Both the position numbers and the translations under genes were made by a program. 64,000 nucleotides of DNA, taken from Gammaproteobacteria bacterium (lineage in GTDB: Bacteria; Pseudomonadota; Gammaproteobacteria; Pseudomonadales; Halieaceae). Positions 1 to 64,000 of this stretch are shown here, piece after piece; the first letter of the stretch is position 1, and every line of letters begins with the position of its first letter. The DNA lies in contig JAACDF010000019.1 in the NCBI GenBank assembly GCA_009937065.1, positions 1 to 64,000 on the forward strand, read 5' to 3'. A model generated the notes under the pieces. That model did no database searches and was not told the DNA's origin. It was given only the letters and a program-made list of their open reading frames with translations.

Positions 1-4095
<4,095 letters not shown>

Positions 4096-4108
4096 GTAGT
4101 CTCTCCCC

Positions 4109-7100
4109 TCAGAAGCCTGATGACTCGGACTCGAGATCGATATCGATACCGAGCGAGCGGATTTCTTTGATCAATACATTGAAGGATTCGGGCATACCCG
4201 GATCCATGCTGTGATCACCATCGACGATGTTCTTGTACATCTTCGTTCGACCTGCAACGTCATCTGACTTCACAGTCAACATCTCCTGCAACGTATGCGC
4301 GGCACCGTAAGCTTCGAGGGCCCACACTTCCATCTCACCGAAGCGCTGACCACCGAACTGCGCCTTACCACCCAGCGGCTGCTGAGTAACCAGACTGTAC
4401 GAACCGGTTGATCGTGCGTGCATCTTGTCGTCAACCAAGTGGTTTAGTTTCAACATGTACATGTAACCAACGGTCACCGGTCGATCAAACTCATCTCCCG
4501 TTCGACCGTCGTGAAGCACCAACTGTCCGCTGTCTGGCAAGTCCGCCATACGCAGCAGTGCTTTGATGCTCTCCTCGCTCGCACCATCGAATACAGGCGT
4601 GGCCATTGGCACGCCAGCACGGAGGTTTTGAGCCATCGCCAGCAATTCATCATCCGACAGACTATCTATGTCGGCATCTCGACGGCTGTCACTGGTGTGC
4701 GCGTAGATCTCCTTGAGGAACTCACGCAGCTTGGCCACTTTGACCTGCTGATCGAGCATCTCATTGATCTTCACGCCCAGACCACGTGCTGCCATGCCAA
4801 GGTGGGTTTCGAGAATCTGTCCCACGTTCATTCGCGACGGCACACCCAGTGGGTTGAGAACAATATCGATTGGCTCACCGTTCTCGTCGTAGGGCATGTC
4901 TTCAACAGGCATGATGACTGAGATCACACCCTTGTTACCATGACGTCCCGCCATCTTGTCACCCGGCTGGATTCGTCGCTTAACAGCGAGGTAAACCTTA
5001 ACGATCTTAAGAACGCCGGGCGCTAAATCATCACCGCTTTGGAGCTTCTCTTTCTTCGCCTCAAAGCGTTCTTCGAGAAGCTGGTTCTGCTCTTCAAGCA
5101 AACGCTGTGCAGATGCCAACTGATTGTTGAGCTCTGAATCAGAGAACTTGAGCTTAAACCACTGCTCGCGATCGAGACCAGCAAGCACATCCGAATCGAT
5201 TTTGGTGCCCTTTGAAAGACCACCACCTGAAACGGTTGTCTGACCATTCAGCAAGCCCGCAAGACGTGCAAAGGTCGCTTCCTCATAGATACGGAGCTCT
5301 TCTTTCAAATCTTTGCGGTAATCAGCCAGCTGAGACGCCTCGATCTGCTTGGCTCGCGAATCTTTCTCCAGGCCATCACGCGTAAAGACCTGGACGTCGA
5401 TGACGGTACCTTTGTAGCTCGAAGGAACGCGCAGCGAAGTATCCTTAACATCAGATGCCTTCTCACCAAAGATCGCACGTAGCAGCTTCTCTTCAGGTGT
5501 CAGCTGAGTCTCACCTTTCGGCGTGACCTTACCCACCAGAATGTCTCCGGCATCCACCTCAGCACCTATGTAAACAATACCTGACTCGTCGAGTTTGCTA
5601 AGTGCGCCCTCGCCAACATTTGGGATATCCGCAGAGATTTCCTCGGCGCCCAACTTGGTATCACGAGCAATACAGGTTAATTCCTGAATGTGGATCGTAG
5701 TCAAACGATCCTCTTCTACCACACGCTCAGAAACGAGAATCGAATCCTCGAAGTTGTAGCCATTCCAGGGCATGAACGCGATGCGCATGTTCTGTCCTAG
5801 CGCAAGCTCACCAAGGTCAACCGAAGGACCGTCAGCAAGAATGTCGCCACGAGCAACAGAGTCACCAGGGCTCACAATCGGACGCTGATTCACGCAGGTG
5901 TTCTGGTTAGAGCGCTTGTACTTAGTGAGGTTATAAATGTCGACAGGCGACTCGTCCTGACCCACTTCTGCCGGGTTTACGCGGACCACGATCCGCGACG
6001 CATCAACCGAATCGACAATACCACCACGAGACGCAACCTCACACACGCCAGAGTCACGTGCTACGTAACGCTCCATACCGGTACCAACAAGTGGCGCCTG
6101 AGTTTTGAGCGTTGGCACGGCCTGACGTTGCATGTTTGAACCCATCAGAGCCCGGTTCGCATCGTCGTGCTCGAGGAAGGGGATGAGTGCCGCCGCAATC
6201 GATACAACCTGTTTTGGCGATACATCCATGAAGTCCACTTCAGATGCGGGCTTAACGGTGAACTCATTCATTGTCCGAACGTTAATCAACTCATCAACAA
6301 AGCGATTGCCCTCATCAATCGTGGCCGAAGCCTGAGCAATAACGTGATTTGCTTCGTTAATCGCAGAGAGGTACTCAATCTCGTCGGTTACCACACCGTC
6401 GATCACCTTACGATAAGGAGACTCTAGGAACCCATATTCGTTGGTTCGCGCATAGGCCGCCAATGAGTTGATCAGACCAATGTTTGGACCTTCCGGTGTT
6501 TCAATCGGACAGACGCGGCCGTAGTGGGTTGGGTGTACGTCTCGCACCTCGAAGCCCGCTCGCTCTCGCGTAAGACCACCTGGGCCCAATGCTGAAACGC
6601 GACGCTTGTGCGTCACCTCTGACAGCGGGTTGTTTTGATCCATGAACTGAGACAGCTGGCTAGAACCAAAGAATTCTTTAACGGCAGCCGATACTGGCTT
6701 GGCGTTGATCAGGTCCTGCGGCATCAAGCCTTCGCTCTCCGCCATGGACAAGCGCTCTTTGACTGCGCGTTCAACACGGACGAGGCCAACACGGAACTGA
6801 TTCTCAGCCATCTCACCCACTGAACGAATGCGGCGGTTACCCAAATGGTCGATGTCATCGACGACACCCTTACCATTTCGAATATCCACCAACGCAGTCA
6901 ATACGGCTACGATGTCTTCTTTATCGAGCGTACCGCTGCCAGTCACCTCGTCACGACCCAGACGACGGTTGAACTTCATGCGGCCAACGCCAGAGAGATC
7001 GTAACGATCTGCTGAGAAGAACAAGTTCTGGAAAAGGTTCTCAGCTGACTCCTTGGTGGGCGGCTCGCCCGGGCGCATCATGCGGTAAATTTCAACCAGC

Positions 7101-8200
7101 GCCTCAAGCTCAGTCCGCGTACTATCACCGGCCAGCGTATCGGAGATAAACGGACCACAATCGATCTCGTTCGTGTAGATGGTCTCGATAGTCTCGATGC
7201 CTTTCTCACGCAGCCCGTTAAGTACTTCTTCTGTCAACTCACCATTGCACTCAAGAAGGACCTCGCCACTGGCCGTGTCAATAACTGCTTTCGCAACACG
7301 ACGGCCAACGAGGTACTCGTCAGGTACCGCAAGGAGATCAACACCCGCATTTTCTAGCTCACGAATGTGACGCGCTGTAATACGACGACCGCGTTCAACA
7401 AGTACCTTGTCACCCGCCATGATGTCGAACACTGCCATATCACCCTGGAGGCGCTTAGGCACCAGTGTCATGGTCGCGAGGTGCTCATCGTTGAGCTGAA
7501 AGGTTGTGGTCTCGTAGAACACCTCAAGGATGTCCTCTGACTCATAACCCAAGGCACGCAACAGTACCGTCGCAGGCAACTTCCGACGACGGTCAATTCG
7601 TGCAAAAACCTGGTCCTTGGGATCAAACTCGAAGTCCAGCCATGACCCGCGGTAAGGAATAATACGTGCGCTATACAGCAGCTTGCCGCTGGAGTGGGTT
7701 TTCCCTCGATCGTGATCGAAGAATACACCGGGCGAGCGGTGAAGCTGAGATACGATTACACGCTCGGTACCATTAATGACGAAGGTACCGTTATCGGTCA
7801 TGAGCGGAATCTCGCCCATGTAAACGTCCTGCTCTTTGATGTCCTTGATGGACTTTGTGCTCGCCTCTTTGTCATAGATGATGAGACGGACTTTGACACG
7901 CAGCGCGCAGGCATAGGTTGTGCCGCGCAACACACACTCATCAACGTCAAAAACGGGGGTGCCCAGAGAGTAATCCACATACTCCAAAGCCGCGTTCCCG
8001 CTGTAACTCACAATGGGGAATACGGACCGGAAAGCTGCGTGCAAACCATAGTCGCCGCGCTCATCTACCGGGGTGTCAGACTGAGTGAACTTCCGATAGG
8101 AATCCAGCTGGATAGCCAGCAGATAGGGGATATCCATCACCTTCGGCATTGAGCCAAAATCTTTGCGAAGGCGCTTCTTCTCTGTAAACGAGTAAGTCAT
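4109..8200 (-). CDS. rpoB: RNA polymerase subunit beta
   Basis: 1363-residue beta subunit, close to the usual 1342-1360 of gammaproteobacteria. It begins [16 protein letters not shown]. The rifampicin-pocket region [16 protein letters not shown], followed by an [16 protein letters not shown]-like stretch, matches the rpoB family and carries the normal drug-sensitive residues as far as can be read. The C-terminal part has [22 protein letters not shown] Shine-Dalgarno precedes the ATG. It is co-transcribed with rplJL upstream and rpoC downstream, with a hairpin in the rplL-rpoB spacer that may attenuate or be processed. Confidence 0.99.
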
Positions 8201-8288
8201 TGATACTCCTCAACGAATGTCGTCGACCGAGGCCGACACTAATGGCATAACGCCATAAACAACCGGCTGCTAGAACCGGGAAAAGGCC

Positions 8289-8305
8289 GGTGCGCAGTGC
8301 GCACC
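8289..8305 (-). terminator. hairpin in rplL-rpoB spacer (possible attenuator or processing site)
   Basis: GGTGCGC/GCGCACC forms a 7-bp perfect stem with a 3-nt loop. In the transcript it is followed by GGCCTTTTCCC, only a short T run. In E. coli the same spacer holds a partial terminator and an RNase III site that lower rpoBC expression relative to the ribosomal genes. A similar role here is inferred from position. Confidence 0.4.
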
Positions 8306-8339
8306 AGCCCGGACCTGCAAATCTGCAATCCTGGACGGA

Positions 8340-8723
8340 TCACTTAAGCTCGACTGAACCGCCAGCTTCTTCGATTTGCGACTTGATGTCCTCAGCGTCT
8401 TCTTTACTAACGCCTTCCTTGACGGCTGATGGCGCACCATCAACCAGGCCCTTCGCCTCTTTAAGGCCCAGACCAGTGATCGCGCGAACCGCCTTGATCA
8501 CGTTGACTTTCTTCTCACCTGCGGAAGCGAGGATGACGTCGAATTCAGTCTGCTCAGCTGCTGCTGCGCCACCTGCATCGCCACCCGCTGCTGGCGCTGC
8601 CACTGCAACGGCTGCTGCAGCTGATACGCCAAACTTCTCTTCCATCGCCTCAACCAACGCAACAATATCCATTACGCTCATTTCTGCGATTGCATCAAGG
8701 ATTTCTTCCTTTGAAATTGCCAT
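8340..8723 (-). CDS. rplL: 50S ribosomal protein L7/L12
   Basis: 127 residues. The N-terminal dimerisation helices ([21 protein letters not shown]) are followed by an Ala/Gly-rich hinge at about 40-60 and the C-terminal factor-binding domain ([21 protein letters not shown]). L7/L12 forms the ribosomal stalk on L10 and recruits the GTPase translation factors, including the Tuf encoded upstream. An AGGAGAG Shine-Dalgarno precedes the ATG. It lies 36 nt after rplJ, so stalk proteins L10 and L12 are co-expressed and presumably share L10 autoregulation. Confidence 0.99.
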
Positions 8724-8759
8724 GTTTATCTCTCCTAAAATGTGTAGTCGAGCACCCGC

Positions 8760-9290
8760 TTACGCGGACTGCTCTTTCTGATCACGAACCGCCGCCAATG
8801 TACGAACGAGCTTGCTTGGTACTTCGTTAATCGTACGAACAAGCTTGCCGACAGGCGCCTGCATAACGCTCATCAACGATGCGAGTGCTTGCTCTCGAGT
8901 TGGCAGTTTCGCCAACACGTCGAGCTGATCTGCACCCAGCAACTTACCGCTGACAGACAATGCTTTGACTTCGAATTCGCTGTTTTCTTTAGCGAAATCT
9001 TTGAACAACCGAGCCGCTGCACCGGGATCTTCCATCGAAAATCCAAAGATGGACGGACCTACTAATGTGTCGGTGACGCATTCGTAGTCAGTACCTTCCA
9101 ATGCACGCTTTGCGAGTGTGTTGCGAACAACACGCAAATTAATTTGATTCTCGCGAGCGGTGGCGCGGAGCGTCGTCATGTCATTCGATGCCACGCCTCG
9201 GGCGTCAGCAATAACGAGTGACAAAGCACTGGCCGCCGTCTCGTTGACTTCAGCGACGATCGCTTTCTTCTCTTCGAGTCCAATTGCCAC
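8760..9290 (-). CDS. rplJ: 50S ribosomal protein L10
   Basis: 176 residues with a GTG start read as [19 protein letters not shown], preceded by AGGAG at 6-nt spacing. L10 anchors L7/L12 dimers to 23S rRNA at the stalk base. The globular domain spans about 1-130 and the C-terminal helix that binds L12 about 135-170. Spacing from rplA is 272 nt, which houses the leader RNA through which L10-L12 normally represses its own operon. Confidence 0.98.
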
Positions 9291-9440
9291 GGAACTACTC
9301 CTATGGTTTATGCCAAGGCCATAACACTGCTATGACCACCCTAGGTGAACGGATTCACCATCTGCGTAGGTTGAACACTACCGGCTTCGTTTAAGGAGAC
9401 TGGCTCCCCCTACGGTCTTTGATAGTCCCGCGTCCTGCTA
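9291..9440 (-). ncRNA. probable L10 leader (autoregulatory 5' region of rplJL)
   Basis: A long untranslated stretch precedes rplJ. Read on the minus strand it can fold into several hairpins, for example GGTGAA-TCC-GTTCACC and GGTCATA...TATGGCC, just before the AGGAG of rplJ. In gammaproteobacteria this interval carries the L10 leader, to which L10-(L12)4 binds to repress translation. I identify it from location and hairpins, not from a full consensus match. The boundaries are approximate, and no clear promoter could be assigned in 9441-9562. Confidence 0.5.
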
Positions 9441-9562
9441 GGGGCTATGCCCACACACTCTGCTTAAGACTTCAAAGTGGAGTGCTCAGTTGCTGCACTC
9501 CAAACTCGCCCAACAGCGACGAGCTCGCCCCGGAGTTTCACCCGGAGCAAATTCTTACTTCA

Positions 9563-10258
9563 TTAAAATTCGATTGCGCTGTGATCGATGGTCACGCCGG
9601 GACCCATAGTGGTCGACAGCGTTATCTTGCGGAAATAAACGCCTTTCGATGCCGCTGGCTTAGCCTTTTTAAGGTCCGCTAAGACAGCGAGAAGGTTCCC
9701 TTCAATTGCCGCAGGTTCGAAATCGATCTTACCGATACCACCATGAATAATGCCGTTCTTGTCTGTACGGAAACGCATCTGACCCGCCTTGGCATTTTGT
9801 ACCGCAGCTGTGATATCAGGCGTCACCGTACCCGTCTTCGGGTTGGGCATAAGACCGCGAGGACCCAAAACCTGTCCTAACTGACCAACAACGCGCATGG
9901 CGTCGGGCGATGCAATAACGACATCGAAATCCATCATGCCGCCCTTGATTTGCTCTGCCAGATCTTCCATGCCAACCAAATCGGCACCTGCTTCTTTTGC
10001 CTTGTCTGCGTTTTCACCCTGAGTAAAAACGGCGACGCGTACCTCTGAACCTGTTCCATGTGGAAGCGTTGTAGCACCTCTGACACCTTGATCAGATTTG
10101 CGAGCGTCCACACCAAGATTCACGGCCACCTCAACTGACTCATTAAACTTAGCTGTCGCCGTTTCCTTAAGAATTGCGATTGCCTCGTCCAAGGGATAGC
10201 TCTTTTCTGCGTCTACGCGCTCACGAAACGCTTTCACGCGCTTAGATAACTTAGCCAT
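9563..10258 (-). CDS. rplA: 50S ribosomal protein L1
   Basis: 231 residues starting [16 protein letters not shown]. The ORF track adds 23 upstream residues that overlap rplK and are not part of L1. The L1 signature appears around [17 protein letters not shown]1 binds 23S rRNA at the E-site stalk and classically represses the rplKA operon. Only one nucleotide separates it from the rplK stop, indicating translational coupling. Confidence 0.98.
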
Positions 10259-10259
10259 C

Positions 10260-10694
10260 TTAAACAACTCCCTCTGTATCAATACCAGCTGCACGAGCAC
10301 TACCTGCAATGGTTCGAACCGCCGCATCCATATCAGCCGCAGTCAGATCGGGCCATTTTTGGGTAGCCACCTCTTCCAACTGAGCGCGCGTTACTTTTGC
10401 AACCTTCTCAGTGTTAGGCCGGCCTGAACCACTCTTGATACCCGCAATCTTCTTTAAAAGAACCGACGCAGGTGGCGTCTTTTTGATAAACGTGAAAGAT
10501 TTGTCGCTGTAGACAGTAATGACTACCGGAATTGGAAGCCCTGGTTCAACACTCTGGGTTTCTGCGTTAAACGCCTTACAGAACTCCATAATGTTGACGC
10601 CCTTTTGACCCAGCGCTGGGCCTACGGGCGGCGAGGGATTCGCCTGGCCGGCAGGGATTTGCAGCTTGATGTAGCCGTCAATTTTCTTTGCCAT
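10260..10694 (-). CDS. rplK: 50S ribosomal protein L11
   Basis: 144 residues from [16 protein letters not shown]. The track start eight codons earlier is rejected because the canonical L11 N-terminus and a GGAG Shine-Dalgarno fit this ATG. It contains the [19 protein letters not shown] segment typical of L11, which contacts the GTPase-associated centre of 23S rRNA. The C-terminal rRNA-binding domain is complete. It is followed after 1 nt by rplA. Confidence 0.98.
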
Positions 10695-10802
10695 GTTGTT
10701 AACTCCTGGGTGCAAACGCCGTTGTAGTCGAACTACGCGGGCTCCCCAACTAAGGCCGCTGTAAGCGGCGTTTACCTTCCACTGCTCTCGCAGTGACTGC
10801 GA

Positions 10803-11336
10803 TCAGCCTTTCTCGACTTGACCGAATTCCAACTCTACGGGCGTCGACCGACCGAAGATCAAAACAGCCACATTCAAGCGGCTTTTTTCATAATTCACAC
10901 TTTCAACAACACCATTGAAGTCGTTGAACGGACCATCAATAACGCGAACCATTTCACCAGGCTCAAAGACGGTCTTGGGCTTAGGCTGATCAACACCTGC
11001 CTCAACTCTCTGAAGGATGGCATTCGCCTCCGCTTCAGTAATCGGCGCGGGCCGATCCGCTTTTCCACCGATGAAACCCAGCACTCGAGGCGTATCTTTG
11101 ACCAAATGCCAGGTATCGTCGTCGAGCTCCATTTGCACCAAGACGTATCCGGGGAAAAACTTTCGTTCACTCTTACGCTTCTGGCCGCCTTTCATCTCAA
11201 TCACTTCCTCAGTCGGAACAATGATTTCGCCAAAACGGTCCTGCATAGCGAAGCGCTCGATACGCTCCTTGAGAGCGACGGCCACTTTTTTCTCATACTG
11301 AGAAAATGCGTGTACTACATACCAACGTAAAGCCAT
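10803..11336 (-). CDS. nusG: transcription termination/antitermination factor NusG
   Basis: 177 residues starting [19 protein letters not shown], the conserved NusG N-terminal domain that binds RNA polymerase. The C-terminal KOW domain ([19 protein letters not shown]) at about 125-177 contacts Rho or ribosomal protein S10. It lies 9 nt after secE and 108 nt before rplK, the standard secE-nusG-rplK order. Confidence 0.99.
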
Positions 11337-11345
11337 GCTCTATTC

Positions 11346-11705
11346 CTAACCCAGCAAAAGTGAGGCAATCCAGCCGAGGAAACTGTCCAGCGCCCAAAAG
11401 AACAATCCGCACAGCACAACGAATATCAGAACGATAATGGTCGTTTGTGTCGTCTCTTGTCGCGTAGGCCAGATCACCTTGCGGATCTCTGTTCGTGCTC
11501 CCTTGATCATCGACCAAGCAGAGGCACCCTTTTCCGTCGTTACTGCTACAGACATCGCAATTCCGGCCACGACCAGCATTGCGATGACACGGTACAGCAG
11601 CGACTCATCACTGAAATAGCTATTGCCGTAGATACCAGCGCCCAGCAACAGAGCGACGAGTAACCACTTCACGCTATCGAGCTTATTGCCCGCAGCTTCA
11701 CTCAT
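11346..11705 (-). CDS. secE: preprotein translocase subunit SecE
   Basis: 119 residues, MSEAAGNKLDSVKWLLVALL. The track start is a TTG two codons upstream; AAGGA at 6-nt spacing selects the ATG at 11705. There are three hydrophobic segments at about 14-34, 40-60 and 90-115, as in the three-helix SecE of E. coli. The conserved cytoplasmic amphipathic region ends in EIRKVIWPTRQET. SecE clamps SecY in the inner-membrane SecYEG channel. The gene pairs with nusG as usual. Confidence 0.97.
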   Translation of the reverse strand: MSEAAGNKLDSVKWLLVALLLGAGIYGNSYFSDESLLYRVIAMLVVAGIAMSVAVTTEKGASAWSMIKGARTEIRKVIWPTRQETTQTTIIVLIFVVLCGLFFWALDSFLGWIASLLLG

Positions 11706-11773
11706 ATCCAATCCTTTTCAGAGAGCAAAACTCGCCCTCGTAAATACTGCGCCACCCTCGTATTGGATGAGAG

Positions 11774-11849
<76 letters not shown>

Positions 11850-11892
11850 ATCACATCTGTAAGCCGCCCATCACCGAATCGGCAGAGACGAC

Positions 11893-11923
11893 AAAGCCGA
11901 ACGCGCCACAGGGGCGGTCCGGC
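11893..11923 (-). terminator. possible terminator/attenuator after tuf
   Basis: The transcript can pair GCCG...CGGC with an inner CGCC-CCTGT-GGCG stem, followed by TTTGTCGTCTCT. The stem has an internal loop and the T run is interrupted, so it may only partly separate tuf from tRNA-Trp-secE-nusG. Confidence 0.35.
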
Positions 11924-11966
11924 TCAATTCGGGGGTGCGACGAATCGCGCCCCACAGTCTCACCGA

Positions 11967-13190
11967 TTACTCGATGATTTTTGCTACAACGCCAGCGCCA
12001 ACAGTTCGGCCACCCTCACGGATAGCGAAACGCAAACCTTCTTCCATAGCGATCGGAGCGATCAGAGTGGCAACAAAGTTCAGGTTATCACCTGGCATTA
12101 CCATCTCGACGCCAGCAGGCAACTCAACAGCACCTGTCACGTCAGTTGTACGGAAGTAGAACTGAGGACGGTAGCCTTTGAAGAATGGCGTGTGACGGCC
12201 TCCTTCGTCCTTAGACAGAACGTAGACTTCTGCTTCGAACTTGGTGTGTGGCTGCACTGAACCCGGTACAGAAAGAACCTGACCACGCTCAACATCGTCA
12301 CGCTTAGTACCACGCAGAAGAACACCAACGTTCTCACCCGCGCGACCTTCGTCAAGCAACTTGCGGAACATTTCAACACCCGTACATGTCGTCTTCGTTG
12401 TCTCGCGGATACCCACGATCTCGACTTCGTCACCTACGTTGATGATGCCGCGCTCAACACGACCTGTAACAACCGTGCCACGACCTGAGATTGAGAATAC
12501 GTCTTCAACGGGCATCAGGAATGGCTGGTCGATTGCGCGCTCTGGCTCAGGAATGTAAGAGTCGAGTGTCTCAACCAACGTCTTAACCGCTGTTGTGCCA
12601 AGACCGTTATCGTCTTCACCGTTCAACGCCATCAGTGCAGAACCGCAAATGATAGGGGTGTCGTCGCCAGGGAACTCGTAAGTGTCGAGCAATTCACGAA
12701 GCTCCATTTCAACGAGCTCTTTCATTTCCTCGAACTCTTCTGAATCAACGCCACCACAGTCTTCAGCAAGAAGATCGGCTTTGTTGAGGAAGACCACGAT
12801 GTATGGAACGCCTACCTGACGTGATAGCAGGATGTGCTCACGCGTTTGTGGCATTGGGCCATCAGTCGCGCCACATACCAAGATAGCGCCATCCATCTGC
12901 GCAGCACCTGTAATCATGTTCTTTACATAGTCCGCGTGTCCGGGGCAATCCACGTGTGCGTAGTGACGATCGTGAGACTCGTACTCAACGTGCGAAGTTG
13001 CGATCGTGATACCACGCTCACGCTCTTCAGGTGCATTATCGATACCGTCGAACGCAACCGCCACACCACCAAATACTTCAGAGCACACACGTGTCAACGC
13101 TGCAGTCAGTGTTGTCTTGCCGTGGTCAACGTGCCCAATTGTTCCCACGTTTACGTGGGGTTTATTACGCTCAAATGCTTCTTTAGCCAT
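11967..13190 (-). CDS. tuf: elongation factor Tu
   Basis: 407 residues starting [27 protein letters not shown]. The GTPase motifs [13 protein letters not shown] and NKAD are intact, followed by domains II and III. It delivers aminoacyl-tRNA to the ribosomal A site. The ATG has an AGGAGAG Shine-Dalgarno. It occupies the tufB position after thr-gly-tyr-thr tRNAs, so it is probably co-transcribed with them. A TATACT box about 85 nt upstream, without a good -35, might be an extra promoter. A second tuf copy in the str operon would be expected but is outside the window. Confidence 0.99.
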
Positions 13191-13352
13191 TGCGACCCTC
13201 TCCTGGTCAATTTCGCATTACTTCCCGACGCCAACGCGCCTTACTCAATTAAGCACACCTACCGCTGTGCACCTCACTCAGTATAGGCCGTGGCCTCTAC
13301 TGCTTTGACCGCCGGAGCGGTCGAACAAACACCCAGAGGCGCCTGCTCAAAT

Positions 13353-13428
<76 letters not shown>

Positions 13429-13448
13429 AAAAACTCATCGCCGGATCT

Positions 13449-13522
<74 letters not shown>

Positions 13523-13661
13523 AGTATTCAACCGCCGACGGTGGTCAAACCCAAAGCCTGCCGCCAGCTGACGGCTCATCGCTCTCGCGACAGGGCTTAT
13601 CCGGTTCAGCCCCCTTGTTCCACTCACAAAACACTGAGTCACCAGCGTCCCACATTATCCT

Positions 13662-13745
13662 TGGTGGAGGGGGGTGGATTCGAACCACCGAAGCTCGCGC
13701 GTCAGATTTACAGTCTGATCCCTTTGGCCACTCGGGAACCCCTCC
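13662..13745 (-). tRNA. tRNA-Tyr (GTA)
   Basis: 84 nt class II tRNA with a long variable arm and encoded CCA. The acceptor is GGAGGGG/CCCCTCC, and the anticodon GTA is flanked by CAGACT and AATCTG. It lies directly downstream of a strong promoter at 13758-13786, so the Tyr-Gly-Thr-tuf unit has its own start. Confidence 0.97.
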
Positions 13746-13757
13746 AGAAGGGCGCAC

Positions 13758-13786
13758 ATTCTCTAGATGTCAAGGAAGGGTGTCAA
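13758..13786 (-). promoter_or_regulatory. sigma70 promoter of tRNA-Tyr/Gly/Thr-tuf unit
   Basis: On the minus strand TTGACA (perfect -35), a 17-nt spacer and GAGAAT (4/6 match) are followed by the GC-rich discriminator GTGCGCCC. The predicted transcription start lies about 5 nt before tRNA-Tyr. A GC-rich discriminator is typical of stable-RNA promoters under stringent (ppGpp) control. The match in layout and discriminator to the promoter at 14132-14160 strengthens the call. Confidence 0.75.
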
Positions 13787-14018
13787 CACTAAATTTTACC
13801 CTCAAAATACCGCTTTAAGCCTGCGTTTGTCTTCGATTTGGCAAATGCGGACCAGCGGCTTTAATTTTCCCTCCTCGATCCTTTCAAAGACCCCGCCTAG
13901 GTACCCTCTGAATTCGGTCGCATTGATGGTCCGAACACGCGACTCAGATCTTGAAGAAAAGTGATCGCGCAGGCGAAGCTTAGGGCGCTGAAATGGCTAT
14001 TATTTTGAAACGATTAAA

Positions 14019-14094
14019 TGGAGCTGGCGAGAGGAATCGAACCCCCGACCGGCTGATTACAAATCAGCTGCTCTACCTACTGAGCTACGCCAGC
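14019..14094 (-). tRNA. tRNA-Thr (TGT)
   Basis: 76 nt with encoded CCA. The acceptor is GCTGGCG/CGCCAGC, and the anticodon loop TTTGTAA lies in a GCTGA/TCAGC stem. It is the first tRNA of the cluster (thrU position). The following 273 nt before tRNA-Tyr contain a second promoter but no gene that I can support. Confidence 0.97.
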
Positions 14095-14131
14095 TAGACG
14101 TTGGGTGAGCGGGTCACCACGAAGGGCGCAC

Positions 14132-14160
14132 ATAATCGTCAAGAGGCGCCCTCAGGTCAA
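14132..14160 (-). promoter_or_regulatory. sigma70 promoter of tRNA-Thr(TGT)
   Basis: Minus-strand TTGACC, 17-nt spacer, GATTAT, then GTGCGCCCTTC. The -35 overlaps the stop codon of coaX, so the promoter starts where the upstream gene ends. The 11-nt discriminator/start region is identical to that of the tRNA-Tyr promoter. Confidence 0.75.
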
Positions 14161-14882
14161 CCCCCATTTAACCAAAAATCCAAACCATCAAATACGAGTC
14201 CATCGACACGCTGACCCGCAAGCCCGAGCGCGACGAGTTCTGCGGCCGAGCCGCCCGTCAGGTAGACAGTGGCGTAAGGGTATCGAGCGATAACATGCTG
14301 ACAAGCTGCCAATAACGTCAGCCACGCACCTGACAATACACATCCCGCCGTATCAGTTCCCAGCGAGGTAGACGGCTCAGGAGCCTCGGAAAACCAAATT
14401 TTATCGGTATTTGCCAACAGAGCATCTCGCGCCAGAGCCACGCCCGGGAAAATATAGCCTCCTTGGTGTTGACCGTTCTCCAGAACATCAATTGTGCAGG
14501 CAGTACCCACATCTATGATGACAGCCGAGTCCTCGCCTCGCGCCTTGGTGGCCAAGAGGGCAAGCCATCGATCGACCCCCAACCGGTGAGGCTCCTCATA
14601 AGCATTCCGGACACCGGCAAACATCGCTGAACTGGATGCAAACTGAATCTGGCCAGCATTCAAAGAATCAAAAGCATCCCTGAGCTCCGAGGCGTATACG
14701 TCATCCCTGACGCATGACACAGCCACCTCGTAATGATGAGTGCTGTCGAGCACCGACAACCAAGCACGCAGGGCCTGCAGGTCACCCTGCCCCCCATCAA
14801 TCGCGGCATCACCATGACGTAACTGCCACTTGGTGGCGGTATTACCCGCGTCAACGAGGATACGCATCTCAACAGCGCTCAT
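14157..14882 (-). CDS. coaX: type III pantothenate kinase
   Basis: 241 residues of the ASKHA-fold CoaX family. It phosphorylates pantothenate, the first step of coenzyme A synthesis. The phosphate-1 motif DAGNTATKW is at about 11-19, GVDRWLALLA near 103, and DVGTACTIDV near 124. The start is MSAVEMRIL, whose ATG overlaps the birA stop as ATGA, implying coupling; an internal MRILVDAGN start is possible. The birA-coaX pair ahead of the tRNA-tuf cluster parallels birA-coaA in E. coli, with a non-homologous kinase in the same slot. Confidence 0.95.
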   Translation of the reverse strand: MSAVEMRILVDAGNTATKWQLRHGDAAIDGGQGDLQALRAWLSVLDSTHHYEVAVSCVRDDVYASELRDAFDSLNAGQIQFASSSAMFAGVRNAYEEPHRLGVDRWLALLATKARGEDSAVIIDVGTACTIDVLENGQHQGGYIFPGVALARDALLANTDKIWFSEAPEPSTSLGTDTAGCVLSGAWLTLLAACQHVIARYPYATVYLTGGSAAELVALGLAGQRVDGLVFDGLDFWLNGG

Positions 14883-15679
14883 TGAGCATCAACATGGCCT
14901 AGACTCACCTCACCGGCATAAACAGTTCTCAGTTTCCCAGAAAACTCTACCTCCAGACCACCGTCTGGGGAAAGGCCACGCGCTATACCTAAACCATCTC
15001 CAAACTCAGGCACTGCCACGGGCTGGTTTAACAGTAAATCGCGTCTCGACCACTTTGACATGACCCACGCCTGTAGCGCGTCATACGATAAACGGCACAT
15101 ATCAACGATCGCAGGTGCAACCAACTCAACAACCATGAACAAATCGACTGCCGCATCAGTATGCTTGCTGAGACAGGTCACCGGCCGCTGCAACAAGGTG
15201 GGGTCAGGGTGCGACTCAACGTTGAGCCCAAGCCCAATCACCACTGCAACTCGGCCGCAGGGCAAACCAACTGTCTCCAACAGGACACCACCCACTTTCA
15301 TACCTCCAAGGTACAGATCGTTTGGCCATTTAATCTTGCAGTCAAGCGATAGGTCACGCTCAAGTGCATCGGCGACGGCAAGTGTGACTCCTAGTGACCA
15401 CAGACTGAGCTCATTGAGCGAACGGTCCGAGTGAACGCAGTAGGACAAATATAGATTCCCTGCCGGAGGACTCTGCCAGAGACTTCCACGGCGCCCGACG
15501 CCCGCTGTCTGCTCGCGAGCGAGTAAAAAGGTCTGGTTTGACGTCGCGGCCTGCGATTTCAGTTGCGCATTCGTGGAGCCAATGGTCTCGACCACTGACA
15601 GTCGAACGCCGGAATCCAAGATTGACACAAGTCGGTGGCGCAAGTCCGCCTCTTGCTCCTTAAGTTTTATGGCAGTCAT
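14879..15679 (-). CDS. birA: biotin--[acetyl-CoA-carboxylase] ligase, lacking the DNA-binding domain
   Basis: 266 residues. It activates biotin with ATP and transfers it to the carboxyl carrier protein of acetyl-CoA carboxylase. The catalytic motifs GVGRRGSLWQSPPAGNLYLS (about 60-80) and KWPNDLYLGGMKVGGVLLE (about 118-136) are present, followed by the C-terminal SH3-like domain. E. coli BirA (321 residues) has an N-terminal winged helix. Here the catalytic domain begins almost at once, so this is a monofunctional ligase unlikely to repress biotin genes. It overlaps coaX by 4 nt. Confidence 0.95.
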   Translation of the reverse strand: MTAIKLKEQEADLRHRLVSILDSGVRLSVVETIGSTNAQLKSQAATSNQTFLLAREQTAGVGRRGSLWQSPPAGNLYLSYCVHSDRSLNELSLWSLGVTLAVADALERDLSLDCKIKWPNDLYLGGMKVGGVLLETVGLPCGRVAVVIGLGLNVESHPDPTLLQRPVTCLSKHTDAAVDLFMVVELVAPAIVDMCRLSYDALQAWVMSKWSRRDLLLNQPVAVPEFGDGLGIARGLSPDGGLEVEFSGKLRTVYAGEVSLGHVDAQ

Positions 15680-15715
15680 CGGTCATTCAGAAATTGTGAG
15701 AATCGGAGGCTGATC

Positions 15716-16093
15716 ATGGATGATATGGTATACGCTTTCCTTTGCTCAGGTACGGAGTTGCGCATCAATATGTACACAAAACTCAGACTGGTTGCGGTGT
15801 GTTTTGCTGTTGCCATCGGCGCCGGCCTTATTGGTCAGCTATGGTTTGTATCACTGAATATCCTAAGTCTGTCCGAGGCAGCGAGAGGCGTGCTGTTTTT
15901 GCTGGTAGCGCTGGGACTATTGGGCTACCAGCGGCTCAGCCTGTTTTTGAGCGCCATCATCTGCCTGCCCGCTGTCTTGACCCATCCATTAACGCCGGGC
16001 AGCAACTCTCTCGTAACGGCCCAATATGCCCTTCTCACACTTAGCCTCTTGTTGCTGTTCATGCATACACGAAAAACATCTGATGACGTGTGA
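15716..16093 (+). CDS. small membrane protein of unknown function
   Basis: 125 residues from MDDMVYAFLCSGTELR. I chose this ATG because GGAGG lies 6 nt upstream; the track start is earlier and overlaps birA, and MYTKLRL at 15770 is a possible later start. There are about three or four hydrophobic segments (residues 27-46, 50-75, 80-95 and 100-118). No known family is recognised. Its GTGTGA end overlaps the ogt start by 4 nt, so the two genes are probably translated together. It is divergent from birA. Confidence 0.7.
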   Translation: MDDMVYAFLCSGTELRINMYTKLRLVAVCFAVAIGAGLIGQLWFVSLNILSLSEAARGVLFLLVALGLLGYQRLSLFLSAIICLPAVLTHPLTPGSNSLVTAQYALLTLSLLLLFMHTRKTSDDV

Positions 16094-16608
16094 ATAATGT
16101 GACGACAGTTTATGCGCTTGAAGTGGCCAGTCCATTGGGAATGCTGCAGCTTGTAAGCGATGCAAATTATCTCGTAGAGCTCAATTGGCAAGGAGCACAC
16201 AAGCGAGTGAACAGCGCTGCCAAACCTGCGGCCGCGATACTGGTTGCCGCTGCCAACGAACTCTCACAATTTTTCGATGGCGAACGACGGCATTTCTCGG
16301 TGCCGGTAGATCCCAGAGGGACTGACTTCCAACTCAGAGTGTGGAGTGAACTTCAAAACGTAGCATGGGGTACCACCTGCACTTACGGTGACATTGCAAA
16401 GCGTCTGGGAAAACCAACAGGGTCGCGGGCAGTCGGCAGTGCCGTGGGTCGCAATCCATTACCGATCTTTATTCCCTGCCATCGCGTCGTAGGCTCGAAC
16501 GGATCTCTCACCGGCTTTTCAGGCGGACTCCAAAACAAAGGGATACTGTTGGGTTGCGAAGGGCACACGAATAGACCCGGTGGCCTCATGCATCTAGATC
16601 GGGAATAA
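16090..16608 (+). CDS. ogt: methylated-DNA--[protein]-cysteine S-methyltransferase
   Basis: 172 residues with a GTG start. A suicide repair enzyme that removes alkyl groups from O6-alkylguanine or O4-alkylthymine. The C-terminal domain has the helix-turn-helix GDIAKRLGKPTGSRAVGSAVGRNP and the active-site PCHRVVG, with the acceptor cysteine intact. The N-terminal domain has no Ada-type zinc site, which fits Ogt rather than Ada. It overlaps the upstream membrane gene (GTGA), and its 3' end overlaps the convergent YdcH-like gene by 23 nt. Confidence 0.95.
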   Translation: MNNVTTVYALEVASPLGMLQLVSDANYLVELNWQGAHKRVNSAAKPAAAILVAAANELSQFFDGERRHFSVPVDPRGTDFQLRVWSELQNVAWGTTCTYGDIAKRLGKPTGSRAVGSAVGRNPLPIFIPCHRVVGSNGSLTGFSGGLQNKGILLGCEGHTNRPGGLMHLDRE

Positions 16609-16813
16609 GCTCGTCTTTGAGGCGTTCGATTCCATCGCGCAGACGTAACTTTTCTTTTTTCATACGCTGGATCAGTAACCGATCACCCCAGGGATGCGCC
16701 TGCAGGTCAATCAATTCCTGGTCGATGACCCGATGGCGATCGATCATCAATGACAACCTCATTTGAAGTGTCATTGGCTCATTAGCCGCAGGCCGATTCT
16801 GCTCTATTATCAT
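16586..16813 (-). CDS. YdcH-like (DUF465) protein
   Basis: 75 residues from MIIEQNRPAANEPM. This ATG is 7 nt after a GGGGAG Shine-Dalgarno; the track start is an upstream TTG. The second half, DRLLIQRMKKEKLRLRDGIERLKDE, is a charged helix matching the DUF465/YdcH family of small coiled-coil proteins whose function is not established. It is convergent with ogt, the 3' ends overlapping by 23 nt. Confidence 0.85.
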   Translation of the reverse strand: MIIEQNRPAANEPMTLQMRLSLMIDRHRVIDQELIDLQAHPWGDRLLIQRMKKEKLRLRDGIERLKDELIPDLDA

Positions 16814-16934
16814 GCGCATGCTCCCCAAAGCACAGCTGTTACAATCAACGCATGTTGTCGTTGTTCAGGCAAGCACCAATTTATCCTAAGTTTTACCCCA
16901 AGGTCGCACTCGAGCCGCTGTGGTTCAAAAATCC

Positions 16935-17747
16935 TCAGCCCTGCTCACTAAAAATAGCGGCATAGTCAACGCGAGCATCACCTCCGGCAATAAAGGACTC
17001 AGCCAATAACGACGGTCGTTGATTATATTTTATCGGTTCACCGTCGAACTTGGTGACACGACCGCCGGCCGCACGAACCAGAGCATCACCAGCGGCCACA
17101 TCCCACTCACTGCAAGCCGAGGTGCGCGGGTAGACATCGGCACTGCCGACCGCCACATCACAGAACTTCACCGCGCTGCCGGCATTGCGACGAACCACGT
17201 CGCCAAAGTGCAGCGACAAGCGATCGACAAGCGCCTGCACACGTTTGGGTGAGTGCCTGTGGCTCGCAAGCATGATCAATGGCCGCTTGGAGTTCCTGCT
17301 TTGGGTTTTAACAACTGAGCCAGTCAAGCCATCTCCCTCAGCAAAGACGGCTGCACCGTTATGGACAATACCCACCCAGTGCTCTTTTCGACAGGGAATG
17401 GAGATCAATCCCAGCTCAGACACCCCATCAAGCACGAGTGCTATGTTGATGGTGAACTGATCGGTTTTTTCTATGAACTCCTTGGTGCCATCAAGAGGAT
17501 CCACCACCCAACAGGCGGGCCAGGTTAAACGGTCAACTATCTCGGCACCCTCAGATTCCTCCGACAGTATCGGTATACCAAGCGACAGTGCATCGAGGCG
17601 CTCACACAGTAATTCGTGGAGTGCCGTATCGGCATCGGTCAGGGGCGTTGCGTCCCCTTTTCGAACGACCTCCAGCTCGTCGACCTTTTCGTAAAATCCG
17701 CGCGCGAGGGCAGCCGCTTCATCGGCTATCTCCAACAACGATCTCAT
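16935..17747 (-). CDS. cysQ: 3'(2'),5'-bisphosphate nucleotidase CysQ
   Basis: 270 residues from MRSLLEIADEAAALARGFYEKV. Hydrolyses 3'-phosphoadenosine 5'-phosphate made during sulfate assimilation and by sulfotransferases (one is encoded at 59571-60542). Inositol-monophosphatase-family metal motifs are present: LSEESEG, WVVDPLDGTKEF and the C-terminal CSEWDVAAGDALV. The track extends the frame 26 codons to 17825 with no Shine-Dalgarno; family alignment favours the later start, but this is not certain. It is divergent from yrfG, its usual neighbour. Confidence 0.93.
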   Translation of the reverse strand: MRSLLEIADEAAALARGFYEKVDELEVVRKGDATPLTDADTALHELLCERLDALSLGIPILSEESEGAEIVDRLTWPACWVVDPLDGTKEFIEKTDQFTINIALVLDGVSELGLISIPCRKEHWVGIVHNGAAVFAEGDGLTGSVVKTQSRNSKRPLIMLASHRHSPKRVQALVDRLSLHFGDVVRRNAGSAVKFCDVAVGSADVYPRTSACSEWDVAAGDALVRAAGGRVTKFDGEPIKYNQRPSLLAESFIAGGDARVDYAAIFSEQG

Positions 17748-17844
17748 TAGCGTCACGAGTCCAACATCACGCTCTTTAAGAAAAGCCCGTAAACTCTCGT
17801 TGTTATTCGACTGAAGCCACCACATTAGAGAAGACTAACACCAC

Positions 17845-18555
17845 ATGAAGCTTAAGACCGGAAGCGGCGCACATCTTGACTCAGTAGATTGGACACAAGT
17901 TGACCACGTGCTGTTGGATATGGACGGTACGCTGTTAGATCTCGCCTTTGATAATGACTTTTGGGGGCGCCGTATCCACGAGAAGTATGCGTCGATTCAT
18001 CAGATCAGCGTTGAAGAAGCTGTCGAAAAATTTAAACCGCTGTTCCAAGATGTTGCCGGCACCCTGAGCTGGTACTCGACTGACTTTTGGAGTAAGCAGT
18101 TTGGCTACAGCATTATTGAGCACTCGCGAGAGTATTCGAGCGGGATCCGGTGGCTACCCTTTGCAAAAGAATTCCTTCATGCACTGCGCCATAGAGGTGT
18201 TAGGTCGACAATAGTTACCAATGCGCACCCCGACATCGTGGATCTTAAACACCAGATCACAGGAATCGAGGACTTGGTAGACAGTACCGTTAGCAGTCAC
18301 ACATTGGGCCACGCCAAGGAGTCATCCGAGTTTTGGAAGAAACTTCAGACCGATTTGAAGTTTAGTCTGGGTTCAACGCTTTTCTTCGATGATTCGCCAG
18401 CTGTGCTAGCGGCGGCCATGGACTATGGTATCGAGGGATCGATTGCCATTTGCCATCCAGACAGCACCCGACCGAAACGCATGCCTGCATCCCCTCTCGC
18501 CATCGACAATTTTAAAAAACTGACTTCGAATCTTAGTAACAAAGGTACTCATTAA
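17845..18555 (+). CDS. yrfG: GMP/IMP 5'-nucleotidase YrfG
   Basis: 236-residue HAD hydrolase. Motif I DMDGTLLDL is at about 26-34, motif II VTNAHPD near 120, and motif III/IV FFDDSPAVLAAA near 178. The arrangement with cysQ and hslR is the same neighbourhood as E. coli yrfG-hslR and supports YrfG over other HAD enzymes. It dephosphorylates GMP and IMP in purine turnover. The stop overlaps the hslR start (TAATG). Confidence 0.88.
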   Translation: MKLKTGSGAHLDSVDWTQVDHVLLDMDGTLLDLAFDNDFWGRRIHEKYASIHQISVEEAVEKFKPLFQDVAGTLSWYSTDFWSKQFGYSIIEHSREYSSGIRWLPFAKEFLHALRHRGVRSTIVTNAHPDIVDLKHQITGIEDLVDSTVSSHTLGHAKESSEFWKKLQTDLKFSLGSTLFFDDSPAVLAAAMDYGIEGSIAICHPDSTRPKRMPASPLAIDNFKKLTSNLSNKGTH

Positions 18556-18941
18556 TGGATCGTTTACGTGTAGACAAATGGCTGTGGGCGGCGCGTTTTT
18601 TCAAAACACGGTCTATTGCTAAAACTGCAATCGAGGGTGGAAAAGTTCATCTCGATGGTCAACGCGTAAAAGTGTCACGAGAGATTTGTGTCGGTGAGAT
18701 CTTGGTGATCAAACAGGGCTGGGACGAAAAAGAAGTGGTTGTGCTTGGGTTAAGCGCACAGCGGGGCCCTGCGCCCATTGCGCAAGCGCTCTATGAAGAG
18801 ACTTCGGCTAGCATCGAAAAGCGGGAGCGAGAAGCCCAAGCCAGAAAAGCGGCCGGAGGTGCTGTGGCACGGCCAACTCAAAAGCCTGGAAAACATCAAC
18901 GTAAAGCTCTCGAGCGTCTGCGAAAACAATTCGATATCTAG
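18555..18941 (+). CDS. hslR: ribosome-associated heat shock protein Hsp15
   Basis: 128 residues. An S4 RNA-binding domain at about 3-60 (RVDKWLWAARFFKTRSIAKTAIEGGKVHLDGQRVK) is followed by a basic tail, as in Hsp15, which binds free 50S subunits carrying stalled nascent chains and helps recycle them. It is translationally coupled to yrfG. The stop shares the palindrome CTAG with the stop of the convergent cyclase gene. Confidence 0.94.
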   Translation: MDRLRVDKWLWAARFFKTRSIAKTAIEGGKVHLDGQRVKVSREICVGEILVIKQGWDEKEVVVLGLSAQRGPAPIAQALYEETSASIEKREREAQARKAAGGAVARPTQKPGKHQRKALERLRKQFDI

Positions 18942-20161
18942 GACTGAGCTTCGGCTTCTAACTCACCACAGGTCACGCGATTACGGCCATTGGTTTTGCT
19001 CAAGTACAAGGCATCGTCCGCCGCTTTGAGCAATGTATCGAACTCCAGCTCCCATTCAGGGACACAGGATATGACCCCTATAGACACAGTTACATACTCG
19101 GCGGTCAGTGATTTCTCATGGGGAATCTTCAGCTCGAGCACCTTCATACGGAGTTCTTCAGCCAACTCAAGTGCAGCCGTGCGATTGACGGTTGGGTAAA
19201 AAATAATGAACTCCTCACCCCCCATCCGAGCCGCAAACTCTCCTGCCCGACTGCTCATTTCAAGCATGACATTGGCCAATTGCTGAAGCACTTGATCCCC
19301 CGCGGGATGACCGTAGTTGTCGTTGTACGTTTTAAAGTGATCAACATCCAGCGCGATAACGGCGATAGGGAGCTGCATTCGCTTCATACGAGCCAACTCA
19401 TCGTTGATGATGATGTTGACGCCACGACGGTTGCGAAGCCCCGTCATTTCATCAATCGTTGCTTGTTCCGCAAGCTGACGTCGCGCGTCCTGGAGCTGCA
19501 AGTTTCTCGTTTTCAGACTGTCCGTTAACGATGCCAAGTCCTTGCTCATCGCGGCGCGCTCAAGACTGGTCTCCACCATCTCCGAAAATGCACCGCTCAT
19601 CCACTCGCTGGCGATGACCAGAAAGACCGATAGCCCAACTAAAAGAATCGCGAGCCCTGAGTTGAACGGACGATCCTCAGCATGCCAGGCAAGCCACAGC
19701 GCGATGCTCCCCAGAGAGAAGACCAATTGGGTCAGGTAGGCTTGACGAATAACCACCGACACGGCAATGGTGACTACCGAAATAATGGCGACCACACCCA
19801 CGCATAAATAAAAGATAAGATCGGAAAGGTATGGGTCCAGCCATATCACCGTACCGCCCCAAATAGCCCCTGACACAGCGGCATAGAGCAGGAGCTCATT
19901 AAAGACGGCCGGGCGCTGGGTAAAGTGCCTACTGGTCTCCAGTGTCCGGTTAATACGTTGCGACCACCATAGATTGAGTAACAGCAGTGATATCGCCCAG
20001 GCGAGCATAACTTGGCTGTTCAAACTGTAAAAGCCAGCAAGACCCAGACTGACAATACCTAATAACTGAGCACCTACACCCGCGTAGCGACTTCCGCGCA
20101 GATGCAGCTCCAACTTAGCAGAGACAATCTGATTGTCGGCAATCCGGCGTTGATAAAGCAT
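18938..20161 (-). CDS. membrane-anchored diguanylate cyclase (GGDEF)
   Basis: 407 residues. The N-terminal half has about six hydrophobic segments (roughly 28-48, 50-67, 88-106, 114-140, 143-160 and 168-186). A coiled-coil linker spans about 200-232. The GGDEF domain is at 235-400, with the active loop GGEEF at 314-318, which should be catalytically competent for making cyclic-di-GMP. The inhibitory I-site position five residues before the loop reads RAGE instead of RxxD, so product inhibition may be weak or absent. No PAS or receiver domain is present; the signal sensed by the membrane part is unknown. It is divergent from the gene at 20264. Confidence 0.93.
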   Translation of the reverse strand: MLYQRRIADNQIVSAKLELHLRGSRYAGVGAQLLGIVSLGLAGFYSLNSQVMLAWAISLLLLNLWWSQRINRTLETSRHFTQRPAVFNELLLYAAVSGAIWGGTVIWLDPYLSDLIFYLCVGVVAIISVVTIAVSVVIRQAYLTQLVFSLGSIALWLAWHAEDRPFNSGLAILLVGLSVFLVIASEWMSGAFSEMVETSLERAAMSKDLASLTDSLKTRNLQLQDARRQLAEQATIDEMTGLRNRRGVNIIINDELARMKRMQLPIAVIALDVDHFKTYNDNYGHPAGDQVLQQLANVMLEMSSRAGEFAARMGGEEFIIFYPTVNRTAALELAEELRMKVLELKIPHEKSLTAEYVTVSIGVISCVPEWELEFDTLLKAADDALYLSKTNGRNRVTCGELEAEAQS

Positions 20162-20263
20162 TGGCGCTCTTTTAAGTCAGCAGTTCGAATCAGTTCGATT
20201 ATGCAGGAAGTGTCGCACAGGGCATACTGCTGATGACGAAAGGGGGGCTTTAGGGAAACGAGT

Positions 20264-20971
20264 ATGTTGCGGGTGGTCTGGCTTATAATTTTGGCGCCCT
20301 TGTTAATTGTGGCCCTCCGGCGTACGGCGCTAGACCCCAATGCGCGGGAAATTTCATGCCTCGACGCACAAACCGCCTTTGAAACGCAGGATTTTTCGGC
20401 GTCACTTCCAGCCGACCCCGCGCTGATTATTGGTAATCAGCGCGTAAAGTATTGGCTCGATTCGCCAACCCAACTTGGCACCACGCCAGTTCTGAAACGA
20501 ACGATCGGCGGCTTGCAGCCGCGCCATTTAAATGAGTGCTTTCCTCGCTTGATTGGTCACTACCAGCCAGAAAGCGTATTTCTGATTCTCGACACTGAAC
20601 ATCTCCTGATGACACCGCCTGAGGACTTGCTGGTTTCACTACAAGGCATCATGGAGCAGCGTTCCGTTTACAGTTTACGGTTTGAACTGACGGTTATAGG
20701 GCCTATAACGTCGCCCATCGTATCGGCAGTAGATCGCGGTAAATTCGCCAACATCAAGAACGAGCTTCGAGACTGGTCCGCGCGAACCTTGGGCACACGC
20801 TACCTGGCCGCAGATGGGCTTTTTACAAGTGATAATGGCGAGGTAAGCCCACGTTACTTCTGGCCTAACGGAAACACGCTGACCAAGGAAGGCTACGCGA
20901 AGTTGACGAGCTGGCTTGTTGCACTGTCAAATGAGCGTAAAAAAGAATTTACGGGTATAGTGTCAAGATGA
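20264..20971 (+). CDS. uncharacterised protein with degenerate SGNH-hydrolase-like layout
   Basis: 235 residues with one N-terminal hydrophobic segment (about 3-19), so it is exported or anchored. The order of blocks, IIGNQRVKYWL, then TIGGLQ, then HYQPESVFLILD, and finally NGNTLTKEGYAKLTSWL, resembles the SGNH/GDSL fold. The first-block Ser and the C-terminal DxxH catalytic pair are not evident, so it may not be an esterase. This family assignment is tentative. The stop overlaps the dxs start as ATGA, placing it first in the isoprenoid operon. Confidence 0.7.
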   Translation: MLRVVWLIILAPLLIVALRRTALDPNAREISCLDAQTAFETQDFSASLPADPALIIGNQRVKYWLDSPTQLGTTPVLKRTIGGLQPRHLNECFPRLIGHYQPESVFLILDTEHLLMTPPEDLLVSLQGIMEQRSVYSLRFELTVIGPITSPIVSAVDRGKFANIKNELRDWSARTLGTRYLAADGLFTSDNGEVSPRYFWPNGNTLTKEGYAKLTSWLVALSNERKKEFTGIVSR

Positions 20972-22887
20972 ATTTTGATCAACTTCCAACAGCGGCACCG
21001 CAAACGCCAGTCTTAGATCGTATCGACGCCGTGCACGAGGAAATCAGTGCACTTAGTAGCGATGAGCTAGTCACTCTCGCAAATGAGTTACGTGAGTTTC
21101 TTCTCTATTCGGTTTCAACAACGGGTGGTCACTTTGGTGCGGGGTTGGGCGTCGTCGAGTTAACGGTTGCCTTACATCACGTCTTTAATACGCCCGATGA
21201 CCGCATTGTCTGGGACGTGGGTCACCAATGCTACCCCCACAAAGTGCTGACTGGCCGAAGAGATCGTATGGGATCTATGCGTCAAAAAGGCGGATTAAGC
21301 GGCTTCCCAAAGCGCAGCGAGAGTGAGTTCGATACATTTGGTGTGGGGCACTCCTCTACCAGTATCTCAGCCGCGATGGGGATGGCGTTAGCAGCGAAAC
21401 AACAAGGCATCGATCGCAAAGTCGTTGCTGTTATCGGGGATGGCGCCATCACTGGCGGCATGGCTTTCGAGGCACTGGCACATGCTGGGCATGAGCGACC
21501 CAACATGCTGGTAATCCTCAACGACAATCAGATGTCTATCGGCCACAACACGGGGGGACTAGCCAGCTATTTCGCCAGAATTTGGGCAACTCAAACCTAC
21601 CTGACCCTGAGAGAGACATCGAAGAAGCTATTGGAGCACGTGAAACCTGCCTGGGATTTAGCAAAGCGCACCGAGGAACACATGAAAGGCATGGTCGCTC
21701 CCGGCACACTGTTTGAGGAACTGGGCTGGCACTACATTGGACCTCTTGACGGTCACGACCTGCCATCATTGGTGGAGGTACTGAAGCGCGTTTCGGCGCT
21801 AAGTGGGCCCCAGATCCTGCATATCCGGACTATTAAGGGCAAAGGGTTTACACCTGCAGAGGAAGATCCCGTTGGCTACCACGCGCTCGGCAAAATCGAA
21901 CCAAAAAAAGATGTCGCTAAGGCATCTCCGGCAGCCCCAAAACCGCCAAAATATCAGGATGTGTTCGGCCAGTGGCTGTGCGATACAGCTGAAGTTGACC
22001 CGCTTTTGGCAGGGATCACACCGGCAATGTGCGAAGGTTCAGGCATGGTCAACTTTGCTGCCAACTATCCCGATCGTTACTACGACGTTGCCATTGCTGA
22101 GCAACATGCAGTGACATTGGCAGCAGGAATGGCCTGCGACGGCCTAAAACCCGTTGTTGCCATTTACTCCACTTTCTTACAACGTGGCTATGATCAATTA
22201 ATCCATGACGTTGCACTGCAAAATTTGGACGTTACGTTTGCCATCGATCGTGCCGGCTTAGTAGGCCAGGACGGAGCCACGCATCACGGTGCCTTTGATC
22301 TGAGTTATATGCGATGCATACCCAATCTCATCATTGCAGCACCGAGCAATGAAAACGACTGTCGGCAGATGTTAGTGAGCGCTTACAATCACAAAGGCCC
22401 CTCGGCGGTAAGATACCCTCGCGGAGAAGGCATTGGCGTTCGCATTGAGCCTGAGCTTGTGGGCGTGGAGATTGGAAAAGGAAAAGTCGTTAGAGAAGGC
22501 CGCGATGTTGCGATACTCAATTTTGGCGTACTTTTAACCGAGGCGGAAAAAGCGGCCGAGACACTCGATGCAACCGTTGCCGACATGCGCTGGGTAAAAC
22601 CGCTCGATACTGATCTGATCTGCGAGCTCGCAAAAACGCACTCTCTGCTGATCACAGTTGAGGAAAATGTTATCGCTGGCGGAGCAGGTAGCGCGGTGGC
22701 TGAATTCTTAACCGAACAGGGACTTGGTATTGATATTCGTCATGTGGCAATAGATGACCGATTTATTGATCACGCAAGCCAAGGCGAAACTCGCTCTGAT
22801 GCAGGCTTGGGCTATGAGGATATTGTATCCAAAGCCGGAGAAAGCCACGGTAAACTCAGCGCAGCGAAAACTGCGGTGGCATCATGA
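20968..22887 (+). CDS. dxs: 1-deoxy-D-xylulose-5-phosphate synthase
   Basis: 639 residues. Thiamine-diphosphate enzyme that condenses pyruvate and glyceraldehyde 3-phosphate, the entry step of the MEP isoprenoid pathway. The TPP-binding motif runs from GDGAITGGMAFEALAHAG to NDNQMSIGHNTGG. The transketolase central domain (AIAEQHAVTLAAGMA) and C-terminal domain are complete. Both ends overlap neighbours by 4 nt (ATGA), making a tightly coupled SGNH-like/dxs/xseB unit with ispA behind it. Confidence 0.98.
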   Translation: MNFDQLPTAAPQTPVLDRIDAVHEEISALSSDELVTLANELREFLLYSVSTTGGHFGAGLGVVELTVALHHVFNTPDDRIVWDVGHQCYPHKVLTGRRDRMGSMRQKGGLSGFPKRSESEFDTFGVGHSSTSISAAMGMALAAKQQGIDRKVVAVIGDGAITGGMAFEALAHAGHERPNMLVILNDNQMSIGHNTGGLASYFARIWATQTYLTLRETSKKLLEHVKPAWDLAKRTEEHMKGMVAPGTLFEELGWHYIGPLDGHDLPSLVEVLKRVSALSGPQILHIRTIKGKGFTPAEEDPVGYHALGKIEPKKDVAKASPAAPKPPKYQDVFGQWLCDTAEVDPLLAGITPAMCEGSGMVNFAANYPDRYYDVAIAEQHAVTLAAGMACDGLKPVVAIYSTFLQRGYDQLIHDVALQNLDVTFAIDRAGLVGQDGATHHGAFDLSYMRCIPNLIIAAPSNENDCRQMLVSAYNHKGPSAVRYPRGEGIGVRIEPELVGVEIGKGKVVREGRDVAILNFGVLLTEAEKAAETLDATVADMRWVKPLDTDLICELAKTHSLLITVEENVIAGGAGSAVAEFLTEQGLGIDIRHVAIDDRFIDHASQGETRSDAGLGYEDIVSKAGESHGKLSAAKTAVAS

Positions 22888-23090
22888 GCGACGAAAAAAA
22901 CGAAAAAAAACTCAGCGAACAGATTGATGAACTTTCAGTGCTGGTAAAACGGCTTGAAGACCCATCAATCGAACTTGAAGATGCGCTGGGCGTCTACGAA
23001 TCCGGGATGAAGATTGCTCAAGCAGCGCAAAAAGCCCTCGAGCAGGCTCAGCAACGGATCGAGACCGTATCGGGCACCACCGAAAACTAG
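22884..23090 (+). CDS. xseB: exodeoxyribonuclease VII small subunit
   Basis: 68 residues, close to the family size of about 70-80. The core LSVLVKRLEDPSIELEDALGVYESGMKIAQAAQKAL is the XseB signature. Several small subunits assemble with XseA to degrade single-stranded DNA. It is coupled to dxs by ATGA overlap and followed by ispA after 17 nt. The E. coli order is xseB-ispA-dxs; here dxs has moved to the front. Confidence 0.96.
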   Translation: MSDEKNEKKLSEQIDELSVLVKRLEDPSIELEDALGVYESGMKIAQAAQKALEQAQQRIETVSGTTEN

Positions 23091-23107
23091 GGCAGAGATA
23101 CACCGAG

Positions 23108-23953
23108 ATGGATGCATCAGGTCTACAACTGTCCTCCCCTATCGAATGCAGTGACTCACGCCTTGATGAAGCTCTGAACTACGCGCTGTCCAATGCGGGC
23201 AAGCAGCTTCGAAGTCGCCTGTGCAGAGTCACATCTGCTGTGATTGCCGGCTCCGAACTACCATCTGCGATCAGAGCGGGTGAGGCCATCGAGTTTCTAC
23301 ACACCTACTCCCTGATTCACGATGATTTGCCGTCGATGGACGATGATGACCTACGTCGGGGCAAGCCTACAGTCCATAAAGCATATGACGAGGCCACCGC
23401 GATTCTTGTTGGCGACGGCCTGCAGGCGCTCGCTTTTGAATGGATTGTCGACACACCGGAGTTGACTGCCGATCAACAAGTGCGACTGATTAAGTTACTC
23501 AGCAAATCGATCGGCTTCGATGGAATGGTGGGCGGTCAAGCTATGGATATTGCGGCCGAAGGTCAATCACTCGAGCCGGCAGACCTCGCACAAGTCCACG
23601 CACGAAAAACCGGCGCCCTCATTGAAGCATCCGTCGTGGCTGGGGCGATATGTGCGGATGCAACCGACTTTCAGCAAGCCGCGCTCAGAGCGTTTGCTCA
23701 GCGGATAGGGCTTGCTTTTCAAGTGATGGACGATGTCCTCGATGTGACTGCAACCTCGGAAGAGCTGGGAAAGACCGCGGGGAAGGATATCGATGCCGAG
23801 AAGTCGACCTATGTCGCATCGTTAGGAGCAGAGGGTGCGCGAATCTACGCGGAAACCCTGCTGACTGAGGCCATAGATGCATTGGTTGATTTTGGTGATG
23901 CGGCAGTGGAACTCAAGCAGCTGGGCCACCTCATGGTGCATCGCTCTTTTTGA
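23108..23953 (+). CDS. ispA: (2E,6E)-farnesyl diphosphate synthase
   Basis: 281 residues. Adds isopentenyl units to dimethylallyl and geranyl diphosphate. Both aspartate-rich motifs are present: the first, DDLPSMDDDDLRRG, at about 74-87 and the second, DDVLDVT, near 208. The residues before the first motif (LHTYSLIHDD) fit a C15 synthase. It is the last gene of the dxs operon and convergent with pgpA, 61 nt away. Confidence 0.96.
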   Translation: MDASGLQLSSPIECSDSRLDEALNYALSNAGKQLRSRLCRVTSAVIAGSELPSAIRAGEAIEFLHTYSLIHDDLPSMDDDDLRRGKPTVHKAYDEATAILVGDGLQALAFEWIVDTPELTADQQVRLIKLLSKSIGFDGMVGGQAMDIAAEGQSLEPADLAQVHARKTGALIEASVVAGAICADATDFQQAALRAFAQRIGLAFQVMDDVLDVTATSEELGKTAGKDIDAEKSTYVASLGAEGARIYAETLLTEAIDALVDFGDAAVELKQLGHLMVHRSF

Positions 23954-24014
23954 AGCGACTGGGTGACCGTTTCCCGTGACATCACCAAAGCAAAATAAAC
24001 TGTGGAGCGCTTCG

Positions 24015-24518
24015 TTAGGTCGATGACAACAGTAGGAGGAAATGGCCGCCAGCGACAGCCAGCACCCCCATCAATGCCGCAACCAGATCGTCGATCATCA
24101 CGCCCACCCCACCACCAACCATACGATCGATCCAACTGATGGGCCATGGCTTCAACACATCGAAGAACCGAAAGCTCAAAAAACTGAGTAGTAAAAGAAC
24201 AGAGTGATCTGTTGCGCCCAGAAACCACCAGTCAAGCATTAACGCACTGACACATACCCCAACCACCTCATCAATGACGATAATTTGCGCATCATGCTGA
24301 CCGGACACCCGCTCTAGGTGATTCGCCGACCAAAGCCCCAGAAAATAAAGCCCGATAACCATCAACGTCGCCGCCAAAATGTCCACCTGCAGGAGTGCAA
24401 ATGCGAGTGGTAACGCCGCCAGACTGCCGACTGTGCCAGGCGCCACCGGTGAAAAACCAATACCTAAAAACGTGGCTATCACCACATGCAATCGACTAGC
24501 TTCAGTGGAAATGGTCAT
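24015..24518 (-). CDS. pgpA: phosphatidylglycerophosphatase A
   Basis: 167 residues from MTISTEASRLHVVIATFLG. The track start 14 codons upstream lies deeper inside thiL; the ATG at 24518 has a GAGGGGG region upstream and fits the family. It contains GFSPVAPGTVGSLAALP and the VIDEVVG motif, with about four membrane helices. It dephosphorylates phosphatidylglycerol phosphate in the inner membrane. It overlaps the thiL 3' end by 17 nt, the common nusB-thiL-pgpA order. Confidence 0.95.
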   Translation of the reverse strand: MTISTEASRLHVVIATFLGIGFSPVAPGTVGSLAALPLAFALLQVDILAATLMVIGLYFLGLWSANHLERVSGQHDAQIIVIDEVVGVCVSALMLDWWFLGATDHSVLLLLSFLSFRFFDVLKPWPISWIDRMVGGGVGVMIDDLVAALMGVLAVAGGHFLLLLSST

Positions 24519-25425
24519 ACCCTTGCCCCCTCGACATAACGTCGCAATGAACGCCCTCACCCGCCTCTACTGTTCCTATGACCGTTAACTCATCGGGAAC
24601 ATCAGTTTCAGGTGGTAACGTAAAGAGTAGCTCATAGTCCTCACCCCCGTTGAGCGCAAACTCAAGCGCTTGCGCTTCACCCACAGCCGAAATCAACGCT
24701 GATGAGAGGGGAACAGCACCTGACTGAATACTAAAGCGGACGCCGCTGGCATGAGTCACATGCCCGGCGTCTTGGAGCAACCCGTCTGACAGATCAATGC
24801 AGCTCGTTGCAAGCTTTCGCATCCGACACCCCAAATCGACCCGGGCTGTAGGATGAGTAAAGCGAGAGACGAGGTACTCCTGGTCTTCGAAGTCGATCTC
24901 TAATCCGCGGTACTTGCCTTGCATGACGGCGAGACCAAACGCCGCATCGCCTAGGTAACCACTCACACAAACCCGATCACCAACCTGTGCCCCTGATCGC
25001 AGCAACTTCTGATTTCGAGGGCAGAACCCCATGACCGTCAGTGTCAACGATAAGGGGCCACGTGTGGTGTCCCCCCCTACAAGCGGCAAGCGGTATTCGT
25101 GGCAAGCGCGAGTGAGACCTTGAGACAGACCGTGCAGCCACAAATCATCCACCGAAGGAACGGTGAGTGCCAGTGTCATACCCAGCGGCTCGGCACCCAT
25201 TGCCGCAAGATCGCTGGCCGCTGATGCTACAGCTTTGTAGCCCAAGTCCTCGGGGAACAGATCATCGGTAAAATGGGTATCCAGAACCGAACTATCGGTA
25301 GAAACAATCAGTTCTGAGTTAGGAGGAACCGTTAGTGCTGCGCCATCATCTCCTACGGAAAGATCGACATACTCTCCCGAACCAAGCGAGGAAAAATAGC
25401 GAGTGATGACATCGAACTCACCCAC
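24502..25425 (-). CDS. thiL: thiamine-monophosphate kinase
   Basis: 307 residues of the PurM/ThiL family. Phosphorylates thiamine monophosphate to the active diphosphate, the cofactor of Dxs. It starts MGEFDVITRYFSSLG, with the ATP/Mg segment VGDDGAALTVPPNSELIVSTD, then the GGDTTRG and DLSDGLLQDA motifs. It lies 10 nt after nusB and overlaps pgpA. Confidence 0.96.
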   Translation of the reverse strand: MGEFDVITRYFSSLGSGEYVDLSVGDDGAALTVPPNSELIVSTDSSVLDTHFTDDLFPEDLGYKAVASAASDLAAMGAEPLGMTLALTVPSVDDLWLHGLSQGLTRACHEYRLPLVGGDTTRGPLSLTLTVMGFCPRNQKLLRSGAQVGDRVCVSGYLGDAAFGLAVMQGKYRGLEIDFEDQEYLVSRFTHPTARVDLGCRMRKLATSCIDLSDGLLQDAGHVTHASGVRFSIQSGAVPLSSALISAVGEAQALEFALNGGEDYELLFTLPPETDVPDELTVIGTVEAGEGVHCDVMSRGQGYDHFH

Positions 25426-25435
25426 AACAGCGGCT

Positions 25436-25879
25436 TTAGTGCTCTGCCAGTTCTTGCGCGCGGAGCTTCATTCCGACCTGATCCAGAACACCGTTAACGT
25501 ACCGGTATGAATCCGTCGCACCGAACTTCTTAGCCAGTGCAACCGTTTCATTCAACGTGACCTTTGCAGGCACATCGATGCGGTCTAACAACTCAAAGGT
25601 GCCGAGTCGAAGTAGATTGCGTTCGATACAGTCAAGCACATCGAGCTCACGATCAAGAAACGGAGAAAAGATGCCGTCAAGCTCGTCAGAGCGACGGGTA
25701 ATGCCGACCAACATTTCATTGAAGTATTCTGTATCGACGTTCGTGAAGTCATTGTCAGTGCGAAACTCCGCCTCAATCGATGAAGCCGTCGCCCCTGTCA
25801 TTGACCATTGATACAGTGCTTGAATACAAAAGTGGCGAGCTCGCCGACGTTGAGCGGCGAGCACATTGATAGAGGTCAT
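25436..25879 (-). CDS. nusB: transcription antitermination protein NusB
   Basis: 147 residues beginning [25 protein letters not shown], with the arginine-rich RNA-binding N-terminus typical of NusB. With S10 (NusE) it binds boxA RNA to allow rRNA antitermination. Its start overlaps the ribH stop by one base (TAATG), the classic ribH-nusB linkage. Confidence 0.97.
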   Translation of the reverse strand: MTSINVLAAQRRRARHFCIQALYQWSMTGATASSIEAEFRTDNDFTNVDTEYFNEMLVGITRRSDELDGIFSPFLDRELDVLDCIERNLLRLGTFELLDRIDVPAKVTLNETVALAKKFGATDSYRYVNGVLDQVGMKLRAQELAEH

Positions 25880-26361
25880 TAGTTTTTCAACGCACCCAAT
25901 AGGCTAACCATCTCAAGGGCACTCATCGCCGCTTCAGCGCCTTTGTTGCCCGCTTTCGTGCCAGAGCGCTCGATCGCCTGCTCTATCGAATCAACAGTCA
26001 AAACCCCAAACGCGATGGGAACACCCGAATCCAATGAGACCTGTGCAATACCTTTAGTGCACTCACCAGCGACATGCTCAAAATGGGGTGTGCCGCCACG
26101 GATGACTGCACCGAGGGCAATAATGGCGTCGCAATCTCCTCGCTTAGCTACAGCCTGACACACCATCGGGATTTCAAAGGCACCCGGTGCCCTGACAATA
26201 TGTAGGTGGTCATCGCTTACACCATGACGCTTGAGCGTATCGATCGCGCCCTCGAGTAGGTGCTCCACAACAAAACTGTTCCACCGGCCAACAACCAGCG
26301 TAAAACGTCCAGAAACCCCACTGAGCTGACCCTCAGTCGTCGCAATTGTATTTGACGCCAT
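25879..26361 (-). CDS. ribH: 6,7-dimethyl-8-ribityllumazine synthase
   Basis: 160 residues. Condenses 5-amino-6-ribitylaminouracil with dihydroxybutanone phosphate, the penultimate riboflavin step. Family segments [31 protein letters not shown] and [19 protein letters not shown] are present, including the active-site histidine. It lies 12 nt after the RibBA-like gene and is coupled to nusB. Confidence 0.97.
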
Positions 26362-26373
26362 ATCTTTCTCTCC

Positions 26374-27507
26374 TCAATGCCCCGAGGCTATAGCCCCTGG
26401 CTCCACGAACTCAACGACTTCAAGTCCGAAGCCCTCGAGCGCATTGTACTTCACGGGTGCACCCATAAGTCGAATTTTACCGACACCTAAATCACGTAAA
26501 ATTTGCGCGCCCATACCCACCTGCGAGTAACCGACGCTGCGTTGCTGCGAATCATCCGGCAAATCAGCTCCCAGTACAGCGTCCACCTGAGCTAATAAAT
26601 CGGCATCTGTTTCTTCTTTGTTGATAACGACCACCACACCGATACCCTCAGCCGCAACATGACTAAGGCTGTCCTGAATTGACCAGGAGACTCGCTTCGC
26701 CGATGTCACTGACAAGAGATCACGCATCGATGCGACCGTGTGCACACGTACCAAAGTCGGTATGTCCACACTGATATCACCCATACTGAGCGCCATGTGA
26801 ACATGACCTTGAGTACTCTCTTGGTAGACCGACAACATAAAGTCACCGTACCGTGTCGTAATTGTTCCACTACGAATCAGATCTACCGTTCGATAATGAT
26901 TCAATCGGTAGTCAACAAGGTCTGTTACTCGCCCGACCGTTAGATCGTGTTTATCGGCAAAATCGACCAAAGCCGCTGCATCCGCGAGATCACCATCCGC
27001 ATCCAACACCTCGGCAAATACCGCGGCAGGCGTTAAACCTGCCAGGGTTGCCAAGTCAACACCCGCCTCTGCAGCCCCTGTTCTAATCAGAACGCCTCCT
27101 GACAAGGTGGCTACGGGGAAAATGTGGCCCGGCTGCACGAGATCCGAGGGCTTAGCATCGGCCGCTACTGCCACTTGAACGGTTCGCGCACGGTCTGCTG
27201 CCGAAATCCCGGTATCAATGCCAGTGCTCGCCTCAATCGAAAGTTTGACAGCCCCTGAGGTGGCTGGATCGACCATGGGCGGTAAATTAAGCTGCTCACA
27301 CCGCTCCTCGGTGAGCGCCAAACTGACCAACCCACGGGCCTGTCGGGCCATGAAGGTCACATGGCCGGCCTCACAGTATTCAGCTGCCATGGCAACCACA
27401 CCTGTTTGCTCGCCGTCACTCTGGTCAAGGACCAGCAAGACCATCTCACCGTGTCTGAATTCACTGATGAGTTGCTCTGCTGAAACGGGAGGTACTGAAT
27501 CAATCAC
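26374..27507 (-). CDS. RibBA-like protein with degenerate DHBP-synthase and GTP-cyclohydrolase II domains
   Basis: 377 residues in the operon position of ribBA. The N-terminal half aligns with 3,4-dihydroxy-2-butanone 4-phosphate synthase (GISAADRARTVQ, QPGHIFP, LATLAGLTPAAV). The acidic Mg/substrate loop, normally DDEDRENEGD, instead reads DQSDGEQTGV at 28-37, and the RxGHTEA motif reads RTGAAEA, losing its histidine. The C-terminal half looks like GTP cyclohydrolase II, but the three zinc cysteines and the RQEGR motif are absent. Proteins with only the second domain degraded are known (RibBX). Here catalysis by either domain looks doubtful, so a scaffold or regulatory role is possible. It overlaps ribE by 8 nt. 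Confidence 0.85.
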   Translation of the reverse strand: MIDSVPPVSAEQLISEFRHGEMVLLVLDQSDGEQTGVVAMAAEYCEAGHVTFMARQARGLVSLALTEERCEQLNLPPMVDPATSGAVKLSIEASTGIDTGISAADRARTVQVAVAADAKPSDLVQPGHIFPVATLSGGVLIRTGAAEAGVDLATLAGLTPAAVFAEVLDADGDLADAAALVDFADKHDLTVGRVTDLVDYRLNHYRTVDLIRSGTITTRYGDFMLSVYQESTQGHVHMALSMGDISVDIPTLVRVHTVASMRDLLSVTSAKRVSWSIQDSLSHVAAEGIGVVVVINKEETDADLLAQVDAVLGADLPDDSQQRSVGYSQVGMGAQILRDLGVGKIRLMGAPVKYNALEGFGLEVVEFVEPGAIASGH

Positions 27508-28156
27508 TGTGATACCCCGAATTCTTCAATGTTTCTAGCGTAATGCCCTCTGAGCTGGGAACAACGCCAGACTGAAGCAGACGCTCCAAATAGCGCGCGA
27601 TGATATCCACCTCGAGATTGACCTCGGTGCCCACAGCGTATTCGCTAAACACTGTTTCCTCCCAAGTCTGCGGAATGATATTGAGCTCAAAGCGTGCGCC
27701 CGATACGGCATTGACGGTAAGACTGGTCCCGTCGACACAAATACTGCCTTTGGGCGCGATGTAACGTGCAAGGTCTGCCGGCGCCTCAATCGATACGCGC
27801 CAAGATCGAGCATCGCGAGAGAGTGCAACCACAGTCCCGAGACCATCGACGTGACCACTAACTAAGTGGCCACCCAGTGCCGTGGTGGGCGTGAGCGATT
27901 TTTCAAGGTTAACTGGGCTGCCCATCGAAATTTGCTTGAGTGACGTCAGTGATAGCGTTTCAGTCGACACATCAGCCCAGTACCCATCCCCGGGCAGTTC
28001 AGTCACCGTGAGGCAGACGCCATTGGTTGCAATGCTATCGCCCAGCTGAACATCCGCCAGTGGTAACTTGCCGGTCTTAATCCTCAACTTTAGATCGCCG
28101 CCCGACTGCTCAAGAGCAGCCACTTCACCCACGGCTTGTATGATTCCGGTAAACAT
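27500..28156 (-). CDS. ribE: riboflavin synthase alpha subunit
   Basis: 218 residues beginning MFTGIIQAVGEV, with two tandem lumazine-binding barrels. The second repeats GHLVSGHVDGLG and the VDGTSLTVN segment. It dismutates two lumazine molecules to riboflavin (the gene is called ribC in E. coli). The start is preceded by AGGAAA. It sits between ribD (40 nt upstream) and the RibBA-like gene (8-nt overlap). Confidence 0.97.
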   Translation of the reverse strand: MFTGIIQAVGEVAALEQSGGDLKLRIKTGKLPLADVQLGDSIATNGVCLTVTELPGDGYWADVSTETLSLTSLKQISMGSPVNLEKSLTPTTALGGHLVSGHVDGLGTVVALSRDARSWRVSIEAPADLARYIAPKGSICVDGTSLTVNAVSGARFELNIIPQTWEETVFSEYAVGTEVNLEVDIIARYLERLLQSGVVPSSEGITLETLKNSGYHSD

Positions 28157-28196
28157 TTCTTTTCCTTAGGAAAGTGTTGTTCGCAAAGGACGCTCG

Positions 28197-29312
28197 TCAG
28201 TCCTCGACCACCTGGCGCATGATAATACGCAAATCATCTCCAATCAGGTCGTGAGCCATAATTGAATAACGATTTGCTTGTCCAAGTGAGTTAAATACGG
28301 CGCGGTTTGTCGGCCGGGCGTCAGCGCCCAAAACCATGGGCGCCATGTAAAGAAGCCATTGATCGATCAACTTCTCCTGCTCAAGTGAACCAACCAAGGT
28401 CGGTCCTGCCTCGACAAGAATCTCGTTAGCGCCCTGCTCTCCCAGCCACATGAGCACTTGCCTTAAGTCCAAACCGCTATGTCCCGTGGGTATCGCCACA
28501 TGACGTGTATCGGTTGGCATGGACGAATCCAGCGTTGCCCCCACCCTTGTAAACACGGTCGTAGGCGTACCTGCGGCCACCACGTTCGCTGATGCGGGGG
28601 TGCTGGCATGCGTATCAACCACCGCTCTCGGTGTAGGGCTCATCATAGCTCTCGCCCAATCATCTGAGTCCAAACGATTGTCACATGGCCTGAGGGTCAA
28701 TGAACAATCATCGGCTTTAACCGTGCCACTTCCGGTCAATATTACATCTGAGCAGGCCCGCCACGCCTGAACATCTGCTCGCGCCCGCTCGCCCGTAATC
28801 CACTGACTCTCTCCCGAAGCCATTGCAGTCCGTCCGTCAGCAGACATCGCCATTTTTACAGTGACACGCCCATAACCTCGCTTCAGGCGCAGAAAAAAAC
28901 CACCAAGATCCTCTACCGCCTCCGCTTCACAGACGCCAAGCGCAACATCGATGCCGGCCGAGCGGAGTTGATTGATGCCTTTCCCTGAGACACGTTCATC
29001 TGGATCAATGCAGGCAATCACAACCCGCGATATGCCGGCGTCAATAAGCGCTTGGGTACAAGGTGGCGTTCGCCCTGTGTGTGCACAGGGTTCGAGTGTT
29101 ACAAAAAGAGTACTGCCCGTCGCATCTGCAACTTGGGAAAGCGCATGAATCTCAGCGTGCGCCTGGCCTGTAGGATGCGTGAAGCCAGTTGCCAAAACGG
29201 CGTCATGTCTAACGATGACGCAGCCAACCGCAGGATTGGGAGACGACCACACACGGGCGCGTCGACCTGCCTCAATTGCGAGACGCATCCAATGCTCATC
29301 TGAGTAACTCAT
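28197..29312 (-). CDS. ribD: bifunctional riboflavin deaminase/reductase RibD
   Basis: 371 residues. The N-terminal zinc deaminase domain has HAEIHAL and PCAHTGRTPPC (about 52-84). The C-terminal reductase domain from about 150 includes VKMAMSADGRTAMASGESQWITG. It catalyses the second and third steps from the GTP-derived pyrimidine. It is placed 6 nt after nrdR, in the conserved nrdR-ribD-ribE order. Confidence 0.97.
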   Translation of the reverse strand: MSYSDEHWMRLAIEAGRRARVWSSPNPAVGCVIVRHDAVLATGFTHPTGQAHAEIHALSQVADATGSTLFVTLEPCAHTGRTPPCTQALIDAGISRVVIACIDPDERVSGKGINQLRSAGIDVALGVCEAEAVEDLGGFFLRLKRGYGRVTVKMAMSADGRTAMASGESQWITGERARADVQAWRACSDVILTGSGTVKADDCSLTLRPCDNRLDSDDWARAMMSPTPRAVVDTHASTPASANVVAAGTPTTVFTRVGATLDSSMPTDTRHVAIPTGHSGLDLRQVLMWLGEQGANEILVEAGPTLVGSLEQEKLIDQWLLYMAPMVLGADARPTNRAVFNSLGQANRYSIMAHDLIGDDLRIIMRQVVED

Positions 29313-29318
29313 GATTCT

Positions 29319-29780
29319 CTAAGTCTGTGGATCGGCTTCGAGTGATGCAATGGCATCTCGGAACTCCGAGAGGTCCTCAAAGCTTCGATAGACCGATGCA
29401 AACCGCACATAAGCCACTTGATCGAGCCGCTTGAGCGCTTCCATTACAAGCTCACCTAGGACACGTGAATCCAGCTCACGCTCACCGGTGGATCGCAATC
29501 GATTCTTGATTTGCACAAGCTCACTCTCTACAGATTCAACCGCGACTGGGCGCTTTTCCAAGGCGCGCTGCAAACCCGAGCGCAACTTGTCTTCATCAAA
29601 AGGCTCTCGACTACCGTCTTGCTTGATGACGCGGGGCATGACCAATTCCGCCGCTTCGTAGGTTGTAAAGCGCTCACGACAGCCGACACACTCTCGACGA
29701 CGACGCACCTGTCCCCCGTCGGCTACCAGGCGCGAATCGATGACTTTTGTGTCGTCAGCAGAGCAAAATGGACAGTGCAT
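29319..29780 (-). CDS. nrdR: transcriptional repressor NrdR
   Basis: 153 residues. The N-terminal zinc ribbon uses CPFC and CVGC at about 3-34, followed by an ATP-cone domain at 49-139. It represses ribonucleotide reductase genes when dATP is bound. No nrd genes are in the window. It follows glyA after 20 nt, as in many gammaproteobacteria. Confidence 0.98.
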
Positions 29781-29800
29781 AATGCGCTACTGTAACACGA

Positions 29801-31099
29801 TCAATCTGCGTAAACGGGGAACCGAGCGCACAGCGCTTTGACACTGTCACGGACTGCATCAATCACGGCTTCGGAATTATCCGACTCCAATCCCTGCAGC
29901 ACATCACAGATCCAGTTGGTTAACTGCCGTGTCTCCTCGTCAGCAAATCCACGAGTGGTAATGGCAGGCGTTCCCAGCCTTAAACCCGAAGTCACGAAAG
30001 GTGACCGAGGGTCATTTGGAACCGCATTTTTATTAACGGTAATGTAAGCACGACCCAATGCGGCATCGGCATCTTTTCCCGTGTACTCCTTGTCGCGAAG
30101 ATCAAGCAACATGAGATGGTTATCCGTACCACCTGACACCAAATTGAAGCCGCGCTCTATAAACGTCTCGGCCATTACTTTGGCGTTCTGCACAACCTGC
30201 TTTTGATAATCGATAAACGACGGATCCATTGCCTCTTTAAAGGCCACTGCTTTTGCTGCAATTGCATGCATCAGTGGTCCGCCCTGCGCACCCGGAAAAA
30301 TGGCGGAGTTCAATTTTTTGTGAAGCTCTTCGTTTTCACGGGCCAAAATGAGGCCCGACCGCGGACCGCGAAGTGTCTTGTGTGTTGTAGTGGTCACCAC
30401 GTCCGCATGCGGTATGGGGTTGGGGTAAACCCCAGCCGCCACTAAGCCAGCAACGTGAGCCATGTCGACCAACAAATAGGCGCCGACGGCATCAGCAATT
30501 TCGCGGAACTTACCCCAGTCCATAAGACGGCTATAAGCACTGAAACCACCAATAATGAGTTTTGGCTTGTGCTCGAGCGCAATCGCCATGAGCTCATCGT
30601 AATCGATTTCACCGGTCGCATTATTGATTCCGTATTGCACCGCGTTATAGATCTTTCCTGAGAAGTTAACACCTGCGCCGTGCGTCAGGTGTCCGCCGTC
30701 TGCAAGACTCATACCCATCACCGTATCGCCGGGCTGCAGTAGTGCATGGAACACCGCGATGTTTGCGCTGGAACCCGAGTGTGGCTGCACGTTCGCATAC
30801 GCCGCGCCAAATAACGCCTTTGCTCGCTCGATGGCCAGCACCTCAGCTCGGTCTACAAACTCACAACCACCGTAGTATCGTTTGCCGGGGTAGCCCTCCG
30901 CATACTTGTTGGTTAGCACACTGCCCTGAGCCTCGAGCACGCGTGGACTGGCATAGTTCTCAGACGCGATGAGCTCAATATGCTCTTCCTGGCGCTGCGT
31001 CTCCAAGCTCATTGCATCCCACAATTCATTATCGAATGACGCAATGGTCTGAGACGCTGTGTAGCCGTGCCCTGCCGGGCTCTTTGCTGCCTGATTCAT
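29801..31099 (-). CDS. glyA: serine hydroxymethyltransferase
   Basis: 432 residues from [17 protein letters not shown]. The ATG at 31099 has GGAG 9 nt upstream; the track start adds 14 residues without support. The PLP lysine motif [16 protein letters not shown] is intact, as are the tetrahydrofolate-binding segments. It interconverts serine and glycine and supplies one-carbon units. It is the first gene of the glyA-nrdR-rib-nusB-thiL-pgpA run. The 210-nt divergent region to ugd should hold both promoters; no glycine riboswitch was recognised there. Confidence 0.98.
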
Positions 31100-31309
31100 G
31101 AAGAAGTTCTCCAACAAAGGAATGTTAGTGATACGGGTCAAACGGTGAAGCGGTGCATGATAGCGCAGCTGTCTTTCAGCTGCAGGGTAAACGCTACTAC
31201 TCTACGAATTTAATACGGGAAATGCTGCATTTTTCCCCTTTTGGACGCCTGTCATATTTCATTCACAAAACTGAAATATATTCGCGATTCATGTCACGGA
31301 GTAGTCAGC

Positions 31310-32650
31310 ATGCGAATCAGTATTTTCGGAAGCGGTTATGTCGGCTTGGTACAAGCCGCAGTATTTGCCGATGTGGGTCATCGCGTTATCTGTATGGATA
31401 TCGATGCGGAGCGCGTTGAGCGACTGATACGGGGAGAAGTACCCTTTTTTGAGCCCGGCCTCAGCGAGATGGTCATTCAGGGTGTTCAGGAAGGACTCTT
31501 AACCTTCACGAGCGATACCAAAACAGCCGTGCAAAGCAGCGATTTCCTATTCATTTGCGTGGGTACACCGTCAGGTGATGATGGCAGCGCCGATCTCCGA
31601 TATGTCATGAGCGTTGCGGACGGGATCGCCGAGCACATGAACGGGCGCAAGATCGTCGTGAACAAATCGACCGTGCCTGTGGGTACTGCCGATGCTGTTA
31701 CAACGCGAATCACCGAAGGCCTGGCGCAATACGATCACGACTACCCGTTCGAGGTCTGCTCCAACCCTGAGTTTCTGAAGGAAGGCTCTGCCGTCGCCGA
31801 TGCAAAACGCCCCGACCGCATTATTGTCGGTGCCAAATCAACCGACACCATCGAGGAGTTTCGTCGCATCTATGCGGCCTTCAACCGTAACCGCGACAAA
31901 TTGATGTTTATGGATCCGCGCAGTGCTGAGCTGACCAAGTACGCAGCCAATGCCATGCTGGCGACCAAGATCAGCTTCATCAACGAAGTGGCGAATATCG
32001 CCGAGACTGTCGGCGCCGACATTGAACTGGTGCGACAGGGCATTGGCTCAGATCCGCGCATTGGTTATCAGTTCATTTATCCTGGCGCTGGCTATGGTGG
32101 TTCGTGTTTTCCAAAAGACGTGCGCGCGCTGAAGCACCTGGCGCATGCCGAAGGCTGCCAAGCATCGATTCTCACCGCCGTTCATGACACCAACCAACGC
32201 CAAAAGAACAAGTTGGCCGAGCGTGTCATGGCACGTCTTGGTGCCAATCTCACGGGAAAGACAATCGCCGTCTGGGGATTGGCGTTCAAACCCAATACTG
32301 ATGATATGCGCGAAGCGCCCAGCCGCTTTTTACTTGAGAATATCTGGTCTTGCGGTGGTAAGGTGCGCGCGTTTGACCCCGAGGCCATGGAGGTCTGCAA
32401 AGGCATTTATGGTGAAAGAGACGATATGACCTACGTCACCAGCAAGGATGAAGCGCTGGAGGGGGCTGACTGCCTCGTGGTCTGTACCGAATGGAAAACA
32501 TTTTGGTCGCCTGATTTTGAGGCGATAAAGACTGCACTCTCTGAGCCGATAATCGTTGACGGGCGTAATCTGTACGATCCACATTACCTCGCCAAGATTG
32601 GCATTGAATATTACGGCATAGGCCGGGGACTATCGGTAAAACAGCATTGA
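31310..32650 (+). CDS. ugd: UDP-glucose 6-dehydrogenase
   Basis: 446 residues starting MRISIFGSGYVGLVQAAVFA at the ATG 9 nt after GGAG; the 23-residue upstream extension in the track is rejected. The N-terminal Rossmann motif GSGYVGL and the catalytic cysteine in GGSCFPKDVRAL are present. It oxidises UDP-glucose to UDP-glucuronate for polysaccharide or LPS precursors. The stop overlaps the next gene by 4 nt, an unusual link between a sugar-nucleotide enzyme and the RimK pathway. Confidence 0.96.
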   Translation: MRISIFGSGYVGLVQAAVFADVGHRVICMDIDAERVERLIRGEVPFFEPGLSEMVIQGVQEGLLTFTSDTKTAVQSSDFLFICVGTPSGDDGSADLRYVMSVADGIAEHMNGRKIVVNKSTVPVGTADAVTTRITEGLAQYDHDYPFEVCSNPEFLKEGSAVADAKRPDRIIVGAKSTDTIEEFRRIYAAFNRNRDKLMFMDPRSAELTKYAANAMLATKISFINEVANIAETVGADIELVRQGIGSDPRIGYQFIYPGAGYGGSCFPKDVRALKHLAHAEGCQASILTAVHDTNQRQKNKLAERVMARLGANLTGKTIAVWGLAFKPNTDDMREAPSRFLLENIWSCGGKVRAFDPEAMEVCKGIYGERDDMTYVTSKDEALEGADCLVVCTEWKTFWSPDFEAIKTALSEPIIVDGRNLYDPHYLAKIGIEYYGIGRGLSVKQH

Positions 32651-33093
32651 ACAAACACACCTTAGGCTGGCGAGAATGGGTGGAATTACCCGAACTTGCT
32701 ATTGGTCCAATCAAAGCAAAAGTTGATACAGGCGCTCGAACAAGTGCATTGCACGCGGTTGATGTCGATGTATTCGATCGCGATGGCTCAATGTGGGTCG
32801 CGTTCGCCTTTGAATACGAAGACGGCTCCGTGGGCACTGTCAATGAGGCGCCCGTATTGGAGTTTCGAGCGGTAACGACTTCCGGGGGTCAAACCGAGTC
32901 CCGGCCCGTCATTCAAACCCCAGTGAAGCTCGGCGCCGTCTACAAGCTTGTTGAACTCACTCTGACGCAACGCGACAACATGGTGTATCGCATGTTGTTG
33001 GGCCGCACCACCTTATCCTCTGACTTTGTTGTCTCGCCCTCTGAAAGTTTCGTGCAGGGCGGCGATGACACACAACCTGGTAATCTTGAATGA
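32647..33093 (+). CDS. RimB-like retropepsin/zinc protease family protein
   Basis: 148 residues with a TTG start overlapping the ugd stop; no better in-frame start exists near the conserved N-terminus. The aspartic-protease-like motif [14 protein letters not shown] is at about 20-33 and the second conserved MLLGRTTL near 118. This matches the family called putative ATP-dependent zinc protease (PF05618), retropepsin-like in fold. In Pseudomonas, RimB of this family trims glutamates added to S6 by RimK. Its 4-nt overlap with rimK supports that role. Confidence 0.88.
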
Positions 33094-33995
33094 AAATAGC
33101 GATTCTCTCGCGCAATCCCGATCTCTACAGCACTAGCCGACTGCGAGAGGAGGCTGAGAAAAAAGAGCACGAGTGCCGTGTGATCGATACGCTCAAGTGC
33201 TCTATCGACATTACCACGGCTAATCCCGCCATTTGGTACAAGGGCGAAAAACTCGATAGACAGGATGCAATCGTTCCGCGTATCGGTGCTTCGATTACCG
33301 ACTACGGCACCGCTGTCATTCGTCAATTTGAAATGATGGACACCTATTGCCTGGTCGGTTCGATTCCCCTGGGACGCTCGCGTTCAAAATTACGTGCCTT
33401 GCAGCTACTGGCGCGAAAAGGACTGGGCATGCCCGCAACCGGGTTTGCGCACGATGTCCACAACACACGTCAGCTGATTAAGTTGGTGGGAGGGGCTCCC
33501 GTTGTCGTCAAATTGCTCGAGGGCACTCAAGGCCGTGGGGTGGTTTTAGCCGAGACCGTGAAAGCCGCCGAATCCGTGATCGATGCATTTACCGAGTTAA
33601 AGGCGGACTTTCTGGTACAGGAGTTCATTAAGGAAGCTGGGGGTAGCGATCTTCGCTGCTTTGTCATCGGCAAGCGCGTCGTCGCGGCGATGGAGCGAAC
33701 CTCTCTGCCCGGCGAATTTAGATCCAATCTTCACCGAGGTGGCAGTGCGCAACTTACCAAGCTCACGCCCACTGAGCGCCGGACCGCTGTAAAAGCCGCA
33801 CAGACTATGGGTCTTGAGGTCGCTGGCGTGGACTTGATTCGATCAAGTCGTGGCCCACTGGTGCTGGAGGTAAACTCATCGCCAGGCTTAAGCGGCATCG
33901 AAGAGGCGACAGGCGTTAACGTCGCTAGAAAGATCATCAGCTACATCGAGGAAAACGTCGGCTCAGCCAAGTCGCGTCGCAAAGATAAAGGCTAA
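33090..33995 (+). CDS. rimK: ribosomal protein S6--L-glutamate ligase
   Basis: 301 residues of the ATP-grasp superfamily starting [18 protein letters not shown]. The conserved [13 protein letters not shown] and [19 protein letters not shown], and the Mg site [13 protein letters not shown] near the end, are present. It adds glutamates to the C-terminus of S6, whose gene rpsF is about 9.7 kb downstream. It overlaps the RimB-like gene by ATGA. Confidence 0.95.
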
Positions 33996-34132
33996 GGCTA
34001 CTGCATTGGTTTGTGGTCACATGGCTGGGCTTCACTGGACATGCCTCCCCTGGGTCAACCTGGAATTCGTATGCCAACTAACCTCGAACTTGAAATAACT
34101 CGGACTTCAAATAGCTGATGAGTCGGATAGAA

Positions 34133-34155
34133 GACTCACCCGTCTGCGGTGAGTC
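34133..34155 (-). terminator. inverted repeat, possible terminator of the 34164 gene
   Basis: GACTCACC and GGTGAGTC form a perfect 8-bp stem around a 7-nt loop, 8 nt downstream of the stop of the minus-strand membrane gene. It is followed in that direction by TTCTATCC, not a full T run, so termination is plausible rather than certain. It also lies in the rimK 3' region (convergent). Confidence 0.4.
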
Positions 34156-34163
34156 AAGATCTG

Positions 34164-34547
34164 TCAAAATACGTCGAAATACTCGACCGAAAACCCGAGC
34201 GCCATGCCCAACACTATCAGCGGAACGACTTGTTTCCAGCCAAGAGACCTCGTGGAATAGTGGGCAGAGGCGACCTGCTGGCCGCCATCGAAAACTTCAA
34301 AAATAAAACCTCGTTTGGCCCAGCCAAAACGCGTGGACAAAGTCTGAGCACCCACCGCAATGTCCTGCTCACAGATAAACTTCCAGCTGCTTTGACTAAA
34401 AACAACTTCACCGTCTACCCAGATCGTCATTCGGGAAGTCCAACTCGAATTGTGAGCGACTATATGATGACCCTTGTATACAACCGGCAAAAAGATACCT
34501 GACCAAAGCGAAACCATTGTTTCGCTGGGTAAATCTTCTTTTGACAT
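34164..34547 (-). CDS. hypothetical protein with C-terminal membrane segment
   Basis: 127 residues from MSKEDLPSETMVSLWSG. GGAGG 6 nt before this ATG picks it over the track start 37 codons upstream. Residues about 20-90 look like a beta-rich soluble domain with a repeated motif (MTIWVDGEVVFSQ, then FIFEVFDGGQQVA). A single hydrophobic helix at about 107-120 (VVPLIVLGMALGF) is near the C-terminus, suggesting a tail anchor. No family is recognised. The opposite-strand ORF 34149-34502 is considered a shadow. Confidence 0.65.
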   Translation of the reverse strand: MSKEDLPSETMVSLWSGIFLPVVYKGHHIVAHNSSWTSRMTIWVDGEVVFSQSSWKFICEQDIAVGAQTLSTRFGWAKRGFIFEVFDGGQQVASAHYSTRSLGWKQVVPLIVLGMALGFSVEYFDVF

Positions 34548-34921
34548 TTGCACCCTCCACTTGTTCTTTTCTTTGGGTTTCAGCTGGTGTTTCTGCTGGT
34601 CTCCGGTGCCCCTTGTGTTGATCTTTCTGTTTGCAAATCTGATCGCCAATCCACCCAAAAACGAACTGACGTGTTCGTGGCGATCTTTTCAACATAGTGG
34701 CCCTGGCGCTTCGATGCCAAAAAAAAGTGGCCACGGGCAATGGTAAGCACCGGATAACCGATAGCTTTAATCAGCATTACGCACCGGTAAAACGCAAAAT
34801 GTACTTGGGAAGGGAGCGTCAGCCTCCCTAACGCCGTGGCTAAGAGGTAAACTGGTGGCCAATCCAATAGTGGCTCAGTACGAAGCCGCGACGATTAGAA
34901 TCCCTCGAGGTTTTTGACACA
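34548..34921. other. intergenic region between 34164 gene and ettA
   Basis: 374 nt with no ORF that I can support on either strand. It must contain the divergent promoters of ettA (plus) and the 34164 gene (minus). The only visible structure is a weak GGGAG...CTCCC pairing near 34813-34827. Confidence 0.6.
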
Positions 34922-36610
34922 ATGAGCGACAACAAACACGGGAAATCAGGACAATACGTCTACTCCATGAACCGCGTAAGCAAAGTGGTTCCCCCCAAAC
35001 GCGAAATCTTGAAAGACATCTCACTCTCCTTCTTCCCCGGCGCAAAAATTGGCGTGCTTGGCTTGAATGGCGCAGGCAAGTCAACGCTATTGAAAATCAT
35101 GGCCGGTATCGATACCGATATTCAAGGCGAAGCGCGCCCGCAAGCAGGCATCAAAATTGGCTATCTGGCTCAGGAGCCACAACTCAATACCGAAAAAGAT
35201 GTGCGTGGAAACGTCGAGGAAGGGTTATCCGATGCGATCGATGCGCTTGCCGGACTCGATAAGATCTACGCGGCTTATGCTGAACCCGACGCAGACTTCG
35301 ACGCCCTGGCAAAGGAGCAGGCAAGGCTCGAGGACATCATTCAAGCGACGGACGCACACAATATTGACACACGACTCAATGTGGCGGCCGACGCGTTGCG
35401 TCTCCCACCCTGGGATGCCGAGGTCACCAAGCTATCCGGTGGTGAGCAGCGACGCGTTGCGCTAGCGCGCCTTTTGCTGAGTGAACCCGATATGCTCCTC
35501 CTCGATGAGCCTACAAACCATCTCGACGCAGAGTCAGTGGGCTGGCTTGAGCGCTTCCTAGAGGGCTTTACAGGGACCGTTGTTGCCATCACCCACGATC
35601 GTTACTTCCTTGACAACGCCGCGGGCTGGATTCTGGAACTGGATCGCGGGCGTGGCATACCGTATGAGGGCAACTACTCCACTTGGCTCGAGGCCAAAGA
35701 CCAACGTCTGGCGCAAGAGCAACGTCAGGAAGCATCGCGGCAAAAAGCGATAAAAGCAGAACTTGAGTGGGTCCGTTCAAACCCAAAAGGCCGGCAAGCT
35801 AAGAGCAAGGCCCGACTCGCACGGTTTGATGAACTAAATTCTCAGGATTTCCAAATACGAAACGAAACTAACGAGATCTATATTCCCCCCGGTCAAAGGC
35901 TGGGCGATAAGGTGATCGAAGTAGAAGGCCTCCGAAAGGTGTTTGGTGATCGCCTGCTGTTCGATGATGTGTCATTCACTGTTCCAAAAGGTGCCATCGT
36001 CGGCATCATTGGCGCTAACGGCATGGGTAAGTCCACCCTATTTCGTCTACTCATGGGACACGAGCAGCCTGATGGCGGCAGTGTCACCGTTGGAGAAACC
36101 GTGCAACTTGGTTACGTGGATCAGTCTCGTGATGACCTGGACGGTTCGAAAACTGTTTGGGAAGAGGTCTCAGACGGGTTAGACATTATCCGTATCGGTA
36201 CATACGAAGTGCCCTCTCGATCTTATATTGGCCGGTTCAATTTCAAAGGATCAGATCAGCAAAAATTTGTAAAAGACCTGTCAGGTGGTGAGCGTAACCG
36301 TTTGCACCTGGCCAAACTGCTGAAACAAGGCGCTAACGTCTTACTGCTGGACGAACCCACGAACGATCTCGATGTGGAAACCTTACGAGCCCTTGAGGAT
36401 GCTGTGCAGGCATTTCCCGGTTCGGCCATGGTGATCTCGCACGATCGCTGGTTTCTCGATCGGATTGCCACGCACATCCTCGCCTATGAAGATGACGGAA
36501 CAGTCGTTTTTCATGAGGGCAACTACAGCGAGTACGAAGAGGACCGGCGTTCTCGCCTCGGTCGCGACGCCGATGTTCCCAGCAGGGTCAAGCACCGAAA
36601 ACTAATGTAG
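34922..36610 (+). CDS. ettA: energy-dependent translational throttle protein EttA
   Basis: 562-residue ABC-F ATPase without membrane domains. There are two Walker A motifs (GLNGAGKST at about 42-50 and GANGMGKST near 360) and two signatures (LSGGEQRRVALARLL and LSGGERNRLHLAKLL). The inserted arm lies in the first ABC domain and a linker helix between the two. The start MSDNKHGKSGQYVYSMNRVSK and the length match EttA, which binds the ribosomal E site and gates the first peptide bond according to ATP/ADP. It is convergent with radA. Confidence 0.96.
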   Translation: MSDNKHGKSGQYVYSMNRVSKVVPPKREILKDISLSFFPGAKIGVLGLNGAGKSTLLKIMAGIDTDIQGEARPQAGIKIGYLAQEPQLNTEKDVRGNVEEGLSDAIDALAGLDKIYAAYAEPDADFDALAKEQARLEDIIQATDAHNIDTRLNVAADALRLPPWDAEVTKLSGGEQRRVALARLLLSEPDMLLLDEPTNHLDAESVGWLERFLEGFTGTVVAITHDRYFLDNAAGWILELDRGRGIPYEGNYSTWLEAKDQRLAQEQRQEASRQKAIKAELEWVRSNPKGRQAKSKARLARFDELNSQDFQIRNETNEIYIPPGQRLGDKVIEVEGLRKVFGDRLLFDDVSFTVPKGAIVGIIGANGMGKSTLFRLLMGHEQPDGGSVTVGETVQLGYVDQSRDDLDGSKTVWEEVSDGLDIIRIGTYEVPSRSYIGRFNFKGSDQQKFVKDLSGGERNRLHLAKLLKQGANVLLLDEPTNDLDVETLRALEDAVQAFPGSAMVISHDRWFLDRIATHILAYEDDGTVVFHEGNYSEYEEDRRSRLGRDADVPSRVKHRKLM

Positions 36611-36632
36611 CCGATGTAGCTGTGTCGAACGC

Positions 36633-36665
36633 GGCTATTGCGCTTAATCGAAGAGCGCAATAGCC
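36633..36665. repeat. 11-bp perfect inverted repeat between ettA and radA 3' ends
   Basis: GGCTATTGCGC...GCGCAATAGCC with an 11-nt loop covers the radA stop region and the end of the ettA transcript. Its place between convergent genes suggests a bidirectional terminator, but neither side has a T run. Confidence 0.6.
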
Positions 36666-38011
36666 TCATCAAGTCGAGATACAGGCTGAACGGTAATGCC
36701 AGGTATGCTTGTTCGTGGCGCGTTTCCCTTGGGTACGATGGCACGCTTAAATCCGTGTTTTGCTGCTTCAGCAATACGCTCCTGACCACTGGCTACAGGT
36801 CGAATCTCCCCGGTCAAACCAACCTCGCCGAAGACCACAAGATCTTTTGGCAGAATCTTGTTTCGTAGACTGGAGACAACCGCAAGCAAAAGGGAAAGGT
36901 CACCACTGGTCTCGGCAATACGGACGCCACCGACCACATTGGCAAAAACGTCTTGATCACCCACATGCAATCCCACATGTCGGTGCAAAACGGCCAACAA
37001 CATCGCTAGTCGGTTCTGCTCAAAACCGACGGCAACGCGCCGCGGGTTGCCCAGATTACTCGCATCCACTAGGGCTTGGATTTCAACTAGTAACGGGCGG
37101 GTACCTTCCCAGACGACAACGACTACCGTGCCAGGCGCTGGAGTATCAGCTCGCTCTAGGAAAATGGCAGATGGATTGAGAACCTCTTTCAGGCCGCCAT
37201 CCGTCATCGCGAATACGCCCAGCTCATTGACGGCACCAAAACGATTCTTCTGACCCCGAAGCGTCCGGTAACGAGAATCCTGCTCGCCCTCCAAAAGCAC
37301 GGAGCAATCAATCATGTGCTCTAGGACTTTGGGGCCCGCCAAACTACCGTCCTTCGTCACATGGCCAACGAGAATTAATACGGTACCTGTCTGCTTTGCA
37401 TAGCGGGTTAGCAGCGCCGCGCAGTCCCGGACTTGCGCCACACTGCCCGGTGCCGATGTTAAGGCATCGCTATGCACCACCTGAATGGAATCTACCACCA
37501 TGATTTTTGGTTTGTGTTCATTGGCGGCGGAGAGAATGGCGTCCACGTCGGTTTCAGCCATGAGCTGCAACGAATCGGTTTCGAGTCCCAAGCGCTTGGC
37601 GCGCATGGCTATCTGCTGGGGTGACTCCTCTCCTGTGACATACAACGCAGGCGCTCGTGCTGCGAGAGCGCACAGTGTCTGCAATAACAATGTACTTTTG
37701 CCTGCTCCGGGGTTTCCGCCAATTAAGATGGCTGATCCAGGAACAAAACCGCCACCGAGAACACGATCTAGCTCGGCAAAGCCCGAGCCGAATCGGGGCA
37801 GATCAACCAGGTCAATTTCAGAGAGTTTTTGAACGCGGGCGGTTGTACCGGCAAATCCACCCCGCACTTTTTGCACGGACCCCGAATTACCACCAGGAAT
37901 CCGGACCTCGGATAACGTATTCCATGCGCTACAGGCCGAACACTGTCCCTGCCATTTTCGATAATCCGCACCGCAGTCGTTGCATACGAACGCTGACTTA
38001 GTTTTTGCCAT
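36644..38011 (-). CDS. radA: DNA repair protein RadA
   Basis: 455 residues. The N-terminal zinc finger is CNDCGADYRKWQGQCSAC (about 10-27). The RecA-like core has Walker A GGNPGAGKST and the RadA-specific KNRFG motif (GQKNRFGAVNELG). The C-terminal Lon-protease-like domain runs from about 290. It promotes branch migration and processing of recombination intermediates. It is divergent from the DnaT-like gene with a 41-nt gap. Confidence 0.98.
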   Translation of the reverse strand: MAKTKSAFVCNDCGADYRKWQGQCSACSAWNTLSEVRIPGGNSGSVQKVRGGFAGTTARVQKLSEIDLVDLPRFGSGFAELDRVLGGGFVPGSAILIGGNPGAGKSTLLLQTLCALAARAPALYVTGEESPQQIAMRAKRLGLETDSLQLMAETDVDAILSAANEHKPKIMVVDSIQVVHSDALTSAPGSVAQVRDCAALLTRYAKQTGTVLILVGHVTKDGSLAGPKVLEHMIDCSVLLEGEQDSRYRTLRGQKNRFGAVNELGVFAMTDGGLKEVLNPSAIFLERADTPAPGTVVVVVWEGTRPLLVEIQALVDASNLGNPRRVAVGFEQNRLAMLLAVLHRHVGLHVGDQDVFANVVGGVRIAETSGDLSLLLAVVSSLRNKILPKDLVVFGEVGLTGEIRPVASGQERIAEAAKHGFKRAIVPKGNAPRTSIPGITVQPVSRLDEAIALFD

Positions 38012-38052
38012 AGATCACTCCGACAGGGGTGCCTCACCACCTGTAAACCGCT

Positions 38053-39105
38053 ATGCTATCAGACCAACAGTCACCGCTTGTATACATGTCCAACCCGCGA
38101 TTCATTCCAGAGCGTTATTGCACCTTCTCACCTCAGCTCGCGGCAACCGTGGGTTTAGAGGAAGCGGTTCTTTTGCAGGGGTTGAGTAACCAGCTGGCCT
38201 CAAATGCCAACACCATTTTGATCGCAGCACTAGCGGAGGAGTTTCCGTTTTGGAATCACGTGAGAATAGGTCAGTTGCTGCAGCGGATTGTCGACCTCGG
38301 AATACTTCATGCGCGGCCCAGTCATGATCCACTGGTTTGGCGGATCGTCGACAGACCCATTGAGGCAGCCCGTAAAAGAGCACCGGTACAGGCATGGGCG
38401 CCTAGCGAACATCTTATCGACCTACTCAACCTAAATCATGGGCTGACCCGAAGCTACATACTCGACCAGCTTAAGAGCTTTGAGCCGTCGGGTGATCGAA
38501 AGACCTTGGACACGCGCTTTCGCCATCACGTACTCTCCCACTGGCGGCAGCAACAAAAACATCCGGCCTTTGAGATTAAAGAACCCGCCCGTTTTGATAA
38601 CGCATGGCAGCCTAGTCTTGACGCCAAAGAGATTTTAGCCCGCACAGAAATGGCATCAGAGTTCATTGAATCTATTCGCCCAGAGTTCATCCTTTATTGG
38701 AAAGAGCGAGGCGGCGCCCCAAAAGACGTCAACAGTAAATTCATTCAGTTTGCGCGACAGCGCTGGGCACGACACGAAAACAGTCTCCAACACAGTACCG
38801 TACCCGAGCGTCTTAAGCCCGATTGGATACCGAATGCTGCAGTGTATGAGACGCTTCAGCTGTCGGGCATATCGCAAGACTTCGCCGACACTGTACTGCG
38901 AGAATTTACTGTCTATTGGGTAGACAGTAACGAAGTGCATACATCGTGGAACGCGAAGTTCTTGCAGCATGTAAAATACCAATGGCAACGCCAGCAGGAG
39001 CAGATGAGTGGCAGATCAGAAACAGGCGGCGGAACTGGCCCAGCAGATCGCACGAAAGACCGAAGCATCTCAGACGACCTCAGTGACACCAGCTGGGCAG
39101 GATGA
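38053..39105 (+). CDS. replication protein with winged-helix-like N-terminus and three DnaT-like repeats (DopC-like)
   Basis: 350 residues. Residues 20-100 look like a winged helix (LIAALAEEFPFWNHVRIGQLLQRIVDLGIL). Three copies of a DnaT-type single-strand-DNA-binding module follow at about 115-165, 185-240 and 257-314. Each has a W-x-P start, a central helix pair and an ending such as WNAKFLQHVKYQWQRQQ. The Gly/Asp-rich tail after 318 overlaps the next gene by 98 nt. With its lambda-P-like partner and dnaB nearby, it fits the phage-derived helicase-loading pair DopC/DopE proposed for bacteria lacking DnaC and DciA (recalled, not checked). Start ATG 38053 or 38086; neither has a strong Shine-Dalgarno. 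Confidence 0.82.
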   Translation: MLSDQQSPLVYMSNPRFIPERYCTFSPQLAATVGLEEAVLLQGLSNQLASNANTILIAALAEEFPFWNHVRIGQLLQRIVDLGILHARPSHDPLVWRIVDRPIEAARKRAPVQAWAPSEHLIDLLNLNHGLTRSYILDQLKSFEPSGDRKTLDTRFRHHVLSHWRQQQKHPAFEIKEPARFDNAWQPSLDAKEILARTEMASEFIESIRPEFILYWKERGGAPKDVNSKFIQFARQRWARHENSLQHSTVPERLKPDWIPNAAVYETLQLSGISQDFADTVLREFTVYWVDSNEVHTSWNAKFLQHVKYQWQRQQEQMSGRSETGGGTGPADRTKDRSISDDLSDTSWAG

Positions 39106-39688
39106 ACGTGTCGATCGCGACGACGGAAGCCTGGTCGAGGCCATCAATCAGGTCTTTGCTCTATTCCGGCTGAACTACCACAATCAATATTACGCTGCGT
39201 GGTCAGACGCGCAGCAACTGGGTCAAGTAAAGCGACTGTGGCTGGAGGCTCTGAGTGACTTTTCGGGCGAGCTTATACTCATGGGCGCGCGACGCGCGAT
39301 TGAGGCGAGTGATTATCTACCAACGCTGAATCGCATGCTGACCAGCTGCTCCGATGCGCTGAGCGAGCTTGGCCTACCTTCAGCAGCTAACGCCTACGAA
39401 GAGGCCTGCTTGGCGCCAAACCCTAAAGCTGAGGCAAGCTGGTCTCATCCCATTGTCTATCTCGCGGGCAGAGACGCCAGCTGGTACCTGCTAGCCAACC
39501 ATGCCAGAGGTGAAGCCTGGCCAGTTTTTCAAGGCCACTACAACCGCTGGCTTAAACGGGCATTACGTGGTGAAACGTTTACGATCCCAGAGCGAAAGCA
39601 ACTCGAGGCGCCGAACGAAGAGGCGAGCATGGATCTTAAAGACCGAAAAACAGCGCTTTCAGCGCTAAGAAAGGCGATGGGGCTCTGA
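39008..39688 (+). CDS. lambda replication protein P-like helicase loader (DopE-like)
   Basis: 226 residues. A GTG start with GGAG at 7-nt spacing lies inside the upstream gene in another frame. The domain order resembles phage lambda P: INQVFALFRLNYHNQYYAAW aligns with its INGVF helix, then the WLEAL region, a YLPTLNRML segment, and DASWYLLANHARGEAW followed by LKRALRGE. Lambda P binds DnaB and carries it to the origin. Here dnaB lies 340 nt away on the other strand. I infer a chromosomal helicase loader; the family match is by eye. Confidence 0.82.
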   Translation: MADQKQAAELAQQIARKTEASQTTSVTPAGQDERVDRDDGSLVEAINQVFALFRLNYHNQYYAAWSDAQQLGQVKRLWLEALSDFSGELILMGARRAIEASDYLPTLNRMLTSCSDALSELGLPSAANAYEEACLAPNPKAEASWSHPIVYLAGRDASWYLLANHARGEAWPVFQGHYNRWLKRALRGETFTIPERKQLEAPNEEASMDLKDRKTALSALRKAMGL

Positions 39689-40048
39689 CTACAACCCTTT
39701 GTCAGCCAGGTACCGCTCGAGCGACTCACGCTCCAATTGCAGAGCGCCAATCAAGCCTGGAGCTTGTGTCAGATCCCCCGTGGCCATCGCAGTTTGAAGC
39801 GACTTGGCTACATTTGAGAGTGGCATGGCCTGAGCATTACCGCAGGTACCTTTGAGACGGTGAGCCAGTGCGCGAATGGGCTCGGCATCACCGCTCGCCG
39901 CAAGATCTGCTAGAGCCGCAATATCACCCTCTATCTCCGCGCGAAACTTGCCGAGGATCATCTGCACCAATGCAGCATCGTCTCCCAGCATTTTTCCCAA
40001 TGCCACCAAGTCGATGGGGGGCAAATCGCTAGACTCCGTAATTTTCAT
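39689..40048 (-). CDS. Hpt (histidine phosphotransfer) domain protein
   Basis: 119 residues from MKITESSDLPPIDLVALGKM. The ATG lies inside the dnaB 3' end (20-nt overlap) with GGAG 5 nt upstream; the track start 62 codons earlier lies fully within dnaB and is rejected. A single Hpt domain carries the phosphoacceptor histidine in AHRLKGTCGNAQA at about 64. It would relay phosphate between a hybrid kinase and a response regulator, neither of which is encoded nearby. It abuts the lambda-P-like gene tail to tail with no spacer (39688/39689). Confidence 0.88.
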   Translation of the reverse strand: MKITESSDLPPIDLVALGKMLGDDAALVQMILGKFRAEIEGDIAALADLAASGDAEPIRALAHRLKGTCGNAQAMPLSNVAKSLQTAMATGDLTQAPGLIGALQLERESLERYLADKGL

Positions 40049-41411
40049 AGTCACTCCTAGCGAGGTTCTCGAATCGCGTGAACTGCCCCCGGAACGAGAG
40101 TCTGCAGGTACCAATAGGACCATTACGCTGCTTGCCAATAATGATTTCTGCCACACCTTGATCCGGTGAGTCTTCGTTATACACCTCGTCCCGGTAAATA
40201 AACATGATGACATCCGCGTCCTGCTCAATCGCACCGGATTCTCTCAAGTCGGAGTTAACAGGACGCTTGTTAGGTCGTTGCTCCAGCGCACGATTTAACT
40301 GTGACAAAGCAACTACCGGCACCCTAAACTCCTTGGCCAGTGCCTTCAGACTTCGCGAAATTTCCGAGATTTCGGCGGTTCTGCCCTCACTCGATCCAGC
40401 GACACGCATCAACTGGAGATAGTCGACCATAATCATCCCGAGATCGCCCTGCTCGCGCACCAAGCGACGGACTCTAGAGCGAAGTTCCGTAGGTGTTAGG
40501 GCCGGCGTGTCATCAATAAAAATTTGCGTGTCTTTCAGTTTCTCCGTAGCGCCCGATAGTTTTGGCCAATCATCCTGCTCGAGCTTGCCGGTTCGAACCC
40601 TTGATTGATCAATTCTGCCCAATGATGACAGCATTCTGATGACCAACTGCTCGGCGGGCATCTCCATGGAAAAAACCATGATGGGTCGGTCACTCGCCAG
40701 CGCCGCATTCTCCACAAGATTCATGGCGAATGAGGTCTTACCCATAGAAGGTCGTCCTGCAACGATGACCAAGTCGGAACCTTGCAAGCCTGAAGTCATA
40801 CGGTCCAGGTCAATGAATCCCGTGGTCAGACCAGTGATGTCTCCACCGGAATTGTAAAGCTCCTCAATTCGTTCAAGCGCGCCAGTCAATAGCGGAGCCA
40901 TGGCTTGAGGACCACCCTCTTTCTGACCGCCCTCGGAGATCTGCATGATGAGGCGCTCCGCCTCATCAACCAGCTCTTCGGAACTTCTGCCCTCAGGGTT
41001 AAAACCAGCTGATGCAATGTCTTGCGCCGCGTTAATAAGCTGCCTGAGCACCGAGCGCTCCCGTACAGCTTTCGCATAGGCTCTCACATTTGACGCCGTG
41101 GGCGTCTGCTCCGCGAGTTCAGCTATGTAAGTGTGGCCACCCGCTGCATCAAGCTCTCCCGTTGCTAAGAGACGATCGGCAACTGTAATGACATCAACCG
41201 GCTCACCTCGATCAACCAGGAGTGCAATCTGGCGAAAAATGGCACGGTGTTGGGGACGATAGAAATCTCCGGCAGCCACCACCTCGGCGACGCCATCCCA
41301 ACTATCAGAGGAAATGAGGAGTGCACCCAGGACTGAGCGCTCTGCCTCAATCGACTGCGGCTGCAGCTTTATTTTTGCGACATCCCAATCGGGATTTGAT
41401 GCTGTCTCCAT
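40029..41411 (-). CDS. dnaB: replicative DNA helicase
   Basis: 460 residues. The N-terminal primase-interacting domain spans about 15-120, then the linker, and a RecA-like motor with Walker A AGRPSMGKTSFAMN, Walker B IMVDYLQLM and the C-terminal REQDADVIMFIYRDEVY-like segment. The hexamer unwinds DNA at the fork. It follows rplI as in most gammaproteobacteria and runs into the Hpt gene with a 20-nt overlap. Candidate loader genes lie just beyond. Confidence 0.99.
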   Translation of the reverse strand: METASNPDWDVAKIKLQPQSIEAERSVLGALLISSDSWDGVAEVVAAGDFYRPQHRAIFRQIALLVDRGEPVDVITVADRLLATGELDAAGGHTYIAELAEQTPTASNVRAYAKAVRERSVLRQLINAAQDIASAGFNPEGRSSEELVDEAERLIMQISEGGQKEGGPQAMAPLLTGALERIEELYNSGGDITGLTTGFIDLDRMTSGLQGSDLVIVAGRPSMGKTSFAMNLVENAALASDRPIMVFSMEMPAEQLVIRMLSSLGRIDQSRVRTGKLEQDDWPKLSGATEKLKDTQIFIDDTPALTPTELRSRVRRLVREQGDLGMIMVDYLQLMRVAGSSEGRTAEISEISRSLKALAKEFRVPVVALSQLNRALEQRPNKRPVNSDLRESGAIEQDADVIMFIYRDEVYNEDSPDQGVAEIIIGKQRNGPIGTCRLSFRGQFTRFENLARSDYENYGV

Positions 41412-41475
41412 CTCAACTCTTTATTGATCTTGGTTTTTTGCTGTTCGGGCCAACGCGACCCGATCAATACAGCAT

Positions 41476-41496
41476 GCCACAGTTAGGAACTGTGGC
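41476..41496 (-). terminator. hairpin in rplI-dnaB spacer
   Basis: GCCACAGTT-AGG-AACTGTGGC is a perfect 9-bp stem with a 3-nt loop, 24 nt after the rplI stop. No T run follows, so it may be a partial terminator or an RNA-processing/stabilising hairpin separating ribosomal-protein mRNA from dnaB. Confidence 0.45.
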
Positions 41497-41519
41497 GTAA
41501 GACATGTCGCAGAGATGGT

Positions 41520-41969
41520 TTACTCGGCAACTACCGACAGATTGATAGTAGCCATTACCTCAGCATGAAGTTGAATCATGATTTCGTAGTCGCCAAGCTC
41601 ACGAATCACGCCATCGGGTAAACGGACTTCTGCCTTGTCAGTGTCGCAACCCGCAGCCGTCAGGGCCTCCGCGATATCACGAGTGCCAACAGAACCGAAG
41701 AGTTTCCCTTCTTCGCCCGCCGTTGCAGCAATCTGCACGCCTTCCAGCGCCTGAATCGCGTCCCCACGCTTCTGAGCAGCGTCAAGCGTGGCAGCCACAG
41801 CAGCCTCGAGCTCTGCGCGACGTGCCTCAAACTTCTCAATGTTCTCTTGAGTCGCAGGAACGGCTTTACCCTGCGGAATGAGGAAGTTACGGCCATAGCC
41901 AGGCTTCACATCAACACGGTCACCCAGAATGCCCAGGCTACCTACGTTATCGAGCAGAATTACTTCCAT
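41520..41969 (-). CDS. rplI: 50S ribosomal protein L9
   Basis: 149 residues from [24 protein letters not shown], exactly the E. coli length; the 23-residue track extension is rejected. The N-terminal rRNA-binding domain includes [17 protein letters not shown]. The long central helix and C-terminal domain are intact. It is part of rpsF-rpsR-membrane protein-rplI. Confidence 0.98.
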
Positions 41970-42089
41970 CCTTATTTCCCTCTCGCATTGGCGCTTTGCG
42001 CCACGTTTTTCAATTTTCTTTCCCCGTCGCCAGCTCACTCATCGAGTGATATGCGCCAGCTAAGGCTATAAATACATAATTTTTCAATA

Positions 42090-42944
42090 TCAACTGGCCT
42101 TTGCCCTTCGACCAAAGTCGAAAAAGGCATCCAGCAACACCGCTATGAGCACGCCTACCTTGAGCAAGTCAACAAATGTCCAAAGCATGTAACTCACAGC
42201 CAGAAATCCAAATCCAAGCTGTCGATCCCGCGCTACGTGATGCAGTAGTGCAAAACCGCAAATCGTGACAGGAATACCTGCCAAGGCAGTCCATGCTGCC
42301 ACTTCTCTTCCGCCCACGGCGCCAGCGATGACGACCAAAACCAAGGCAGCGGCCCATAGTGAGGGCAACCGCAACGCCCTGAACTCATCGCCAAAAGCAC
42401 CCGGCTTGTATAGCGCCGCCTGCCAATACCGGCCCAATAGCAAGCTAAGGCAGGCAAGCAACGAGTTACCCACTGCCATGAGCCCCGCCACTTGCGGCAC
42501 GGATGGCCTCATTATCTCGATAACGGCAGCATCGTCGGCACCGGACTCCAGTGCTTCAATCCACGTATCGAACATCATCAACAACGCGTCCAAAAAAGCG
42601 GAGTTGAATGCCAGCAGTACCACACCACCCAAGGCGGATACGGGTACGACCGCTACAAGCGCCAGTGACAGACTGTAGGTCTGTGCTAGCACTGCTGCAC
42701 CCACAAAGACTGAGAGCAACAAGAGACCTGTACCGTAATCTCCGCTCACCCAGCCCAGTAAGAGGGCGGGGAGCAACGACCACAATGCAATCCAAGCGCC
42801 ATCTCGCACACTGCGACCCAAGGTCACAAGTGCAATGGCTGCCGCACTCACAGGTGCGGCAATGACAAGCACGGAACCAATCACAGCGACCGCCAGCGCT
42901 TGCCAACGACCGCGCATGATGAATTCAGCGAGGTCGCGCATCAT
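42090..42944 (-). CDS. DUF2232-like multi-spanning membrane protein
   Basis: 284 residues with about eight hydrophobic segments spread over the whole length (for example 16-40, 48-68, 70-88, 90-112, 150-170, 195-213, 218-235 and 245-272). Pseudomonas genomes have a gene of this type at the same place between rpsR and rplI. It resembles the DUF2232/YybS integral-membrane family, whose role is unknown. It lies 3 nt after rpsR, so it is translated from the ribosomal-protein mRNA. Confidence 0.85.
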   Translation of the reverse strand: MMRDLAEFIMRGRWQALAVAVIGSVLVIAAPVSAAAIALVTLGRSVRDGAWIALWSLLPALLLGWVSGDYGTGLLLLSVFVGAAVLAQTYSLSLALVAVVPVSALGGVVLLAFNSAFLDALLMMFDTWIEALESGADDAAVIEIMRPSVPQVAGLMAVGNSLLACLSLLLGRYWQAALYKPGAFGDEFRALRLPSLWAAALVLVVIAGAVGGREVAAWTALAGIPVTICGFALLHHVARDRQLGFGFLAVSYMLWTFVDLLKVGVLIAVLLDAFFDFGRRAKAS

Positions 42945-42947
42945 GTC

Positions 42948-43175
42948 TTACTGGTGCGAATCCGTGTAGGGCAGCAGTGCCAGGTAACGGGCGCGCTTGA
43001 TGGCCGTAGCCAATTGACGCTGATACTTCGCCTTTGTACCTGTGATACGACTAGGCACAATCTTTCCAGTTTCACTGATGTACTGCTTTAAGACTTCTAA
43101 ATCTTTATAGTCGATTTCCTGCACACCCTCGGCAGTAAAACGACAAAACTTTCTACGTCGGAAAAAACGTGACAT
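42948..43175 (-). CDS. rpsR: 30S ribosomal protein S18
   Basis: 75 residues, the usual length. It begins [25 protein letters not shown] and contains the conserved [29 protein letters not shown]. It binds next to S6 on the 30S platform. It is 3 nt after rpsF. Confidence 0.99.
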
Positions 43176-43178
43176 GGA

Positions 43179-43703
43179 TTAAGCCTCCTCTTCGCTGTCG
43201 TGTGCAGCCGGCGCATCGTCTGGCTCTGCTGCCTCTGCGGTTTCTTCAACCACTTCTTCAGCTACTTCTTCAGCAGCGTCTGCATCACCCGAATCATCTA
43301 CCTCAGCTACTGAAGCTTCCTCTTCGGCCTTCGCCTCAGCGGCTTGGCGCTCCTGATAACGTGACTTACGCTCGCGATCTTCCTTCTCAGACTTCATGAT
43401 CAGTGACTCTTCAGTCACTGCGTCGTCTCGACGGATCACGAGGTTGCGAATGACAGCATCGTTGTAGCGGAACGTTGTCGTAAGCTCTTCCATTGCCTCG
43501 TTACTGGCTTCAACATTCATCAAGACATAGTGCGCCTTGTGAATCTTGTTGATGTGGTAAGCGAGTTGGCGGCGACCCCAATCCTCGAGGCGATGCACTT
43601 GGCCGCCATCCTTGGTGATCACATTGGTATACCGTTCAATCATGCCCGGTACTTGTTCCGACTGGTCCGGGTGGACCATAAAGACGATTTCGTAGTGTCG
43701 CAC
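43179..43703 (-). CDS. rpsF: 30S ribosomal protein S6 with long acidic C-terminal extension
   Basis: 174 residues from GTG ([21 protein letters not shown]), chosen because GGGAGA precedes it; the track start is 12 codons earlier. Residues 1-100 are the normal S6 fold. E. coli S6 has about 131 residues, whereas here residues from about 120 form a very Glu/Ala/Asp-rich tail ending in EEEA. RimK, which adds glutamates to S6, and a RimB-like peptidase are encoded at 32.6-34 kb. The encoded tail may mimic or extend that modification. First gene of rpsF-rpsR-membrane protein-rplI. Confidence 0.97.
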
Positions 43704-43821
43704 TAACGATCTCTCCCTTCGGTTGTAGCTGCCTGACAATCAGTGCAGCAAGGAGTTAAGGCTCTAAGAGCCCGGCTAATTGTGAGGCGCGGAGTCTACA
43801 TAGGCCCGCAGTGGAATGCAA

Positions 43822-44565
43822 TCACCCGGCGGTGCGCTGGCGTACGGCCTCAAATAGACACACACCGGTCGCCACCGAAACATTGAGACTCGAGACGTCA
43901 CCGGCCATCGGGAGCTTGACCAGAAAGTCACAGGCATCAGTCGTTAATCGACGCATACCGGGACCTTCAGCGCCCATTACAATGACGACGGGAAGGGTGA
44001 GATCTTGATCGTAAAGCACCGCATCCGCTTCGCCAGTCGTCCCGATGACCCAAAGCCCCGCTTCTTTTAATGCCTTGAGTGTCCGCGCGAGATTGGTCAC
44101 GCGAACAAGTGGAATAGCTTCTGCGGCACCACTAGCCACCTTCCTTGCCGTTGCGTTGAGCTCTGCGCTGTTATCTTTTGGCACTACCACGGCGTGAACT
44201 CCGGCCGCATCGGCACTGCGCAGGCATGCGCCCAAGTTGTGAGGGTCGGTCACGCCGTCCAGGACAAGCACCAAGGGCCGCTCACAACTCGCCAAGTAAG
44301 AGATAAGGTCTCGTTCGTTAACGTTACTTTCTGACGATATGCGCTCAATGACAGCGACAACGCCCTGATGACGTTCGGCTACCTTGTTATCCAAATCTGC
44401 CTTAGGCACCCGGTTAACAGATACGCCTTGATTCTTCGCGAGCGCGAGGATTGCTTGGATGCGCTTATCGTTGCGATCAGTCTGAATAAACAACGCCAGA
44501 ATGCGCTGTGGAGACCGTCGCAATAGGCTGTCGACTGCATGGATGCCAAAGGCCATATCGCTCAT
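43822..44565 (-). CDS. rlmB: 23S rRNA (guanosine(2251)-2'-O)-methyltransferase RlmB
   Basis: 247 residues of the SpoU/TrmH knotted methyltransferase family. The N-terminal RNA-binding domain is about 1-75. Motif 1 LDGVTDPHNLGACLRSADAAG, motif 2 VMGAEGPGM and motif 3 LPMAGDVSSLNVSVATG are present. Its start overlaps the rnr stop as ATGA, the standard rnr-rlmB pairing. Confidence 0.97.
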   Translation of the reverse strand: MSDMAFGIHAVDSLLRRSPQRILALFIQTDRNDKRIQAILALAKNQGVSVNRVPKADLDNKVAERHQGVVAVIERISSESNVNERDLISYLASCERPLVLVLDGVTDPHNLGACLRSADAAGVHAVVVPKDNSAELNATARKVASGAAEAIPLVRVTNLARTLKALKEAGLWVIGTTGEADAVLYDQDLTLPVVIVMGAEGPGMRRLTTDACDFLVKLPMAGDVSSLNVSVATGVCLFEAVRQRTAG

Positions 44566-47012
44566 GCGTTACGACCCCTGCGCTTTGGTGCGCCTTTGTT
44601 CTTGGACGCCTTGCTCTTCGATGATTTTTTCTTCGACGCGCTCGCTGATGACCGAGCTTTATTATCTGACTTTTTTTCTGATTTGTCAGATCGACGCTCC
44701 GAGCGGGAACCGGCGTTTCCTCGTTTGGCATCACCCGAAACATGCCGGGCCTTCCGCGACCTAATCGACGGCTTGTTACCGCGGCGCCCCGCTCCAGGCG
44801 TCACGACACCAACCAACTCAAGATCAATTTTGCGATCATCGAGGTCGACGCGAGCCACCTGAACTCGGACTGCATCACCCAACTGATAAGTTTGCCGAGT
44901 GTGTTCACCAACAAGGCGCTGCGATGCATGATCGAAGTGGTAGTAATCGGATGGCAACGCACTGATATGAACCAGACCTTCCATGTAGATATCGGTTAAC
45001 TCGACAAACATGCCAAAGCGAGTCACTGACGCAACAACACCCGCGAACTCATCACCAATATGGTGTCGTAGATACTCACACTTGAGCCACAATTGAACGT
45101 CGCGCGTCGCATCATCGGCTCGTCGCTCGGTCATCGAGCAGTGCTCACCTGCCGCAACGAGGTCGGTCATCGTGTAGGGATAGAGTCCTCGGGTTTTCTC
45201 TTTTGACAGCTTCCTTGGCGTGGAGCCTGAAGCAGTGGCCAGACGCTTAATCGCCCTGTGAACTAGCAAATCGGGATAGCGCCGAATGGGCGAGGTAAAA
45301 TGCGCATAGGCCTCGTAGTTAAGGCCGAAATGTCCGCCATTATCTGGCTTGTAGACCGCCTGACTGAGCGAGCGAAGCAACATCGTTTGAATGACCTGAG
45401 CGTCATCTCTCTCTGCCAAGCGCGACAGCACGCTTTGATAATCCAATGGTGTGGGATCCATGCCACCCGGCAAGTCGAGTGCAAGCTCTCCCAGAAATGT
45501 TCGTAGTGCTTCCAATCGCTCGGCGGACGGGCCTTCATGCACACGGAACAGTGCCGCCAGTTCGGATTCCTCTAAGCACGCTGCAGTCGCAACATTGGCC
45601 GCCAGCATGCACTCCTCAATGAGCTTATGAGCATCATTGCGATTGACCGGCACAATGGCGTCAATCTTGCGGTTCTCGTCAAACAGAATCCGCGTCTCTA
45701 CGGTTTCGAAATCGATAGCACCCCGCGTCGATCTCGCCTCTCGGAGCACTTTATACAGCGCATGAAGTCGGAAAAGACCCTCCACCCGGTCAGTGTGCAC
45801 ATCAGCATGCCACCCGTTCTCAAGCACCTCGCCCACCTGCGTGTAGGTCAACCTCGCATGCGAGTGAATGACGGCCTCATAGAATGAGGCATCAGTCACC
45901 TGGCCTTCTGAATCAATGGCCATCTCACAAACCATGGCGAGGCGATCAACTGAAGGCTTTAACGAGCAGAGTCCATTGGAAAGCACCTCGGGGAACATCG
46001 GTACCACCCGCTCGGGGAAGTACACCGAGTTACCTCGATTAAACGCTTCCTCATCAAGCGCACTGCCAATTTGGACGTAATGACTTACATCAGCAATCGC
46101 CACCCAGAGCCGAAACCCTGACCCTTCAGTCTCACAATAGACCGCATCATCGAAATCTCGGGCATCCTCGCCGTCAATGGTGACAAGTCCAAGCTGCCTC
46201 AAATCAATGCGATTTTGCTTGTCCGACTCGGAGGGTTCATCACGAAGCGCACCCGCTTCAGATAGCACGGCATCCGGCCACTCATGAGGAATATCGTGAG
46301 CACGAATTGCCACATCAATCTCGAGCCCTGGATCGAGATGATCACCTAAAATCTCCTCAACCTCACCCTTGGCGCCCAGCACTTCCGTTGGGTAATCGGT
46401 GAGTTTGACTGAGACAAGCTGACCAGACTTCGCACCATGCTTCGATTTGGGCGGTATCAACACGTGATTGCTGATGCGGCGGTTGTGGGGCAACAAATAT
46501 CCAATCCCGCCCTCTTCCATGTATCGACCCACAATGTGGGTGTGCGCGCGAGTCAGGACTTCAACGACCTGGCCCTCAGGTCGTCCTTTATCGTCATGAC
46601 CTGACTGGGCCACCAGCACCTCGTCACCATCAAACACGCTGTACATCTGCCGACTGGATAGAAAGAAGTCATCACCACCTTCAGCGGGTGAGGCAAAACC
46701 ATAGCCATCTCGGTGACCAATAATTTTGCATTTCACCAAGTCCATCTTCTTTGGAAGACCGAGGGCACCGCGTCGGCCCGAAATCAACTGGCCCTCTCGT
46801 TGCATCGCCTTAACGCGCTTCTGAAGCGAAAAAAGATCACTGTCGCCATGAATACCGAGTGCATCCGCGAGCTCAGTAAAGCGCATGGGTACATCGCGTT
46901 CAGCCATGACAGCGAGAATCAACTCTCGACTTGCGATGGGTTGATCGTATTTTTGGGCCTCGCGCACTGCTTCAGGGTCGGTCAGCGCGGTAGCCTTAGA
47001 GGGTTTCTTCAA
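44562..47012 (-). CDS. rnr: ribonuclease R
   Basis: 816 residues. A 3'-5' exoribonuclease of the RNB family that can degrade structured RNA. It has an N-terminal helix-turn-helix and cold-shock domains (about 25-230), the RNB active-site segment DGEDARDFDDAVY near 270, an S1 domain at about 640-720, and a Lys/Arg/Ser-rich tail from about 735 typical of RNase R. The track start is a TTG (MKKPSKATALTDPEAV) with GGCGGA just upstream; no better ATG precedes the conserved region. It is coupled to rlmB. Confidence 0.97.
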   Translation of the reverse strand: MKKPSKATALTDPEAVREAQKYDQPIASRELILAVMAERDVPMRFTELADALGIHGDSDLFSLQKRVKAMQREGQLISGRRGALGLPKKMDLVKCKIIGHRDGYGFASPAEGGDDFFLSSRQMYSVFDGDEVLVAQSGHDDKGRPEGQVVEVLTRAHTHIVGRYMEEGGIGYLLPHNRRISNHVLIPPKSKHGAKSGQLVSVKLTDYPTEVLGAKGEVEEILGDHLDPGLEIDVAIRAHDIPHEWPDAVLSEAGALRDEPSESDKQNRIDLRQLGLVTIDGEDARDFDDAVYCETEGSGFRLWVAIADVSHYVQIGSALDEEAFNRGNSVYFPERVVPMFPEVLSNGLCSLKPSVDRLAMVCEMAIDSEGQVTDASFYEAVIHSHARLTYTQVGEVLENGWHADVHTDRVEGLFRLHALYKVLREARSTRGAIDFETVETRILFDENRKIDAIVPVNRNDAHKLIEECMLAANVATAACLEESELAALFRVHEGPSAERLEALRTFLGELALDLPGGMDPTPLDYQSVLSRLAERDDAQVIQTMLLRSLSQAVYKPDNGGHFGLNYEAYAHFTSPIRRYPDLLVHRAIKRLATASGSTPRKLSKEKTRGLYPYTMTDLVAAGEHCSMTERRADDATRDVQLWLKCEYLRHHIGDEFAGVVASVTRFGMFVELTDIYMEGLVHISALPSDYYHFDHASQRLVGEHTRQTYQLGDAVRVQVARVDLDDRKIDLELVGVVTPGAGRRGNKPSIRSRKARHVSGDAKRGNAGSRSERRSDKSEKKSDNKARSSASASKKKSSKSKASKNKGAPKRRGRNA

Positions 47013-47079
47013 AATTCCGCCAGTGGGGTAGTGAATAGCTGATTGCTATTGGATAGCCGAGAAGTGTACGGGGATGCGA

Positions 47080-47108
47080 TTGACAAATAAATGGTCAACC
47101 CTTAGCCT
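47080..47108 (+). promoter_or_regulatory. probable promoter of tRNA-Leu
   Basis: TTGACA, 17-nt spacer, then TAGCCT (3/6 match to TATAAT) with a CGCG discriminator, 25 nt before the tRNA 5' end. The perfect -35 and GC-rich discriminator resemble the two tRNA promoters near 14 kb, but the -10 is poor. Confidence 0.5.
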
Positions 47109-47133
47109 CGCGATCCTTCGTTTTGCCTTACCT

Positions 47134-47220
47134 GCCCAGGTGGTGAAATTGGTAGACACGCTAGCTTCAGGTGCTAGTGCTCGCAAGGGCGTGGAGGTTC
47201 AAGTCCTCTCCTGGGCACCA
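47134..47220 (+). tRNA. tRNA-Leu (CAG)
   Basis: 87 nt class II tRNA with encoded CCA. The acceptor is GCCCAGG/CCTGGGC. The anticodon loop TTCAGGT lies in CTAGC/GCTAG. There is a long variable arm, and the T arm is GGAGGTTCAAGTCCTC. Its last 16 nt are repeated at 48311-48326, marking it as a likely integration target. Confidence 0.97.
47205..47220 (+). repeat. tRNA-Leu 3'-end direct repeat, copy 1 (att-like)
   Basis: CCTCTCCTGGGCACCA, the last 16 nt of tRNA-Leu, occurs again exactly at 48311-48326, offset 1106 bp. Short duplications of a tRNA 3' end flanking accessory genes are the usual trace of tyrosine-recombinase integration. Confidence 0.85.
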
Positions 47221-47282
47221 AACTTTTCACTAACACTAATAGTTCGTAGTCATCTCGCCTATCGTAGTTTTTGCGTGGAGAG

Positions 47283-47345
47283 GACTATTCCAGCTGCGCG
47301 CCTGCCTCTGCTAACATCAGACGCTTGCTTTCGTTGGCTCGCAGC
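47283..47345. repeat. second direct repeat, copy 1
   Basis: 63 bp aligning without gaps to 48389-48451. Identical blocks of 20, 13 and 16 bp (GACTATTCCAGCTGCGCGCC, ATCAGACGCTTGC, TTCGTTGGCTCGCAGC) are separated by a 13-bp variable block and one mismatch. The offset is 1106 bp, identical to that of the tRNA-end repeat. Confidence 0.85.
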
Positions 47346-47363
47346 GATGCCTCTGTCTGACGC

Positions 47364-48215
47364 TTAATGCTCAAATCTTAGCTCCGTCACCAGAGCCTTC
47401 TTAACTTCAAGTTTGCCTTCTGGCTCACCCTTTAAAGCAACATCAAAAAAGGACTCAATGTAGTAAGTCATTTCCTCGTGAAATCGCACGCTAAGTGGTC
47501 GATCTGTCCAAGAGGAGTGCCTAGCCCTTTTAAAAATTTGTAGATATTTTGGGCTAGGCGTTTGGTCATATGCGCCATTGGACTTGGCTAAATCTGGGGT
47601 TATTGGACGATCTTTTGAACCTCCCTGATAGAGCGTTCTGACATTAGCAATTCTCTTTATCTGCTTCTGGTCAGCGTAAGGTTTGTGCCATGGGGATAAC
47701 AAAGCAATAGCAATTACTTCATCTCTTTTCCATGACTCCCATGCTCCGGCCAATCCCATGCATGAGTAGCCCCCCATTGAGTGTCCCAAACACCCCACTT
47801 GATCGAAGCTCTTGATGTGTTTTGCAAAATCCGTAGAAGACAAAGCGTCGAGTATTTTATGGATGTCATCTCTGCGGTCACTGTTGGTTTGACCTGTCCA
47901 CTCCCGAGGCTTTCGCCAAGATACGTCTGGAGTTGTTAGACGCTCGATGCAGTCCGCATGTTTAGGGGCCACGACTATATAGCCAGCGTTAGCAAGTTGA
48001 CTCTGTATACCGTCAACACCAGATGGGCATCCACCCATACCATGAGAAAAAATGATTAATGGATACACCCCGTCGCCGGCTCTTCTGATTTCTACCGGCA
48101 CTCCGTCGATAGAAGTTGTCGTCATGATATTTGCCAGTGATTCCTGCTCAACTGCCTGCAGTGGCAATGATGTCAACAGAATAAAAAAGGCACTAATTAA
48201 CCGTCTACATGACAT
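47364..48215 (-). CDS. secreted alpha/beta hydrolase (dienelactone hydrolase/PAF-acetylhydrolase type)
   Basis: 283 residues. The signal peptide MSCRRLISAFFILLTSLPLQA is probably cleaved near residue 22. The oxyanion-side motif FSHGMGG is near 57, the nucleophile elbow GHSMGG near 145, a likely acid in GGSKDRP near 205 and histidine in RARHSSW near 235. This indicates an exported esterase or lipase; its substrate is unknown. Base composition is visibly more A+T rich than the neighbours. It is the only gene between the two copies of the tRNA-Leu end repeat, so it was probably acquired. Confidence 0.85.
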   Translation of the reverse strand: MSCRRLISAFFILLTSLPLQAVEQESLANIMTTTSIDGVPVEIRRAGDGVYPLIIFSHGMGGCPSGVDGIQSQLANAGYIVVAPKHADCIERLTTPDVSWRKPREWTGQTNSDRRDDIHKILDALSSTDFAKHIKSFDQVGCLGHSMGGYSCMGLAGAWESWKRDEVIAIALLSPWHKPYADQKQIKRIANVRTLYQGGSKDRPITPDLAKSNGAYDQTPSPKYLQIFKRARHSSWTDRPLSVRFHEEMTYYIESFFDVALKGEPEGKLEVKKALVTELRFEH

Positions 48216-48310
48216 AGTATCGTTAGCCTCCTCTCGAGTCGCTGCGCCTCAGCTTGTGTCAGCTATACAAATCTCTAGAAGTGAGAGTCTAACTTAAAAC
48301 CCTGACTCAC

Positions 48311-48326
48311 CCTCTCCTGGGCACCA
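48311..48326 (+). repeat. tRNA-Leu 3'-end direct repeat, copy 2 (att-like)
   Basis: Exact copy of the last 16 nt of tRNA-Leu(CAG), including CCA, without a tRNA body. It bounds the hydrolase segment on the right. The flanking bases on both sides differ from copy 1, so the match is exactly 16 bp. The rest of 48216-48520 holds only this and the second repeat; no gene was seen. Confidence 0.85.
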
Positions 48327-48388
48327 TCTTCAGAGACTATCGAACAATCCCTTCGCCCGCATCGGCATCTTGCCAACAAGAGCAAGAA

Positions 48389-48451
48389 GACTATTCCAGC
48401 TGCGCGCCCGCTATAACGAAAATCAGACGCTTGCGTTCGTTGGCTCGCAGC
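48389..48451. repeat. second direct repeat, copy 2
   Basis: Partner of 47283-47345, gap-free over 63 bp. The 62 nt between this repeat and the tRNA-end repeat have the same length in both copies but clearly different sequence, so only the ends of a roughly 141-bp block are conserved. Confidence 0.85.
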
Positions 48452-48520
48452 AGCGCTGCTCAAAGCCCCAACTGATCCTCGTCTGGGTGACCGTGTTTTT
48501 TAGCCACATCTGACTTCACC

Positions 48521-48811
48521 CTACAGCGCAGTGACCATAAGGATGGTTGACCGACCAATGACGCCCAAAGGTAACGCCTCGGGAAAAGAGCTAAACAAAA
48601 ACAATAAGCTGCCACCTGCAGCAGCGACTGACATCTCCTCCTTACCCAGTTTTGGGGTCTTAGGGGTAGAGACCGTACGATCATCAATGCCTGGCACTTC
48701 CACGACAGAAGACTGATCGGGTAAATGGGGCGAAGTTTGTTTTCCACCCTTGAGGTCATCACCGCTTTCAATGCGGGGCTTAGTAGTAAAACGAAAATTA
48801 AACCCCATCAT
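48521..48811 (-). CDS. hypothetical small protein with hydrophobic C-terminus
   Basis: 96 residues from MMGFNFRFTTKPRIESGDD. The ATG overlaps the TAA of the upstream gene by one base (TAATG). Residues 1-60 are polar and charged. About 62-96 (MSVAAAGGSLLFLFSSFPEALPLGVIGRSTILMVTAL) is hydrophobic and could be membrane-embedded. No family is recognised. The overlapping ORF 48460-48771 in another frame is the alternative, but lacks the coupled start. Confidence 0.5.
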   Translation of the reverse strand: MMGFNFRFTTKPRIESGDDLKGGKQTSPHLPDQSSVVEVPGIDDRTVSTPKTPKLGKEEMSVAAAGGSLLFLFSSFPEALPLGVIGRSTILMVTAL

Positions 48812-49107
48812 TATCCCCAATTACACTGGATAACGATTCGCCGGTTATCGTTCTGCTCTGCCACTAAAATAAGGCCCCAGCTACGTGACTCAGCTTCATT
48901 AACCTGCCAACCCAGAAGCTGCAGTTGATTTTGATGGTGCTGAAGAACCGCGTGACAATCGCCTATACCGGCAGCGTAGGTTCCTAAGAATTCCTCGCCT
49001 TGGTAAACGGCCCCGCTGTAGGGACCTGCGATGGCATTTTCGACAAAAGATAAACTGGCAATCATCAGAAGGCTGACGACCAGCGTGTCTTTGATGTTGG
49101 AAATCAT
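48811..49107 (-). CDS. hypothetical secreted small protein
   Basis: 98 residues from MISNIKDTLVVSLLMIASLSF, chosen because GGAG lies 8 nt upstream; the track's GTG is 1 nt from that GGAG. The signal peptide is probably cleaved after ENAIAG near residue 28. The mature part of about 70 residues has two cysteines (GDCHAVL and VIQCNWG) that may form a disulfide. No family is recognised. It is coupled to the following 96-residue gene. Confidence 0.6.
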   Translation of the reverse strand: MISNIKDTLVVSLLMIASLSFVENAIAGPYSGAVYQGEEFLGTYAAGIGDCHAVLQHHQNQLQLLGWQVNEAESRSWGLILVAEQNDNRRIVIQCNWG

Positions 49108-49338
49108 GTGTTGCACTCCTGGTTAAAACAACGTCTGGAGGCGCAGCTAGCCCATGGCTTCTGCACCCAAATAGCGACAGTCATTTTCTTTTTCAGGAGT
49201 GAACGAAGTTCACTAAAGACGGCTTCTTCCTGAAGCTCTGGCGATAGTTTGCGTCACAGCGTCAGGAACACTCAACACCCTCGAAGGGGTATCTGCCAAC
49301 TGGAGGACAAACGGCTCAACGTATTTGGGGTGTGCTGA

Positions 49339-50067
49339 TTACCAGATCTCTTTGTAGGGCCTCAAATCGAGCTCATGCGTCCATGCGGAAGCAGGCTGAG
49401 CATGCAGTGCCCAAAATGCCTCGGCGATCGCATCGGGATCTAACGCGCCATCATCACCAAGCGACTCCAAATAGTCCGAGAAACGGCCTTGCACAATATC
49501 GCCGTTAACCACACCGTCGATGATGACGTGTGCAACATGGACGCCCTGTGGCCCGTATTCACGCGCGAGTGCTTGGGCGAGATTTCGAAGCCCTGCCTTT
49601 GCTACTGCAAAATGCGCAAAGTTGGGACGGCCCCTCAGCGACGCAGAGGCACCGGTAAAAAAAAGTGACCCACTACCTTGTTCAGACAACAGCGGAAGTG
49701 CGAGACGCGAGGTTAAAAACGCACCAAAACAGCCGATACGCCAAAAGTCTTCAAACTGCTCAGGGGACAGGTCACTAAACTTAATCGGAAGATTGCTCCC
49801 AGCATTGTAGATCACTGCGGCTAAGGGCTCATTGCGCTCTCGAACGATCTCAAAGGCGCGGTGTTGATCTTCCTGCGAGGTGACATCGGCAACAATGGAC
49901 TCAATAGAACCCCCTGCGGCGCTGATATCCGCAGCGGTTGCATCGAGCTTTTCAAGTGTCCGGCCAGCGATCATTACATGGTAGCCAGCCCCGGCAAATT
50001 TGCGCGCTACAGCAGCTCCAACACCCGCAGCGGCTCCAACACCTAAAATCAGTACCGTTTCTGACAC
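49339..50067 (-). CDS. short-chain dehydrogenase/reductase (SDR) with Phe at the catalytic Tyr position
   Basis: 242 residues. The N-terminal nucleotide-binding motif GVGAAAGVGAAVA is followed by R at AGRTLEKL, suggesting NADP preference. NAG appears as YNAGSN near 88 and the serine in TGASASLRGR near 140. The usual YxxxK reads FAVAK (153-157), as in a recognised SDR subgroup with SLRGRPNF. Activity cannot be assumed. The gene stands alone with about 140 nt upstream and 231 nt downstream free of genes. Confidence 0.9.
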   Translation of the reverse strand: MSETVLILGVGAAAGVGAAVARKFAGAGYHVMIAGRTLEKLDATAADISAAGGSIESIVADVTSQEDQHRAFEIVRERNEPLAAVIYNAGSNLPIKFSDLSPEQFEDFWRIGCFGAFLTSRLALPLLSEQGSGSLFFTGASASLRGRPNFAHFAVAKAGLRNLAQALAREYGPQGVHVAHVIIDGVVNGDIVQGRFSDYLESLGDDGALDPDAIAEAFWALHAQPASAWTHELDLRPYKEIW

Positions 50068-50210
50068 GGTTATTCCCTCACCTTATATTGCAGAATACTT
50101 GGATCATAACGCTCGGTGTAACTTCGGCGATCAAACATCAGTATGCCGTTAATGCCGGTTAGTGCCCAGATAGACGTAAAGCATCAATAATGACGCTTAA
50201 CCTTACTTGG

Positions 50211-50498
50211 CTACTGCATGGAATCAGCGCTCATAATCGATGACAAATCAATCGCGTGATCAAGAATACGCGTGACTTGAAGCTCCACATCGGGAGTGAA
50301 GGTAAAGCCAAGGAAGGCACAACGACCGAGCTCGATACAGCCCATCATAACCGCACCCTCATCAGAAGCATCGCCAATCATCTCTGACACGCCATTGAAG
50401 AAAAGGTATTGATCGAGCTCACCGGCTTTCATCAGATCAGCACACAATGCATCCAATGGATTTTTAATCTGGTCTATCACCACATCTGAAAAGTCCAT
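50211..50498 (-). CDS. conserved-looking hypothetical protein
   Basis: 95 residues, MDFSDVVIDQIKNPLDALCADL, with GGAG 5 nt before the ATG. It has a predicted mixed alpha/beta soluble character with three cysteines (ALCADL, MGCIEL and GRCAFL), no signal peptide and no membrane segment. No family is recognised. It is divergent from the DUF2835 gene. Confidence 0.65.
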   Translation of the reverse strand: MDFSDVVIDQIKNPLDALCADLMKAGELDQYLFFNGVSEMIGDASDEGAVMMGCIELGRCAFLGFTFTPDVELQVTRILDHAIDLSSIMSADSMQ

Positions 50499-50674
50499 AT
50501 TGTCTCCTGAACTGCTACTTCACATACGGTATCTGGTTACGGCAGCGCCGCCAACGAAAACTCCCAGGTTGCTCCAAAACGGACGAAGAACAGCTTGGGC
50601 GTTTAACAGTGGTATGTGTGAAAAAAACCAACTTTTATGTAAGGCTAAGCCAATCGGAAACATCGGAAACATGA

Positions 50675-50899
50675 ATGGCCGTCAGGCAATCCCTATTTTC
50701 AATTGATCTTGAGTACGACGAGGCGCGCGTCTTTTACACCGGTGCGAAGAATCGTGTGCAAGTCACTGCCAACGACGGCAAGACGATCAATTTACCGTGG
50801 TCGATGCTTCAACCGTTCTTTACACCATCGGGCGTACAAGGGCAGTTCGTAATCCAGTACACCGACGAAGGAAAAATGCTCAAAATCGACAGATTGTAG
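50675..50899 (+). CDS. DUF2835 domain protein
   Basis: 74 residues, the whole length of the family. The pattern YTGAKNRVQVTANDGKTINLPWSMLQPFFT followed by GVQGQFVI matches DUF2835, small gammaproteobacterial proteins of unknown function. The 175 nt upstream contain the short repeat CGGAAACATCGGAAACATG just before the start. It is convergent with the phosphotransferase gene. Confidence 0.88.
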   Translation: MAVRQSLFSIDLEYDEARVFYTGAKNRVQVTANDGKTINLPWSMLQPFFTPSGVQGQFVIQYTDEGKMLKIDRL

Positions 50900-50923
50900 C
50901 GGTCTAAAACGGGAGTTATGCCG

Positions 50924-51988
50924 CTACTTTAATCTCTGAATGGCGCGTTCCGCTCCATTGAGGGCTTTCAAAATCCCCTCACGTAAGCCGTCCATGTCGA
51001 CACCCTCAGTGCTCTTTTGACCGGCGCGATAACGCGCATACACACCGTGCAAGATAGCCGCTGTCTTCCAGTTATTAAATCCGACGTAGTAATCGAGAAG
51101 ATCCACCGGAAACCCTGTTCGCTCTGAGTAGCGCTGAGCCAGCTCTGCGCGGAAGGGGAATCCAGGAACTGCAGTGGGTGCGGTGGGCTCAAGGTGAGGG
51201 TCGTCGGCACTCTCGGGCCAAGCACGAAGCGTGTAGCCCAAATCAGCCAGTGGATCACCCAGCGTCGCCAGTTCCCAATCAAGCACAGCTGATACCTTTG
51301 AGTCCTGACCAAATAAGCAGTTGTGCAAATAGTAGTCACCGTGAACCACGCTGGCGGTCACCTGCTCTGGCTGGTTGGCAAGGAAGTAGTCTTTAAAGTC
51401 ATGGGCGCGAGGGTCGTCCAGTTCCGCATAGGCAATGGAAGATTCCCATGACCGATACCAGGCTTTAATTTGGCGCCCAACGTAGTCCTCTTTCTTGCCA
51501 AGCGTGGAGAGTCCAATAGCGTCAGGATCTAGCACATGCATGTCCGCCAAGGTGTCGATAAACGAATACGCTAGAGTCCTCCTTTGCCCTTCAGGAACCC
51601 ACGCCAACGTATCTTCATTGCTAAATAGTGGTCGGCCCTCCGAAAAGCCCATCACATAGAAGCGGGCTCCAGTTACCGATAGATCCTCACAAAAGCCGAT
51701 GGGTTCTGGCACGGGAAACCCTTGCGGTGCAAAAGCGGCGATTAACGACCACTCCCGGTTCATGTCGTGAGCTTTTGGTAAGAGTTCGCCCATGGGCGGA
51801 CGACGTACGACAGCTCGCTTACCCGAGTCATCCTCCAGCCTATAGGTCAAATTAGAGTGCCCGCCCTCTAATCGCGTCCATGAAAAAGGCGGCTTAAAGT
51901 AATCGGTGTTTGCAGCAATCCAAGCCTCTACCGCCGGAATGTCGTAACCCTCAGCTAATCTTGTTTGCTCGTTTTGATTATTGTTCAT
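50924..51988 (-). CDS. APH-family phosphotransferase (ACAD10/11-type)
   Basis: 354 residues from MNNNQNEQTRLAEGYD; a GTG five codons upstream is an alternative. The kinase-like fold has GGHSNLTYRLEDDSGKRAVVRRPP at about 45-66, the catalytic loop VVHGDYYLHNCLF near 212 and the metal motif VLDWELATLGDPLADLGY near 234. Related proteins act with acyl-CoA dehydrogenases in fatty or hydroxy acid catabolism, which suits the acyl-CoA ligase and CoA-transferase nearby. It is not expected to be an antibiotic-resistance enzyme. Confidence 0.9.
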   Translation of the reverse strand: MNNNQNEQTRLAEGYDIPAVEAWIAANTDYFKPPFSWTRLEGGHSNLTYRLEDDSGKRAVVRRPPMGELLPKAHDMNREWSLIAAFAPQGFPVPEPIGFCEDLSVTGARFYVMGFSEGRPLFSNEDTLAWVPEGQRRTLAYSFIDTLADMHVLDPDAIGLSTLGKKEDYVGRQIKAWYRSWESSIAYAELDDPRAHDFKDYFLANQPEQVTASVVHGDYYLHNCLFGQDSKVSAVLDWELATLGDPLADLGYTLRAWPESADDPHLEPTAPTAVPGFPFRAELAQRYSERTGFPVDLLDYYVGFNNWKTAAILHGVYARYRAGQKSTEGVDMDGLREGILKALNGAERAIQRLK

Positions 51989-52170
51989 CGGCGACTCAGT
52001 CACTGGATATCAGACATTTATTCAGATCGTACTTAGGCTTTGATCAGCTGCCAAATCGAATTCACTGATAACCCCTATTGCGGTAGAGCCAATTAGACCA
52101 GCAGGCAGTTATAGTGCGATGACTCTAATTCAGCTTAGACCAACAACGCCCGTTGAGGCGAGGAGGCTTT

Positions 52171-52449
52171 GTGCTATATCACATCCTTTGTCACGACAAA
52201 CCCGGAAGCCTACAAACGCGACTAGATAACCGAGATGCTCATTTAGCTGCGGTGAAAGCTCTCGGCGATCATCTTTTTGCGGCAGGCCCCTTGCTCAATG
52301 GGAATGACGAAATGATTGGATCAGTGCTTATTATCGACTTCGATGATGACGCCTCCGCCGAAGCTTTTTGTGAGCAAGACCCGTACGCAAAAGCAGGGTT
52401 ATTTGAGCAGGTGACTGTCACGCGCTGGCGGAAAACATTGCCGGCCTGA
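52171..52449 (+). CDS. YciI family protein
   Basis: 92 residues from GTG (MLYHILCHDKPGSLQTRLDNRDAHL), chosen because AGGAGG lies just upstream; the track start is six codons earlier. The ferredoxin-like YciI fold has the conserved HxxHL-type NRDAHLAAVKAL and FCEQDPYAKAGLFEQVTV with the family Asp-Pro-Tyr. Biochemical role unknown. It is divergent from the phosphotransferase gene across 182 nt. Confidence 0.9.
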   Translation: MLYHILCHDKPGSLQTRLDNRDAHLAAVKALGDHLFAAGPLLNGNDEMIGSVLIIDFDDDASAEAFCEQDPYAKAGLFEQVTVTRWRKTLPA

Positions 52450-52493
52450 GGATCCACAGCCGACACGGGTGCGTCTTAGTTAGAGCTTGATGC

Positions 52494-54677
52494 CTAGCTA
52501 AAGACGTCAAAGGTGTGCGAAAACTTCAAAATCCACTCGCGCCGCTTTTCGGTGAACAGGCCCACGTCGTCATCTCGTGTTTCGTTATAAACGAGGTAGA
52601 AACCCGCGTCAGCCGATGTCAGCCACGCGAATCGGATATTCGACGCGACGACATCAGTCGCATCGTTATATTGCACCAGAGCCTGAAGCGAGACCTTGGG
52701 ATTAAACGAATAGGTCATTCGCAGTGAGCCCACATTAATCTCTAGCTTTTCGGAGCTATTGGGACGCTGAATCTCGTTATAAGTCCATCCCAAGCGCGCA
52801 TTAAACGTCTCACCAATTCGGTATCTGAGACTTGGCGTTAGCTGCGTACGGTCACCACCAAAAAAACCGCCAATCTTTGCAGTTACATCAAACGATAGCG
52901 GCTGACTATCGTCAGTCATAAGAACCAGCTGCAGCTCTTCATCATCGTAATCCCCCGCCTCGACGATTTGGCCGGGCGCAAGCTCAAAGTCTTCACGAAC
53001 TCCTTCATGCAACAGATTCACACCTGTATGAATCTCAAAGCCTGACTTCCATTCCCAATGATTATCAAGGTGGAAGAACCCTGTCTCGTGCAGGCCATCG
53101 CCACCCCAGTAGCCTCGGTAAGCAATATGGGGCCGGAGCTCAAGCAGATGTTTCCACGACGGATCCCGCCATCGTTTCAACGCGAACAGCCAGCCGCGTT
53201 TAAAATCTGTTCGCTGTAGAAAGCCAACCTCGGGATTAAAGTTTTCACCTACCTCTGTGAAACTTGCTGAATAGGACCACTCCTGCGTATCCGCCGCCGC
53301 CGAAAGGTAGAGGGCGGTGTCGTCGCCGTTTAACCCCGGCGTATCGGTTTTAGCAAAAAAGCCCGAGAGTAAACCGTCATCACCCAAACCTAACTGCCCA
53401 TCCACCGAATAGGTCCGGTTGTAATGATCAGGTCCACCATCAAGGGATCCATTTTCCTCTTTATTTACTACTAGGAATCCAAGACTTGAGCGGTTTTCGA
53501 ACTCCTGACTGACTCTCGCCACACTGAAATCCGTCTGCGGCACGATACCGGGTACTTCATCCGCCTGCATGTGGAGCAGACCCACATTAGTCGCTTCACC
53601 CACTTTCCCTGACAGACGTGCACCTGCCTTTATCGGTATCTGGCTGCCGTCACTGGCAATACCAATCCGCCGACTAAAAAACAGCTCTACCTCACGCGAG
53701 ACACCGACTGAAAACTGCCCGGCGTTCTCGAGAAAAAATGGCCGCTGCTCAGGTAGGAATAGACTGAATCGATCGAGGTTAATCTGAAACTCATCAACCT
53801 CCACTTGCGCAAAGTCGGTGTTGTAGGTCATGTCCAACGTCAAACTTGGCGTCACAGAGTATTTGATATCAAAGCCCAATTCCTGCTCGCTCAAACTTTG
53901 AATGCGATTCCCATTTCGCTCCTTGGCCAACCCATAGGGCGTTATTTTTAAATTTCGCTGTCGCGGCGCCGATATGTTCCCGACGCGACCCGCATCGGCG
54001 AGGCGTGAGAGGCTGTATTGCCGAGATATGGGTGCCCAATAGGCAACCTCGTTATTGCGTCGGATGGTGCGCTTAAAATTAAAGCCCCAGCTATGAACAT
54101 CTGCATTGCCAAAACGCAGTGACTTAAACGGGATTTCGAACTCAGCAGACCAGCCATAATCGCCTATCTTTGTCGCTACCTGCCAATTGGTATCCCAGTT
54201 GAGATTGAAGCCAGCTCCTCGGCTCATTGCGCCGCTAGCTTCCTTACTTACCTGCGCATCGTATTCGATACCCGCCGGGTTAGTGCCGAAGACGAAGCCA
54301 TTTTGCTGATCCCGAAAAGCATCAATGATGAAACTGAAGCTGTCACCATTATCTAACGATGCATCACGCCGGCTATCCGCAACGATGATGCCCGCAGGAT
54401 TGTCATCGTAAGCAACGACGCCGATGTACAAAGTGGTGTCGGTGTAGCCGATGTAGACATCGGTTTGCTGCGTTGACGGCGCACCCTCGACGGGACGCTG
54501 TTGCCAGAAGCCACTCAGTGTTCGCTTGCCCCAGGCAGCATCGCCCAGAACATCGCCATCGATCACAGGCTTACTCAATAACCTCACCGCATCAGCGGAC
54601 GGTTCAGCAAGGCCATATGGGGACCAAGAAAAAAAGGCAACTACAAAAATCGAGCGGCATAGAGCGCGTAAAATCAC
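52494..54677 (-). CDS. DUF5916 outer-membrane-like protein with CBM9-type N-terminal domain
   Basis: 727 residues. The signal peptide is about 1-24 (start GTG). Residues about 35-215 form a CBM9-like beta-sandwich (PVIDGDVLGDAAWGKRTL, VYIGYTDTTLYIGVVAYDD). The rest is DUF5916, rich in alternating beta strands and ending in FSHTFDVFS. The terminal phenylalanine-containing strand is compatible with an outer-membrane barrel. The function of the family is not established. The perfect palindrome AGGGCTAGCCCT lies directly upstream of the start. Confidence 0.9.
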   Translation of the reverse strand: MILRALCRSIFVVAFFSWSPYGLAEPSADAVRLLSKPVIDGDVLGDAAWGKRTLSGFWQQRPVEGAPSTQQTDVYIGYTDTTLYIGVVAYDDNPAGIIVADSRRDASLDNGDSFSFIIDAFRDQQNGFVFGTNPAGIEYDAQVSKEASGAMSRGAGFNLNWDTNWQVATKIGDYGWSAEFEIPFKSLRFGNADVHSWGFNFKRTIRRNNEVAYWAPISRQYSLSRLADAGRVGNISAPRQRNLKITPYGLAKERNGNRIQSLSEQELGFDIKYSVTPSLTLDMTYNTDFAQVEVDEFQINLDRFSLFLPEQRPFFLENAGQFSVGVSREVELFFSRRIGIASDGSQIPIKAGARLSGKVGEATNVGLLHMQADEVPGIVPQTDFSVARVSQEFENRSSLGFLVVNKEENGSLDGGPDHYNRTYSVDGQLGLGDDGLLSGFFAKTDTPGLNGDDTALYLSAAADTQEWSYSASFTEVGENFNPEVGFLQRTDFKRGWLFALKRWRDPSWKHLLELRPHIAYRGYWGGDGLHETGFFHLDNHWEWKSGFEIHTGVNLLHEGVREDFELAPGQIVEAGDYDDEELQLVLMTDDSQPLSFDVTAKIGGFFGGDRTQLTPSLRYRIGETFNARLGWTYNEIQRPNSSEKLEINVGSLRMTYSFNPKVSLQALVQYNDATDVVASNIRFAWLTSADAGFYLVYNETRDDDVGLFTEKRREWILKFSHTFDVFS

Positions 54678-54787
54678 AGGGCTAGCCCTAGAAAGGAGGA
54701 CAGATTGTCAAAGGCTAAGGGTACCATCCGTGGGAGGTCCCGCTCTGAGCCCTACCCCTCGGGCGTTAGGCCGATTGGAGGATATTC

Positions 54788-54810
54788 GTCACATTTGAGT
54801 ACAATGTGAC
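54788..54810. promoter_or_regulatory. perfect 23-bp palindrome, candidate operator
   Basis: GTCACATT-N7-AATGTGAC is a perfect 8-bp dyad, about 110 nt before the DUF5916 gene and 17 nt after the acyl-CoA synthetase stop. The order of half sites is not that of a CRP box. No T run follows, so an operator is as likely as a terminator. Confidence 0.45.
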
Positions 54811-54826
54811 CGGAACAACACCTTCC

Positions 54827-56476
54827 TTAGCGCCAACAAATTACCAAGGTTTTACGCTCCGCGGACTCAACCGCCATCGCCGCGGCCTCCTCATCAAACC
54901 GATCTGAAATTTGGTCCCGTTTTATTTTCAGTGTTGGCGTCAATACGCCATTTTCGATACTCCAAGGCTCATAAGTCAGAATCGCCCCCCCCATCCGCGC
55001 ATGCTTTTCGACCACACCGTTCAACTGCTCCAAGGTCTTGAGCACAGATGCCTCGATGACATCACGGGGCGCATCGCGCATGGTCTCCGATACCACGGCC
55101 ACCATAATCGTTTTGTTCATACCCAATCCAACGAGGCACTGCTGCTCAACACAGGGATTGTCGGCAAACTGCGCCTCAATAGGGGTGGGTGCAACGAATT
55201 TTCCCTGAATCGTTTTGAAGTAATCTTTGATCCGGCCCGTGATATACAGGAACCCGTCTTCATCCTGTCGGAAGCGATCGCCGGTATGCAGCCAACCATC
55301 TTGGATTAGCTCAGCCGTTTTGTCCGGCTGCTTGTAGTAGCCAGGTGTGCAACCGTCAGCTCTAATCGCTAACTCACCCTCATCGGTGATCTTGATATCA
55401 ACCCCAGGTGCCGCCTTGCCCAATGAGCCAAGACGTCGTGCACCTTCCCGACTGATAATCAGACTCATCGCCTCTGTCTGACCGAATCCTTCCATCAAAG
55501 AAATACCCACACTGTCCCACCACTCCATCAGCGGCGCCGGTAGCGGGGCAGATCCCGTGAGGTGAAACTCGCAGCGGTCGAGACCCAGTGCTGTCTGGAC
55601 CGTATGGGCGATTGCCTCTGGGTTGGCACCCAATGCAGCATCAAACGCCTCCCGCCCACCAAACTTGGCCAGAATTGCCTGCTGAAGTTGCTCCCAAACC
55701 CGAGGGGCTCCAAAGAAGAAAGTGGGTCGCGTCCGCTGCATGTCGCGGCCTAGAAATTCCAACCCCTCGTTGAAGCTTACAGGCGCTCCGTGGCACAGCG
55801 ACGTAAATTCAATGACCTGTCGCTCGGCTAAGTGCGACAGAGGCAAGTAGGAGAAGTAAATGGGATCCGCCTCGATCGCGAGGAACTCACTGCCGCGTCG
55901 AATAGGGATAACGTTGCTATCGTTGGTTTGAATTACACCTTTGGGTCGACCCGTAGTACCGGAGGTGAAAATGAGTGCGATCATGTCATCGTGCTTAGGA
56001 ATGTGGCTGGGGCTCTCACCCTCACCTTCGCTCAGTAGCTGATCCCATGTCAGCGTCGCCTCAGGAATATCGGCACCTGGCAAGCTGATGATAGTCACGT
56101 CATCGGCAAGCACCTCTTTGACTCGGTCCCAGTTCTCCGCCTCGCCCACAAAGATGGCTTTGGATTCCGTAAATTCGGCAATGTACTGAGCAACATCCGC
56201 GTTCAATGTAGTGAAAAGACCCACGCTGACATTGCCCGCTGCCATGATAGCGAGGTCCGCAAAGAACCAATGTGCCCTGTTTCGTGACAAGAGCAGAATT
56301 TTGGTTTCTTTGTCGAATCGCTGCTCTAGGGCAGATGCAACCGCATGAATTTGGCGCCGGCTTTCTCTCCAAGAATAATCGTCACTGCCCTCGCCTTTAA
56401 AATCACGCAGCCAGATCTCATCGGATTTCTCTGCTGCCCACTGATCGAGGTAAGCCAACAAGGTATCGTGTTCCAT
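54827..56476 (-). CDS. AMP-binding long-chain acyl-CoA synthetase-like protein
   Basis: 549 residues from MEHDTLLAYLDQWAAEKSDE; GAGG 8 nt upstream selects this ATG over the track start 28 codons earlier. The adenylate-forming motifs IFTSGTTGRPKGVIQT, GFGQTEAM and GWLHTGDRFRQDEDGFLYITGRIKDYFKT are intact. It activates fatty or similar acids to acyl-CoA. The length and the FKTIQGKFVAP variant of the lid motif fit a long-chain or bubblegum-like ligase. Stands alone in tandem with DUF5916. Confidence 0.92.
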   Translation of the reverse strand: MEHDTLLAYLDQWAAEKSDEIWLRDFKGEGSDDYSWRESRRQIHAVASALEQRFDKETKILLLSRNRAHWFFADLAIMAAGNVSVGLFTTLNADVAQYIAEFTESKAIFVGEAENWDRVKEVLADDVTIISLPGADIPEATLTWDQLLSEGEGESPSHIPKHDDMIALIFTSGTTGRPKGVIQTNDSNVIPIRRGSEFLAIEADPIYFSYLPLSHLAERQVIEFTSLCHGAPVSFNEGLEFLGRDMQRTRPTFFFGAPRVWEQLQQAILAKFGGREAFDAALGANPEAIAHTVQTALGLDRCEFHLTGSAPLPAPLMEWWDSVGISLMEGFGQTEAMSLIISREGARRLGSLGKAAPGVDIKITDEGELAIRADGCTPGYYKQPDKTAELIQDGWLHTGDRFRQDEDGFLYITGRIKDYFKTIQGKFVAPTPIEAQFADNPCVEQQCLVGLGMNKTIMVAVVSETMRDAPRDVIEASVLKTLEQLNGVVEKHARMGGAILTYEPWSIENGVLTPTLKIKRDQISDRFDEEAAAMAVESAERKTLVICWR

Positions 56477-56606
56477 TAAATCGCCTCTTTGGGATTTTTT
56501 GTTTTTATGGCGCTCAGAGTGTCGCTCTCTTGCCCATTCTGAGCATGCCAGACTGCCCAACTAAGGCAAGAGCGCGGTTCTCGCAAAACTCAGTTGAGGG
56601 GGCGCA

Positions 56607-57746
56607 TCAGGATGCTGCGCAGGACCGAATAGTGTTGAAGTCTGATAGCTGAGCGTCGCCTCCAATCAGGCCATCATTCTTACCGGCTTCGCTGAAGTGC
56701 ATCAATAAAAGCGTCTGCGAATCGGGCTCGAACTCTTGGGTAGGTGGCTCAAACGATGCGCGGTAGCGCGTCTCATTGCTGATGCGAACCTCATCGACCA
56801 AGCCATTGAGAACCTCGTAATAGCCGCGACAGCAGTTGTTGCCACCAATCGCGATATTCTGATATCCCAGCTGGGCAGGGCGGGCGCGGAACTCTTTTTC
56901 TGCCGCCAGTTCGCCATCGACAAACAAGCGCATCAACCCCTCCTCGTTGGTCGAGGCGACGTGCACCCAGCGGTTTTTAGGTACCAGGTAATCGGAAGTC
57001 AGGCCCCTCGAGTTTGCCAATGTTCCATCGATAGAAAACCAGCCACGGAGCAAGCCATCCTTATCCACTGAGAGCCGGTACTCGCGTCCGCGTCCTGATC
57101 CGGAGTACTTATCTACGATAACGCCACCGCGCGAGTAATCCCGCAGGAAGACCCGTGCCTCGATGGTGTAATAGTCGTCAAGGTGGAGTTCTTGCGTATT
57201 GCTGACAGTGATTGCCTGCGAACCCTGATAGGGATCAAAGTCTGCGGACATGCCACAGAACGCACTGCTGTCATCCTCCGTCTCAGGCGCACAGTCGGCT
57301 TGGCCCTTCTCACAATTAGTTATCTTAAGGAGTCCATCGGCACTCCCCTTGGTCGTATGGTCAATCAGAATTCTGGTGTCATCGACCAACAAAATGAGAT
57401 CTATAGCGGGTTCTCTTTCAGTTACACCAATCTTTAATTTGTATCGCCCCGCGATTGGCTGGAAGGGGAGCATCAACTTAATTCGGGAGGCGTTGTAATC
57501 GATTAGTCGTGGTTCGAAGAGGCGGTCTGCATCTTCAGCCCCAAAAAAGATTTTGTAATCCGGATTGCTGAGCAACTGCTCTCCATAAACATTTAGGCGC
57601 GGACCGCTCATCTGGACCTGAAAAACAGGACCCGCCTCCAAAGTAGACGGGTGAGAAGCCCACAAAACCGCAGGTGTTGACAGGAACAACACCACGATCA
57701 GGACAGCATGTTTAACCGCTCGTAATTCTCTCAATTGGGTTTTCAC
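56607..57746 (-). CDS. secreted LamG/concanavalin A-like domain protein
   Basis: 379 residues. The N-terminal signal segment is about 12-30 (AVLIVVLFLSTPAVLWASH). A beta-rich domain follows at about 35-130, then a C-terminal LamG/concanavalin-like domain at about 175-365 (YYTIEARVFLRDYSRGG, RWVHVASTNEEGLMRLFVDGELAAE, LVDEVRISNETRYRASF). Four cysteines are notable: CEKGQADC and a CC pair. It probably binds carbohydrate or cell-surface ligands. The start is a GTG without a clear Shine-Dalgarno, so it is uncertain. Confidence 0.85.
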   Translation of the reverse strand: MKTQLRELRAVKHAVLIVVLFLSTPAVLWASHPSTLEAGPVFQVQMSGPRLNVYGEQLLSNPDYKIFFGAEDADRLFEPRLIDYNASRIKLMLPFQPIAGRYKLKIGVTEREPAIDLILLVDDTRILIDHTTKGSADGLLKITNCEKGQADCAPETEDDSSAFCGMSADFDPYQGSQAITVSNTQELHLDDYYTIEARVFLRDYSRGGVIVDKYSGSGRGREYRLSVDKDGLLRGWFSIDGTLANSRGLTSDYLVPKNRWVHVASTNEEGLMRLFVDGELAAEKEFRARPAQLGYQNIAIGGNNCCRGYYEVLNGLVDEVRISNETRYRASFEPPTQEFEPDSQTLLLMHFSEAGKNDGLIGGDAQLSDFNTIRSCAAS

Positions 57747-57764
57747 CTGAAAGCTCTAGCGCCG

Positions 57765-57808
57765 TAATCGCGAAGTAATCGCGAAATAATCGCGAAATAA
57801 TCGGTTAG
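57765..57808. repeat. four 11-bp tandem repeats (TAATCGCGAAA) upstream of LamG gene
   Basis: Units TAATCGCGAAG, TAATCGCGAAA, TAATCGCGAAA and TAATCGGTTAG follow without gaps, the last degenerate, then a further TAATAG. Each full unit has the palindrome TCGCGA. The 11-bp period puts the units on roughly one face of the helix, as expected for cooperative protein binding. Confidence 0.8.
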
Positions 57809-58008
57809 TAATAGTGTAATGCGCACGCGAAAAAAACTTTCCGAGTACCTAAGAGACAAATTGGACAAAAAGCCTGTCTTAAAAGTGTTGTATTAAAAGC
57901 ATCGCTACTGTCACTAGATGGGACTTACCAATAATAGCCTGTCCAATATCGCTCGCGCCACGGGTCATAACGAAGCGCTTACCTTTAACTGTTATCGACT
58001 GTGACTAT

Positions 58009-58036
58009 TTTTCTGTCACGTCTTTTCTGTCACGTC
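58009..58036. repeat. 14-bp tandem duplication
   Basis: TTTTCTGTCACGTC occurs twice head to tail, 17 nt downstream of the CaiB-type gene's stop codon. It may be simple slippage; no clear function. Confidence 0.8.
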
Positions 58037-58053
58037 TCGCTCTTTAAGACTAA

Positions 58054-59232
58054 CTACGCGACGACACCGTTAGAACTGAGCTTACCGATGTCAGCGTCAC
58101 TCACGCCGAAGCTCTCTAGCACCTCACGAGTGTGCTGCCCGTGTGTAGGCGCGCCGCTCCCTGGCTCCAACCGCTCACCGCCAAACAAGGGTGGCGCGAG
58201 AATACGCCTAGACGAGCCCGCGACAGGATGGTCGTAAATATCCACCGTACCATTGGCCGATAACTGCTCTTGTGCGAGCACCTCGTCTCGCGTCATGACC
58301 TTGGCGCAGGGCACATCGACTTCACGTAACCGCCTCACCATTTCGTTACAGCTCAGCTCGGCACATCGCTCGGAAGCGAGGCCTTTGAGCACACGGATGT
58401 TGCGCATTTGGTTCTCAAACGTCGCAAATCGCTCATCTTCCAAAAGATGCTGCATATCAATGGATGTCAGGAAACGCTTCTGCATCTCATAACTGCCGGC
58501 TGAGATGATGACGCCGCCATCGCTGCATAGCCACGGATCATAGAGAATATCGATGAGCATTCCACCCTGCTCATGATCGTCACTAAGCAAGGTGTGATTT
58601 TGAAAGCCATCCAGGAAGATGAAGAAAAGCCCAGAATCGATCATAGAGAGGTCTATGTGCTGGCCTACCCCAGTTCGCTCTCGCAAGAAGAGCGCGCTTG
58701 TAACCGCTTGGCAGGCAGTGTAGCCCGTGATCTTGTCGCACAAGAGCGTCCGCATGAATGCAGGCTCATTACCTTTACCTTGAGTGGCAGCAACCCCCGC
58801 GTGAGCTTGGATGATGGGATCGTAAGCAGGCGCGCTACTCATGGGGCCTTGCGTACCGAAGCCAGATATTGCGGTGTAGATGAGCTTTGGGTTGATGCCA
58901 CGAAGCGTCTCCGACCCCAAACCCAACTTGTCCATGACGCCGGGGCGGAAGTTGTGAATGACCACATCGACCGATGGAATCATCGCCTTGATGACGCGCA
59001 CGCCATCCTCTGACTTTAAGTCGATCCGCAGCGACTCCTTGCCTCGATTGCAGTTGGCAAATAACGCTGAAATATCAGCCTTGCGAGCACCGATGTAGCG
59101 CATAGGGTCGCCAATCGCCATGGGCTCCACCTTGACAACACGTGCGCCTTGCTCCGCCATCATCATCGAGGCAAGTGACGCTGTAATCATGGTTGAAAAT
59201 TCAAGAATCGTGATTGACTCAAGTGGCTTCAT
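58054..59232 (-). CDS. CaiB/BaiF family (class III) CoA-transferase
   Basis: 392 residues. Begins MKPLESITILEFSTMITASLASMMMAEQGARVVKVE, the family's N-terminal nucleotide-fold signature. CNRGKESLRIDLKSEDG is near 63, and the candidate catalytic aspartate in PAYDPIIQAHAGV is near 145. Length near 400 is normal. It would transfer CoA between carboxylic acids; substrates cannot be read from sequence. It is alone on its strand here, but the nearby phosphotransferase and acyl-CoA ligase point to carboxylic acid catabolism. Confidence 0.94.
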   Translation of the reverse strand: MKPLESITILEFSTMITASLASMMMAEQGARVVKVEPMAIGDPMRYIGARKADISALFANCNRGKESLRIDLKSEDGVRVIKAMIPSVDVVIHNFRPGVMDKLGLGSETLRGINPKLIYTAISGFGTQGPMSSAPAYDPIIQAHAGVAATQGKGNEPAFMRTLLCDKITGYTACQAVTSALFLRERTGVGQHIDLSMIDSGLFFIFLDGFQNHTLLSDDHEQGGMLIDILYDPWLCSDGGVIISAGSYEMQKRFLTSIDMQHLLEDERFATFENQMRNIRVLKGLASERCAELSCNEMVRRLREVDVPCAKVMTRDEVLAQEQLSANGTVDIYDHPVAGSSRRILAPPLFGGERLEPGSGAPTHGQHTREVLESFGVSDADIGKLSSNGVVA

Positions 59233-59570
59233 ATCGGCTCCGTCGCTTTTTATTCATATGCCTAAGGAGACGCTAGTGGCAGACCAAGCGATAATCAAGT
59301 GATGACTCAAGAATCACATCCAGCGGATCGCACCCTAACCAGTCTTCAACACCAAAAAGGTGAACAGGCAGAGGTTATGCCGGCTCCTAAAGACATGCGC
59401 TCCCAAAATAGCCATAGAGAAATCTAGACGTCACATGGCGAATGACACCACTAAAACCAAACATTGGATGAACATACCCATGCCTAAAAATAACGGTGAT
59501 TACCGCCTTGATGTTTTCTAAGCTAGGCGCACGACAATTTGGCGACAATACGCAAAAAGAAAAGCGTATT
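59233..59570. other. intergenic region between CaiB and sulfotransferase genes
   Basis: 338 nt. It should hold the CaiB promoter (minus strand). A 41-codon plus-strand frame (59302-59427) was considered and not supported. No repeats or hairpins of note. Confidence 0.6.
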
Positions 59571-60542
59571 TCAGGCGCTATCGACCTCGAGAAGGGCCTG
59601 AGAAATGGTAAGCAGCGGCTCATAATCAGAGTGATAAAGCTCCTTAAGCTGCTCTCGCATGCCACCTCTACTCATCAAATCCCAGTCGCGGTAACTCACT
59701 CGGTCATACCCGTGTTTAATGAAGTTAGCGCGAAGCTTTCTCATGGGCTTCAACCAATACGTCCAGTAAAAATGACTTGGCCCGTCGTCAGAAAGGGAGA
59801 CCGGATTGGCTGATGCAGGGCCACCCGAGCAAAAACGTTCGATGGCGTGTGCGGAATAACTCCTGTTCTTCACTTTGTCTGGCTGAAGGTCAGGTAATTG
59901 CTCCAGTCCAACCAATTTGCGCAAGCAATCCAGAACTTCGCTCTTATGACTACGAACATGTTCAAAACATACGAGTACGACCCGATCGCGGCCGAATAAT
60001 TCGACACAGTGACTGTAAATTGATCGAACCGGAAACCGACGGGCATCTATGTTACGCATGCCATCTGCATAGACGGCTCGCTTCTCACCAAAGCTGCCAT
60101 TTCTGAAATTGAGAAATGTCTCGATAGGGCCGCCACGGCCCTTGACCAGCGATTGCCGGTAGGCCGAGTGCAGCCAGTCCGCCGGATGCCGCGCCACATA
60201 GAGAATGTGAGCCTCCGGCATCAACTCCTTCAGTAACGCGAGATACTCCGGATGCTGCGGGTAGCCATCGTACATTTCACCCGGGATATCGGGCTTCGAT
60301 ATGAGCAGGCATTTCCCGCGTCCGGTCCGCCGCAACTCCGCCAAGGCGGCCATCACCTTTGCTTTGCAGTCGTCTGCCGAAGGATCGCGATAAAGGGCGT
60401 GCAGGGGCGTCATCAGGGCAGACGGATTGAAAAGTACACCGACATTCTTTAACTGAGCAAACACGAAATTTTGAAAGAAGCGCGTCGCTGTTTTATGCAA
60501 TCCAATGTGCACAACAATGCGAAGCGGCGATGAATCAGACAC
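59571..60542 (-). CDS. sulfotransferase-like protein (PAPS-binding P-loop)
   Basis: 323 residues. The 5'-phosphosulfate loop HIGLHKTATRFFQNF is at about 12-26 and the 3'-phosphate-binding segment YVARHPADWLHSAYRQS near 134-150, as in PAPS-dependent sulfotransferases. The remainder is poorly conserved. It could modify a surface glycan or a small molecule. The by-product PAP would be cleared by CysQ (16935-17747). It is divergent from the AraC-type gene. Confidence 0.88.
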   Translation of the reverse strand: MSDSSPLRIVVHIGLHKTATRFFQNFVFAQLKNVGVLFNPSALMTPLHALYRDPSADDCKAKVMAALAELRRTGRGKCLLISKPDIPGEMYDGYPQHPEYLALLKELMPEAHILYVARHPADWLHSAYRQSLVKGRGGPIETFLNFRNGSFGEKRAVYADGMRNIDARRFPVRSIYSHCVELFGRDRVVLVCFEHVRSHKSEVLDCLRKLVGLEQLPDLQPDKVKNRSYSAHAIERFCSGGPASANPVSLSDDGPSHFYWTYWLKPMRKLRANFIKHGYDRVSYRDWDLMSRGGMREQLKELYHSDYEPLLTISQALLEVDSA

Positions 60543-60711
60543 CTGTGTTTCCTACTCAAACAACTCTTGGTCTCATGATGAATAGCCTGAAGATCAAGTT
60601 CAAGCTTGCGCTCAAAAATCATCAAATACAGTCATTCACTGGCATTTCACCCAACCTACGCTATGTTTAAAGAGCCCACGGATGGGCATTGATGTTCACA
60701 AGGAGGTGACC

Positions 60712-61212
60712 ATGACCTTACAACTGAAAGACTCAAGCAACCGCTCCGATGAGAACGGCCTGGCTGTATCAAACACACCCCGCCCACTAGCGCGCGGTCG
60801 CGATTGCGACATCTTTGCACTTCGACTACGTGAGCGCCCGCCCGAGCCACCAGAACGGCTGCTCGAGTTCTTCGAGCGGAAGCCCCAAACACCTCTGTCT
60901 CACACAACCCTGAAAGTCATCGATGTCTTATTGACCGGCGACCTGAGCCGAATTCGATCGGAAACGCTGGCTGATAGTTTGCGCATCAGCCCGACTACGC
61001 TTCGACGCCGACTTAGTAGAGACGGCATGAGTTATCAAACCATATTGGACGCGGTTCGACGCCATCGCTGTGAAGAAAGCCTGGCTGACGACTGGATGCC
61101 AGGAAAATGTCTCGCCTGGGATTTGGGCTATGCCGAGGTCAATAGCTTTTATCGTGCCTTTCGGCGTTGGACAGGCCGAAACTACAGTGACGTAAAGTTA
61201 TTGCTGGTCTGA
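60712..61212 (+). CDS. AraC-family DNA-binding protein
   Basis: 166 residues from MTLQLKDSSNRSDENG, with a near-perfect AAGGAGGTGA Shine-Dalgarno; the track start is ten codons earlier. The C-terminal domain of about 90 residues has the two helix-turn-helix motifs (SETLADSLRISPTTLRRRLSRDG and AWDLGYAEVNSFYRAFRRWTG). The N-terminal ~70 residues are too short for a full cupin sensor domain and look disordered. Targets unknown; the divergent sulfotransferase gene is a candidate. The 3' end overlaps the convergent ydcF-like gene by 15 nt. Confidence 0.92.
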   Translation: MTLQLKDSSNRSDENGLAVSNTPRPLARGRDCDIFALRLRERPPEPPERLLEFFERKPQTPLSHTTLKVIDVLLTGDLSRIRSETLADSLRISPTTLRRRLSRDGMSYQTILDAVRRHRCEESLADDWMPGKCLAWDLGYAEVNSFYRAFRRWTGRNYSDVKLLLV

Positions 61213-61994
61213 CGACGAGTCGACAGTATCAATGGGATCGAAACGTCCCATCTTGTCGTAGACCCAAAAACCGACCCACTCGTGAATTGCAGCAGTGCTG
61301 GTTGAGAGGTGCTCGACGGTGGGCATCCATCCGGGAATAGCATGAGGGTATCGATGAACACGATGATCGGTGGGTGCTGCAGTCACTTTGAATCCCTGCG
61401 CAGTAAATAAACCGACCGCACGCCGCATATGCAGGGATGATGTAACCAGTAGCAGATGCTGGTTGCTACCGCCCTCTAGTTTGGCAACCTGCTCAGCATT
61501 ACTCTGAGTTGTCAGACTCTCTTCCTCAAGTGTAATCGCTGACTCAGAGACGCCAAGGCGAACCAATAGGTCACGCATCCGAGCGGCCTCCGAGGTTGAG
61601 CCCTGCGTCTTACCACCACTGACAATCAATCGCTGTGCTTTCTTTGCCTGCCATAGTTCGGCACCCATGAGCACACGGTCACCTGCTTCATTGAGATCTG
61701 CCCAGCGGCCGAACTTTCCCTCGGCCTCAATACCGCCGCCCAGCACCACAATTATGTCACCGTCGGGAAGCTCCTCGGGGGAAAACGCCGGATAGCGTGC
61801 CTCTAAGGGTGCTGCGAATGTATTCACACCAAATTGCGTCGACGGAAAGTACAGAATCCCCAATGCTAAAAACGTGTAGAGCCCTGCGGCCGCGCGATTG
61901 CCGCGCAGCTGGCCCCACAGCGACAGGCCAACAAAGAACAGCCCTAGAGATAGTGGGTAGACGAAAAGGGAAAGTATTTTCGTCAACGTGAACA

Positions 61995-61995
<1 letters not shown>
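61198..61995 (-). CDS. YdcF/ElyC family (DUF218) membrane protein
   Basis: 265 residues. Two N-terminal hydrophobic segments (about 7-28 and 37-55) precede the DUF218 domain with IIVVLGGGIEAEGKFGR near 82, VSGGKTQGSTSEAARMRDLL near 125 and VTSSLHMRRAVGLF near 185. Members such as ElyC affect envelope peptidoglycan and lipid-carrier metabolism. Its start overlaps the purA stop by one base (TAATG), so it is translated with purA. Confidence 0.93.

Positions 61996-64000
<2,005 letters not shown>

Follow-up and report, generated by a model that had tools for sequence, protein, structure and literature searches.

Known helicase loaders and the DopC/DopE type

Loading of the replicative helicase is a task that all cells face. 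The names DopC and DopE reportedly go back to Brezellec et al. in 2017; we know of no test of the function of these domesticated phage parts in the group and, to our knowledge, there is no structure of an O-type initiator handing a helicase loader to DNA. Cellvibrionales was described in 2016 as an order with neither dciA nor dnaC/I in its members; it was left open there whether they had acquired another loader, and DciA was reported to be essential for initiation (PMC5109545). DopE and DciA both appear among the known loader families in a 2026 publication (PMC13326638).

We analyzed a 64,000-nucleotide stretch of a Gammaproteobacteria bacterium genome (contig JAACDF010000019.1; hereafter the window) that carries a pair of genes comparable to several described systems. 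Lambda O and P share with it the gene order (O-P), a second protein to which DopE is homologous in sequence and modeled fold, and a tail that reads NTDW in O and DTSW in DopC; unlike DopC, lambda O has no DnaT domains and a dissimilar body, and unlike the phage genes, dopC and dopE are chromosomal and vertically inherited. Escherichia phage vB_EcoP_ZX5 encodes a "primosomal protein I" and a P protein (L235) that resemble DopC and DopE in the DnaT domain, the NNTDW tail and the overlap with the P gene, but this initiator is phage-borne and has one DnaT domain instead of three. E. coli DnaT shares its DNA-binding domain with DopC (PF17948; PDB 6aeq, 4ou6) but has a single copy of it, another N-terminus, no D-x-[ST]-W tail and a different partner, DnaC; DopC, with its predicted winged helix, three domains and no DnaC-like gene found in the 91.7% complete genome, is not an E. 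coli-type whole-protein DnaT orthologue. The B. subtilis co-loaders DnaD and DnaB, built as DDBH1-DDBH2 and DDBH1-(DDBH2)2 (PMC3290774), are like DopC in having an N-terminal domain followed by one or more DNA-binding domains, but they work with the AAA+ loader DnaI, whereas the partner of DopC is a lambda P-type protein. In a comparison of 18 DopC proteins with the PHROG family "DnaD-like helicase loader," 14 gave a match; the DnaD/DnaB Pfam families give no match to DopC.

We take the pair in the window to be of the DopC/DopE type, with the same order lacking DciA and DnaC, the same layout and a lambda P-type second gene. This assignment, made by order, layout and second gene, is most likely correct; no feature was shown to set the window pair apart from DopC/DopE. 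To this type we add the tail motif, the range of DnaT domain counts and examples from outside the order, some of which the original description of DopC/DopE may already contain.

Gene order around dopC and dopE

A first-pass annotation of the window had placed proteins of 350 and 226 residues next to dnaB, and both reading frames exist. The dopC-like gene (38053..39105, forward strand; 350 aa) encodes a winged helix, three DnaT domains and a C-terminal tail; its start is probably the ATG at 38086, giving 339 aa, because relatives begin to align with the product at about that point. The dopE-like gene, for a lambda P family helicase loader of 226 aa, follows on the same strand (39008..39688), and the two frames overlap by 98 nt (39008..39105, forward strand). 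Divergent to dopC lies radA (36644..38011, reverse strand), the most conserved neighbor, and convergent with dopE lies the replicative helicase gene dnaB (40029..41411, reverse strand), its end 340 nt from the dopE stop, in agreement with the distance first given. That gap is filled by a gene for an Hpt-domain protein (39689-40048, reverse strand; PF01627, 7.5e-12), which is on the same strand as dnaB, overlaps the dnaB end by about 20 nt and abuts the dopE stop; its product is possibly a phosphorelay partner co-expressed with dnaB. Host genes flank the dopC/dopE locus.

DopE as a lambda P homologue

DopE matches Phage_lambda_P (PF06992) at 5.2e-8 (33.3 bits; Pfam cut-off, 26) and phrog_109, "P-like helicase loader," at 1.1e-20. 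The DopE family profile finds the lambda P of a DnaB complex (8v9t) at 2e-7, and hhalign aligns the family with lambda P at 1.7e-7; a single-sequence phmmer search of DopE against the PDB gave no match, and alignments are needed for detection. The structure model is all-helical (mean pLDDT, 88), and its fold matches that of lambda P bound to DnaB in 9oa1 (E, 4e-4; probability, 1.00). Family profiles and modeled fold thus both make DopE a homologue of lambda P, as the first-pass annotation had proposed, and the structural match on which that proposal had been staked is present. Because PF06992 alone misses many DopE proteins and, when whole genomes were scanned, failed to pick up even the one in the window, DopE was surveyed with a family alignment (A1).

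A second type of DopE carries a C-terminal extension (about 265 aa) and is paired with a DopC that has a single DnaT domain along with the winged helix (L022, L034, L036, L040, L045, and L157). These extended-DopE loci belong to families of the same order without a DciA match, and in the stretches read radA is not next to them. Three members of a family with large genomes (G032, G090, and G114) each hold between four and nine copies of the lambda P family, which suggests that they harbor many lambdoid prophages in addition to their resident DopE.

Domain structure of DopC

A winged-helix-like N-terminus had been read from the DopC sequence, and AlphaFold2 predicts one with high confidence at about residues 20 to 100 (the domain as delimited here, about residues 18 to 100, spans 38104..38352, forward strand). 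Its secondary structure runs H-H-E-H-H-E-E, with pLDDT mostly 80 to 94, and its profile is conserved among relatives. The three DnaT-like repeats that had also been noted were recovered by PF17948, which matches the whole protein at 5.6e-43 and gives three single-domain matches on the forward strand: a degenerate domain 1 (38392-38565; 1.6e-5, 26.3 bits), about five residues short of its counterparts in relatives, domain 2 (38596-38787; 2.4e-15) and domain 3 (38812-39006; 1.0e-22). These are the only PF17948 matches in the genome, and they match solved DnaT structures (PDB 6aeq and 4ou6). The C-terminus is disordered and ends in DLSDTSWAG. A single-sequence phmmer search of DopC against the PDB gave no match, and Foldseek with the full-length model returned nothing at E ≤ 0.001, only winged-helix-like and DnaT matches of low significance.

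Three DnaT modules in one chain had been thought unusual, but they prove to be the norm in the group: of 80 named loci, 78 have three, and the remaining two have four domains and a single domain, respectively. Four domains also occur elsewhere in the order (L043 and L049). At other loci, one or two weak DnaT domains are found and a winged helix is not recognizable (L050 to L052, L144 to L146, L158, L032, and L038). The array thus varies from one to four domains, so one can be enough, and since some lineages also lack the winged helix, neither a fixed DnaT number nor that helix is strictly needed. The single-domain case among the named loci, gamma proteobacterium NOR5-3 (L128, 5298-6077), has a short DopC with its tail intact in a family where three domains are the rule, and is a natural deletion inside the DnaT array.

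DopE and DciA across the order

No match to DciA (PF05258) was found in this genome, which is 91.7% complete, and neither DopC nor DopE matches that family. The sole IstB/DnaC-family match in the genome is a 480-residue protein with a DnaA sequence, and a DnaC-like loader was not found by this search of the 91.7% complete assembly. The search for dciA and dnaC that had been suggested at first pass thus came out in line with a different loader. PriA is present; PriB, PriC and a separate DnaT gene were not found in the 91.7% of the genome available. Because of this incompleteness, we judged the absences mainly by an order-wide survey. The best named relatives are mostly Halieaceae (e.g., Luminiphilus, Chromatocurvus, and Haliea), placed in Cellvibrionales.

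The same 246 genomes of the order were surveyed for DopE (alignment A1) and for DciA. DopE was found in 157, DciA in 75 and both in only 2, against 47.9 co-occurrences expected if the two were independent (kinship ignored), and 16 had neither at the thresholds used. By family, 27 have DopE only, 15 have DciA only and 1 has both. The two genomes with both (G055 and G131) belong to one otherwise DciA-bearing family; their DopE proteins look like prophage genes, because the matches are weak and no DnaT-domain partner was found beside the DopE of G055. DopE and DciA are complementary and replace each other across the order.

Conservation and inheritance of the locus

Among 80 named relatives, radA lies beside the pair in 70 and dnaB lies within 4.3 kb in 57, and the synteny of the pair with radA and dnaB extends across many families. 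The first-pass proposal of a DopC/DopE-type pair in its native context is upheld by this position beside radA and dnaB throughout the family. At loci with radA, DopC and DopE distances track RadA and DnaB distances (Spearman, 0.82 to 0.87), and outside the overlap dN/dS has a median of 0.15 for DopE and 0.18 for DopC, compared with 0.09 for RadA. In two genomes of one genus (G223 and G241), dopC and dopE lie apart and both are retained.

These patterns bear on whether the pair could be a prophage remnant that came to lie beside dnaB by chance and has no role in host replication. Both proteins do have phage relatives, as such a remnant would, but the neighbors are host genes, the position is conserved over many genera with vertical inheritance and purifying selection, and dopC and dopE are retained together even where they are unlinked; we regard a remnant as extremely improbable.

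Two loci of one genus (L248 and L249) have dopC unlinked from dopE, and in L248 dopC is still near radA. An apparent loss of dopC in two genomes (L048 and L057) was rejected, as dopC sits elsewhere in the genome.

Proposed function

We consider it highly probable that the locus is a resident, vertically inherited DopC/DopE pair that does what DciA or DnaC does elsewhere, presumably by loading the helicase. From the fold match, DopE would bind the DnaB ring and open it, as lambda P does. DopC would be a phage-type initiator that holds DNA with its winged helix and its DnaT array; the DNA in question is probably single-stranded and lies at oriC, once DnaA has opened it, and at stalled forks that PriA has marked. 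The disordered C-terminus of DopC, with D-x-[ST]-W at its end, may dock on DopE and so bring DopE-DnaB to the DNA held by DopC, much as lambda O does for lambda P. Helicase loading, the DNA targets, tail docking and the role with PriA are steps that we infer. The group would then load its helicase with domesticated phage parts, and the locus holds a full set of them: DopE, which is like lambda P; DopC, which binds DNA and whose DnaT domains vary in number; and the short tail shared with phage initiators.

A narrower role is conceivable, in which the pair serves only PriA-dependent restart, like the E. coli PriA-PriB-DnaT-DnaC system, and loading at oriC is left to DnaA alone or to an unknown factor. 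The DnaT domains of DopC fit such a role, as does a genome with PriA in which searches found neither PriB nor PriC nor a separate DnaT. Restart alone is nevertheless unlikely, since genomes of the order carry DopE in place of DciA or the reverse and DciA is reported to be essential for initiation (PMC5109545), and since lambda O and P act at an origin.

A conserved tail shared with phage initiators

The D-T-S-W tail of DopC (residues 345 to 348; 39085..39096, forward strand) is a candidate DopE-docking motif. D345, S347 and W348 are invariant (alignment A2), and D-x-[ST]-W lies inside the last 22 residues of DopC at all 80 named loci, as D-x-[SD]-W in 77 and D-T-T-W in three. Outside the tail, no similarity between DopC and lambda O could be detected, yet lambda O ends in LTNTDWIYGVDL, with an NTDW motif; the O protein of phage PAJU2 ends in NDTSWAVGLEQDLF, and the phage ZX5 initiator, with one DnaT domain, has an NNTDWIEG tail and a gene that overlaps the P gene. 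When proteins whose genes lie immediately upstream of a P-like gene were clustered, 7 of 50 had D-x-[STD]-W in their last 25 residues, compared with 0 of 597 other ORFs of the same loci (p, 1e-8); the motif is short, and only a minority of phage initiators carry it. In lambda, P binding is ascribed to the COOH-terminal region of O, and an O amber allele of which 294 of 299 residues are made is inactive (PMC6022878); the last five O residues, directly after NTDWI, are therefore essential.

In the window, the tail codons overlap the dopE codons for T-P-A-G, and DopE has a conserved T-x-A-G there, so the conservation could stem from either frame, and the tail might be a by-product of conserved DopE codons and no docking motif at all. 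Where the genes do not overlap (L032 and L038), however, DopC retains its tail and it is the T-x-A-G of DopE that is lost; where dopC is far from dopE (L248 and L249), DopC still ends in ITDRSWAD; and in lambda the O and P genes share just 4 nt. Because the tail is kept in non-overlapping and unlinked genes, it is not a by-product of overlapping frames, an explanation to which we give very little credence. As a docking motif, the shared tail could explain how O-type initiators pass a helicase loader to DNA.

Occurrence outside the order and in phages

Phage intermediates with a DnaT domain exist; they were located only via the neighbors of P genes, and a tblastn search of DopC against the phage collection gave no match. 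Among 377 genomes drawn from the class, DopE was found at E ≤ 1e-20 in seven besides the window's own. Three of them (G385, G468, and G535; loci L139, L140, and L141), outside the order and with genomes of 1.2 to 1.3 Mb, have a DopC with two or three DnaT domains beside DopE and no match to DciA; DciA may have been replaced there independently, or the pairs may have arrived by transfer. A broader reading, which we hold only tentatively and at slightly less than even chances, is that the tail is the motif by which O originally docked on P in lambdoid phages and that it survived domestication, while the part of the initiator that binds DNA was swapped, from the lambda O body to DnaT arrays, and that the pair also took the place of DciA in a second lineage of the class, one with small genomes. 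Three further genomes (G310, G313, and G588) have both DopE and DciA and look like prophage carriers.
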